From assembly GCA_029582155.1 (NCBI GenBank), contig CM055901.1, positions 50,163,206-50,227,205 of the forward strand: DNA of 64,000 nt, written 5' to 3'. Below are positions 1-64,000 of the stretch, one piece after another. Each line of letters begins with the position of its first letter. Within the stretch, counting starts at the first letter, position 1. Under the pieces are notes generated by a model. It was not told the DNA's origin. It saw only the letters and a list, made by a program, of their open reading frames with translations, and did no database searches. The stretch comes from Panopea generosa (Eukaryota; Mollusca; Bivalvia; Adapedonta; Hiatellidae). The translations under genes were made by a program, and so were the position numbers.

Positions 1-189
1 ATTTGTGAATTTTATTTTAATTTATTTTTAGTTATTTTTTCTTTTTAAAACATACTTAAATAACACAGGAAAAAATTAATTTCATTTTCTCTTCATACTG
101 CATTGAGTAGAAAATATATATGCATACGTAGGAATGGTTATTATTTTCAAGCCCTCTAGCCCATGTGTATATGCGGATACCGGACTCAC

Positions 190-471
190 CTAATTCTCCG
201 GTTACAACCTCAATAGATGCGCTAGGCATACTGCGACCTACTTTAGTCACTGCTATAACGCGTAATTCATATTGCTGAAATGGTTGCATCCCTTTTATGG
301 TATACTCCGTAGCTTTAATTCCGATTATTTGCCTGAAATCTCCTGGGTCCTGTTTCACCTTATACTGGACCACATAGGAAATGTCTTCTGCATTGCCCTG
401 CTTCCAAGATAGCTTCAGGGACGCGGGGGTAATTTCTGAGGCGGTCAGTTTCACTGGGGGGCTTGGCAATG
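190..471 (-). CDS. Lar: LAR-type RPTP exon: first fibronectin type III domain (FN3-1)
   Basis: This internal exon of 282 nt encodes one complete FN3 module of a type IIa receptor tyrosine phosphatase. It opens with ALPSPPVKL, like the ALPKPP start of vertebrate LAR FN3-1. It contains the B-strand tryptophan (LKLSWKQG), the YVVQYK strand and the YELRVIAVTKVGRS strand that marks FN3 folds. The acceptor is TTTACTACAG just before 471 and the donor is GTGAGT after 190, both phase 1. The incoming G from the Ig3 exon completes the alanine codon, giving VRVKALPSPP across the junction, as in LAR. FN3 domains form the membrane-proximal stalk of the receptor. Family assignment is firm. Later FN3 exons lie beyond position 1, and positions 1-189 are the start of the next intron. 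Confidence 0.93.
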
Positions 472-613
472 CTGTAGTAAACGACACTTGGTGTAAAATT
501 ATGGCTATTATCCATAAAACACGCAGACATACGGACGCAGACATTGTGCATGAGCCTTGCATGGGCCCGCGGAACCAGCAATGAACACTGTGATCGGTGC
601 AGCTGGTCGTCAT
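472..613 (-). CDS. Lar: Candidate alternative 5' end of the FN3-1 exon, encoding a signal peptide
   Basis: The reading frame of the FN3-1 exon stays open through the splice acceptor for 47 more codons, up to an ATG at 613; a TAA lies at 623-625. Within it an ATG at 544 (A at -3) begins MSASVCLRVLWIIAIILHQ followed by VSFTTALPSP. This is a short polar start, an uninterrupted hydrophobic core LWIIAIIL and small residues at a plausible cleavage site, immediately before the FN3 domain. If transcription starts in this intron, the product would enter the secretory pathway with no Ig domains and begin with FN3-1. The alternative is that this is ordinary intron with a chance hydrophobic frame. The exact in-frame fit to the domain boundary favours function. 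It is unproven without transcript data. Confidence 0.45.
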
Positions 614-639
614 TTTTTCATGTTATGGTGCTCAAATTT

Positions 640-690
640 AGACGTCACGTTACACGTTTTACTCCACAGTGATCACACGTTTTATATATT
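640..690 (-). promoter_or_regulatory. Possible internal promoter: TATA-like box and CRE-like site
   Basis: On the minus strand, TATATAAA lies at 689-682 and TGACGTCT, one mismatch from a cAMP response element, at 647-640. The TATA-like box is about 70 nt before the first in-frame ATG (613). A three-codon upstream ORF begins at 621. The segment 440-680 is visibly richer in CpG than the surrounding intron. Such short motifs are common in AT-rich DNA, so this is suggestive only because it sits before the signal-peptide frame. Confidence 0.25.
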
Positions 691-2616
691 CACTTCCCAC
701 AGGTAAATCTAATTTTTCATTTCTTTCCAATTTTAAACTATTATAATTCCGTTACATGTATGGCATTGAGAAATTTTTCAAATTTTTTTTTCACATAAAT
801 AACAAATAAACTAAACAAAAATGGAGAGCTTTACAAATTAACAGCTAATCACTTCCCAAGAATGAACACTTCTTTTATGTCACATAAAAAACACAAAAAC
901 TGCGAACCAATGTGTTAATTATTCATCATAATCAAATGAATAAGAATCCTGTAAGGCTTGGTGAGTGATAATCCATTGAGCGTTAATAAGACAACATTTG
1001 TATAATTCCAATCAAATATCCGTACCACCGCTTACATAGCACACAGTGTTACCACTGAGTTAACACATAGCAGAGTGTTCATGACAGAATGGACATAATG
1101 GAGCTCTCTCTCTCTCACAGCCTTCTTCTCATGAATTCAACACAAATCATATTGAGCCAGAAGCTTAATCATGCCTCTCTATGAGGTAATTACAACCAGT
1201 AATCTCCAAGAAGAGAGTACACAAACAGGAAGTTGCATCTATTTACTCTATACTTGTTTGCTGTTCCAAATTAGAGAAACATGTGTAATAAAGAAAAGTA
1301 CCTAGTGTTTGAGTACACAACACATTTTACTGGAGGCTAGGTAGGTTGTTTTATTAAAATGAATTTTGCAGTAGCTGTAGCAATCATTTTCAACTTCTAA
1401 GTGGTTTCTCAGCCAATCAGGAGACTCGATACAAATTACCTAGGATTGGTACTCTGAGATGTAACCAGCCTGATAGTTGGATACAAGACCAAGTGGCTCC
1501 AGCTGGTGGGGATTTTGGGAGAAATTGGGAATTTATCTGGTTGCCTTAGTAACCTAATCAAAATTGACTGGGCATGCACAGGTAATAGGTACAAGTTGTT
1601 AATAATACTGTATCCAAAATCTATCAGTCATGGGCAGGTATTAAAGAATGCAAGGTGATAAATATACACAGCATTGAAAACAAGACAATATTTTTACCAC
1701 TAAGTTTTGGCAGCATCCAACATAGAACAAATACACATTCCTCAAAATGCACAATTCTACATATATATATATAGAAATATATATGCTGTTAATGATTAGC
1801 AGAAACAATTTCTCTATGCCATACATCTTTACTCATTAAATAATTAAGCAAATTATAAACAAAAAGAAAGATTGAAAATGCACAAGAACACTAGAAATGC
1901 ATTGTGTATAATTAAATTACAGAAAAGGATAAATCAATACATGGAATTATTTAATAAAAATTGCAGGAATAGTATGGAAAAGTGCACAAAAAAACAACAT
2001 GAATATAAAAATAAATTGAAATACCATGGGTAAAACACAAATACAAGTATATTCAACACATGGAAATGGGATAAAAAAACACTTTTATTTCAATAAAAAA
2101 CATTATAACATAGCATAAGAAGCAGCCAGTATTTGTACCAATTTTGTATTTTAATTTTTTTAACATGTGCTCAGACTGTATAATTAGAGAGGCGGAAATT
2201 ACCAGTGAATGGTACCATAGACTGGTGAATAGAAACCTTTAAATCTCCAATATAATGCCTTATAAGATTAGATTTCTCATACAATTGTAAAATGCAAAGT
2301 ATTGATCTTAAAAATGGCAGAGTAAAGTGGAGGTTGACACTCAGTACACGGAATATGAGACAATAGTAAATGTCTAGCTATCAGTTAAATGTTGAAGAAT
2401 ATCAGTGTCGAACAAAATCTCAGTCAATGTAAATCTCTGTAGTAGTTCAAACCTAGGTATCAATAGTATTATGTAGGTATCAGTCCATTTCTGGTGGGAA
2501 GTTCATGGTCTTAGAATAATGTTCATCGCAGTCATTGTAAAGACAGGCCAGGAGGGGATTCAAACTCGTGACCTACAGAGTTAATCTAAGTTACAATTTA
2601 ATTCTGCGAATATATA

Positions 2617-3060
2617 TAGGTATCCATTTCAATCAAGGTGTCATTTTGGAACAAATAAATATATGTATTGAACTAATTGTAGGCGCAAGTACACGTCCAG
2701 GTGTAAATCTATAAAGGTAAATATAGGTATCAGTCTCAATCAAGGTGTCATTTTGGAATAAATAAATAAATAAAGGTATTGAACTAATTGTAGGTGTCAA
2801 GTACATGTCCAGGTGTAAATCTATAAAGGTAAATAAAGGTATCAGTCTCAATCAAGGTGTCATTTTGAAAATAAAAATAGATATTGAACTAAATGTAGGT
2901 GTCAAGTACACATCTAGGTATAAATCTATAAAGTCATACACATAGGTATCAATTCCAATGTAGGGATCATTTTGAATTTTATTTTAGGTATTATATAGAA
3001 TCTGTTTAAATCTAAGTAAAGGTATTTACTAGGTATCATTTTGAATTTGTCTAAATCTAG
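2617..3060. repeat. Tandem repeat, unit about 105-113 bp, about 4 copies
   Basis: Successive units begin near 2617, 2723, 2836 and 2942 with AGGTATCAGTCTCAATCAAG or a variant, and carry a shared GTCCAGGTGTAAATCTATAA block. The last copy decays into AGGTAT-rich sequence. It is intronic and non-coding, and the short reading frame across it on the minus strand is a by-product. Confidence 0.8.
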
Positions 3061-3741
3061 GTATTGGTTTAAATATTTTTATTGGTTCAGTCTATCATGT
3101 GATAGATTCTTATGAGAAATGAAACTTGGTAGGCAAAATTGTCAACAATTTGAAGGCCATTCCTTGGGAAGATGGGGTTATAGCCTTCGTTTAGTTTCAT
3201 GCTAATAGTTTCCAAAACTGCATAAGCAATCTATTTGAGATAATTCAACCATGAGGCTAATTATAGATCTATATTCTCATTCAACAACAAAATTAGTACA
3301 AAAGTGGGTTTGCTTTAAGACGAGAAAATGATTGAAGGACAATTCATTTATAAATTATATTATATAATTATGTAGGTTACTATGGTAACAAAATATAAGA
3401 ACATGTCACATTATTTTATAATCATAAAATTGCCAATTGTCAGCTCATGAGGGAAGAAATCAACAAAACACAGAAGAATTGCTGTTAATTTGATTTTAAG
3501 GGAAATGTTACAAAATTATCTCAGATACTTAGATCTAGGTGATCAATTGAGAATCAATTTGTCAAATTAACAGGACAGCTTTCAAGTGAGATTCATCTCG
3601 GGAATTATCAGTAGCAGAAGCCCACATATCTCATATTTGTACTGTAGAGACCATGTCACTGGGGCACATCCTTCAATTGTTAAAGGGACGCATTCAAATT
3701 TTACTCTATGACCTGTTCACACGTCAAATCCAACTTCACAC

Positions 3742-4744
3742 CTATGGACCAGGCCTTCTAAAATTGCCGGTTTTTCGGTTTTTGGACCGATTTCAGAAGT
3801 TCAAAACCGGTTTTCGTTTCAAAGTTTAATAAAAAATCGGTCCAGATATTTTCAAAGTTCAATAAAAAATCGGTCCAGATATTTTCTATCGGTCGTATAA
3901 AATCTCATAAATTGCTCTTACCATGCCATACTGACCTGCGAAATACGCCTTGCGGCAATATAATTTGACCCAATAATCCGTTTGTTTTGTCACCTGCTGT
4001 GCGAAATGATGACAATTTCGACTAAACCATTGACGGTATTAGGGGAGTTTATCGGAAGAGTCTATCGCTATGTAGCACGCCTTCGATGTGTGATCAGTGA
4101 CCCATAGCGTTCTGTCGGTTCATCAAAAGACTGTGTTTGCGTTCGTATATTTCTTTGATATACCGCTAGCCAAAGCTGGGACGGTCGGACCGAATATTGT
4201 TTGCGTCATTAAAATATTTGATAAAACGTGCGGTGTTACTTGTTTGTTTCATTTTTTAAAAAAAAATAATTTTAATTATAAAATTAATGACATTAATTAA
4301 TGAAAGTGATAAAAGCCGGACCGATTTTGTTTTGATGTGGGACAGGTTCTGAATGGTTTATTTCTGTGGTTGAACCGTTACATTGGTTTCCACGGTGATT
4401 ATTTCACGCAGCTTCCGAAACTTACATCACTTCCGGTTCGATCGAACATTTTTAATATAATGAAAATTATTCAGTAAAGCGGAAACATAATGTCAGTCAT
4501 TAAAATGTACACATTGTGATAAAGTATGTTATAAATAATACACAAATAAACTTGAAATCGTTTCCTATTAATAAATAAACGGAGAAATACACGATGCAGC
4601 TGACATGGTGGGTGGGGTATGCATACATGTAATGGCATAATGTAAGGCAATTTTAGTGATTTTTTATAAATAAGTGCGATTCTTACGGTAGTAAAAAACC
4701 TGGACCGATTTGCATTTTGGAATTTTAGAAGGCCTGCTATGGAC
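3742..4744. mobile_element. Non-autonomous hAT-like DNA transposon (987 bp) with 8-bp target duplication
   Basis: The element spans 3750-4736. Its ends are inverted copies: CAGGCCTTCTAAAATT at the left and AATTTTAGAAGGCCTG at the right. It is flanked by a perfect 8-bp direct duplication, CTATGGAC, at 3742-3749 and 4737-4744. An 8-bp duplication with CAG-starting termini is characteristic of the hAT superfamily. No transposase is recognisable, so it would need a transposase in trans. A 33-bp segment beginning AAAGTTCAATAAAAAATCGG is duplicated near 3820-3890, and GGACCGATTT motifs recur near both ends. The intact target duplication suggests a fairly recent insertion. Confidence 0.88.
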
Positions 4745-5009
4745 GTATACCCATATGGAGATATTAATCATCAAGTATTTCTGCAACTCTTTATTAAACA
4801 ATATATTAACATTTCCTATAAAAAAAAAACATGTGAAATCATGCTATGTTTTGATAATACAAGTAAAACTTCTTAAAACATCATTTTATATTTGTCATTT
4901 CTTTCCTACTGACAAAATCAGATTAAAATAAAATATTTGTGACACTTTTTACCATGTATGACAACATATATAATGCCTGTCATGCCTTTACATGGGTTTT
5001 ACATGTGTT

Positions 5010-5208
5010 TATCCCTTTACTTCATAAAGACAGCTTTCGACACCTCTAATATTGAAAGCATTAATTCACCACTTATCAGCAATGGGTGAATTATATTTAT
5101 ATTTATATTAACTGACAGAGTGGAAAACATCTGAACTCTTCCTGCACTGTTTTCAAAGGCCTTCTGTGATTGGTGCGGGTAAACGCGTTTCTATGGAGTA
5201 AAGGGTTA
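5010..5208. mobile_element. MITE-like dispersed repeat (copy 1), TIR TAACCCTTTAC
   Basis: A roughly 200-bp element is bounded by TATCCCTTTACTTCATA and the inverted TATGGAGTAAAGGGTTA. It matches a second copy at 46702-46909 along its length, including GAATTATATTTATATTTA, GCACTGTTTTCAAAG and CCTTCTG. Two copies with inverted ends in one window indicate a small non-autonomous DNA element family. The superfamily is not clear. Confidence 0.7.
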
Positions 5209-5670
5209 TACATGATAACTATTACAGTCTGCTCCTAATTTCATATTTTCATCATAGTGCTACATTATTTTCAGAAATAGAACATAATGACAATTGTCTT
5301 TAATGTAAAATGAAAATAGCACTGTCTGAGTGAGAGAAATAAAAAGGTTTATAAAAACACAGGTTTTGGAATTTTCTGAAAAAAAAAATTTCAAATGAAA
5401 ATAAATTACAAAGATTATATATAGTTTGAGTTGAGATTTGCAGACTTGAACAATTAAAATCCAAGTTATAGTGTTGATAAATGGTGTGAATTGAACTTTA
5501 AAACAAGAAAATTGTAAACATAAATTTGTTAAATGAGAAAAAAACACACACTTTCCTGTGTTTTCTATATATAACTTACTGTGCTTATTACCAATGTGAC
5601 GTACTACTGAAGGATGGAATGAACGTTCGTTATAACGAGACTATAACAAACGCTTGACACCCCATGGGAG

Positions 5671-5883
5671 TCAAGCATAAATGGTGTTCATGATTTTGAT
5701 TACAAAGTCATTGATTTCCTCATGTTCAAGTGGTTTATCCACCCCTTCGGCTTGTTTGACTGACTGGAAATGCTTTGTTGCCTTAATGTTCAATAATATT
5801 GATCTTTGTGAATTGATATCGCTAAATATGGTTGAAGTGATCAATGCAAATATAAGGAGAAACACTTTTTTATTAGTTTTCAT
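5671..5883 (-). CDS. Weak candidate: 70-residue secreted peptide inside the intron
   Basis: From an ATG at 5883 the frame encodes 70 residues beginning MKTNKKVFLLIFALITSTIF. That is a basic N-terminus and hydrophobic core like a signal peptide, followed by a charged tail ending KIMNTIYA. An overlapping frame is open on the plus strand, and the base composition is that of the surrounding AT-rich intron. I recognise no family and see no promoter or exon structure. It is more likely chance than a gene and is recorded because of the N-terminus. Confidence 0.15.
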   Translation of the reverse strand: MKTNKKVFLLIFALITSTIFSDINSQRSILLNIKATKHFQSVKQAEGVDKPLEHEEINDFVIKIMNTIYA

Positions 5884-6547
5884 GCAGTTTGATTTCAAAT
5901 TTATTAGTTCTTCTTGGATCTGGAGTCCAAGTTTATGAGTTTTCATGAAACAAGATCTATGTGGGCTTCTGCATGAGATACAATGAAAAATTACAAATTA
6001 AAACTGTTTGTGAGTTTAAACAAACAACATAAAATCTGGGAAATGATTTGATAAATTTCAGGTAGCATCTTTTAAGAAACGTATTTTTAAGAAAATAATG
6101 TGAGACTTTCAAATTGTATTTTTGACAATAAATAAATGTGGATTAAGTGCTTTGTTCAAGGACACACCACAGGGGATTAGACCAAAACCCCTCTGATCCT
6201 GTGCTGGTCACTATCACATGATCACGCTAATGTAAATTAATAGACTTCAGCCTACACGTGTTAAAGAATTATCAAGAATATTTATCAGACATGCAGAAAT
6301 ATAACTATTAATGAGTAAATCTTTGTTATACATCATGCCGGTATGACAACACAAGGTTCTTTACACGTAACAAAATCATGCATAGCATATAACATATTTA
6401 TTACACATGAAATGCATATATGCTGATTATTCACCGAAGTTTCCTTCAACATATATTGGCCTCCATCTACCTGAAAATGCACTTGTTTCAAATATTTCTA
6501 TAATTCGTAGAAAGGTATACAGTATGCAACACAAATCATGCCCTTAC

Positions 6548-6820
6548 CTTTGACCCGCACTTGCGTAACTTCCTCTATATTGCCTAATTCCGACTGTGCT
6601 ACACATGTATAATTAGCCGATTCCAGAACATCTTTTAACATTAAAACATTTCGACCAATTTGTGGTTCATCATCGGGACTGAGTTCCTGGTACCCATGAC
6701 GCCACTTCACCACTGGCATCGGCGAGCCAACCGCAACACAAGTTACATTGATATCTTTGCCTGGATCAACATCCTGAACACTAGGGGGTTTTATAGAGAA
6801 ATGAGGTGGTACCCTTCGAA
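6548..6820 (-). CDS. Lar: LAR-type RPTP exon: third immunoglobulin domain (Ig3)
   Basis: This exon of 273 nt has phase 1 at both ends. The acceptor TTATTTCAG precedes 6820 and the donor is GTAAGG after 6548. The product starts [10 protein letters not shown], nearly identical to the VRRVPPRFSI start of vertebrate LAR Ig3. It contains both disulphide cysteines ([12 protein letters not shown] and [12 protein letters not shown]), the VKWRHG tryptophan and [12 protein letters not shown]-glycosylation sequons are visible at NVT and NYT. Splicing from 25951 gives LYVKVRRVPP, which matches the family without any microexon insert. This domain is part of the ligand-binding head of the receptor. The identification is firm. 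Confidence 0.95.
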
Positions 6821-7779
6821 CTGAAATAAAAAAAAGTATCAAACTTTAGAATTTTATGAAGACTACCAATAACAATATCATTAAAATTGTTCAGGCCTCT
6901 GTGTCACTATCATTTTCTTTAATTCTTAAAATCTTAGCTTCAAGATTGACTTGTTATTAACATGAAATATATAATCAATAGTCCATATGCAGATTTACAG
7001 AAACCAGTCTTAAATCATGATAACTTGGTGACTTTTCTTAGATTTAAGTTTTTAAGTTTTAAGTATACACTTAGATATGTTGGTGGAATAGGTGCCAGAT
7101 ATCAGTATGGCAACATTGTATTACACAAGGGAAGACACTGACAATAGATATACTTCAAAATTTTCAATGGAATGGCAAAACACAATGTTCAACACAATGC
7201 AGGCTTCCAGTTTTACTGGTGTAGTAAGATTTTTATCAATTCTTTTTACATTTTATGTGTTGAACCATGATATAGAACCCTTGGATCCAGGATGCTTAAT
7301 CAGTGATGTATTGGAAAGTCTTATATGGGGAAAACCCATTTGCCCATGACCATGAGTTAAACCCTTGAAACATGTGTGCAATCGGGAAACCCCAATTGTA
7401 CATGATCTTGATTTGGTAGAACCATTCGATCACATGTCTAATAGGTGCAACTGACTCGTGTGGAATCCTTATTAGGATAGTTAAAACAAGATTTTTTTTT
7501 TTTGACGGAGAAATGATGTTTCACCCTCATACAATTGTGAGAATTATTTTTAACATTCAAAACTTGGAAGTTTTAGGATTGATGATGGCACTGCAAGAAA
7601 ACCTACAATGGTACATTAAGTAAAGTAGATCGAGGCTTCACACTGATCATTAGCAGCAATGTTTGTCGGAACGTGGTCGTAGGTTGTAAAGAAAAAGCAT
7701 TTGCAATGTATTGGAATGCAAAATTAGGTTTCAAGTTAATCCATCCCAGCAAGTTTCAGTTAATTCCTACTGATAATTG

Positions 7780-8195
7780 AAGAGGCGAAAAAGTGGACAA
7801 GATTGTTCATTCCAACATTGAAAAGGACAATAATTCAGCTGGAAAATCATCAAACTGGAGCACAAAAAGGATACGTTTAACTTCATTTCCTACTGATCCT
7901 TCCCAGCAAGTTTCATTAAAATATAAGCATTTGTTCAAGAGAAGAAGCACAGACAAAATTCTTCATTCTAAAAATGCAGAGGGCCATAACTTAATAAAAA
8001 TTATCTGACCGGAACACAAAAAGGAATATGGGCAACTAGACCTTACACTGATCATTTCTAGCAAGATTTAGCTAAAGATGTGGGAGGAGTACTCCTGACA
8101 AGGCTTTGTGACAGATGGACAGACAGACAGGCGGATGAACAGCACAAAAACCAATGTCTCCCAAAGAGGGGGAGAAAGAATTATAACGTATCGTT
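7780..8195. repeat. Dispersed repeat with GACAGATGGACAGACAG tail block
   Basis: The stretch ends in a GGACAGACAGACAGG-type run followed by ACCAATGTCTCCCAAAG. A related tail (GACAGACGGACGGACAG, then AAAATGTCTCTGCC) occurs at 26570-26660, and a weaker one at 10920-10960. This suggests an interspersed element family, possibly the 3' part of a retroelement. Boundaries are uncertain, and I see no coding domain in this copy. Confidence 0.4.
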
Positions 8196-8577
8196 GTACA
8201 CATTGCCTGAAGTAATCTATGGTTTGTCCATAAAAGAGTTGGAAGTTTTATATGATTACGTACTCAAGATGGCATAATCACATTCCACTTGCATTTTAAA
8301 TGAGTCACTTTTCCAAACAGACAAAAAAACAACACCACAAAATTTAATTAACTTGTTGCAATTGGTGAGAAACTAAAATTAACCAGTTTTAAGCAATAAA
8401 AAGATGCCATTTCTGAAGAAAACGGGGTTCGGTTTTAAATTATTATTTTGCTAAAGTAAAGATTTTGTTTTACATGAGGAATTCTTCAACAAAACACCAA
8501 CAATAGGCTTTGTTACATTTCTAAAATAAGTTTGTCTGAATACAATTTTTTTTTTTATTAAAGAGAGCTTTAATGTG

Positions 8578-8765
8578 CAAGTGTGTGTATAATGTCTGTC
8601 TTGTGTGTATGCATGCATGTTGTGTATAATGTGTTTGTCTAGTGTGTATGCATGTATGTTGTGTAGATCAATGTGTCTGACTTAAGTGCATATGCATGCA
8701 TGTTGTGTATAATGTGTCTGTCTAGTGTGTATGCATGCATGTTGTGTAGATCAATGTGTATGTTA
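8578..8765. repeat. GTGTGTATGCATGCATGTTG tandem repeat
   Basis: Four imperfect blocks of TGTGTATGCATGCATGTTGT alternate with AATGTGTCTGTCTAGTG or GATCAATGTGTCTG. A longer period of about 105 bp is visible, since the block beginning 8640 recurs near 8725. It is alternating purine/pyrimidine sequence and non-coding. Confidence 0.75.
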
Positions 8766-8916
8766 GCAGTCAATTTTAATACAAAGAGAAAGAGGGCGAA
8801 CAAAATACAAAGGTGAGAGAGAGAAAATATAAAGATATGTGCAGTGAAAGAGAGAGATACAAAGAGAAAGAAAAAGAACAAAATACAAAGGGAGAGAGAA
8901 CAAAATATAAAGATAT

Positions 8917-8918
<2 letters not shown>

Positions 8919-8969
<51 letters not shown>
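8919..8969. repeat. (AG)n microsatellite, about 25 units
   Basis: An uninterrupted AG dinucleotide run is preceded by degenerate purine-rich sequence from about 8780. Minus-strand translation gives a poly Leu-Ser artefact that is not a protein. Confidence 0.97.
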
Positions 8970-8973
<4 letters not shown>

Positions 8974-9012
8974 TATTCATAAGTACCGGTTAGAGCCATT
9001 TATTTTTACATG

Positions 9013-10026
9013 TATGAGGGGGGATCAGAAAGTTCGTAGATTTTTGCCACAACTTATTTATATCAGTTATACAATGCACAATATTGTTATTGTATTTGAA
9101 ATAAATGTATATGGGACATATTTTGAAAATTTTGGCATGATACATCAACTATTAAGAAAATAAGGCACTATTCAAAGCATAGCAGTTAGATATGTTGGGG
9201 CAAAATGATTATGTTGTGTTCAACAAAAACCGATGTCAAAATTTTTAATAGGTGCTTTTTTGTATCAAATTTACTGAGTCATTCCTTCTCAAAATACTCT
9301 CCGCAGTGGTCTATACATTTTTGCTACTATCTATACCGTTGAGTGAATATGATAACAAAATCCGAAGATGGTAAACTGAACACAAAATTCTATAAAACAT
9401 GCTTTAATTCCAATATGTCTTCAAATCGACTTCCTGTTCGTTCCTTTTTAATGACTGATTACAGAAATTCTAAAAAACATTAATTTTGTGAAATTTTAAC
9501 ACTAGAGACCTTGAAACATTAGATTCACTGTATATGCTTTTGTTTTTTGTTTGAGCAGGTGTATTATCTAACACTCAGCAAAACTTTACAGAACTGCGGT
9601 ATTCCGCGTGATAATCCATTTTCCAGTGCCCCAAGGTCATTTTGTTTCTAACGAAATGGCATACCGTAACATCATAATATTGACATCATGTTGAGATGCG
9701 GATAATTGGTGCCATTATTTTAAAGGATGTAAACAAGCCTTCGATACAGCACACATTGATATTTTTTATTTAAAAATAAAACGCGTTTAGGCTTCGTTAC
9801 GCTTGTTTGAATAGTAGAGGTAGGAAAAAAGCAAAAACTGCCCCGATTACATAAATCGACGTTTCCATAGTTACTATAGAAAATAAACTAATGATGAAAA
9901 ATTATCAAATTTTTGCAAATTTACTGCAAATATGTAGTGGCACAGGTTCCCTGACAATTATTAGAATACAACAATAAATAAAAGAGAGATGGCAAAAGTC
10001 TACAAACTTTCTGATCCCCCCTCGTA
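9013..10026. mobile_element. Mariner-type DNA transposon relic (1010 bp) with TA target duplication
   Basis: The element spans 9015-10024 between TA dinucleotides (9013-9014 and 10025-10026). The left end begins TGAGGGGGGATCAGAAAGTT and the right end is its inverted match, CTTTCTGATCCCCCCTCG. The inverted similarity runs about 35 bp, to TTTTTGCCA. TA duplication and these termini fit the Tc1/mariner superfamily. A transposase C-terminal remnant on the minus strand (9279-9323) supports this. The interior is too short and broken for an active transposase, so it is a deleted copy. Confidence 0.88.
9279..9323 (-). pseudogene. Fragment of mariner transposase C-terminus
   Basis: The minus-strand frame reads QKCIDHCGEYFEKE followed by a stop. 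This resembles the terminal KCI...GEYFEK region of mariner-family transposases. It lies inside an element with mariner-like ends and in a sensible orientation. The rest of the transposase, including the DDD catalytic core, is not recognisable, so this is a dead remnant. Confidence 0.7.
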
Positions 10027-10496
10027 AGCTGCCATGTGTTACCAACAAGAGATTACAAGAAAATATGCTAAATCCTTAGAAATGGATTGACGGAAAGTTT
10101 CCAAAAGGATAAGGAAGTGATAGAATTAAATATAAACAAATGTCTTAGCTTTAATTAATTTTTAATGAGGGAAAGGATAAGATCAAAATTGTTATTGTCA
10201 ATGTTGTCTACCTCAGTAAAAGCATTAAATGAACACAGAACTTGTATTATTCTCCAGTTAAAATTATCTGTTTTAGAACAGGAGATAGTCAGTTGTTGTC
10301 TATGTTGACATGACGATATGTAAATACAGAACTTCTGAAATGTGTTTGTAACTCATACTAGAGCTATAATTGAAGGTGATTAACATCCCTACATTAATTA
10401 AGTCAGTGGCCCAACATTTGCATCATGCAAATTAACACTTGATGTTAATCATTAACACAAAATATCAAGTCATTCCCCTGAAAACTGTAGAGCCAG

Positions 10497-10735
10497 GCTT
10501 GATTAGCTCAGTTGGTAGCACATCAGACTATCAATCCAGGGTTCGTGAGTTTGAATCCCCGCCTCTCACTGCTGTTTCAAGTGGGACAGTTATAAGTTAC
10601 TTGCAGATATGGGCGTGATTCAGTACTGGTTAGCATCCCAGGAGAGAAAAACAGTTTAGAATGGTAAGGTTAACTGATCATCTGTAAGCCCTAAATGGCA
10701 TAAAAAGGATGCTATATATTCAATTCAATTCATGA
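10497..10735 (+). mobile_element. tRNA-derived SINE (copy 1, full head)
   Basis: A tRNA-like head carries an A box (TTAGCTCAGTTGGTAGC) and a B box (GAGTTTGAATCCCC). It is followed by a body shared with other copies in this window: AAGTGGGACAGTTATAAGTT, GGTTAACTGATCATC and TGGCATAAAAA. The copy ends in a TCAATTCAATTC tail. The missing 3' stem partner and the shared body show it is a SINE rather than a functional tRNA gene. Confidence 0.85.
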
Positions 10736-11344
10736 AAACTGTGAAAGTGATAGCAATAAAGTAAATACAGCAATTTCACAAAGTGCAAGAACAATAACTC
10801 TGCATTGAATTAAGTCATTATCACATAGTACGAGTCACTCACATGTACACTTGATTTTGATCATGCATGCAAAGTTTCAATTCAAATGTCTTAAAACTGT
10901 AAAGGAAGCCTTCTCTACAAGCTGCTGACATGACGGACCAATGGACAGATACAGAGATCAACCAAAACAGTAATTCCTATATCCCCATATCAAACTTTGT
11001 TTTCAGGGGTCTAATAAGCTCATTGTTGACATATTTAAATTAAAACATCATTTCATTTTGAAAAAAAAGGACCAACCATCCCACCACCCTGTTGTTTTTT
11101 TTACAAATAACTAAAAAACAATACAACAAACAACCAAAAATGTTTTATGGAATAACTTAATATATTACTTGATACATGTTTTAATTAAAGCAAATTATAG
11201 TCAATCTAGGAATAATTCATTAAAAGTTAAAATATATTCTTAAACTTCATTTGAAACAATTTTGACAAAAAATACGAAATTAAATTTTAAAAGGCAAGTA
11301 ATTCAAAATTATTACAACATAAAATTTGAGAACAAAATCAAACT

Positions 11345-11362
11345 CCCCCCCCCCCCCCCCCC
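11345..11362. repeat. Poly-C run of 18
   Basis: Eighteen consecutive cytosines lie in an otherwise AT-rich intron. The length is likely variable and prone to sequencing error. Confidence 0.95.
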
Positions 11363-13420
11363 TCATGTTTTTTATAGCAAGACTGAGATTGGTTATTTTT
11401 GTGGCAAACTGTTGTTTAACATTTGAATTAGTATTGGTACCGCTTAGACCGTAAAACACAAGCAGAAGCATTATTATTAAACGGCAAATCTATTTTTGGC
11501 CGATGGAGCCATCTTTGATTTTACATAAACCTAATCAGACATTCAATGAAAATGTGTGAACAACAAGTTCAACATAATTATATTGTTAACAAGTACAGCT
11601 GAGAGCCATTGTGTAGGTAGAAAATACACATTGTAGTGTTGGTCATGTGACCCAAGGCTAATTTCTTCATACATTCTCTGTTCTCATATGCACTGGCTGC
11701 CAGTCTACTGTGCATTATAATTCATCAAAATGATTTGAAATATGAGACAAGCAAATTAATTTCGATATGAATCCCGACTGATTAATCTCGTTATGCTTAC
11801 TGTGAATATGAGTGGAAGAAGTTGAGAAAATTTGATTCCTTTATGGGCTTCCATATAATAACTTTGTTTTTATTTGAAAATCTTGGAAGAGTTTTTTTCA
11901 CTGTAGAATTTAGTATAATGATATGTATATATTATACTTATATCTGGGGATGTACAAATAATAGATGCATCTTAAAAATATATCAAATACTATCTTAATT
12001 GACCGGACACGATCTGTCAATCAAGCAAGTCAATTATCCAATCAGTGACTGCTATTGGTTGCTACACCACCATTTTCCTTAGACAAACAAAATGATGTCT
12101 AATAAATACTACACTGTATTTACTTGGATGGCGTATATATATGGTCAGAGCAATAGTCACTCAAACATTCCATCAATTAGTTTACTGCAGGTCACCCTTG
12201 CCGGACAAATAAAACCAAAGTGTTCCAAGTGTATCTAAAATGCATTTAAATTATTCTAAAAGAAAAACATGATAAGTTAGAAAGTGTCTCTTTTTATAAC
12301 TGGACCATGCTGTCTTAAGTGTTCACACCTCTCTGTAGTGCTTGACTGGGATGCATTCGTTCACTTTTGGATCACGCCTTGTAAAATAAAATACAGAAAC
12401 ACAGTCTAGACTGTGCTGCTGTGCATGTTCAGTATAAAATTTAAAACAACATTGCGTAGCAACCAAACTACCCGCACAGTACAGTGGCTAGTTTATTTAC
12501 TAATGTAATATTTTGGGCATATATTTTTTTATTTAAATAGATAAAAACTCTATATGTGTCATATGCATTATAATTGCATTAAAAATAAATTATTTGAAGA
12601 GGAAAATTCTTTTGAATGATCCAAAATCTGATTTTACCAACTAAAGGGCCATTTCATATGGTTCCATCCAATGCCCTGTTAAACAGAGACTGCATATTTG
12701 CCATTCATCCACTCCATTAAGAGTTACTGATATAAGCTATATTGCCTGTTACATATATATTTAAATTTAAAGAATAACATTGATCCTATAATGACTTGTA
12801 CTTTTGTAACAAAATGTATGAATGGCCCTCTTTTATCTCTAGAGAACAAAATAATATCTACACTTTCAATACCTGAAAGTCTGCATATTAAAACAGAGTT
12901 TTATCTGCCCTTGACTTTGGCAAGAAATTTCAGAAACCATTCACATCCAAGTGCAACTCATCAAATTTCTTTTTTATCAACTTTGTTTAGCTTTTTATCA
13001 CCTTTGTTTAAGTGTTTAACATCTTTTTTGTCCTATCAGATTAGTTGTTTTTTTCAATTATGTATAAACGGTTTCCCTTAAAACAGACTTTGTCTGTTGA
13101 ATGTTTTATTTTCATCCATTTAAAGTACTATTTTGGTGTCTTTTTTTGTGACAGAATATAGCGTGTGAAGAATTCAATCTGACAAGCTGAATTCTAAACA
13201 CATACGTTTTTCATATACGTATGTACTTTCAATAGATAAGAAAACGCAACACTGGATGAGATATGAAAACATATTTAGCACAAGTGTATATATCCATATT
13301 CTGAAGTAATTATCGTCTGTTGATGTCATTGGTTGTTTACTTGAGATGTTACTGAATGATTTGGTACCTTCTGCACTGGTATCACATTTCCAAGTAAGTC
13401 CCTCAAAATCGTATTTTGGC

Positions 13421-13521
13421 CTTTCATATCTCTTCCTGTGTTACGTTTTCATATCTCTTCCTGTGTTGCGTTTTCATATCTCTTCCTGTGTTACGCTTTC
13501 ATATCTCTTCCTGTGTTGCTT
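13421..13521. repeat. 25-bp minisatellite, 4 copies
   Basis: TTTCATATCTCTTCCTGTGT blocks start at 13422, 13447, 13472 and 13497, separated by TRCGT or TACGC. It is intronic and near-perfect. Confidence 0.93.
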
Positions 13522-14109
13522 TTCTTGAGTGTATTTATTTAATTTACTGTATCTTAGCTTCCAAGTTATAAATCTCACTTCATAAATTCTTAATTATTTT
13601 ATATTTGACTATTTCAAATAACACTAGGTGAAAATTGTTTAACCAAAATCTGACATATCTCTTAAGGTTAAGAAACTTTGAGTTGAAATCTCAAAGTGTA
13701 AAAAATATTTGTGAAAGGTCAAACCAAAGTTAAAATATTGTAACACTTCAGCCCAAATGTTAGTAAACTCGCTGTCAAGTAAAACAGTGATCACATGGGA
13801 TAAAAAGATTTCTGCAGATTTCACACAAATTAATAAAAAAACACAAGTAGATAACAGGAATGGTATGCAGTACATATGTGATTTCCATCACGTTCATTTT
13901 TTTTTTCAGGTAGGTACATGATTTCTGTCACGTAGGTATGTAATTTTTTTCATATAGGAACGTGACTTTTTTCATGTAGGTACACAAATTCTTTCACATA
14001 GGTATGATTTCTTTAATGTGGGTATGCTACTTTTTTCACATTAGGTACCTGATTTTGCTTCACAACTGTTTTCAAGTTTGTAACCCTAAAAGTTCATGCA
14101 TTTGTATGT

Positions 14110-15165
14110 TTATGCTCATTATGAATTTGATGGCTATCCTAACTTTACATGTTCCTTATTTCATGGCTATCTTAACTTAACATATTCCTTATTTCACGAC
14201 TATCCCTTGATTCATGGCTATCCTAACTTTACATACCGGTACTTCTTTTTCATGGCTATTCTAACTTTAAATACTCCTTATTTCATGGCTATCCTAACTT
14301 TACATACTCCTTATTTCATGGCTATCCTAACTTTACATATTCATTATTTCATGGCTATCAAAACTTTACATGGCTATTCTAACGTTATAAAGACATTATT
14401 TCATGGCTATCCTAACTATACATACTCCTTATTTCATGACTATCCTAACTTAACATACTCCTTATTTTATTTCATGGCTATTCTAATGTTATATAGTCCT
14501 TATTTCATGGCTATCTTAACTTTACATATTTATTATTTCATGGCTATGCAAACTTTACATATTCCTTATTTCATGGCTACCCCAATTTTACATACTCCTT
14601 ATTTCATGGCTACCCAAATTTTACATACTCCTTATTTCGTGGCTATCCTAACTTTACATATTCATTATTTCATGGCTATCCTAACTTTACATATTCCTTA
14701 TTTCATGGCTATCCTAACTTTACATATTCCTTATTTCATGGCTACCCCAATTTTACATACTCCTTATTTCGTGGCTATCCTAACTTTACATATTCCTTAT
14801 TTCATGGCTATCCTAACTTTACATATTCATTATTTCATGGCTATCCTAACTTTACATATTCCTTATTTCACGGCTACCCAAATTTTACATACTCCTTATT
14901 TCGTGGCTATCCTAACTTTACATATTCCTTATTTCATGGCTATCCTAACTTTACATATTCATTATTTCATGGCTATCCTAACTTTACATATTCCTTATTT
15001 CATGGCTACCCCAATTTTACATACTCCTTATTTCATGGCTATCCTAACTTTACATATTCCTTATTTCATGGTTATCCTAACTCTACTTATTCCTTTACAT
15101 ATTCCTTATTTCATGGCCATCCAAACTTTACTTATTCCTTCACATATTCCTTATTTCATTTTCTA
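14110..15165. repeat. 33-bp minisatellite, about 30 copies
   Basis: The unit consists of TTATTTCATGGCTATCCTAA followed by CTTTACATATTCC. Because 33 is divisible by three, the plus strand stays open for 368 codons and reads as an 11-residue repeat of the type IPYFMAILTLH. The variants are nucleotide-level, there is no flanking non-repetitive coding sequence, and the array lies within an intron of the minus-strand gene. I regard the frame as a by-product. Subfamilies (CTACCCCAATTTT and CTATCCTAACTTT) alternate in a higher-order pattern between 14570 and 15060. Confidence 0.93.
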
Positions 15166-15734
15166 CAACTTGGTTTCAACAGTATCATATAACATCTGGT
15201 AAGTTTTTGTTATATGGCAATAGCTGAGGTTGATAAATGGCCCCTAAGTCTGTACTTTAAAACAAATCTCTGCATGCAAATAATTATATAACAGCAATTA
15301 AACAGACATTAATTGTCAATTAACAATAGTACTCAGCTCAGTGTCTTTATATGAACCACACTTTATGATTAAAATCTTATCAGAATCCCTTAAAGCAAGG
15401 AAAGATATGCTGGGAGATACATGATGAAAATTAAACTAAAAAATTATGCCTTAAAAGGTGAAAATTTAATAGAAATATGTCAAGCTGGTATGCAAAATAG
15501 CAGTGTCTTTACTCTTGAGATTAATTCCACACTCATTTCAGAATTTTTAATTTTACAATGAGAAGTTTTATCTAAATTCCTCCATGAAATCACAGATGAA
15601 TGAGTTTAGAGGAAAAATGGATGCAACCCCTGTGTGAATAGAAATGGAAACAGAAGGTAAGATGTAATAAGTTGTTAAACAATAAAACTCTAATAGAACT
15701 GTATTTGTTTGTTCGTGTCCTTTAGTCTCATTAT

Positions 15735-15905
15735 CATTCGTCTCTCACCACTGATTCTAGTTGGAAAGTTATCAGTTACTTGCGGAGACGGGGTGTGCTC
15801 TAGTACTGATTGACCTTCCAGAATCCCAGGAAACAGTGGTTAGGTTAACTGATCATCGGTTAGCTCTTGATGGCACAAAAATGACGCTAAATATTTAATC
15901 TGATC
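15735..15905 (+). mobile_element. SINE copy lacking the tRNA head
   Basis: It carries the same body as the 10497 copy (TCTCACCACTGATTC, GGAAAGTTATCAGTTACTTG, GGTTAACTGATCATCGG and GATGGCACAAAAATG). The tRNA-like head is absent, so it is 5'-truncated or diverged. Confidence 0.75.
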
Positions 15906-17504
15906 CTTTATATTCTGGTTATTGTACATGTTTATCTGTATACATGTATACTGGAAATAAAAATGTTCAAACCAAACATAACTTTATAATGATATTTGAT
16001 ATTTCCACTAAATGTATAATAACAAACATGACAACAATAACTAGAAATATGTTGTTTGTTCTTTTTGTAATTTCTAGTTTTTATAGCCTTATTGATTCAA
16101 CTCCTTTTACTGGTATAGAGGAATGATTGTTTGCTGTTTTTTGGAGGATGCACTGCCAAAACAAAAGGATCTGTTGATTGAGAAACTATCTCCACTTCCT
16201 GAGTGGTTAACTTAATAACCAGGTCCTGTTCTGTATCTACCTAGGCTGAATGTTACCAAAATCTGCAAAAACAGTTATATGGTGCCCCCAATGATAACCT
16301 ATCTTTCTTCAGTATAGATAACACACTGGAAGAGAGAAACAGCCAAATGAATAATCAACAAATATTGATGGAGAATTTGAAATGCTGCAGCGTGTGATGC
16401 CAGAGTTTGCATACTCTCTCTTGAGTATTGAAGATAAGAGTCATTATTATTCTGATGTTTTTGCCAAAAATTCTTTTATTAATTAATTAATTAATAACAT
16501 GTGCCTTGTACAGTAATAAACAACATAATCCAGCTGATCAAACTTTGAAAAAGTTCATAATCTCCTAAGATGATTTGAAGACTGAATGAACAACTTGGCA
16601 TATTTTTAACAGTAAATTTTTAACATGTTTCCATTATCAAAAGTTCTACCATTTACACAGAAAGATGCAGCTAAGTGTAGGTATCCATTATGTTTACATT
16701 TTCTGACATATTTATTTTCAAAACATGTTTTCTTCATTTGCAGTATCTTTGCATATCTAGTCTTGGCCATCAGTCAAACTGGAAAATTGAACACAGCTTT
16801 GTAAGACAAAGTTTCCATGTTTTATGAAATTACAAAATAATTTCACAGCCAATAAGTGATGTTACACACTATTCTGGGGCAAGTGTCTGTGAAAACTGGG
16901 TGTTAATTGATCAATAGCTATGATTTGCCATCATTTAATATGAAATGATGACTTTCTCAGATTTTTGTCAGAGAGTTGAAGTATTTTTTGTCAGAGAAAT
17001 TCCAGATCTGCACATGGCTAATGAGATTGTCATTAGTAGAGAGATTACACAAAATTGAAGTAAATTGCTCATGCAGAATCACTTAATTGTTTACATGAGT
17101 GACGTTTATAACTCAAACCTTTAAAAGATAAAAATTAAAAAAATGCAGGGATTAACTTACGACTGAACCATTATCTACTTATAACTCGTAAAACAATTAG
17201 AAACTTTTGGCAAACTAACCTCACATCCCCATAATCAAATTTCCTTATTCTTTTCCTTGACATGCCTAGTTTAAATATTTATAAAGTGTGTTTATTTAAA
17301 TAGTTTTTAGTGCCTTTTATACTCATTACAGGTTATGGTATGACGTTTTATAATGGGGAGATTGAAGACTAGATGCTTGTCAATAAATTTGAGTACTTGC
17401 ACAATTGTTAACTTGCAAATACTTTTTATTTAAAATCTTTAACTGACCTGGGGTTGGTTTCATTAATATTGTTGTTTGGTTTTCAGTATCGTTTTAAACA
17501 GTTT

Positions 17505-17625
17505 ATTGTCACATTGTGCCAGACTGGAGTATCATGCCACAAACACAAGGTATGATATTCCACCTAGTCACATGATACTGACAACTGGTCAATCAGACCG
17601 AGACCTGAACTCAGCAATGAGAGAT
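17505..17625. repeat. Dispersed repeat with imperfect palindrome (copy 1)
   Basis: GGAGTATCATGCCACAAACA and AGGTATGATATTCCACC form an imperfect inverted pair, followed by AGTCACATGATACTGAC. The same arrangement occurs at 55490-55580. The element type is not established. Confidence 0.6.
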
Positions 17626-17674
17626 GAGGCTGACATTTGGACAGCTCCAGTGAACTTACTCTGTTCACAAATTT

Positions 17675-17995
17675 AATGACCTTTCTTTATCAGTATATCT
17701 ATATGGATGACCTTTATTAGTATATCTATATGGATGACCTTTCTTTATCAGTATATCTATATGGATGAGCTATCTTTATCAGTATATCTATATTGACGAC
17801 CTTTCTTTATCTGTATATCTATATGGATGACCTTTCTTTATTAGTATATCTATATGGATGACCTATCTTTATCAGTATATCTATATTGATGACCTTTCTT
17901 TATCTGTATATCTATATGGATGACCTTTCTTTATCAGTATATCTTTATGGATGACCTTTATCAGTATATATATATATATATGGATGACCTTTTTT
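17675..17995. repeat. 31-bp minisatellite, about 10 copies
   Basis: The unit consists of GATGACCTTTCTTTATCAGT followed by ATATCTATATG. Some copies lack the middle CTTT, and the last one expands to an AT dinucleotide run near 17965. It is intronic. Confidence 0.92.
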
Positions 17996-18114
17996 TAAAC
18001 TTATTTTTGCAGCCTCCAAACTATCCTTCAAAATATGATGATTCTGTATTTGAATTTCTTTAATTAAATATACATCTGTTTTCGCTATATTTGTTTGAAT
18101 ATTATGCCAACAGT

Positions 18115-18345
18115 ATCTGATGGTCTGTTAACCTGGGATCCTGGAAAGCTAACCAGTACTCCTATCTCTGCATGTAACTGATAACTTTCCCACAATCATT
18201 GGTCGAGAAATTACAATGAGATGCAGTGTTGTATATCAATCAACACAGATATTGTGCCTGAGAGAAGAATCAAACTTACAACCCCTGAATAGAAAGTCAG
18301 ATGCAGTACCGACTGAGCTTAGTCTGCAATATCGGGTCTGGCGTT
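18115..18345 (-). mobile_element. SINE copy, minus orientation
   Basis: This is the reverse complement of the SINE body (GGTTAACAGACC, CCAGGATCCCAGG and GAAAGTTATCAGTTAC on the minus strand). The tRNA-like head lies at the right end (18290-18335). It belongs to the same family as the copies at 10497 and 54920. Confidence 0.78.
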
Positions 18346-19279
18346 TAGACAATCTAAAAAAAACGAAATCATATAAGAATTCTATATCTTGCTTATAACA
18401 ATTGCTTTTTTGAAGGGAATAAAAAAATCATAGGTAATCCAAATATTTAGTTATCTAATTCAAATGTAAAAATCTCAAACTTTCCCTTAAATTCAATTTT
18501 TATTTTCAATCCTAGTAACGTTCCTTTCAAACACTCTCTTCAAGTAATCATTTCAATAGCAGATTCTTGTATAATTCAAAAATGAAAATTTTCTTGAGAA
18601 AGTTTTTAAAACTTAGGAAAACTGGGATATGCTGATGCTGATTGATCTTGCTCGCAGTCCCCCACCCCATTGCAAAAACAAACAACTGAGATTGTCAGTA
18701 TGCAATCTGAACTGTATGTAAATTCAGTTTATTAGATTTTCTTATATTACTTTAACATGTTCACATGAATTAATGCATTCCTTGGAACCATAATCATCTT
18801 TCAAACATATTTATCTTTTATAAATGTTCTTCTTAATTTTCCTGAATCTTACATGAAATGTGAATGAATATTTCCAAGAAGAGGTAAGAGGGTGCCTATT
18901 AAAGTAAGTTTTATCGGGATAGTGCCTGATAAAAGAGAATATATCAGATAACAGTGGAAAATTGGGTTGTACAAAGATAATGGAGTGTTAACTGAAATAT
19001 GTTTTCTTGCCAGTCTGTTATCAATACTCTAAAAATATAAGTAAAGTGTATAAAGTTTTGTTATGACAAACTATCCCGATAAACCTTGGCAAACATGGCT
19101 GCCAATCTTTAAAAAAAAAAATGATATAAAATACAGCCTCCAAATAGTACATCTCCATGGAATGCAAGTTTTTCTCAATGTTGGCAACAGTCCAGTTTTT
19201 CAGACTGACCACCCAAAAATTCAAACATCAATAGAAATAGGGAAGGCATTCTTGCTATTCCACTGTTAATGAAGCAGAT

Positions 19280-19830
19280 GATACTGAGGAGTTTAACAAA
19301 GGGTAAGAAATACTTAACAAAAATGCTGTAGATTATTACAGAGGGAGTTTAAGCATGGAGATATTTGACAAAACCCTGGCAAATAGTATTGAAGAGTTTA
19401 ATAAAGGGAGTTTAAGAAATATTTGACAAAACCCTGGCAGTCATGTATTGAAGAGTTTAACAAAGGGAGTTGAGAGATATTTGACAAAACCCTGGCAGAC
19501 AGAACTGAAGAGTTTAACAAAGGGAGTTTAGGAGATATTTGACAAAACCCTGGCAAATAGTATTGAAGAGTTTAACAAAGGGAGTTGAGAGATATTTGAC
19601 AAAACCCTGACAGACAGTACTGAAGAGTTTAACAAAGGGAGTTGAAGAGTTATTTGACAAAACCCTGACAGACAGTACTGTAGAGTTTAATAAAGAGAGT
19701 TTAAGAGATATTTGACAAAACGCTAGCTGATAGTACTGTAATGTTTATTAAATGAAGTTTTAATAAATTTTTGACAAAAAAACCTGATATAGGGCACTGT
19801 AGAGTTGAACAAAGGGAGCTCAAGAGAATA
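19280..19830. repeat. Minisatellite, unit about 58 bp, about 9 copies
   Basis: The unit is GAAGAGTTTAACAAAGGGAG followed by TTGAGAGATATTTGACAAAACCCTGGCAGACAGTACT-like sequence. It decays at the right end, from 19730 on. It is intronic. Confidence 0.9.
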
Positions 19831-22800
19831 AAAAAAACAGGGAGTTTATAAATGTTGACAAAACCATATTTATCGTAAGGGGTTTGAGGTATCAAGATAA
19901 TATCACATTGTCATTAGTGATCTGCAGTATTGACATAATTCAAATAATTAAAACATTCCATGACATCAGTTAATGAAACTTATGATATTGAGAAAACTAC
20001 TGGTACCAGACCACGTTGTCAATAAAAAAAAGTAAGCTTTACTGCACTGATGCGGAACTTCCAAGCACAAACACACTATCATGGGCGGCCATCTTTATGG
20101 CTGGCAATTTACTGACAGCTGATTGGATAAAACAGGTGCTCCATACCAATGATCTGATGATATAAAACACTAAATCTTGATAACGTTCAACAGCAATGGA
20201 AAATCAACACAAAATAAGTTGAGATCTGTCCAACAATTTTTTTTCTTTCTCACATCGAAAGAAAATACTTTTTGTTTTTTAATTGTGAAACAAGAATGTA
20301 GTTCAAAACTCTTTTTCTTCAATTTTGACATTTTGAAATATTGCTGGTAGACTGAATGAAATATTAGCTAAATAGATACTAAACCTTTTGAAAGGGATAT
20401 TTTTTAAGTTTTATTCATTTTAGATACCATCTCTGATACAGAAGATTTCTCTCTATATAAAATTCCCAGAATGCCTTATTTCTTTATGTATACAAAACAC
20501 TTGAGATCAGATCAACCATTATATCTATACAAAACGTAGATGCTGTAAGTGCATTTCTGCAACGACTTTAGATACTTGGAGAGCCCCTTCTAGATTGCTG
20601 AATGATACAATTATGATAGTGATAAATTTATGTTCTTTTTCAACACATTCATCACAAAAAATGCTCAAATCATTTACTTCTTCATTTTGTTTGTTAGGGT
20701 TAGCACAGGGAGGCCAGTGTTAATAATCTAATGTTACTAATAATTAGCAAATTGTCACAATTTTTTATCAGATAGACATTGGTGAATGCATAATCTAATA
20801 CTTATCAAATGTTATGAATTTCAGTCTCAAAGAATTGATTTTAAGACTCATGTTACACAGTTGTAAAATTGATTGCGGATCTATCATGAACGTGCATTGC
20901 CTGACACTTGCATGATGTATAAACTCATTTATTTCAAAAAAATATATGTTGAGAGTAAAGATCTAATAAAAAATGATGCCTTTGTGAATTTTGTGATTTG
21001 TTGTCGTTTGGTGATTATTTATAAAAACTCAGATTTTTTGGTCTTGAGATTAAAACAAGTATCCAAAGTCAATACCTCCAAATGGGCAAAATAAGTTCTG
21101 AAATGCAGGAAAAATGCAGAATATGGCACCGTCGTCCAAAACTAACTTTGTTGGACCATGCCCCGAACATACCTTTAGAATACATCAAATTAAGTTATCG
21201 AATGAGTTTAATGAATTCATCAAATCATGTTAAATGAATATATCAAATTGGTTTAATGAATATAGCAAATGATTTCAAAAAAAAATGTATTATATCAAAT
21301 GAGTTTAAAAAATAAGTCATTAGTCTCTGTCTCAGAACCTTGCCATCAGAAAAATACCATTTATTTTGTTATTCAGAAATGAGATTTTCAATACAGATTT
21401 ATTTAAAAAAAACATCAAAAACACAATTTGATAAAGTCATCTTAAAATTCTGAAAAGTATCAGATAAAAACTCAATGTTGTTATCATAACTGCAAATCTG
21501 AGACATCTCGAGCACTATTTTCCGGCTGCCTCAACTTCTGCCAGGATTTTCAATTTCAGGAGTTATCTCCCTGCACAATTACTATCTAATAATAGATTAC
21601 AAAATATAAACAAAAAGTTGAGAAAATAAGTTAGAAACCCAGCAATCTTCCCACATGGAGTGTCTCAATGTCAAAAATAATCTAAATGACAAATCTATTG
21701 CAAGGAAAGATCAACATAATGGAATAAACTAAGATTAGAATTGAAAAAAACCTGAGAACTTCACCAAACATCTTTTTTTTCTCCGGAGATTTATGTGCAA
21801 AGCTGCAGGATGTTTTTTCGTCAGTTTTAATCTATACCAGACACAACAAGAAGAAACGTTTGAAAGTATTTCAAAGTTTCATTTGTTCAAGCTTGTTGAG
21901 AGTTAATTCTTTTAATTAATGGATCATAATAATTATAAAAATTATCTTTGGACCGAAATAGTTTAGTCTATTTCTGTTGATTCACGGCAGTAACATTTGT
22001 GATCACAAACTGGTCTTTAAAGGAAGTATATAAGGAAAAAACGCTATAAATGTATTAAAAATAAAATTATCTTTAAAATAGATAAAAAGCATCGCATTAT
22101 CATTAATAAAAATAATCTGAATGGTTTGGTATGTCAAAATCAATATTTAAATTAGAGTGGAAAACATGAAATGAATTCATATTTTTTCGAAGATGAAACA
22201 ATTTTTATAACATGTAAAACAGTAAAACAGATCAAATTAAAATACAAATGAAACATTTGACCTATTTAATACGCCACAAAATATTTTAAGCAGATAATCT
22301 TTTTTGAGTCTAACATAGGCGTGTAGCCGAAGTTAAGAAATCTCTTTCCAATATAATATTTTGGTGTGTTCAAATAGATATATTTTGGCAATACGGGGTC
22401 AGTTAGTATATACAGGCATGCTATATTGGGAAAAAAATGTTTTAGCCAATTTTAAAAGTTTGAAAAATCCTGATAAATTTCTGTTAAGTATCACTAGATT
22501 CCTTAGGTTCTAATTTTCTGATTTGTTTTACACCAAAGGAACAAGTGTGAGAAATTGTAAGAGTACCTCCACCCAATGGTTTTAGGGCTGTTTGTAGGTT
22601 ATACATGCAGAAGGATGACTACCTACATTGTCCACAGCACCATGACATTATGTCATCTCATATACTATTTGAAAGAGGAAAAAAAATATTGGTATGTAAG
22701 TTGTTCCTTTTTAATGTTCAAGCACCCATTTAATACCTTAATTCACCAATTCAATATCTTTATGCATTCATTATCTTAATTTCCCAAATTACATTGGAGG

Positions 22801-24584
22801 TGACATTTTTGTTTGATTAATCAGTCTATTTGATGATCAATTTATGACTAAAATCATGATTAATTTATAATAGCTTTTTCTATAAAAATTATATAATAAC
22901 TCGAAATGGTCCCATGTCTGAATTTGTTCCTGGAAAGACATATAGTCATTCATCTTCAGTCTGAGTAAGTTGGTCTAGAAGCAAGTTTGAATGGCTGCCA
23001 GACTTAATTTTCATCTAATCAGTGTTCAATTTATTTATAAGAAATATTGACTCTTACACAACAATCAGTATAATTCATCCATGACCAAAAGCCCATCATT
23101 GCTGATTGTGTCAGTGAATTTTGGTAACAATTTTCTGATTAATCAACACATTGGAACAACACTAGCATATACACACCAACAGTGTGCTTCTGAAATATAA
23201 CACAGTTCTGTTTAATGTTTACAACCTGTCAGATCCACCTCTCCAGTGACACTGACATCTGCAGATTTACCTACTGAACATAAACAAGACCTTTCTACTT
23301 GATTTACTTGTTTAACATAAACAAGCCCTTTCTATTTTACAGTCTAAATTAACTTCAGGCTAACAAGTTTCACATTAGATTAATTTACAGGTAATAAATA
23401 CTTGGTTGGTTTGAGTGCAAACAAATGATAATTTAAATGTGAACTAATTTATATACTAAAAAATCAGTGGTTATATGAATTTTACTAGGTAAGTCTTCTA
23501 TAATTCCATCATCTTTATATCTTACCCATTTGTATCAGCTTGTACTGAGGGGCATAAATAATGCACCTTGAATAAACTCACCTTATTTTTGTTTGTTCGT
23601 TTCTTATGGGTTTTTTTCCCCATCTTTTTTCAACAGTAGTATTCGGTGTTAATATATATATATCACCATTCCTGGGACCTGTGAGGCAATTTACCAGTAC
23701 AAGATACAGTTTAACTATGAATGTCATTGACCCACATGTTGAAAGGTGGAAGACTCATGGCAGTAGAACAAATTTTACGTCCAATCACAGACTGGCATGA
23801 AGGTGATTTGACCTCACTATCCCTGAATTAAGTCAGCTGTGTTAACAACCGAGCTTGGCTAAACTCTCATTAAAATATTGTTTTTTGGCTATCTGTGTTT
23901 AAAACTCTGTAATGACTTAAAATAATATTAATGTTTTTTACTGTGTTTTTAAAAACTATGTCATTTTTGCCTTATTTGTATTGATATCAAAGGTAGACCC
24001 CAATTTCTGAATATACCTGATTGTGTGTTTCTCTCTCTGGCATAATATGAAAAGATTTTATGTCACTTAAGCCAAAGTGTCATGAAGATGTTGTTCATTT
24101 TAGACAGTTTGATTAAGTGATTTGGTATTGATCAAAATTTTTAACAGTTATTAACGAAAGAACAATACCAACTGCAAATTTTGTGCCCATCATGTTTTAC
24201 CCAATTGGTGATTAATTAACCTATACACAAGAACTGTAGTAAACGTTAATTAACCTACACACAGAATACTTGTAAACAAGTGCACCTGTACTTCTCATTC
24301 TGTTGTTTTTGAAGATTTCCAATCGTGTTTTCCACTGCAAAGCTTCAGCAAGTCAATAAATCAAGGATAGGATTATTGACAGCTTGCCAGAACCAAGGAA
24401 AGCTGCTGCAACTTCTCATCCAACAGAAAACTTTATTGACAGCTTTGCAGCTTAGTTTTGAATTAGTTATTTAAAGATTAAAAAAATTAAGTTGACTGTG
24501 TTTGTGGTTTGTTACTTTTATGTTTGAAAATATGCAATTCATATGCTATACCACACTATAAGAATTTTTTTTTCTATCAGAGAA

Positions 24585-25800
24585 GTCCTTTATCTGTATT
24601 GTTTTTTCAAAAAAAGAAGCCCAAATCATCGGTACTACTTTACAGAGAAGCCTAAATATCAGTATTTCTTTAAGAGAAGTATAAATTATCTGTATTTCTT
24701 TAAAGAGAAGCCCAAATATCTGTATTTCTTTACAGAGAAGCCCAAATATCTGTATTTCTTTACAGAGAAGCCCAAATATCTGTATTTCTTTAAAGAGAAG
24801 CCCAAATATCTGTATTTCTTTACAGCCCAAATATCTGTATTTCTTTACAGAGAAGCCCAAATATCTGTATTCTCTACAGAGAAGCCCAAATTATCTGTAT
24901 TTCTTTAAGAGAAGTATAAATTATCTGTATTTCTTTAAAGAGAAGTCCAAAGAGAAGCCCAAATATCTGTATTCTCTACAGAGAAGCCCAAATTATCTGT
25001 ATTTCTTTAAGAGAAGTATAAATTATCTGTATTTCTTTAAAGAGAAGCCCAAATATCTGTATTTCTTTACAGAGAAGCCCAAATTAACTGTATTACTTTA
25101 CAGAGAAGCCCAAATATCTGTATTTCTTTACAGAGAAGCCCAAATATCTGTATTCTCTACAGAGAAGCCCAAATATCTGTATTTCTTTACAGAGAAGCCT
25201 AAATATCTGTATTTCTTTAAAGAGAAGTCCAAATTATCTGTATTTCTTTAAAGAGAAATCCAAAAAGAAGACCAAATTATCTGTATTACTTTACAAAGAA
25301 ACCCAAATTATCTGTATTACTTTACAGAGAAGCCCAAATATCTGTATTTCTTTAAAGAGAAGTCCAAATTATCTGTATTTCTTTAAAGAGAAATCCAAAA
25401 AGAAGCCCAAATATCTGTATTTCTTTACAGAGAAGCCCAAATTATCTGTATTACTTTACAGAGAAGCCCAAATTATCTGTACACTTTACAGAGAAGCCCA
25501 AATTATCTGTATTACTTTACAGAGAAGCCCTTATCTGTATTTTTTATCAATCCGAGAAGACCAAATTATCTGTACTTCTTTCCATGAGAAGCCCATTATC
25601 TGTACTTCTTTCCATGAGAAACCCATTATCTGTACTTCTTTCCATGAGAAGTCCATTATCTGTATTTCTTTCCATGAGAAGTCCATTATCTGTACTTCTT
25701 TACAGAGAAGTCCATTATCTGTACTTCTTTCCATGAGAAGCCCATTATCTGTACTTCTTTCCATGAGAAGTCCATTATCTGTATTTCTTCCATTATTCCA
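24585..25800. repeat. 31-bp minisatellite, about 38 copies in two subfamilies
   Basis: From 24585 to about 25545 the unit is CAGAGAAGCCCAAATATCTG plus TATTTCTTTA. From about 25555 to 25800 a variant prevails, with CCATGAGAAGCCCATTATCT plus GTACTTCTTT. Larger blocks are also duplicated: the AAGAGAAGTATAAATTATCT variants recur near 24670, 24905 and 25010. Open frames on both strands across it are by-products. The array ends about 150 bp before the Ig2 3' exon. Confidence 0.94.
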
Positions 25801-25950
25801 TCTGTTTTTCAAGTGCATTATTTGTATTATTCAACAATCTGAACATAATTATGGATTATAATCTTGAGTCTAATTACTTTGAAAAGAACTGTTCAGTTGT
25901 TTTGTGTAGTGCATATTAATGCCTGTATATTGTTTTTTGGACTGACTTAC

Positions 25951-26061
25951 CTTTGACATACAACATGGCTGCAAAAGAATAGGCAACGCCCACCTCATTT
26001 TCTGCAACACACTCATATTTGCCATGGTCATATTCTTGACTTCTCTCAATCGTTAAAGTTC
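25951..26061 (-). CDS. Lar: LAR-type RPTP exon: C-terminal third of Ig2
   Basis: This 111-nt phase-1/phase-1 exon encodes TLTIERSQEYDHGKYECVAE followed by NEVGVAYSFAAMLYVK. YECVAENEVG carries the second disulphide cysteine of Ig2 and matches the YECVATNSAG motif of vertebrate LAR. The acceptor is ATTTTAG before 26061 and the donor is GTAAGT after 25951. It joins upstream to give LIDGTLTIERS and downstream to give YVKVRRVPP. The left boundary corresponds to the vertebrate microexon A insertion point and the right boundary to the microexon B point. Neither insert is present in the visible exons. Confidence 0.95.
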
Positions 26062-26833
26062 CTAAAATATAAAACTCAATTATTAGAATTAACAACTATA
26101 AAATTTTGATGTGTTTTACTAGTGATGGGAGGTAATCCAAGATAATATGAAGCTTAAACAAAATTAACTCAGTTATCTTTCTTCTCAAGCTATTGCGCAA
26201 TAATTTTGATACAATACAAGGGAGGAAACTCAATTCTAAAACTGATATTGTCATATAGCAGTTATCTACCCATATGTTAAAAGTGTTAAACTAGCACTGA
26301 AAATCAGTTGCATCTTGTGAAAATAATCTATAGAAAATATTCTAAAATGGGAATACAATGTTACAATTTCCAAGTCTAAAAGGTTAAAATGATAATCTCA
26401 TAGCACTATGACACATTTCTTCAAACGATTTTGTTTCACTCAGACCACAAAAAAAGAAATATTTTATTCAGGTCCTTTTATTTGGAATAATTTTCCAAAC
26501 AATTCCAAACAACCTGATACTCGTAATTTTTTCATGCACGTGATGTGCGGGCATCATCCTTCACAGCAAGATTTTTTGACAGACGGACGGACAGAACTGA
26601 CGGAATGCATAAAAACAAAATGTCTCTGCCTGGTGGTGGTGAGACATATTATAAACAACCATATTGTAGTTTCTAAATTTTCCATATAAATTTGACATGT
26701 ATATAATTATATTATCATAAACAACAATACCATTTCTTAATATTTCATCATGTCATGTATATAAATACATGTAAATCATATAAATAATTATAAACAACTA
26801 TAATTGTCATAGTTTTTAAATTTCCCATGTTAC
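26062..26833 (-). other. Short intron splitting Ig2, with a retroelement scrap
   Basis: This is a 772-bp intron. Between 26408 and 26665 there is a dispersed-repeat fragment ending in GACAGACGGACGGACAG. One plus-strand frame there includes GPFIWNNFPN, faintly like the C-terminal region of non-LTR retrotransposon polymerases; that similarity is weak. No microexon was recognised. Confidence 0.6.
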
Positions 26834-27016
26834 CATCTATTAATGTTATTCTTGGGTCCGCAGTGTCTACTGGTGTGGAATCTTTGAGCCAGTAGATGGT
26901 GGGTGGTTCTGCCATATTCGCTGCCTTGGCATCACAGTTCAGCGTGGCAGGGTGGTCCTTCTCTACAGATTTGAGTCGAGGATTTTCTGTGATGCGAGGG
27001 TATCCCTCTGGAATGT
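26834..27016 (-). CDS. Lar: LAR-type RPTP exon: N-terminal two-thirds of Ig2
   Basis: This 183-nt phase-1/phase-1 exon encodes IPEGYPRITENPRLKSVEKD onward through ATLNCDAKAANMAEPPTIYW and LKDSTPVDTADPRITLID. It follows vertebrate LAR Ig2 closely: IPxGFP start, LKxVE, first cysteine, W-x-KD-x-x-PVDT. The acceptor is TTTGTCTACAG before 27016 and the donor is GTAACA after 26834. The segment between the first cysteine and the tryptophan (DAKAANMAEPPTIY) looks slightly longer than in vertebrate homologues. The junction with the Ig1 exon reads YPSEDIPEGYP. Confidence 0.95.
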
Positions 27017-28844
27017 CTGTAGACAAATTAAATATGTATTATTAATGCAGAGCATGCTGTGTTTTAGTTAATGATTAGGAGATATGAGGACATTATATGT
27101 TAGTAATGGTTTTGTTAGTCTTGCCCTTAATAACGCAGGAGGATTCCGTATACTACAAAAATGTTTAACCTCATCTCAGTCTATCTTATCTCATCTTTTT
27201 ACTTAAAACTTATCTCAAATTAAGAAGTTGCTACATTATGTATAAAGTAGCACTAAACTGCAAGGCAATATTATTTGCCTCATATTTATTCAAGATTTGA
27301 TTTCCAGACTAGTCTGCAAACCATCAAGTGTTGTTTTTCAACCAATACTCATTTAGGTAATAACTAGGACACATAGATCATGGTGTTTCATATAAAACAA
27401 TAAATAAAATAAATAGAGAACCCCTGCAGCTCACCATTTTTATAAGTATTCCCATAACAACATGTTCAAAAGCTAGTCTGTTATTTTACCTTTGAACGTT
27501 TTACTCTCTGGGTAATTTCGGAACTCAACAGGGACAATTTAAACTTGATGAATATAAGCTATTATTGATAAACCATCCAAAACAATATTGTCGACAAAAT
27601 CAGATTTTTTTTTTAATTGAACTAGTTTTGGTTCCAGCGATATTGGAAGAGCTATTAATTTCCAGTATTTTCGCAATAAATTTCCATATTTTATTGCGCA
27701 TAACCATTGATTTTCACATCATTGCCAATAGGATATATAGACAAGCCTGAAAGTGAATAGAATGTTCTCTCACAACATTTATGGACATAAAGATGACATT
27801 TTCTCGCCTTCTATTGACGGTATGATTCACGTCCAAGGAAGTTGTTGTCGATTTTTTCAGTAAATGGGGTTTAACACCATTTTCAACACATGGCATATCC
27901 AGTTCTACTGGTTTGAGGAAGAACTCAGAATAAATCTTGAGTAGATCTGCCATCTTTCCCGAGTAACAATGTTACTGAATTCACCTTACAAACACTGAGT
28001 ATCAAGTGAGGATGTTTCTGGTACTGGTTTAAAGGTTTTTGTATGACAATACGGCAGACTAGGTATCAAACTCGCAGTCTTCTGCATCAGATGCAGTGAG
28101 TCTACCAACACTGCAGTAAACATTGGAGAATTTTCATAGGAAAATTGTAATAAACTGTATATCATATTTCACTGATAGACAAAAATGATAAATGCATAAC
28201 GGCTTTTAGTTTTAACTTTTGACGTGCTTCAAATTTTATTACATCGAAAGTAAATGTTTGCAAAAAACACAACACAACAAAACAGTTTTACAGACCTGGG
28301 CCTACTCAATAATAATGAACAATTTCTACTCTTGTCATCTGAAAGCATCAAATATAATTTTGCGACTATAAAAAAATAATACAAAACTATTTATCTGCAG
28401 AATGGGTTGTTAACAAAGGCAGGGGAGCTAAAAAGGGAGGTAACTCTAGTAATGGCTATGTGGGACATGTAATAATAGATCTACAAATGAATACACAGGC
28501 TTATGGCACAGGGTCAGTAATTAAAAGCTGAAAATAAATATACAAAAATAACAGATCTCTCATTGGCAAGATCATTTTCCTTTATATTATTCTGGTTTAC
28601 TCACCTATACTTATCTGGTATTCCCACCTATATTGCACAGGTATAATCACCTCCATTGCCATATATTTATATTGCATTAGTAGTTTTTCTATAGATTTCA
28701 TAATCTATCTTGCATACGTAAAATAATCAACATTGCATAGGTAGAACTGCAGTTATTGACACAAGTATGTTATGAAAACCATTATCACCTATATTCACTG
28801 GTATTATTGTGTACATGCGCAGGTAATATTGTTGATATTGCACA

Positions 28845-29375
28845 GAATTAAACACTAGGTACTATCACTGATATTGCACAGATTTTATCACCAAGTATTA
28901 TAACTGATATTGCACAGATTTTATCACCAAGTATTATAACTGATATTGCACAGATTTTATCACCAAGTATTATCACTGATATTGCACAGGTATAAACACA
29001 TGGTATTATCACTGATATTGCAAAGGTATGAACACTGGGTATTATCACTGATATTGCACAGGTATAAACACTGGGTATTATCTCTGATATTGCATAGGTA
29101 TAAACACTGGGTATTATGGCTGATATAGCACAGGTATAAACACTGGGTATTATCATTGATATTGCACAGGTATAAACACAAGGTACTAGCACTGATATTA
29201 CACAGAATTTATCACCAGATATTATCACTGATATTCCACAGGTATAAACACTGGGTATAAGCACTGATATTGTACAGGTATAAACACTGTGTATTAGCAC
29301 TGATATTACACAGGTATAAACATTGGATATTATCACTAATATTGCACAGGATTTATAATCATTGATATATCACAG
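28845..29375. repeat. 36-bp minisatellite, about 15 copies
   Basis: The unit is GATATTGCACAGGTATAAAC followed by ACTGGGTATTATCACT. A variant with CACAGATTTTATCACCAAG makes up the left end. The 36-bp period keeps frames open on both strands, giving a 12-residue repeat on the minus strand, but nothing suggests translation. More degenerate copies extend left to about 28600. Confidence 0.92.
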
Positions 29376-30639
29376 GTATCGTAAACACATTGCGTATATA
29401 TATTATCAATGTTATGGCAATATCAACGCCCCGTGTATTATTCCAAGTGGTATAGCACCAGTGTGTGTTACACAACATTGGGCATCAATCTGATTCCCCA
29501 CACATGTTTACCTATTACTGACTCACAGCCTGCCTTGCATCTGAAGAGACCCAGACCATAAGTTTCCAGAAAAATTTGACAGGAAGTACAGAAACTCCTT
29601 GACTTGGTATTGGTTTTGTAATTTTAACATTCTTTGTTGTAACAAGATATTGACAGGCATATATGATGAAATAATGACCATTTATAAGGCAGCATTTCAA
29701 AGAAACATTAAAATACCTTCCAAATTCTAATTTGCTTTTTTTTTTAAATGGTATTTTGTAATACATGTAAAGTTATCATTTTTATTATTTAGAACTGCCT
29801 GGCAATGGTACACCTAAGTTTTGAAATATTCATCAAATTACCAATCTTTGAAAATATTGAAAAAAAGAAAACAAAATCAGATAAATAATGAAATTGTGTA
29901 TAAAAAAGCCCCAACACTTTTGGCTGAAACAAGATTCAAAACAACAAGATATTCTGGAAATCTTTGCAATGAAATGTTCACATTACTCAAGTCAGAAAAA
30001 AAGTGCAGTTGACGATCAATGATATGTTTGCCTTGAATGACCGTTGCAAAAGAAAGCGCATTTAATCATATAACATTGCAATACGCAAGCAGTTCTACGA
30101 AGCTATGGATCAGTTCTGCGCGCTCTGCATTAGCATGCCAAGAAGACACCCATCCCAATCATTGCTTAATGAACCAAAAGTTGTTCTTTACCAAAAAGGA
30201 AAGTAAAAATATAAATGTCAAAAAGCTACATTCGGAGTGTATCTGTACACAAAAGGAAAGTAATAATTTCGATGTTGAAGAGCTACATTGGGAGAGTGTC
30301 ATGCGTGATTGCCCGTACTGGCATTAGAAGGGTAAAGTTCTTATCAACAGTCAGTAAAATACTACCAGTGGATGTTACTTGCGGGAAGTAACATTTAATA
30401 AGAACACTGTTTTTTCTTGTAATAATGCTTTATAAACAATAATGGTGAAAATTAAGGGTGTGACATATACATATTTCCTCATCACAGAATATTGTATAGT
30501 GCCTTGTGCATGAAAACAATTTATTTATATCTATCATAATTATTATGACTGAATTCAGTGTTCTTTTCAATTAAAAAAAAAGGGCTACATATGGCATCCA
30601 GATTTATGGTTGTAATATTCCTCCCATGTATGCACATAG

Positions 30640-31110
30640 TTCTGAGTAAAGCACAGTAACCATATCTGAGTAGAGCACAGTAACTACATCTGAGAAGAGC
30701 ACAGTAACCATATATGAGTAAAGCACAGTAACTACATTTGAGAAGAGCACAGTAACCATATCTGAGTAGAACACATTAACTACATCTAAGTAGAGCACTG
30801 TAACCATATCTGAGTAGAGCACAGTAACCATATCTGAGTATAGCACAGTAACCACATCTGAGTAGAGCACTGTAACCATATCTGAGTAGAGCACTGTAAC
30901 CATATCTGAGTAGAGCACAGTAACCACATCAGAGTAGAGCACAGTAACCATATCTGAGCAGAGCACTAGAGCACATCTAAGTAGAGCAAAGTAACTACAT
31001 CTGAGTAAAGCAAAGTGACCACATCTGAGTAGAGCACAGTAACCATATCTGAGTAGAGCACATCTGAGTAGAGTGCAGTAACTACTGAGTAAAGCAAAGT
31101 GACCACATCT
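30640..31110. repeat. 24-bp minisatellite, about 19 copies
   Basis: The unit is GAGTAGAGCACAGTAACCAT plus ATCT. The minus strand stays open as an 8-residue repeat (YSDMVTVL), a by-product of the 24-bp period. Confidence 0.93.
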
Positions 31111-31679
31111 TTAATTGAGTATCTTCAAGTGAGTAACAAGCAATGTTTCTCACCTTTAATCTTTAGTTGGGCTAAAACTAATGGCGTCAGTGAGCACAGA
31201 GTGAGAAGGTAAGGTAAATGACCTTCTCACTAGAGGGTAAATGACCTTCTCACTTAATGCATTCTTGAAACAGTACCAGAGATTACTCAATCATAGTGCT
31301 CTCAAAGTAAATAATTTGACTGCCAGAATTGTAATAGAACAGCTCATCATTAACAAAGATTATTAATTAATGACTTTGAGTGTACTATTTCCATGCCCCT
31401 GTGCATCAACTACCATAACCGTTAATTACTTATCGTCTACATTTCCCAGACTTATTCAAAGTTAGGGGACTAAAGGTCCAATATAGCACATATCAGATAA
31501 ATGTGTTTCTATATTCAAATGGGCAGGTATATGGACATAAATATGCTATTAAAAATATATACGACTTCTGTATATGGATAAAAATATAGCCAAGCAAAAG
31601 CGGTTGCATCACAGTTGCTATATTGGGAGTTACTGTTAATTGTTTGATATTTTCAGCCATGTATTGTACCCAAACGCTT

Positions 31680-32540
31680 GCAAATAATTATGGTCAAAAA
31701 GCTTGCTTATAAGTTTGGTTATTGGATAATATATAAGTCCTGCTTATAATGATGATAAATGGTTAATGAATGCAAAACTCATGATAAATCGGTAATGTAC
31801 CCAAAAACTTGGTAATAAATTTGGTAATTGGATAATATACCGAAAGTATTGCTATAGATACAAGAAGCTTCTTATAATTATGGTAAATAGGCAATGTGTA
31901 AAAAAACATTGGCTTACTGCTTAAATGATAGTAAATGGGTTATGTATCCAAAGCTTGCTTATAATTATGATAAATGGGTAATGTGCTCAAAAGCTTGTTG
32001 ATAGTTATGATAAATGGGTAATGTAATCAAAGTTTGTTTATAATTATGGTAAATTGATAATATACTCAAAGGTTTGTTTATAATTATGGTAAATGGATAA
32101 TAATGTACTCAAAGGTTTGTTTATAATTATTGTAAATGGGTAATGTACTAATTGGGTAATGTACTCAGTAACTTTCTTATAGTCAAGGTAAATGGGAAAT
32201 GTACAAAAATACTTTCTAATAATTATGACAAATGGGTAATAAAACCCAAAAGCTGCTAACTGCTTTTAATTATGGCCATAGAGTAATATCTTGCTAGTAA
32301 CCATGGTAAAAGTGTAATGTATCCAAAAGCTTGGTAATTGTTTATAATGATGGTAAATGGGCAATGTACCAAAAAGCTTACTGATAATTATGGCAAATGG
32401 GTAATAAACCCAAATATTCGCTTACAATTATGGTAACTGGGTAATGTACTCAAAAGCTTGCTACTGATTTAAAGTATATGGGTAAGTGTATCCAAAGGTT
32501 TACTTATAATGACGGTAACAGGGTAATGTACCAGAAAGTT
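31680..32540. repeat. Degenerate tandem repeat, unit about 40-50 bp
   Basis: TTATAATTATGGTAAATGGG and TAATGTACTCAAAAGCTTG blocks alternate about eighteen times with frequent indels. It appears older than the neighbouring arrays. Confidence 0.8.
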
Positions 32541-33099
32541 GTTTTTTTATAAAAACATAAGAGCTTTATTTTCCTTAACCACAATGTAGCTCGAAGATGC
32601 AAATATGTTTAGCTATGCAGGCAGTATATTTATATATAAGTATTACATGTGTTATATTATATATATATTTTAATAAAAACTGATCCAATTAAATATACAC
32701 AACATTGAACAACAGTGTAGTCAAAACTTTACACATTGTTTCTGTCTGTTTCTAATAGATGTTTTCATCAAACACTCTTCTGTACATAATTATGATCATC
32801 TTTAAACCTGTACAACTTTTTCATTATAGAGAATAATAAAATATACCCCAGAAACAATGCATAATGTTTTGACTAGTACTAGATGTAAGGTATGAAGGTC
32901 AAGGTAAGTCACCAGTATCACGGTTACCATCACGGTTACCATGGGAGCAAGGGTTAAAGGTTAAAAACACCATGGTTACCTTGATATACTAACTTCCAGT
33001 CTCGGTTGCCTGAAAATTCATGCAAGATAAATAAACTGAAACAGGATGATTGATGAAAATGATAATGTTACCCTTCAATCATAGGTTGTTCCCCATTGT

Positions 33100-34510
33100 A
33101 TGTGAGACAGTATAGTCCCTCATAAACACATAGCTGTCACCATGGCATGCAGTACCTAATTAAACCAGTGTCAGGGAGATGGCAGTATTATCCCCTTATT
33201 AACATTATTGTGAATATGGCAGTACAGCCCCTCGCCAACACATTTCCAGGGAGATGACAGTATAGCCCTTTGTGTATAACCATCAACTTACATATTGACA
33301 GAGATGACAGCTCTTACTTACCCTATGTCAGGCAGATATATGGCAGTTAATATTCCCTTACAAATACACTGTATGGAAGATGGCAGTGAAGCACTTTATT
33401 TACAATATATCATGGATATAAATGGAAGTGTATGGCCCTTAACTAACATACTGCATGGAAGATGGCAGTAAAGCATCTTGCTAACAATATATCATGGATA
33501 TAGATGGTGTAGTATATGGTCTTTAACTAACATACTGCATGGAAGATGGCATTAAAACATCTTGCTAACAATATATCATGGATATAGATGGTGTAGTATA
33601 TGGTCTTTAACTAACATAATGCATGGAAGATGGCAGTAAAACATCTTACTAACAATATATCATGGATATAGGTGGTAGTTTATGGTCCTTAACTAACATA
33701 CTGCATGGAAGATGGCAGTAAAGCATCTTGCTAACAATATATCATGGATATAGATGGTGTAGTATATGGTCTTTAACTAACATACTGCATGGAAGATGGC
33801 AGTAAAACATCTTGCTAACAATATATCATGGATATAGATGGTGTAGTATATGGTCTTTAACTAACATTATGCATGGAAGATGGCAGTAAAGCATCTTGCT
33901 AACAATATATCATGGATATAGATGGTAGTTTATGGTCTTTAACTAACGTACTGCATGGAAGATGGCAGTAAAGCATCTTACTAACAATATATCATGGATA
34001 TAGATGGTGTAGTATATGGTCTTTAACTAACATACTGCATGGAAGATGGCAGTAAAGCATCTTGCTAACAATATATCATGGATATAGATGGTGTAGTATA
34101 TGGTCTTTAACTAACCTACTGCATGGAAGATGGCAGTAAAGCATCTTACTAACAATATATCATGGATATAGATGGTAGTTTATGGTCCTTAACTAACACG
34201 CTGCATGGAAGATGGCAGTAAAGCATCTTGCTAACAATATATCATGGATATAGATGGTGTAGTATATGGTCTTTAACTAACATAATGCATGGAAGATGGC
34301 AGTAAAACATCTTACTAACAATATATCATGGATATAGATGGTGGTATATGATCCTTAACTAATATGCTGCATGGAAGATGACAGTAAAGCACCTTACTAA
34401 CAATATTATCATGGATATAGATGGTGTAGTTTATGGTCCTTAACTAACATACTGCATAGAAGATGGCAGTAAAGCATCTTACTAACAATATATCATGGAT
34501 ATATCAATAT
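33100..34510. repeat. 84-bp minisatellite, about 13 copies, plus a degenerate left flank
   Basis: From about 33370 the unit begins GCATGGAAGATGGCAGTAAA and continues GCATCTTGCTAACAATATAT then CATGGATATAGATGG. The copies are very similar, and variants alternate (GATGGTGTAGTATATGG versus GATGGTAGTTTATGG), showing a higher-order pattern of about three units. Degenerate GAGATGGCAGTATAGCCC blocks from 33100 look like an older part of the array. Confidence 0.93.
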
Positions 34511-36424
34511 ATACCACTTTCAAGGGTTGGGGAACACCATCAAATTTAGTCACCATAGTCACTTAATCATTTTCATGGACATGAGCTGATTTATACATCA
34601 AATATGGCAAACACGACTGAAGGATATAATGATAAAAAGTGGTTACCAGATGAGGTGAATATTAAAATATATACACAGAAATTCAGAAGAAAGAAAAAAA
34701 TGTTAATGAGATTCGACAGTTTTACTGAACGAGCTGGTTAAGAGTTGTGTCCCTTTCACTGTTCTCTACATAACTGATCACGCATGCTGGTTTACTTGGT
34801 GATCAATAATATGACTTTCTGCTACAGAGAAATCTCCACTAAAGTCAGTTTACCTTATCTATTGAATTATAGGAGGGAAATCCAAGACAAGACTCCTTTC
34901 AGAAACAAATTGATGAAATATTGCAGAGCCATTAAGGAGGAAAGGAACCAATGTACTATAAGATTCAGGAAAGGGATAAGTAATTAATTTAAAAACTTCA
35001 AATAATAGTTTCTTGTTTCTGTTTGGAATGAGAGAGGATCAGGGGTCCTTCTGCCCTTATAAGAAATAAATATAAAAATAATTTTATTTTTCGTTGCCTC
35101 ACCCCCTTTGTTTTTCTGTAGAGCTGGTTTGGATATCTGTATTGTATCTTTTGTATTTATGATAATAATAATTTGAAATCTATAAACATAAATAATGAAT
35201 GAATGTTGAAGTTTGACATATCACTTTATTAAATAATTAAGTGACATCACCATATGTAAAGAAAGTAAATGAATTTTGAAATTTGAAGATTGATGTTTCA
35301 CTACACGGAATATATGACTTACTACATATACCAGCATAAAAAGTGAATGAATCAGTTTACCACTGTTACTACATTGAATATGTGACACCACATGTATAAA
35401 AAGCTTGAACTACATATAGATAAGAAATAAACTTTTTATTGAATATGCCGCCATCATTACAGGAATAGAAAGTGAACGAATCTGTAAATTATGTCTGCAT
35501 GCTTGCACAATATTCTTATCCTAACCTGCTATTTAATTTTAGACAAAGATTTAAGCTTTGGATGAAGGTGGGACTGAACTAACCGCAGCAGTAACTTATA
35601 TAATTTAGAGCATTTGCACCCGTGTGCACCCAGCATGTACTGAAAATCGACAATTGCTTCAGCAGAAAAAGAGGCCAATTCTATAAGATTATTGTTAAAA
35701 CAGTATATAACCATAGACAAAGTCTCAGATAAAATGGATTAGGGGATCTCGCCATCATTGGCATACAATTACTGCTGACAGGCCTGGACAGAGTAATAAC
35801 AGAGTTCTACTTGTAACTGTGGGTTACACAGTCTGTCATGTACTGTAACATTGCCAAGATCAATGAGACGGAGTTTTAACGTTTTCTCAAGAATACATGA
35901 TACACAAGTCTTCTATACAGCACATAAGATCAATGAGATATGAGACACACTTTCAGGTTTTTAACAAGCTCCAAGTAATAATCTCAATTGGATATTCCCA
36001 TGGAAGCAATTTTAAATGTTTTTAAGAAGAAAATTAAAATCTGTATGGAAATGGACCAAGAAAAAATGCTTAATAATTTTTTTGTTCATGAATTCAGATG
36101 AATGTATTAAAAGATGTAATTAGACATTTTGTTAAAAAAAAACTATCTTGTCATTTTGTATCGTCTGTATAATGACAATCAAAACTTAATAAAGTGATTA
36201 TGCATATCTCACCAGTCCAGATGGCCGGGAGTGATCTTATAATCTGATGGACAATTCTGAAGTCCATACATGGTAATGGTTCAAATGTTTGTGTAACCTT
36301 AATGTGACCTTTTAAGAATTAACATGATGCATCTAAAAGTAGAATACTATCTCACCAGGCCCTTAGTACAATAACTGTTATTTATCCATTCCATCCAGAC
36401 AAATCATATTGACACTAAAGTAAA

Positions 36425-38145
36425 CTTTGCCTATCATAAAGAAAGGAAGTAAATAATGTAACTGCAATTAAAGCATGTTTATCTTGAATACTTTAAATGG
36501 AGTGAATAACTTGGCTGCAATTAAAGCAACACATCCACATTTGAACTTTAAAAAAAAAAAATTTAATTGAGTTATGAGCACATTTCCCATACAAACATAT
36601 GATCAATTAGCTGTATATGAGCATATAAACACAATCCCGAACAAAATGATGCCCAAATTATAATGCGTGACTAACACTTTATAAAACAAGCGTGTGTCTC
36701 ATCCGAGTCAAAAAAAATTGTCAAAATGACTTTCAAGGCAGGTAAAGTACACTACGCACTAAAACGTGAAGTTTTTAAATACGACTCGCATAATTCAATT
36801 TGAAGCAAAGTTGGAATCCTCGGCAATTTAAAAATAATTTATAAAGCGTTTGTCACGCTTTATAATTTGAACATCTTTTTTTATAATTCTAAAGTGTTCT
36901 GGAAAGTGTTTGTTAGCACATATACAGCTCACTGACCATATATTTATGTATGGGAAATGTGCTCACAACTCAATTGAATTTTTTTTTTAAAAAGTTTATA
37001 CGTGGATGTGTTGCTTTAAATCATGTTTATCTTGAATACATTAAATGGAGTGAATAATGTAACAGCAATTAAAGCTATCTTATCTTGAAAACATTAAATG
37101 GAGTGAATAGTGTAACTGCAATTAAAGTATGTTTATCTTGAATACATTAAATGGAGTGGATAATGTAACTGCAGTTAAAGCATGTTTATCTTGAATACAT
37201 TAAATGGAGTAAATAATATTACTGCAATTAAAGTATTTTAATCTTGAATACAATAAATATATTGAATAAATTAACTGCAATTAAAGCATATTTATCTTGA
37301 ATACATTAAATGGAGTGAATAATGTAACAGCAATTGAAGCATGTTTATCTTAAATATATTAAATGGAGTAAATAATGTAACTGCAATTAAAGCATGTTTA
37401 TCTTGAATACATTAAATGGAGTGAATAATGTAACTGCAATTAAAGCATGTTAATCTTGAATACATTTAATGGAGTGAATAATGTAACAGCAATTAAATCA
37501 TGTTTATCTTAAATATATTAAATGGAGTGGATAATGTAACTGCATTTAAAGCAAGTTAATCTTGAATACATTAAATGGAGTGAATAATGTAACAGCAATT
37601 AAAGCATGTTAATCTTGAATATATTAAATGGAGTGGATAATGTAACTGCAATTAAAGCATGTTTATCTGGAATACATTAATGGATTGATAAATGTTACTG
37701 CAATTAAAGTATTTTATCTTGAATACAATAAATAGATTGAATTAATTAAATGCAATTGAAGCATGTTTATCTTGAACACATTAAATGGAGTGAATAATGT
37801 TACTGCAATTGAAGCATGTTAATCTTGAATACATTAAATGGAGTGAATAATGTAACAGCAATTAAAGCATGTTTTATCTTGAATATATTAAATGGAGTGG
37901 ATAATGTAACTGCAACTAAAGCATGTTTATCTGGAATACATTAATGGATTGAAAAATGTTACTGCAATTAAAGTATTTTTATCTTGAATACAATAAATAG
38001 ATTGAATTAATTAAATGCAATTAAAGCATGTTTATCTTGAATACATTAAATTGAGTGAATTATGTTACTGCAATTAAAGCATGTTTATCTTCAATACTTT
38101 AAATGGAGTGAATAATGTAACTGCAATTTAAACATATTGTCTCGT
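36425..38145. repeat. 53-bp minisatellite, about 23 copies, split by a MITE
   Basis: The unit is GCAATTAAAGCATGTTTATC followed by TTGAATACATTAAATGGAGT and GAATAATGTAACT. Two blocks (near 37670-37760 and 37920-38010) share the same variant series, indicating a segmental duplication of about 250 bp inside the array. The array is interrupted at 36525-37015 by a TTAA-flanked element. Confidence 0.93.
36521..37019. mobile_element. TTAA-flanked MITE (491 bp) inserted in a minisatellite unit
   Basis: The element 36525-37015 has long inverted ends: AGCAACACATCCAC at the left and GTGGATGTGTTGCT at the right. The inverted similarity continues through poly-A/T and TGAGCACATTTCCCATACA for about 85 bp. 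TTAA is duplicated at 36521-36524 and 37016-37019. The target GCAATTAAA is a standard position of the surrounding 53-bp unit, so the empty site can be read from neighbouring copies. A TTAA target fits piggyBac-like or Kolobok-like elements. No transposase is present. Confidence 0.88.
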
Positions 38146-38169
38146 ACAGATAAAAGAAAGTTAATAGTT

Positions 38170-39310
38170 TACTGTATCAGTATAAGCATTAGTAAAGGTA
38201 TAAGTAAACGTATTAGTATAAGTATTAGTAAAAGTATTGGTTTAAGTATTAGTATAAGTATGTGTTTAGTATAAGTTAGTAAATAAGCAATTAAATAAGT
38301 TAATTAGTAAGTAAAATAAATTATTTAGTAAGTTTCCTTTATACATTATAGTTAAATTGCCTTTTAATGCTTACCATATTTACCACGTTTAGATTGTGCT
38401 ATTTGGGAGTGCTCTACAAAAGATAGTAACATTGTTTATATAATTTTCTAAGAGGGATAGTAAGTTTGTCGGACAGTAAAATTTACTTTTATCATTTTTT
38501 CATAATGAAAAGTTAGTATAACTTGATAATGTTTAAATATAATTATAAATTTAAGTGTAATATCAATATAATTACCAGCACAAGTATAAGTTTAAGTATA
38601 ATATCAGTTTAATTATCAGCACAAGTATAAGTTTAAGTGTAATATCAGTATAATTATTGGCACAAGTATATGTTTAAGTATAATATCAGTATAATTATCA
38701 GCACAAGTATATGTTTAAGTATAATATCAGTATAATTATCGGCACAAGTATAAGTATAATATCAATATAATTATTGGCACAAGTATAAGTTTAAGTATAA
38801 TATCAGTATAATTATTAGCACAAGTATTAGTTTAAGTATAATATCAGTATAATTATCAGCACAAGTATAAGTATATATCAGTATACTTATCAGCACAAGT
38901 ATAAGTATATATCAGTATACGTATCAGCACAAGTATAAGTTTAAGTGTAGCATCATTAAAATTATCAGCACAAGTATAAGTTTAAGTATAATATCAATAT
39001 AATTATCAGCACAAGTATAAGTTTAAGTATAATATCAATATAAGTATCAGCACAAGTATAAGTTTAAGTATATATCAGTATACTTATCAGCACAAGTATA
39101 AGTTTAAGTATAATATCAGTATACTTATCAGCACAAGTATAAGTTTAAGTATAATATCAATATAATTATCAGCACAAGTATAAGTTTAAGTATAATATCA
39201 GTATAATTATCAGCACAAGTTTAAGTATAATATCAGTATAAGTATTAGTTTAAGCATAGTATAAAGTATAAGTATTAGTTTCAGTAAAAGTTTCAGTATA
39301 AGTAATTTAA
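38170..39310. repeat. 41-bp AGTATAAGT-rich minisatellite, two blocks
   Basis: The unit is AGCACAAGTATAAGTTTAAG followed by TATAATATCAGTATAATTATC. A shorter ATTAGTATAAGT block at 38170-38320 precedes the main block (38560-39310). The two blocks are each followed by a copy of the same non-repetitive segment. Confidence 0.9.
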
Positions 39311-39560
39311 ATAAGTAAATTAGTAAGTATGTAATATAGTTAGTAAGTTAGTTTCCTTCTATAATTTTTTATATATTATTGTTAAAGTGCCCTTGAACAC
39401 TTACTGTGTCTACCATCTTTAGATTGTGCCAATTGGGGGTGTTCTACAAAGGATAGTAACATTGTTTATATAATTTTCTATGAGGGATAGTTAGTTTGTC
39501 TTACAGTAAAAATTACTTTCATATTTTTTTCATGAAGAAAAGTTAGTATATCTTTATAAT
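38330..39560. repeat. Duplicated 210-bp segments flanking the 41-bp array
   Basis: The sequence at 38330-38550 recurs at 39345-39560. Both contain TTTAGATTGTGC, GATAGTAACATTGTTTATAT with TAATTTTCTA, GAGGGATAG, and GAAAAGTTAGTATA. With the AGTATAAGT blocks that precede each, this is a tandem duplication of roughly 1 kb, diverged by many substitutions. Confidence 0.85.
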
Positions 39561-40289
39561 TTTTTTTTACAATACATAGCAAATGTTGTACAAGGGATAA
39601 TAAGTAAGCTCTTGGAATTTACAGAAATCTATGATTAATAACATCTCTATAGAGTCATGTTTATAATCAACCGTCTGATAGACAGATAGCATATATACCC
39701 ATTTACATAGTGACAAACTAATCTGGAATCTATTATACCCAGAAATATTCCCTGGCTTTATGGGCATAAAAAATGGGATGTTGAGCCACTTTACATATTT
39801 GGTAACCAGATGCTTAATTCATGAAGCTCTCATAAATCTGAGTTTATTTAACTGTGCCCTGCCATATTGATTAATTAACTAATGTTCTTTAACCCATGTT
39901 ACATCGGTTCACAGAAAACAACAAATCTACAAAATGTATGTTTGTTGTTTTCAATGAACTGAGGTCACAAAAATGTATTTCCTTAAAACATAGAAACAGT
40001 CAATCTCCCCAACCATTTCTCTATGACCACCCATATTGATTTTATTTCTGTTGTTTTTTTTACTGCAGTTAAGAATCATATGCAACAAATGACAGGTTAT
40101 ATATAGCACATATTGTTGGAGGAAGAACTGAGAATGAATCTGAGTAGAGCCACTGCCCATAAGTAACTAACTTTCTCTTATTCAGATTTTGGATCAAGCT
40201 GGGCTAAAATCCATGACCTCAGCTGTGACTGAGAGATAAGTAATCTTTAGATAGCACCTCAGGTCACTCAGCCAGTTTCAGGACCTCAG

Positions 40290-40835
40290 TACCCTTGTTA
40301 TTCCACATACTAGACAGTGGGCTGTGACCCCATCTTCTGTAACTATTTCACATACTAGACAGTGGGCTGTGACACCATCACCTGTAACTAATTCACATAC
40401 TAGACAGTAGACTGAGACCCAAGTTCCCCTGTAACTATTTCACATACTAGACAATGGGCTGTGACCCCATCCCCTATACCTATTTCACATACTACACTGT
40501 AGACTGTGACACATCCCCTGTAACTATTTCACATACTAGACAGTGGGCTGTGACCCCCACCCTCCTGGAACTATTTCACATACTGGACAGTAGACTAATC
40601 CAAGTTCCCTTGTAACTATTTCACATACTAGATAGTAGACTGTGACCCCACCCCCTTGAACTATTTCACATACTAGACAGTGGGCTGTGACCCAACCCTC
40701 CTGGAACTAGTTTACATACTAGACAGTTGGCTGTGACCCCACCCCCTCGAACTATTTCACATACTAGACAGTGGGCTGTGACCCCACCCCCTGGAACTAT
40801 TTCACATACTAGACAGTGAGCTATGGCCCACCCCA
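40290..40835. repeat. Minisatellite, unit about 45 bp, about 12 copies
   Basis: The unit is TATTTCACATACTAGACAGT followed by GGGCTGTGACCCCACCCCCT. It is unusually GC-rich for the window, with a C-run and a variable joint. It is intronic. Confidence 0.92.
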
Positions 40836-41395
40836 TGTAATTAACCAAAACATGGTTAATGAATATCAAATGAAGCAATGAGTAGGCTTGTATTTATATC
40901 AAATTCTATTTATGTTAACTTAACGCCCATGGAATAAAATGTCAACCAGTCAAGTTATTTTTAATCTCCAACAAATCATGTTATAAAGAGTTGGTTAAGC
41001 ACCATGGAAATAACCCTGTCATCAAATACCAAAGTTTCACATATTGGCAGATGATAATTATCTTTTGTTCCTGAGAGTTTAATATTTCAGATGCATTCTT
41101 TCCTAATATCTTAACAATTTCAGTTATCATATAGGAAAACAACAGTTATATCATAATGTCCTCTAAAACGATATATCACAAAGCAAAATAAAAATTGATT
41201 CACAACAATTTAATTCAATTTGCATAAAACAATTTTTTTTTCTTGTGGATTTCATTATATGTAAATAAAAACAACAGTTAGAAGTTAGATGTGATTCATG
41301 AATGAGTAAATGCCAGGAAAAAGGAAATGACACACACAGAATGGTAAAGAGCATTAAATAGGTAAACGTGACCAACATAAATAACAAGTCAGATT

Positions 41396-44300
41396 ATAGT
41401 AGGCCATCCAAAAAGCGAAATGACCCTTATTTTAACTTTTGATGGCAATTTTTAGTAGAATTGTTTTAGTACCATAACATTATTCCCAAATATGTACAGC
41501 ATCGTGTGATGATGGATGCCACTCATGAAATTGCGTTTTAAAGTCACAGTTGAGGTCAAAGGTCAATCAGATGCAAAAATTAACAAAACAGTATTGTATA
41601 TAAATTATTGTCACTAAAGTTACAATTATGTTGTTTTATATATTTTTTCTGTAATGACATGTTGTTTATAGACTATTAGACAATATAGCCAAATAAACAA
41701 AATTTTATTTGAGTAATGTAGGCCTCCGGCCCATAATACATTTTTAAACACATAGTAAACATGGAATCTAACAAATAAACAATCATAATACGAACATTAT
41801 AATTTCAATACAGTTTTGATAAAATGAATGCAATATATTTATTTATATATATATATATTTTTTTTAATTTATTGATGGTTCTGTTGTTTTGCTCGTGGTC
41901 AATGTTTGTGTCTATCTTATTTCAAATATTGAAAAAAAGAAAAAAGTAATACATAATTTCGAGATTTAATTCAAGTCATTATGTTTTAAGTCATTTTGTT
42001 TTAAGATTGGAGGTAAAGAGTTCATTTATTAAACATCTCAAATACAAACTTTGCCAGTTTGATTATCTTGTCAGAATTGGCTGTGCTCATCAAACTGTAG
42101 AATTCATATACATTATGATAGTTGTGATCGTTATAACTAATAATAAAACAGTGTAAAGGACGATGGAGCATCTATTTAAAGGATATTGAAGCATGTCTGT
42201 CTTTCTGCTTGTTTTTATACGAGTCGAAAGTACAATAAGTACATTTAAAATGTAGACAATTTCAGTAGTTGTTGTTTATTGCAAATCTGCAATTTGTTAT
42301 TAACCTTGAATTTTATACATATCTTTGAAGATAAATACTAAAATTAACTCTAAAAGTTAAGTGTTCGCTTGGACGTCCGTATGTTCTTCACAATACGATA
42401 ATACACTGGTGCATATTTTTTTATCATGTATTCTTTTCCAATTGAAACGCGATTTAAGGAGAAATAACAATTACGAATAAATATACTTTAGATTAAAAGT
42501 AAATGTAAAAGAAAGAGAGTTTATGTTATGATGTAATCAAATTACCTTAATTGTACGTAAAGCTAGTAAAACTTGTCCTACCATATATAAATATGCCTCA
42601 CAAAGTATCTGAGATTCGAAGAAAATTACTTGTTACCTCCAGTATAGAAGTTCTTGACAGAAATGACAGTTTTGATCGTGACACTTGATTGAAACTTTTT
42701 ATGGCATAAAATTTGTTAATGTGTATTCACTTCCAAAAACAAAATTAATAAACTCAAAAGAAAAATGGGATCTCCTGGACCTTCTATTATAGTAGTGTCG
42801 AAGAAGAGTTGAAAGATGCTCCTGTCCATTCAGAAACTTTAGCAAAATATAACCAACTGATTCGAGTTGTTGCATTTTATTTCAGTCGGAAGATGTAAAA
42901 CAGTTACACTGTATAAGAGTAGTAGTTTTCAAGAATATTGTTGCGGCTGTAAATGAACTTCTTGCGTCCGAAGTAAAATACATTCTAAAATGTCTAAGTT
43001 TAAAAAACAAATTGTGAAGTATGAGAATACTATCAAAGATGATACAGTAATGACAGAATTATGAGGATTTAGTTCCGGTGATTATTGGTGGTGACTGGAG
43101 TAGCTATATTACAAGGAAGCGGGTATTAAATCAGACTGTCCCAAGCAAATATGAGGATCGTTCTATGAAGACGTCAAAAAAGCTACTGACCCAAAGCACA
43201 GTTTATTAGACCATCGTATATGCGTCTGATTTTGGGTCATATACTGATTTATCTGATAATGTTTCAAGTATTCTAGAACCATATGAAAGTATACTTATAC
43301 AGGAAAGTGTTGACTGCTGCTCAACAAGTAAGAGGTGAGATAGGCATGATTCCCTTCGGGAAGGAATAGACATTGATTATGTAGACAAGGTAATTCCTGG
43401 AAGGTTCTTTCTCTATCTCGCCTGCTATTTGGTGGTATGACAATTATTCTAGATGGCAATGCTGAAGTCAGAACCTATGCAGAGAACTGTTACGTTTGTA
43501 TACTAGCGCAGGAGATATAGTATTTGGCGTATCTAACGGCATACACAATCTCAAGATATTGGCCTTGGACATGCTCTTCACAAGACAGCTTGTTCTGAAA
43601 TAAGTGTCAGTCTTTTCCATGCTGTGAACCACACTGTTATAAATATTATCAATAGAATTGACAACTTAATTGTAAATGACAGTCTTGGGATGTATATCGA
43701 AAATGGATATGATCTGTTTATGTCCTGTGATAATATTGGTGCTGTTGAAGCAACGTTAGATGAAAGAAACATAGTTAACAGCACAATATGGTGGTTGGGA
43801 AATACAGTCAAACTCTAGAGAATATTATGTGGGTACTAATACCAGAACTTAATAATTGGGCAAACATGCTTCTGCTGATACTATGAAAACTATACAATTG
43901 GATAAAGCAATGATGGTAGGCTATATCCAATAAATTGACCTGACAACATAAATGCATGTAGTTGGTACACACAATATAATGAAACACGTTAAATAGCATA
44001 TATTCGGAATATTTGAATAGATAATTAGCAAAATAGTCAAAATGATATGCAAACAGTTCCGACATGGAGAGCTAACAATGAATTAAGCAGTCCAGATATA
44101 CTGCCAATGACAACTATAGGAATGCTTCCAATACTACAATACTCTTTAAATAAACTAAACACATTTACTACTGTTATCAATATATTTGAAGAAATTTCAA
44201 ATCATATTGGTCAAAGTAACACACTTATCACAGCAGATCAGCCATCCATTCTAAAAAAAATAACTTGTATGCGGCAATCAAGACCTGTTTACTTAGATGA

Positions 44301-45687
44301 TATGAAGTCTCTCGAAAGACAGCACCAGATATGTGTGGGAAATATAAAGATAGGATTTTTAGAGTCAAAAGGAGCAAAATCACTGAACACTGACCAAGCA
44401 ACAAGCTGGATGAAAACATTTGTAACATGAACAATAGGAAAAAAGGAATCACACAAAACGACCAAGCCAGAGACAAATTCTGTGTCACTTTGACAACTCA
44501 GTCAGATGTGTTAGTGAAGTCACTATAAGGAGAAAGTGATGCAGAGGAAGACCATACCTACACTAGATATGATTGTCTGCCTTTAGGAACTGATCTTGAT
44601 GAGTCTGATGTTCAAGTTTTGATCAAACATATGGATACTTTTGACATTTTTTTAGTATGATCCTTTGAAGAAAAAAACAAAACATTTGCAATGATATATG
44701 ATGTTTCAAACATGCAGAAAGTTCAGGTTGTTAAAGATGACAGAAAACTACTTCAGAGTCTATCAAACATTTAAATGTTTAAACATATCTTTGTCAGCTG
44801 TAAATGCTAGCTGAAATGTAGAAATTGGTTCTGTGCTGAAACACAAGTTGTCCTTGGTACCTCTGCCAGTTGCTAGGGTTGTATGATTTAGAAATTCTAC
44901 CACAAAGACTGAATTATTGAATGTCTCTGAATATGAAGTGATTTTAACTTGATGACTTTCCCAATTCTTAACTGAAATGATACATAGTCATTGATAGTCA
45001 CACTATGATTCAGGCTTTTGGAATACACGCTATCCGAATAGTTACTTTCTGCATTCTAACAAATAACCTTATTATATAACAACGTATTTACTAGTATACT
45101 AGTGTATATTAAAATGACTATAGATCATTAGCTTTCTTTGTTGAGCAATATCAGAGAATATTAACTATTTCTATACCGCTTATAGTTTTGTCCGACTTCT
45201 ATTGTGACCTCATGAAGCTCTTTCCTTCTATTTTAATATGCTTAATTTATCATAAAGTTTGTTTATGTATTCACTTCATTTGATTTAAAATACTTGCCTG
45301 TTCTTAATTATTGGAAGCTTGCATTTCACAAGAAATTCAAATTTCATAAATTTTACCCACTTTTTGACCTTTGACCTCAATTTGACAACACAATTTTTAA
45401 TATATTTTTTTCATTTTCCTTGTAGTTGCTTACAAGAGACATATTTCTATAGTTTTCAGTTCAATAAATAAACAAATATTTTAACAAGACAGTTTCTTTA
45501 ATTCTATATATCAATTACTGCACCCAGTTGACCTTTGACCTAATTTTGAGATTATGAGGCGATTTCATGATTGGCATCCACCCTCACAGGTTTGTATACA
45601 TGCCAAGGAAGACATTTAGCATGGATGCCAAATTCTACTCAAATTTGCCATCAAAAGTTTTTTTCCTGTGTTTGGATGGCCTACTAT
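41396..45687. mobile_element. Degenerate 4.3-kb DNA transposon with long inverted ends, superfamily unresolved
   Basis: The left end ATAGTAGGCCATCCAAA matches the inverted right end TTTGGATGGCCTACTAT. Similarity in inverted orientation continues inward for at least 200 bp: TTTTGATGGCAA, TAGTAGAATT or GAGTAGAATT, GGATGCCA then TCATGAAAT, and AGGTCAAAGGTCAA. The target duplication is unclear; the flanks are ATTAT and ATTAG if the end is AGTAGG. The interior holds broken coding sequence on the plus strand (see 43080-44430). The whole element lies in the Ig1-Ig2 intron. Confidence 0.82.
43080..44430 (+). pseudogene. Broken coding sequence inside the 4.3-kb transposon, unknown family
   Basis: Plus-strand fragments in several frames look like eroded protein sequence. 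Examples are VIIGGDWSSYITRKR near 43080-43130, GLGHALHKTACSEISVSLFH near 43565, the frame 43624-43818, and a 127-codon frame 44047-44430 containing SSPDILPMTTIGMLPI and TLITADQPSILKK. Stops and frame changes separate them. The ADQP stretch recalls a family of uncharacterised transposon-linked proteins in invertebrates, but that is from memory and weak. It is probably the dead transposase or accessory gene of the element. Confidence 0.45.
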
Positions 45688-45834
45688 TAGGAGACATGTG
45701 ACTTACCGCACATTTCAAGATTCTTTTTTTGAACATCATTTTGAGGAAATGTGTTGTTTCTTTTTAAAATTACAATTTAGTGAAAAAGAAAATAAAGGAG
45801 AAACTTGAAGGCAAGAAACTTTTGCAGCACTCAC

Positions 45835-46128
45835 CTTCACTGGGATACACATGCAATGAAGCATTTTCACGCGCAACACCGTGATCATTGGTTGCAACGC
45901 ACGTGAAAACAGTTGTATCCTTTCTTGCTTTCACAGGTTCAATCCTGAGCACTGAACCATGTGGCATATCGATGATATGGTAACGTTTACGATTTAAATG
46001 GATCACTTTTCCTTCCTTCTCCCAGTTGAATGATGGCGCTGGGTGACCCGACGCCTTGCAGAAGAAGCTTACTATCATATCCTCCGCCACTTTCATGCTC
46101 TTTGGCGCAAATGTTATCTTGGGGGCAG
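45835..46128 (-). CDS. Lar: LAR-type RPTP exon: first immunoglobulin domain (Ig1)
   Basis: This 294-nt phase-1/phase-1 exon encodes APKITFAPKSMKVAEDMIVS, then FFCKASGHPAPSFNWEKEGK and onward to FTCVATNDHGVARENASLHV and YPSE. Both disulphide cysteines, the core tryptophan and the GSVLRIEPV strand match LAR Ig1. The acceptor is TATTTTCAG before 46128 and the donor is GTGAGT after 45835. In this family, lysines in the C-D region bind heparan sulfate. Here that loop reads NWEKEGKVIHLNRKRYH, with a basic NRKR cluster but an acidic residue between the first lysines. A sequon (NAS) is present. The identification is firm. Confidence 0.95.
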
Positions 46129-46577
46129 CTGAAAATACACAAAAAATAATCTTGTTAACATTTTGAAATCAATATTGTTATTGTCCACCAAAGAATGGTT
46201 ACCATGGACACTGACAACATTTAAATCACATTGATGTCTAGGTCAGAACTGACGATAGGTCATTTCTCAGCTAGCTTTCCTCAAAATCTGTTTGAAATAA
46301 AAACTTACAATACAAAAAGAAGTCACATCTGAAAATAACATCTACAACCAAATTATAACTGAAACAGAAGTTTTAGATTTTAACTAAACTGAAAAAACAA
46401 CCAAAAAGCCTATAACATGTTCTAAAATGGACAACATCATCTTCTTTCATATTAACTTGAGACTTTTCTCTATCTAAACATTGTTAAATTCAAGCAATAC
46501 CTTCTAACAACATTAAAGAAAACATTGTGGCCATATTTTTAAAACTGTTAAGTTGTTTTATTGTTCAATCTTAAAAG

Positions 46578-46968
46578 TACAGTCAAACCTGTGTAAGTGG
46601 TCACCTCTATTTAGAAGCCACTTGTCTTAAGCAGCCACATTTGCTATTTCCCATTCCTATGCTTTCAGAGCAAATGAACTGTATCAAGCAACAACTTGTC
46701 GTAACCCTTTACTTCATATAGACGCCTTTGGACACTTCTATTATAGAGGCCTTTGGACAGCTAGTATAGAAGACTTTTGAATTATTGGGTGAATTATGTT
46801 TATATTTACTGACTAAGTAGTGGAAAACTGTGCAGGAAGAGTTGCACTGTTTTCAAAGACCTTCTGATATTGGTGTGGGAAAACGCATATTCTATGGGGT
46901 AAAGGGTTAAAAGGCCAGTTTTGCTCAATACTTCCCTTGAATGGCTGCTTAAGGCAGGTTTGACTGTA
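46578..46968. mobile_element. MITE with ACAGTCAAACCTG ends, carrying a nested insertion
   Basis: The outer element 46580-46966 starts CAGTCAAACCTGTGTAAGTG and ends GCAGGTTTGACTG, with TA on both sides. The inner stretch 46702-46909 is a second copy of the MITE at 5010-5208, so the outer element was hit by another transposon. Without it the outer element is about 180 bp. The arms TTAAGCAGCCA and TGGCTGCTTAAG continue the inverted match. Confidence 0.8.
46702..46909. mobile_element. MITE-like repeat (copy 2), nested
   Basis: It is bounded by TAACCCTTTACTTCATA and the inverted TATGGGGTAAAGGGTTA. It matches the 5010 copy, including TGGGTGAATTATGTTTATAT, GCACTGTTTTCAAAGACC and GGAAAACGC. It is inserted inside the outer MITE. 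Confidence 0.78.
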
Positions 46969-48611
46969 TCTCATCCTTTTTAAACTTTATGATAAGTTTT
47001 GGTATTTTTTGTTCATTTTATAGAAATATTCCATAGCTCAGCTGTTGTATATATGACCCATATGCATTATGTTCTATATGGCATTATTGATAAACATGTA
47101 TAATAAATATATAATTATATTAATTTTTCCACATAATGCAAGCTGCAATATCAGTTCTTAAAGAGAACAGCTGCAGTCATTCCCAGAAAACAACAGACTA
47201 TCATCTGTGTGATAAAATATGACCACAATCTGCTTCTGTTTCTATATTGATGGTGCAGCTTTAATTCTAAATCTTGATTTTCATCTTTGTTTTTTTTTTA
47301 AATAAATTTATGAAAGTTGGTCATAAAATTGACCAATGATAATAACCTTTCTCCAAAACAACATATCTGATTGGCTGCTTCAACACAGAGTATTAGACCA
47401 ACTGCCAATGAGTATTACATTTTTCTCAAAAATTAAATGCAAATTTTCTTTTTTAATAACACCAGAGCTGTGTTCAGCTCTAAATGAAAACATTTACACA
47501 GTTACCCTGTTCATAAACAAATGACCAAAAAAAAAATTAAAAAAATTACTGAACCCAAATAAATGTTTAACAAACAGTAAATTGGACAAATTTTAGCTCA
47601 GCTTTCTGATTCACCTTAAATCATATGTTTAAACCAAGGACTTGTATGGAAGGATAGGAAAGTTACATCTCTACTAAATGTTGATAAAACAGCACATGAA
47701 GAATAAATATTTTTTTGCAAATTAATCATCAAGATTTCACACATAATTGATTTCTTATAAATAAAATGCAAGCTTTAGGTAACCTTAGATACTATCATTG
47801 CAGTTTGTTGTAAAATTGTGATTTTTTAAAAAAAAATTTAGTTGCAGTATACAAAGTTTTTTATCATAAGTACTTCAACAATTTTAAACACAATTACCTG
47901 CAAACAGTCTGACATTTTATAGAGAATTTCATAGTGCAAAGAAAGAATTTTGACTTGTATTTCTGAGATGAGTGGAAGTTAGGATATATGAAAACAAGAC
48001 TTTGTGAGCCTTTGTAACATTTCAATGAGTTACTTTTCCTCCCCCAGGTAAGTCCTTGATTAAACACACTTGTGAAGCTACTTCCAAACTTTAAATTGTC
48101 AGGTTCAACATTTACTACTGCTGACACAACATTCAGCTGATGTTAAGGTTAATATTTAATGCCAGCTAACTCATTACAAGTTTGAACACAGCCCTGGATG
48201 AAAGGTTACCAAGATAACCACTTATCTATATCTTTTATATTCAGTTTAATATTAATAAATCCCACTATAGACAATTCTGAATCAAAATTATAACCTATTT
48301 TTTGCTAACATTAACATAACATTTTGTATTATATTTTTTTTTGCTGATATTTTTTTTCTTTTTGTCATTGCATTGATGGTGAGATTTGCCATTGACTTTA
48401 CACAATCTAAAAAAATGGGAAAATATTGAAAACTACAGGCAGTTGGCCTAGTAATATATATATACAACAGACAGTTTTTATAACATTTTATATTATAAAC
48501 CTTTGATGCCTTCATTCTAACAAAATAATTAATTTTAATCTGATCCATTTCAAAAACTATTTTACAAAATTTTAATCTGTCTGGCTTATAGAAGAGACCA
48601 CTGCAGTAAAG

Positions 48612-49317
48612 TACACTCGGGTCCCGTTATAACGCGGATCTTGGGGTCCACAAAATGAAACCACACTATACGTTATAGGAATAATTACCTTGAAAAAGTT
48701 GGTTATTCACACCTATTGTGCTGTCCAACTCTTATGTGAATGGTAATGTTTGCATTGTTATGTGATATGATATATATTTGGTTACAACTGATACACTTAC
48801 ATATGTATATAATTTTTAAAAAAAGAAAAGAAAAACGTTTTGATAAAATTGGCAGCTTACACATCCGGAAGTAGAAATGGTGTCTGTATAAAAACTTGTA
48901 CATGGTTGCTTGATCACATGATCACTCCACAATACAAAGTCTGCAAATTTGGCACACTTAGCAATTATTGAATCACTCTGATTATTACAAACTGTTAATA
49001 CTCAATGATGATATGAATCTAGCAATGAAACTATCCTTTAAACCATTATTAGGCAAAGGTTATAACAGTTTGTTCTAATCAAGGCAAATTGGTGAGTAGA
49101 AAATGAGAGATGACCAAATCAAAACATGGCAACTATATTATATATTGTTTGGTTGTCATTTTGTTATTTGGTCATTCACACAGATTTTTAAGTTCTATAT
49201 CATGACATCCCCCAATCCACCCCATCCCCACTGCTGAAAAAATGGGAGCCAAGTAAAAATCACGTTGTAACGGAATTTGCGTTATATCAGACAGCGTTAT
49301 AATGGGACCGCAGAGTA
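48612..49317. mobile_element. Pogo/Tigger-like non-autonomous DNA element (702 bp)
   Basis: The element 48614-49315 lies between TA dinucleotides. The left end reads CACTCGGGTCCCGTTATAAC and the right end inverted reads CTCTGCGGTCCCATTATAAC. GTTATAACG-type termini with TA duplication are typical of pogo/Tigger elements. Further inward, CGTTATAGG and CGTTATATC recur. No transposase is visible. It lies about 360 bp from exon B. Confidence 0.82.
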
Positions 49318-49676
49318 CACAATAATAATCATTTAACTTTTTTCTTTCATAACACTAAAAGTGAATACTAATCTTCACCTTTATTGTACAATGTATCAAC
49401 AATTTTTATGAATTTTTTTATAAATCCTTTCTTGAAAATAAATAAATAACAAAAAAAGTGAGAGAGGCTGCAGTGTGCCTCTTCTATATCACCCTAATTT
49501 CTTAAATATTTTAACTTTTATATAAAAAATATTTTATTACAAACATAAATATGTCACCATGGTCCCAAATTTTATGACACTGTGCAAATACAACAGAAGC
49601 GAATAGAAAAGATATATTCTGAAATGTGCTTCGAGCGTAAATTTAGAAGGCTTCTACTGCCGTCATTATTACTTAC

Positions 49677-49739
49677 GAGTGGAAGTATCGTGGTACTCGA
49701 AAAATTCAAATTCAGAATCTGCAGTCATAGTATGATTTC
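49677..49739 (-). CDS. Lar: LAR-type RPTP alternative N-terminal exon B (63 nt)
   Basis: This small exon has acceptor TTGAATTACAG before 49739 and consensus donor GTAAGT after 49677, phase 1 at both ends. After the split first codon it encodes NHTMTADSEFEFFEYHDTST, and the last base begins the next codon. Spliced to Ig1 it gives DTSTPAPKITF. It contains a sequon (NHT) and an acidic-aromatic stretch around one tyrosine, a plausible sulfation context. It closely resembles exon A (shared N-x-T, ADS, FEFF, acidic-Y), which implies tandem exon duplication with the peptide conserved. No signal peptide is present, so it must be internal. No transcript evidence is available here. Confidence 0.72.
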
Positions 49740-50353
49740 CTGTAATTCAAATATTTTAGTTGTTACCATATGTATCATATTATATAATACAGATTTTCAT
49801 AATATGCTGTTAGCTATTATTTGTTACAATTAATTTTGTAAACATTTTTACATTCTCTTGTGCATTATGTAATGGATCTTATATTTTAATCTTATTCGGT
49901 TGTGCATTAAGTTATGCATTATTTATTACAATTTCACTTATCTACGCATACATTTGGGCTATATGTTCTTATAGGGATATTCGAGACAGAATGCACAACT
50001 CTTGTTTAGCATATTAATCTACTGAATCATCAACCTGGTTATTTTTTGGTTATTTATAAAGAAAAAAAGTGAAAGTTTCGCATGGAAGATAGCATTACAT
50101 AGTGCCTTGAAGCTATTTACACTTAATGCCATTTTTTTGCCTTTCAAAATTTTGATAATTAACAGAAAACATTTTAAAACCAAAAAAATAAAATTAAATT
50201 GTCACTTCAGGCGTTCCAGATGCAGCTTTGTATTTTTTTCTTTAATGTATTAATTTTTTTTTCTACAAGGGATAATGAATGAATAATAGGATTATTAATT
50301 ATACATTGTACTCTTTATAGAAATGTAATGCAAGTGCAACTTTCCCTACTTAC

Positions 50354-50419
50354 GCGTTAACTGGTCAAGGTAGTCGAAAAACTCAAATTGTAGGTTATTA
50401 GAATCTGCGGTATAGTTAC
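50354..50419 (-). CDS. Lar: LAR-type RPTP alternative N-terminal exon A (66 nt)
   Basis: This small exon has a strong acceptor (CCCTTCTCTACTATACAG) before 50419 and donor GTAAGT after 50354, phase 1 at both ends. After the split first codon it encodes NYTADSNNLQFEFFDYLDQL plus T, with the last base starting the next codon. Spliced to Ig1 it gives DQLTPAPKITF. Spliced to exon B it gives an arginine at the joint and keeps the frame. The frame also stays open upstream to about 50550, but that part has intron-like composition and a polypyrimidine tract. It is the paralogue of exon B, 615 bp away. Its function is unknown; its position is an N-terminal extension before Ig1. Confidence 0.72.
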
Positions 50420-52439
50420 CTGTATAGTAGAGAAGGGTGTGGTTAACATCTCCAATCATCTCATTAATCAACTTCATCAATACAGAAGGACATGCTTTCC
50501 AACTTTTCATAACCAGTGAAATGTGCAGACCGATCCCAACCACCCACTCTTAGACAAAGGAACCATGTCTGATTATTGAGGTTTTTAATTATCTTAATAC
50601 TTTACAAATATTCAAAACAAAAAAAGTTGGCTCTGACTCGCTCATCTGAGGCAAAGAAGTCATATATGACACAATCTCTTCCTAGAAGTTTTGATTTTAC
50701 AAGAGTCCACTTAAAAGGCACTATTGACCAAGTTGGATTGACATCAGTTTGATTACGGTAGGTATTTATTTTTAAGAACTATGACAAATGAAAGGACAGG
50801 AACAACAGAGGACCAGTTTTACTTGTTCTACTGCTATTTGTTTTAAGTCAGATCGTGTCATGAACAGTTTTCACTGTTTAGAGCAGAGTGGAAAAGCAGG
50901 ACTTTCCCATATAAATGTTCAAACTGCTGCTACTAGCATCTGTTCTACCTTTGGGAGATTGCTAAGTTTTCATTTATCAGAAAGGCCGTATTATAAGAGA
51001 CACAAAATAAAACAGATATGTTTTGAATACAGTAACCATGACAACCAAAATGCACTATCATGTAACAGTATAACTATATAGCATTTCCAAACTGTCACAG
51101 GAATTGTTCACAATATTTCTATTTCACATGATGCATTTAATAAAATTAATTTCACCAAACAGCATGAAATGACCTTGACCTTTGAACAATAACTGATATT
51201 GTTTACATAAAAAAGCATGACATGTAAGATTTGTTGCAATAATCTAAGTAGCATCAATGCAATACTGTCAAGAGAGAATCAGATGGCGGAGTTGCTCAAC
51301 TATAATTATGTAAATAGGTTAAATATCATGTGATGCTGGTTTCAAAACAATCTAATTGGTGATTTATAAACAGGTTGCGCACACATGAAGTCAATAAGCA
51401 CCATTCGCGGAACATTGTGAGAAAACTGTTTCCTTATATTGAAGCAGCTCCAGATGTTATAAAGAAATGATGGCCAATAACAGACAATGAAACGGGACTG
51501 GTTCTCAGACATATTTCAGTTCCACTTTGTTCATGTGAGCTTAGAAAATTGATGACTCAGGTCAAGGTCAAATTTGTGTGACTAAGTTGATCTAACCAGA
51601 AAAATACTTTAGCAAAGGTTCAAAGTTTACTGAATTTATATCTGTTTAATAATTACTTTTAAATGTTTGTTTAATCTTTTATTTACCAGAATTAGGACAA
51701 TGGAGATGTGTACACGATTTGGTGATGGATCTGTCTATCAAAAGTTTGTGTCTATTTTTATCATTTAAAAAACTTTTTGATATTGATGTATTTCAAAATA
51801 ACAAAGTTGAAATACAAAATTTGTGATAGATTTGACTTGAGCATGTCATCTAAAAAATTAAGCACGAGTTTGGAATACCATGTTTCTTTAGATTGGAGAA
51901 GTAGAAATGATTGTCAACTGAATAAGTTTATTCGCTAGAAAATGCAGGCAGAAATGTGTTATACAAAGACAGACGAAATAAGTGCCAAGCTTGATTATCC
52001 ATAATACCACTTACGACAAAATCACAGCAGACAACAATTGACAGACAGAATACCAGACTACCTATTGTAGATATAGAAACGACTACATGACCAATCCAAA
52101 TGACATACACACTGTCAATGAAATTCAATGCAATGATTTCGTATTTACAGAAAACATCAAACATTCACGCAACAATCGATACATGCAATTTAATGCAATT
52201 ATTCAAGATCGGTGGCTCGTAAAAACTTTCAGCCTCATAAAATTCTGAAATTGAATTAAAGGAAATTGAACTACTTTCAGTTGAAATGTAGAATCTTAGA
52301 AAAAAATGTCTGCAAAATGGTTTTGCTCAACAGAAGATTGAACACTTTGAACGTCATGTGGGTTACAACTTCAAGTCATCTTGAATGCAATTAAATTAGT
52401 CATCTAATGAATTACAGTCATCTTTTCCATGATTATGAG

Positions 52440-53535
52440 TCAGATATGTTGTGCAAGACTATGAACCAGTCATATATGACTATGACAATGTCATATATAA
52501 CTATGACTTTGAACCACTAATATATGACTATGATACTGTCATATTATATAACTATGACTTTTAACCAATTATATATGATTATGACTTTGAACCAGTCATA
52601 TATGACTATGACAGTCATATATAACTATGATTTTGAACAAGTCAAATATGACTATGACACTGTCATATATAACTCTGACTTTTAAGTAGTCATATATGAC
52701 TATGACATTGTCATATATAACTGTCATATTATATAACTATGACTACGAACCAATCATATATAATTATGACTTTGAACCAGTCATGTATGACTTTGACTAT
52801 GAACCAGTCATATATGACTATGACTTTGAAACAATCATATATAATTGTGACTTTGAACCAGTCATGTATCACTTTGACTATGAACCAGTCATATATGACT
52901 ATGACTTTGAACCAGTCATATATGAATATGACTTTGAACCACTAATATATGACTATGACTATGACACTGTCATATTATATAACTATGACTTTGAACCATC
53001 ATATATATAATAATGACTTTGAACCAGTCATATATGACTATGACTTTGAAACAATCATATATAATTGTGACTTTGAACCAGTCATGTATCACTTTGACTA
53101 TGAACCAGTCATATATGACTATGACTTTGAACCAGTCATATATGAATATGACTTTGAACCACTAATATATGACTATGACTATGACACTGTCATATTATAT
53201 AACTATGACTTTGAACCAATCATATATATAATAATGACTTTGAACCAGTCATTTATGACTATGGCTATGAACCAGTTATGTATGAATATGACTATGAAAC
53301 TGTCATATATAACTATGACTTTGAACCAGTCATATATGATGATGACACTGGCATAATATATAACTATGACAATTAACAAGTCATATATGACTATGACTAT
53401 GAAACTGTCACATATAACTATGACTATGAAACAGTCATATATGATTATGACTACCGATGTAGTAAGAGTAAGTATATCACAGTCATTTCTTTTATGAGTC
53501 AGTCATCTTGTGCAGAACTATGAACCAGTCATATA
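52440..53535. repeat. CATATATGACTATGAC tandem repeat, unit about 27 bp with higher-order copies
   Basis: Units of AACCAGTCATATATGACTAT plus GACTTTG vary by indel. A block of about 190 bp at 52808-52997 is repeated almost exactly at 53027-53219, giving a 220-bp higher-order unit. Plus-strand frames read as YDYDFEPVI repeats and overlap in more than one frame, which argues against coding. The final unit is cut by a MITE at 53536. Confidence 0.92.
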
Positions 53536-54457
53536 CTGTGAAGTCATTAATTTTCATTGTTTTTGGTTCAAGGACATATTTGTTAAGATTTAATTTCGCT
53601 GAAAACGAATTTTAGAAAAAAAATTGTTTTAGCTAACTCTTTGAATTTGAGTATTTCTATAACATTATAACGCATTTTAATTACTGACGTGTACCAGTAT
53701 TAAGTCACTGCCTGCACCTACACATGTGATAATAAATGCTCTTCCCAACATGGGGTAATTGTGAGGTGAGGTATCGATTAGTCAGCGCTTTGTTGTTTGA
53801 TCAAACTGTTATGAAAACAACAATTTGAGAGAGGACATGTCATAAGCTGAAGGTGTGCGTAGGTCGAGACAAATACAAATTCACTCATTAAAAATATTTA
53901 TTCCTTGTTGACAAAATTAAATAAAAACACAGAAGCCTAATAGGCTAGTCTTTTTAATTAAATACTAATAATCTGTACCGTATTAATTCACATAGACATT
54001 TTCTCTTTTAAAATCAGCTACTTCAAAACAATGCTGGAAAATACATCACATTGACGTAAAATGGGTTGTCCACTAGTGTATTTCATGATAAAAATAAAAT
54101 ACATGCGAGAAAATACACAACCTGATACTGACACGCATATTTTATGTACTGAAACTGATGGAATATTAATACAGTTACCACATTTTAACTTCAAATCAGT
54201 GCATTAAATTAAAGATTTAAATTTAACTTTCAATAGATCTAATAGCTTAGTGCACACGCTAAATAGAAACTATCAGGTAACTTATAGATCTAGCTAAGAA
54301 AGGCAGATCTACGTTCTTGGTACAGGTAAATGCTATGCAGTTCGGATGTAACAAAATTTGATCCACTACCATTTTGTTAGGATTTAATTTCGTTGTCAAG
54401 GCCCACCACGAAATCAACGAAAATTAGTACTCCACGAAATTGAATGATTTCACAGTA
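53534..54457. mobile_element. MITE (920 bp) with CTGTGAARTCATT ends, inserted in the tandem repeat
   Basis: The left end CTGTGAAGTCATTAATTTTC and the right end GAATGATTTCACAG are inverted, with TA at both borders. GATTTAATTTCGCTGAAAAC near the left end and the ATTTCGTTG and CACGAAATCAACGAAAATTA blocks near the right extend the symmetry. The flanks CCAGTCATA and TATGACTAC reconstitute one repeat unit. TA duplication suggests the Tc1/mariner group. No coding sequence is seen. Confidence 0.82.
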
Positions 54458-54919
54458 TGACTACAACTACTAATTGAATAAGTCTATATATAATATACAG
54501 TCGTTTAACTGACATGATTTATCACAGTCATAAAAATGAAAATAGAAGAAATATGCTGCTACTGTACATGGTATATAAAAAAAACAGCAGAACAATTTAT
54601 TGGTAATGCAATTGCTATCCTCAGCATTTATATAAAATCTCCAATGACGAGACAGGAATCAATGCTGCATTGCTGGCTACAGATTTTTTTATGAAGTCCA
54701 GTAGGAAATGTCTCCTCATTTATGATTCACTATGAGCCCCTAATGAATCGTGTTTCACAATAGAAATATACAGTCTTCTTTTTAACACAGTGAGACCTGG
54801 ATAAATAAATGAACTTGTTGCAACAATGAGTACTCTTTGAAGGTTTTATGTTACACGTATGACAGCGTGCTCTACAATGACAAAATCTTTCCTGCGCAAA
54901 CTGATTGCTTACTTATAAA

Positions 54920-55195
54920 ATCTGGACCAGTTAACTCAGTTGGTAGCACGTTTGACCATTAATCAAGTGGTCACAAGTTTGAATCCCTACCTGGCCAGTC
55001 TCCACGATGATTGATATTATAATGACATTGCATCTATATATCATTTGTCTCTCACTGCTGACTCAAGTGGGAAAGTTATAAGTTATTTGTGGATATGGAT
55101 GTGCTCGAGTATTGGCTAACCTTCCAGGATCCCAGGAGAGAGTAGTTAGATTAACTGATCATCTGTAAGCCCTCTGATGGTATGCTGTTTTTTTT
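54920..55195 (+). mobile_element. tRNA-derived SINE (full-length copy)
   Basis: The tRNA-like head carries CAGTTAACTCAGTTGGTAGC and the B-box region CAAGTTTGAATCCC. It is followed by the common body GACTCAAGTGGGAAAGTTAT, AACCTTCCAGGATCCCAGG, GATTAACTGATCATCTG and CCCTCTGATGG. The copies at 10497, 15735, 18115 and 57680 share it. It ends near a poly-T stretch at 55190. Confidence 0.85.
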
Positions 55196-55486
55196 TAAAA
55201 ATAGATCTGCCATTGATACAGGTTTATGGGTAGTAAAATGTTTCATCTTAGAAAGAGTTTGAATGACGTCAAGCAGTATTTAAGTGCTGTCTATTTTTGG
55301 AATGGGGATTAATAGTCCCCCGACCCCACCCCTGGACATATTCCCTTATCGATACTATGTAGACACTGACAAATCTGCTAATTAGTCACTTATTACCTAA
55401 GTATGCTCAGGGTATACTTTATTTGACTCTCTGTTAGTTGTTGTATGGTTTTAACAATAAGTCATATCACAACTGTGTTTACTTGT

Positions 55487-55595
55487 GACAGTGTTCTGAG
55501 TGCTGCAACCCTGGAGTATCATGTTGCAGACACATGGTATGATACCCCACCAAGTCACATTATACTGAAACCAGTAGGCCTAAAACTATTTTCTA
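55487..55595. repeat. Dispersed repeat with imperfect palindrome (copy 2)
   Basis: GGAGTATCATGTTGCAGACA and TGGTATGATACCCCACC mirror each other, followed by AGTCACATTATACTGA. It matches the copy at 17505-17625. A tRNA-like minus-strand B box (GGGATCGAACCC on the plus strand) lies just downstream at 55640, so the two may belong to one composite element. Confidence 0.6.
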
Positions 55596-57679
55596 TATGC
55601 TGAGCACTAGTTCCATTTTTCGGGTTTTATGTATGATCTGGCCAGGGATCGAACCCATGACCTTCCCTATACAAGGTGGTCATTCTATCACTAAATTATC
55701 AATATGGTTTCTCTCAGTCAGTAAATTCTACTCTACACTCCAAAAACACACAGATGAGAGAGCCCATAATAGAAATTCATCTCATCATGCACTGATAAAT
55801 GTTCAAATGGAGAGATACTACCAGGAATGTAATTCAAACATATACCTATCACATGGAAGACAGCGTTCTACCTTGATACATATAAACAATGGAAATCAGA
55901 CTCATCAGCAAAAAACTAATAAAACTGATTCCATTATAACAAGCATAAAGTTTTTCCTTTTATCGCCCACATTGTTTTAGAAATATGCTGACATGTGGGA
56001 TGGAAAGAAGCATTAAACTTTCATAAATAATACACAAATATTGGCATGATTTATTACAGTTATCATGATAAACTAGGAGACAGAGGGGGTAGAAATGTCA
56101 TTAAATCTTAATAAGTCAACCAGTTTCAATTTCATCATCAACTTTCATAATTCAGCACTCTCTTCAGATATTACAGATTTATTGGCCTATAAAGGTAATA
56201 AGATCATTTAAATTGAGTTATAAAGCATTTTATGAACTTGCTGCAGCTGCCAGGAATATTGTATTGTACAGTGTGGTGTTTATTGGGTCTCACCAATTAT
56301 CTCCCCTTAATACTGGTAGCAAGATTATTGCGCCCAAGAAATTAGAGCTGTGTAAATCGGTTGGGCATCTTTTTTGTTGAAAATGCTTAAAATGGTCATA
56401 TTTTTTGTACATATGAGAACATTGGAACATTTTCCTGAGTTTTGCCAAGTCTGGATGACATGGGGTACTGTTTGATGAAGATTTAACAGTTTAAAGATGA
56501 TGCATAGTGATACACTGCAACAAATGGGCAGGACTGTCAAAAATGAAGGGGTGTCATCAAAACATCAAATTGTGAGAAAGCAACCAGGTTAACCCCATGT
56601 TTTTATCTGTATATTTGGACTAACAGAGGACAATCTATGTAATCTATGGAAACAAGACACTTTTAGAACCATTGGCAATGTGTTTAGCATTCCAGAAGTG
56701 CATATCTCTACATGTAGAACAGTACAAAATTAATTGGTGCGTGGGAGGTTATAATAAGAATCACATTCCACTGTCTTTCAGTTGGACTTCTGTTTTAAAG
56801 GAAGAGAATCAGGATTTTTTCAAAATGTGTCAAAAACAATTCCATGACAAATCCATGATAGACACCAGGCTGATCAGTTCATTATACAGCCACTGTACTG
56901 ACCAGACCAGCATATACTCTGGCTGAGAAGGCTTATACTAGTATCTATACTGTTGAACGTCGGGAGAGGAAGGATACTATGTGGATGACAACTATAGTGA
57001 ACATCTTCATTATGACCTACTGGGGACCAGTCCTTAACCCTCCAATATCATGATTAATTTTATGCTAGACTTACCATTCTATCCACCACTGCTAAACACT
57101 CCTAAAAGTATCATTCTTTAAGGAGGAAATTACTTTTAATGCAACATTTAAATATATTCTTAGAATCAATATTCTACATTGTAGTATTTTAAAGAGAAAT
57201 GACATCCGTAAGACACATATAAAATTTGGCCTCATGTAACCATGGAAACTATATTTAGATAAAACCTTATCAAACCTTGAATTTCATCTTTGCTTTCACT
57301 GGTCGTTCATGATGTTACAGGATAAAAGAATGGTTGATAAATCCTTATGGAAATCTACGGTTACAAAAAAAGCAAATTGTGATAACTGGGTTGCGAGGTC
57401 ATCAGACAAACACTTCCATATTATGTGCCAAGAGTGTGCAGAAATTAAAACTTTATTTAATTTCCATTTTGATACATTGATCTGTGAAATGTCAGGGGAT
57501 TAAGTTGTATTCCTTCACAATGTGGGATCATATGACATAATAACAACTTTACAAAACAGTTTTCAGAAATTATTTCTAATCTTAACAGTATGCAGTTCAA
57601 ATTTGATTTTTGCTGAAAATATTATCTAACATATAAGTTATATATAATTTCTAAAAAATCCAATTATAATGGTGGGGGA

Positions 57680-57975
57680 TTGATTGATTGATTGAATACT
57701 TAGCATCATTTTTATGCCATCAAGGGCTAATAGACGATCAGTTGACCTAACCACTGTTTCCTGGGATCCTGGACAGTTAATCAGTACTTGAGCAGATTCT
57801 ATCTCTGCAAGTAACTGATAACTCTCCCACTTGAATCAGCGATGATAGAAGAATAATAAAGAGGTGCAATGCTGTATATCAAACATCGCGGAAATTGTGG
57901 CTGAGTGGATATTTGAACTCACAGCCCCTGGGTTGACAGTCAGATAGGCTAATGACTCAGCTAATTGGGCCCAGC
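57680..57975 (-). mobile_element. tRNA-derived SINE, minus orientation, with (TCAA)n tail
   Basis: Reading on the minus strand from 57975, a tRNA-like head is followed by the shared body. On the plus strand this is CCTGGGATCCTGGACAG, AACTGATAACTCTCCCACTT and TGCCATCAAGGGCTAATAG. The copy ends in TTGATTGATTGATTG at 57680-57695. It includes a longer middle section (57840-57900) also present in the 18115 copy. Confidence 0.82.
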
Positions 57976-59029
57976 AATGGTGGGGGAATTTCTGATCATT
58001 ACCACCTTCCTGACGCCACGCCAGCAGAGAACACCATGGCAATATCTACTAAGGACTATTTTTGTGAGGATGCGAGTTTAAGATGGGAAGCCAATCTAAA
58101 ACCATAGTCAGTTAACCTGATGCTTTTCTGAAGATTAAGTTTAAATGATTTTTATGGTATTTAGAAGAAACAGAAGACCTTGTAATTTTTTTCAAGAGTG
58201 TCACTACATGATGGTTGTATGTACGTATCTCACTTTGACAAATCTGTCATCTGTGTGGTTACAGATACTCTATATTCAACACTTTACAGTTCACTAGACA
58301 CCGTGCACTTACTATATACTTGATAGATGATCGGTTTGCATGCGGCAGGATATGTACCAACGTTATGTCATCAATGATTTTAATCAAAATACAATCAATA
58401 GCCTTATGGCAGTTCAACAGGAGTGGAAAAACGTACTTCCATCATTGCACTCTCCAGTGTTAGAGAGCATAAACAGGACGCCAGTGTTAGAGAGAATAAA
58501 CAGGACGCCTACAATTCAACGGTGGGGAATTTATAATCAATGCGACAATTACCGAAATTAACGAAAAGAAATAAAAGCAGTTCCAGGTCCATAAAGAAAT
58601 AAATGGAAGGAGAGGTGATTAATCTCCAGTGAATCACAATCAATAAAAACAAGAAAAACAATTCACATTTGTTGTTTTTTTTGTGCTTTTTTAATATCTA
58701 TGTGGTAAACCTTATAGACAGAGGCAGATGAAAGGTTTGAAAAATGGGTTGATGGACGGAATAATAAAGAAAGCATTTGACATAATTATGTTAACAAGAA
58801 AACAAATATTTCACTATTATCTTCCTCAATGTCAGTCCTGATTCAATTTTCTTGGTAAGTTTTGTTTGGCACAATATCATGTAAAGATGTCAAAGCATGA
58901 TCATTGTTCATTTGTTTTAATAATGAGTTTAAATGACATTATATTTTTAGTACATTGCAGACCAATGTATGGCAACCAATTTTACTGAACATAAAGTTGG
59001 CTTGAGGGGAAACACCATCTTTTTGCCGG

Positions 59030-59960
59030 TAACTGGCAAACTATCAGTACCATTTTTATCAAGTAAACCATCTATCAGTACAATATTTACATGTAAACTA
59101 TCTATCAGTACCACATTTATCAAGTAAACAATCTATCAGTACCATATTTATCAAGTAAATAATCTATCAGTACCATATTTATCAAGTAAACCATCTATCA
59201 GTCAATATTTACATGTAAACCATCAACCAGTGACATATTTACATGTAAACTATCTATCACTACCTTATGTACAAAGTAAACTATCTATAAAGACCATATT
59301 TATCAAGTAAACCATTTATTGGTATAATATTTACAAAGTAAACCATCTATCAGTACAATATTAACATGTAAACTATCTATCAGTACCACATTTATTAAGT
59401 AAACAATCTATCAGTACCATATTTATCAAGTAAACCATCTATCAGTATAATATTTATATGTAAACTATCTATCAGTACCACATTTATTAAGTAAACAATC
59501 TACCAGTACCATATTTATCAAGTAAACAATCTATCAGCACCATATTTATCAAGTAAACCATCTATCAGTCAATATTTACATGTAAACCATCAACCAGTGA
59601 CATATTTACATGTAAACTATCTATCACTACCTTATATACAAAGTAAACTATCTATAAAGACCATATTTATCAAGTAAACCATCTAACAGTACCATATTTA
59701 CATGTAAACCATCTATCGGTTTAATATTTACAAAGTTTACTATCTATCAGTACCATATTTATCAACTAAAACCATCTATCAGTACCATATTTATTAAGTA
59801 AACCATCTATCAGTGCCATATTTACATGTAAACTATCTATCAGTGCCATATTTGCATGTAAACTATCTATTAGTACCATATTTACCAAGTTAAAAAACTA
59901 ACAATACTAGTTTAACAAAGTAAACTGTCTATCTGAGTACCATTTTTATCAAGTATGGAA
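59030..59960. repeat. 31-bp minisatellite, about 30 copies
   Basis: The unit is CCATCTATCAGTACCATATT plus TATCAAGTAAA, alternating with TTACATGTAAA variants. A variant series beginning CATCTATCAGTCAATATTTA and CATCAACCAGTGACATA occurs at 59190 and again at 59560, revealing a duplicated block of about 370 bp. Confidence 0.93.
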
Positions 59961-61334
59961 TCTGTTGACCATATCTAAAATCTTAGACAATGACCTGGCA
60001 GAAGTCCTATACAGAGTAAGGAATTCCACGCCTGTTGTTTTTATAAAAGAATTAATGAAGAGGGTTTTACGGCGTATCAACACATTATAGGTTATTCGAC
60101 GCCAACAGGAAGGAAGATTCCAGGTTCACTCTACATGTACAAAAACAACAAATTAACATATAGATTTAAAAAAAGACACGAACAAATGAATATGCAGAAT
60201 GAACCTTGAACCTTGATACCTGCCGAACTGCAACAGTTTCAGCAACTCCTATTGTATTACTCAAATTGTTGCTTCTTACGACATGCATGAGCCACAGTGG
60301 TCCTATTCTTGCCATCACTCATATGGCTCCCTGAAACCACACAGGGGTTGATAATTTTACCACAATAGTGAACGTGACAAAAAATGATAAAATGAACATG
60401 ACACTCATTCGGAGGATTCCTACCCCTCTGCAGAGATCTGCAGTGATTCTATTTCAGTTGGAACCACACGGGCTTATAAAAGAATGAAAATACTAAACAA
60501 TATTAAAACGTTTAAAAAAACACCCACAATATATAGAAAAAAATATGATGACATAAAGATGGGATCTAAACATGAATGGTGGTTATATTGCTAAATGTAT
60601 GACCACTAACTCACAGTGCAGATGAGAAACAAAAGATACTAATCAAATGCTCATCTGCATTTAGATGAAACAGTTTTCCAGGAAATATCCACGACTGCCC
60701 TAAACGTTCAATCTCATTTTTTTATGCGTGTCTATATGGCTTGGTCAATACAGAGATCAAGCGTCAGACAGGCACTGAAGATAGTTTGTCAAAGATGTTG
60801 GCAAGAAGTCATCCATATGAGAAGAAGAAAAATGAAACAAAATATTTACACTTTTACAATGGTTATACAATGCACATACCTGTATTTAGTGAAAAAGCAT
60901 GTATTTTGTAAAAAAACTTTTTTTTATCATTATTCAATTTATTTCAATATTCCATTAACCCTTTGAAGTTTTTAACAAATACATGTGTAAAGTCCAGGAT
61001 GACCATTTTATTTATAAATGCACCAGATTTACATATATATCAGTGTTGATTATTACAATCCTTTTAAGATATATATTTATATAAGGTTTAATATCAATTT
61101 CAACACCATAAAGGTTATAATATTTGCCATGGTAACCAGTTTATTTGTGGAGGAAGATCTTAAACTCAAGGACATGAATCCTTCCTCAAGTAACTGGCAA
61201 ACTTTCTCACACAAAGATTTTGGACCAAGGTGACGTCAAAGCCACATCCTTAATGAGGCGTAGTGGTGAGAGGCACTGATTTTGAACTAGCACCTTAGTT
61301 TAAACTTATTTATTTTACCTCGATTGTGAAACAA

Positions 61335-61510
61335 GTTCTCACACGAATTACACTTGAAGTCTTCCTGGGTAGAACCAGTACTAAGCATATGTGGGGAAAA
61401 AATGTCTTGCCCAAGAACATAACACATAGCCATGGCAAAGGATCGAACCCACAACCCTCCGATCATGGGTTCGGTGCTCTACCACTGGACCATGGGCTTC
61501 ACGCCTTGGT
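61335..61510 (-). mobile_element. Second tRNA-derived SINE type, minus orientation
   Basis: The minus strand reads CATGGTCCAGTGGTAGAGCA (A-box-like) and GGGTTGTGGGTTCGATCC (B-box-like). These are followed by a non-tRNA body including GTTCTTGGGCAAGAC. The internal promoter boxes and non-tRNA body indicate a SINE of a different family from the 10497 type. A functional tRNA is unlikely. Confidence 0.65.
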
Positions 61511-62339
61511 CTACTCAAACATGGATGACCCCTATTTAAATACATATTGTTGAGGACAAACTATTTAAACCCACAAGAGACAATATTGTTTTTGTTTTTT
61601 TAATTGTCCTGCTCTGGGACCATTTAGTAAGTTAACTGCAACTGCAAACCTTAAACTGCAACCACTACTAAAATGACATGACATAAAAAATCCATGAATA
61701 CATTTCATGATTTCTAAAATAATTATAATACTGTTTTGTTTTTTCATATTATTTCTTATTAATGGAGGTCCTTCACAGTTTTACCAGTCTTGTACAAACA
61801 TAACACATATATACAAGAAAGATGAACATTTTAATGACAAGATGTGATACAAAAAGTTTTTTACAACTGAGCTCATGAATAGTGCACAATTATCCAGTAA
61901 GTAAAAAAAAATTCTGGACACCGGGATTGGACATGATAACCAAGAAAGAATCCCTCAAGCAACAATATGTTCTTTGGAAATTAAATTTCTCCGCCATAAC
62001 AGGGATACATTCTGCAATTATCACCCGGTCTGCTATTTAATTGAGTTTTGTGGATGGCAGGAAGCTCTGATCTGGCCGCGAGAATATTTTCCACTTCGAG
62101 TCTCAGAATTGTCTGCTCTTTTCTTAACAACTTGGCTGTATGATCCCCTGAAGGCTGATTCCACAATCACAAATTACTTTTAATACTTTGCTTGGGACTT
62201 CATAAATGCAATTAGGATGAAACATAATGACCAGAACATTTATTTCTAGACTAGAACTGCTCATCTTTTAAACTGCAGTTTTCCATTAATAGTTATGGAA
62301 AAGTTTTATTGACCAAGCAGTAAAAAGTGTTGACCATTC

Positions 62340-64000
62340 CTTCCATGATTGTGGAACATTGCTGAACATAACCACTTGATACATGGCTACAGAACATTGC
62401 TGTAGTAACCACCTGATACATGGCTGTAGTCACAACTTGATACATTGCTATAAAACATTGCTGTAGTCACCACTTGATACATGGCTACAGAACATTGCTG
62501 TAGTAACCACCTGATACATGGCTGTAGTCACAACTTGATACATTGCTACAAAACATTGCTGTAGTCACCACTTGATACATGGCTACAGAACATTGCTGTA
62601 GTCACCACTTGATACATGGCTACAGAACATTGCTGCAGTAACCACTTGATACATGGCTACAGAACATTGCTGCAGAAACCACTTGATACATGGCTACAGA
62701 ACATTGCTGTAGAAAACACTTGATACATGGCTACAGAACATTGCTTAGTAACCACTTGATACATGGCTACAAAACATTGCTGTAGTAACCACTTGATACA
62801 TGGCTACAGAACATTGCTGTAGTAACCACTTGATACATTGCTACAGAACATTGCTGTAGTCACCACTTGATACATGGCTACAGAACATTGCTGTAGTCAC
62901 CACTTGATACATGGCTACAGAACATTGCTGCAGTAACCACTTGATACATGGCTACAGAACATTGCTGCAGAAACCACTTGATACATGGCTACAGAACATT
63001 GCTGTAGTAACCACTTGATACATGGCTACAGAACATTGCGGTAGTGACCACTTGATACATGGCTACAGAACATTGCTGTAGTTACCACTTGATACATGGC
63101 TACAGAACATTGCTGTAGTAACCACTTGATACATGGCTACAGAACATTGCTGTAGTAACCACTTGATACATGGCTACAGAACATTGCTGTAGAAACCATT
63201 TGATACATGGCTACAGAACATTGCTGTAGTAACCACTTGATACATGGCTACAGAACATTGCTGTAGAAACCACTTGATACATGGCTACAGAACATTGCTG
63301 TAGTAACCACTTCATACATGGCTACAGAACATTGCCACAGTCGTCACCACTTCATACATGGCTACAGAACATTGCTGTAGAAAACATTTGATACATGGCT
63401 ACAGAACATTGCTGTAGAAAACACTTGATACATGGCTACAGAACATTGCTGTAGTAACCACTTGATACATTGCTATAGAACATTGCTGTAGAAACCACTT
63501 GATACATGGCTACAGAACATTGCTGTAGAAAACAATTGATACATGGCTACAGAACATTGCTGTAGTAACCACTTGATACATGGTTACAGAACATTGCTGT
63601 AGAAAACACTTGATACATGGCTACAGAACATTGCTGTAGTCACAACTTGATACATGGCTACAGAACATAGATGCAGTAACCACTTAATACATGGCTACAG
63701 AACATTGTTGTAGTCACCACTTGATACATGGCTACAGAACATTGCTGTAGAAACCACTTGATACATGGCTACAGAACATTGCTGTAGTAACCACTTGATA
63801 CATGGCTACAGAACATTGCCACAGTCACCACTTGATACATGGCTACAGAACATTGCTGTAGAAACCACTTGATACATTGCTACAGAACATTGCTTTAGTA
63901 ACCACTTGATACATGGCTACAGAACATTGCTGCAGTCACCACTTGATTCATGGCTACAGAACATTGCTGTAGAAACCACTTGATACATGGCTACAGAACA
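62340..64000. repeat. 37-bp minisatellite/satellite, at least 44 copies, running off the window
   Basis: The unit is TTGATACATGGCTACAGAAC followed by ATTGCTGTAGTAACCAC. Most units contain an inverted pair, CTACAG and CTGTAG, around a 7-base spacer, so each can form a small hairpin. Variants (GTAGTCACC, GTAGAAACC, GTAGAAAAC, CTGCAG) are interspersed. The array continues past 64000, so its full size is unknown. Confidence 0.95.

Follow-up and report, generated by a model that had tools for sequence, protein, structure and literature searches.

A LAR-type receptor gene of Panopea generosa carries two short and similar open segments, here called A and B, in the intron ahead of its first immunoglobulin domain (Ig1). 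This raises the question of whether A and B are duplicated exons and, if so, how they are used. The window, which is the whole stretch of 64,000 nucleotides that was analysed, corresponds to C8:50,163,206-50,227,205 in an assembly of 1.47 Gb in 39 contigs, and the gene lies on its minus strand. Positions given with a contig name refer to the assembly and all others to the window.

Anatomy of A and B and identity of the host gene

The coordinates of A and B, their lengths of 66 and 63 nt, their acceptors and donors and their phase 1-1 were re-derived and were identical to those in the preliminary description, and the coordinates also bear out the position that it gave them ahead of Ig1. The features of the gene in the window, in the order in which they would be transcribed, are as follows.

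50419-50354, minus strand: candidate exon A, 66 nt, phase 1-1, peptide NYTADSNNLQFEFFDYLDQLT
49740..50353, minus strand: intron between A and B, 614 nt
49739-49677, minus strand: candidate exon B, 63 nt, phase 1-1, peptide NHTMTADSEFEFFEYHDTST
45835..46128, minus strand: Ig1 exon, 294 nt, phase 1-1, LAR-family Ig1
26832..27011, minus strand: first half of Ig2 (Ig2a), matched range, splice sites unsettled
25952..26062, minus strand: second half of Ig2 (Ig2b), matched range, followed by the donor AAG/GTAAGT, acceptor unsettled
6548..6820, minus strand: Ig3 exon, 273 nt
190..471, minus strand: exon of the first fibronectin III domain (FN1), fn3 E 2e-14, splice sites inferred

The acceptor in front of exon A is CTACTATACAG and that in front of exon B is TTTGAATTACAG, and the exons end in the donors CGC/GTAAGT (exon A) and CTC/GTAAGT (exon B). 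Each of the two has a single open frame, the other two frames being closed in both. Both peptides contain N-x-T, ADS, FEFF, a tyrosine preceded by an acidic residue and, further on, a D. An in-frame intronic stop (T-R-K-stop) is found directly 3' of both exons, at 50346-50353 and 49669-49676, so that the protein would be cut short in the same place if either intron was retained.

As judged from its sequence, the gene has LAR architecture with Ig1 to Ig3, fibronectin III and phosphatase domains on the same strand. Ig1, Ig3 and Ig2b scored above the Pfam cut-off and Ig2a below it. The best single-domain match of Ig1 was PTPRS with 49.2 bits, compared to 34.3 for Robo1, 31.5 for Dscam and 29.5 for Robo2 (five alignments of 153 matches). 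A whole-chain ranking, in which several domains are summed, placed Robo2 and Dscam above PTPRS. Six phosphatase-domain matches were present among the matches listed, at C8:50,064,603-50,074,380 on the minus strand and 89-99 kb beyond the window. These matches correspond to positions 1-48, 48-125, 127-177 and 166-234 of the PF00102 profile and, further 3', to positions 36-89 and 177-222, which covers one domain almost completely and a second in part; a TGA lies within the 166-234 match. Strand and order suggest that the phosphatase matches belong to one transcript with the Ig exons. Type IIa RPTPs are recognized by three N-terminal Ig domains with a LAR-type Ig1, fibronectin III after Ig3 and two tandem phosphatase domains, and these features were all found. 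The PTPRS match of Ig1 and the phosphatase exons on the same strand support the LAR-type identity that had been assigned to the gene.

Several other features were observed. Ig2 is split by an intron within 25952-27011, and we take the place at which the vertebrate mini-exon meA is inserted to be at or near this intron. Large minisatellite arrays, whose units range from 27 to 250 bp and are repeated as many as 40 times, are located at 62516-64000, 52457-53453, 37016-38135, 33368-34503 and 14125-15095. Elsewhere in the assembly, C12:48535066-48536628 encodes two tandem phosphatase domains in a single uninterrupted open frame of 861 aa, which may be a receptor-phosphatase retrocopy lacking introns. 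Among pattern matches to Ig1, 0 of 6 on viral contigs and 0 of 40 on bacterial/archaeal contigs were confirmed as relatives; these collections are not meant for animals, so that missing relatives there say little.

Homology between A and B and its conservation

The alignment of peptides A and B scored 43.0, compared to a mean of 8.8 (sd 5.5) and a largest value of 40.5 among shuffled peptides; none of the 20,000 shuffles reached 43.0. Pseudo-exons, defined as open phase-1-1 segments of 45-99 nt, were enumerated on both strands of the window. The minus strand yielded 39 candidates which formed 55 pairs within 3 kb, and A/B was the top pair with a score of 45. The next independent minus-strand pairs scored 35, in a tandem repeat, and 27, and the best of the 17 pairs formed by 28 plus-strand candidates scored 23. 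When 200 windows were simulated with a third-order Markov model, the best pair scored 23.3 on average and 34 at most, and none of the windows contained a pair that reached 45. The peptide homology claimed for A and B is borne out by the shuffles, the simulated windows and the ranking among the 55 pairs. As neighbouring homologous segments of equal phase within one gene, A and B have the arrangement of tandem-duplicated exons, their status as exons being a prediction.

The 851-bp region containing A and B matched the genome once, in a search that skips very common words. The core of the peptides, searched as exact FEFF-x-Y so that diverged copies would be missed, had 10 matches genome-wide compared to 13 for a backward control. 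The rest of the peptide occurs only in A and B and is absent from the other 8 of the 10 matches. An origin of the pair from a repeat element was rejected on the basis of the single match of the region and these 8 bare core matches. A convincing third copy was not found in the window by tblastn, in which the next best matches had E 0.67 (A) and 0.33 (B). Between the candidate leader exon described below and Ig1, a distance of 58.6 kb with 1,839 sense candidates, the family likeness was confined to A and B, the next best scoring 24/25 and 30/18. A genome search with peptide A returned only A itself; the same search missed B, which makes it blind to diverged copies.

Over 18 aligned codons, A and B differ at 3, 3 and 9 sites at codon positions 1, 2 and 3, respectively, so that 9 of 18 third positions differ compared to 6 of 36 at positions 1 and 2 (Fisher p 0.013). 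With an alternative codon alignment the differences were 3, 5 and 10 (10 of 18 compared to 8 of 36, p 0.017). Rate estimates were dN 0.21 and dS 2.23 by NG86, and dN 0.36 and dS 0.37, i.e. no constraint, by YN00; neither method is reliable with 18 codons, so the case for selection is built on the codon-position bias and not on the ratio. The homology and the excess of third-position differences support the duplication and the conservation at the peptide level that had been proposed.

The flanks of A and B had been described as unalike. This held for three of four flank comparisons, which were unremarkable with 49, 168 and 409 of 500 shuffles as good, but not for the 300 nt downstream, where just 9 of 500 shuffles were as good, nor for a 12-nt block upstream (-30 to -19), in which 9 of 12 positions are identical between A and B. 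This block is possibly the branch point. The donor hexamer GTAAGT is identical in both introns and beyond the hexamer identity drops to 1-3 of 6 positions per bin. Judged from sequence, A and B are very probably real and old coding exons of a LAR gene.

With a threshold of E 0.001, Ig1 gave 10 genome matches; apart from the self match, the best are three on C4 with 57-58% identity, followed by six with 29-38%. The C4 matches identify a second LAR-like locus at C4:34008000-34022531, consisting of an Ig1-Ig2 cassette in triplicate, arranged in tandem, with a good Ig3 in two copies and a short part of Ig3 in one. Identity between two of the copies is 99.4% across no less than 4,084 bp, up to the end of the stretch read, and between the first and the second copy it is 94.7% across 2,882 bp. 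The Ig1 exon of two copies seems to begin in phase 1 behind a good acceptor and to encode about 60 extra Ser/Thr-rich residues ahead of Ig1; in the third copy the frame ahead of Ig1 is open over a shorter stretch. Both LAR-like loci seem to bear something extra ahead of Ig1. No A/B-like exon was found in 30 kb at this locus, including 15.5 kb upstream of the first Ig1 copy (the best of 512 candidates scored 24), and a relationship of the C4 strip ahead of Ig1 with either A or B is not detectable (scores of 13 and 17). A first fibronectin domain was not detected in the 30 kb, and the phosphatase matches listed, drawn from 150 scored candidates out of 860, include none on C4. An array of recent origin, a gene for an ectodomain alone or an error in the assembly could each account for the C4 locus. 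A signal-like start near this locus was discarded, its frame continuing without a good donor.

Reading frame, splice sites and probable use of the exons

The window itself was searched for a signal exon and contained no convincing one. A candidate leader exon was located outside the window at C8:50,267,343-50,267,226, 54 kb upstream of A. It contains 48 nt before the ATG, in which an in-frame stop ends 27 nt ahead of the ATG, encodes the signal-peptide-like start MLIYSCFTGLLAAMLMTTAAQEY and ends in the phase-1 donor ACA/GTAAGT. Its acceptor is strong, as 0.2% of the AGs in the surrounding 10 kb are as good. The search covered 200 kb upstream; the leader was missed by the first filter, came tenth among the 18 candidates of a looser filter and was chosen by eye. 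A strict scan, designed after the leader had been seen, returned three sense-strand candidates including the leader and none on the other strand. The leader is likely the signal exon of the gene, as predicted from these features.

Splicing the leader in silico gave the junctions QEYT-APKITF with Ig1, QEYS-NYTADS with A and QEYR-NHTMTADS with B. The leader could be joined to A, to B, to A plus B and to Ig1 without a stop, and the A-B join is open via CGA (Arg). All spliced combinations are open, in agreement with the claim that A and B fit in frame to each other, to Ig1 and to a phase-1 signal exon, for which a candidate is now located. As every combination is in frame, exclusivity of A and B is not enforced by the frame.

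Splice sites were scored with a simple weight scheme. The acceptor of A scored 4.15, and 1.7% of the AGs in the window score as well. The acceptor of B scored -0.8, with 26% of window AGs as good, and its polypyrimidine tract is poor. The donor of A scored 2.2, the two donors are equalled by 2.5% and 2.9% of the GTs in the window, and both are without the usual exon-side AG. The pair had been described as having polypyrimidine acceptors and GTAAGT donors, of which the tract of A and both donor hexamers stand, but not the tract of B, and the exon-side AG is missing. Both donors and the acceptor of B score below both the Ig1 and the Ig3 sites, and the Ig2b donor is strong. Weak sites occur elsewhere in the gene (Ig2a acceptor 3.2, FN1 acceptor 1.2, leader donor 2.7), so that weak sites by themselves are no sign that A and B are regulated. 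A longer exon A was considered, the frame being open upstream to 50549, and rejected, as the seven other AGs within 130 nt upstream score from -9.0 to -0.2 compared to 4.15.

We favour the reading, with a probability of about 0.58, that A and B are old tandem duplicates which have been under selection and most likely serve as alternative cassette exons that alter the N-terminal tip of the receptor. A tandem duplication long ago, in the intron between the signal exon and Ig1 of a LAR-type gene, would have given rise to A and B, and selection on the peptide would have kept them. A transcript would usually contain one of the two or none. The mature receptor would accordingly begin either almost directly with Ig1 or with an acidic, aromatic and N-glycosylatable strip of 20-21 residues, and this strip would alter the choice of ligands available to the basic face of Ig1.

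A special case of this reading, the odds of which overlap with it and are not additive, is that exactly one of A and B enters each transcript through a specific mechanism, for example competition between RNA structures. This is conceivable but we do not expect it. Inclusion of both exons or of neither keeps the frame, so that decay would spare such transcripts. The region 49640-50460 folds no better than shuffled sequence (4 of 20 shuffles did as well, z -0.82), and among 25 of the 53 imperfect inverted pairs in 45800-51500, a comparison without control, there is no long and well-matched pair, the longest being 33 nt with 76% identity. Constant inclusion of both A and B, resulting in an invariant extension of the N-terminus by two repeated strips, would agree with the open frame across all junctions, that between A and B included, and with the presence of weak sites in other exons of the gene, but is rather unlikely given the weak acceptor of B. 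The weaker acceptor of B would also suit a situation in which one exon is in use and the other is a decaying copy, but B has an open frame and an intact donor hexamer and the differences between A and B favour third positions, which makes decay quite unlikely. Finally, A and B are short and the surrounding intron is AT-rich, as chance open frames or fragments of repeat elements might be, but such an origin is highly improbable given the simulated windows, the single genome match of the 851-bp region (very common words skipped) and the 8 core matches without the rest of the peptide.

The receptor tip and comparison with known systems

If A and B are used as alternative cassette exons, the encoded strip would sit at or near the mature N-terminus. 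In the part of the source available, the lysine patch of vertebrate Ig1 is given as the likely heparan-sulfate site, and the basic cluster of PTP-delta Ig1 is described as contacting the acidic cluster of IL1RAPL1 (PMC5645493). The Ig1 encoded in the window keeps two of the four patch lysines, based on an alignment to 2yd9 and our own mapping of the patch to the KKGKK stretch, which weakens the link to heparan sulfate that had been drawn through Ig1. An acidic strip joined to Ig1 could compete with heparan sulfate or with acidic-cluster partners. Sulfation of the tyrosine in the strip is a guess from the local acidity. Tyrosine-sulfated acidic N-terminal tails are present in PSGL-1 and chemokine receptors, and A and B would likewise place acidic residues around a tyrosine near a mature N-terminus. 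The strip might even act as a splice-switchable mimic of a sulfated glycosaminoglycan, with A or B lying on the basic face of Ig1 and blocking or retuning the binding of proteoglycans or partners, skipping of both freeing Ig1, and A and B as two settings of one switch; we regard this model, in which sulfation is only possible, as unlikely.

In the accessible portions of the open-licence PMC literature no description of a splice insert ahead of Ig1 in LAR receptors was found, and within these the claim that such an exon pair has not been described for the family holds. Predicted transcripts with exons ahead of Ig1 may exist unremarked in the annotations of other animals. Adjacent homologous exons in one gene, as in A/B, are known from Dscam1 and myosin heavy chain (both PMC9013439) and from SNAP25 exon 5. 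In the excerpts available, exclusive use is reported for those genes. A/B are exons predicted from sequence, and they differ in that the peptide they encode is a short strip ahead of the first Ig domain.

LAR-type receptors choose synaptic partners partly through small splice inserts, the named ones being placed from Ig2 onwards in the available parts of two sources (PMC8711739, PMC12598525). There, meA lies inside Ig2, meB between Ig2 and Ig3, meC in FN5 and meD near D1, and meA and meB of PTPRF, PTPRD and PTPRS change ligand choice (PMC8711739, PMC12598525). Like A and B, the vertebrate mini-exons meA-meD are small in-frame exons in the same receptor family, where they are alternative. As far as these excerpts extend, none of meA-meD lies ahead of Ig1 and the inserts that they encode range from 3 to no more than 16 residues, in contrast to A and B, which form a homologous pair of 20-21 residues positioned before Ig1. 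If the favoured reading is true, A/B would represent an additional splice site at the outermost tip of the receptor.
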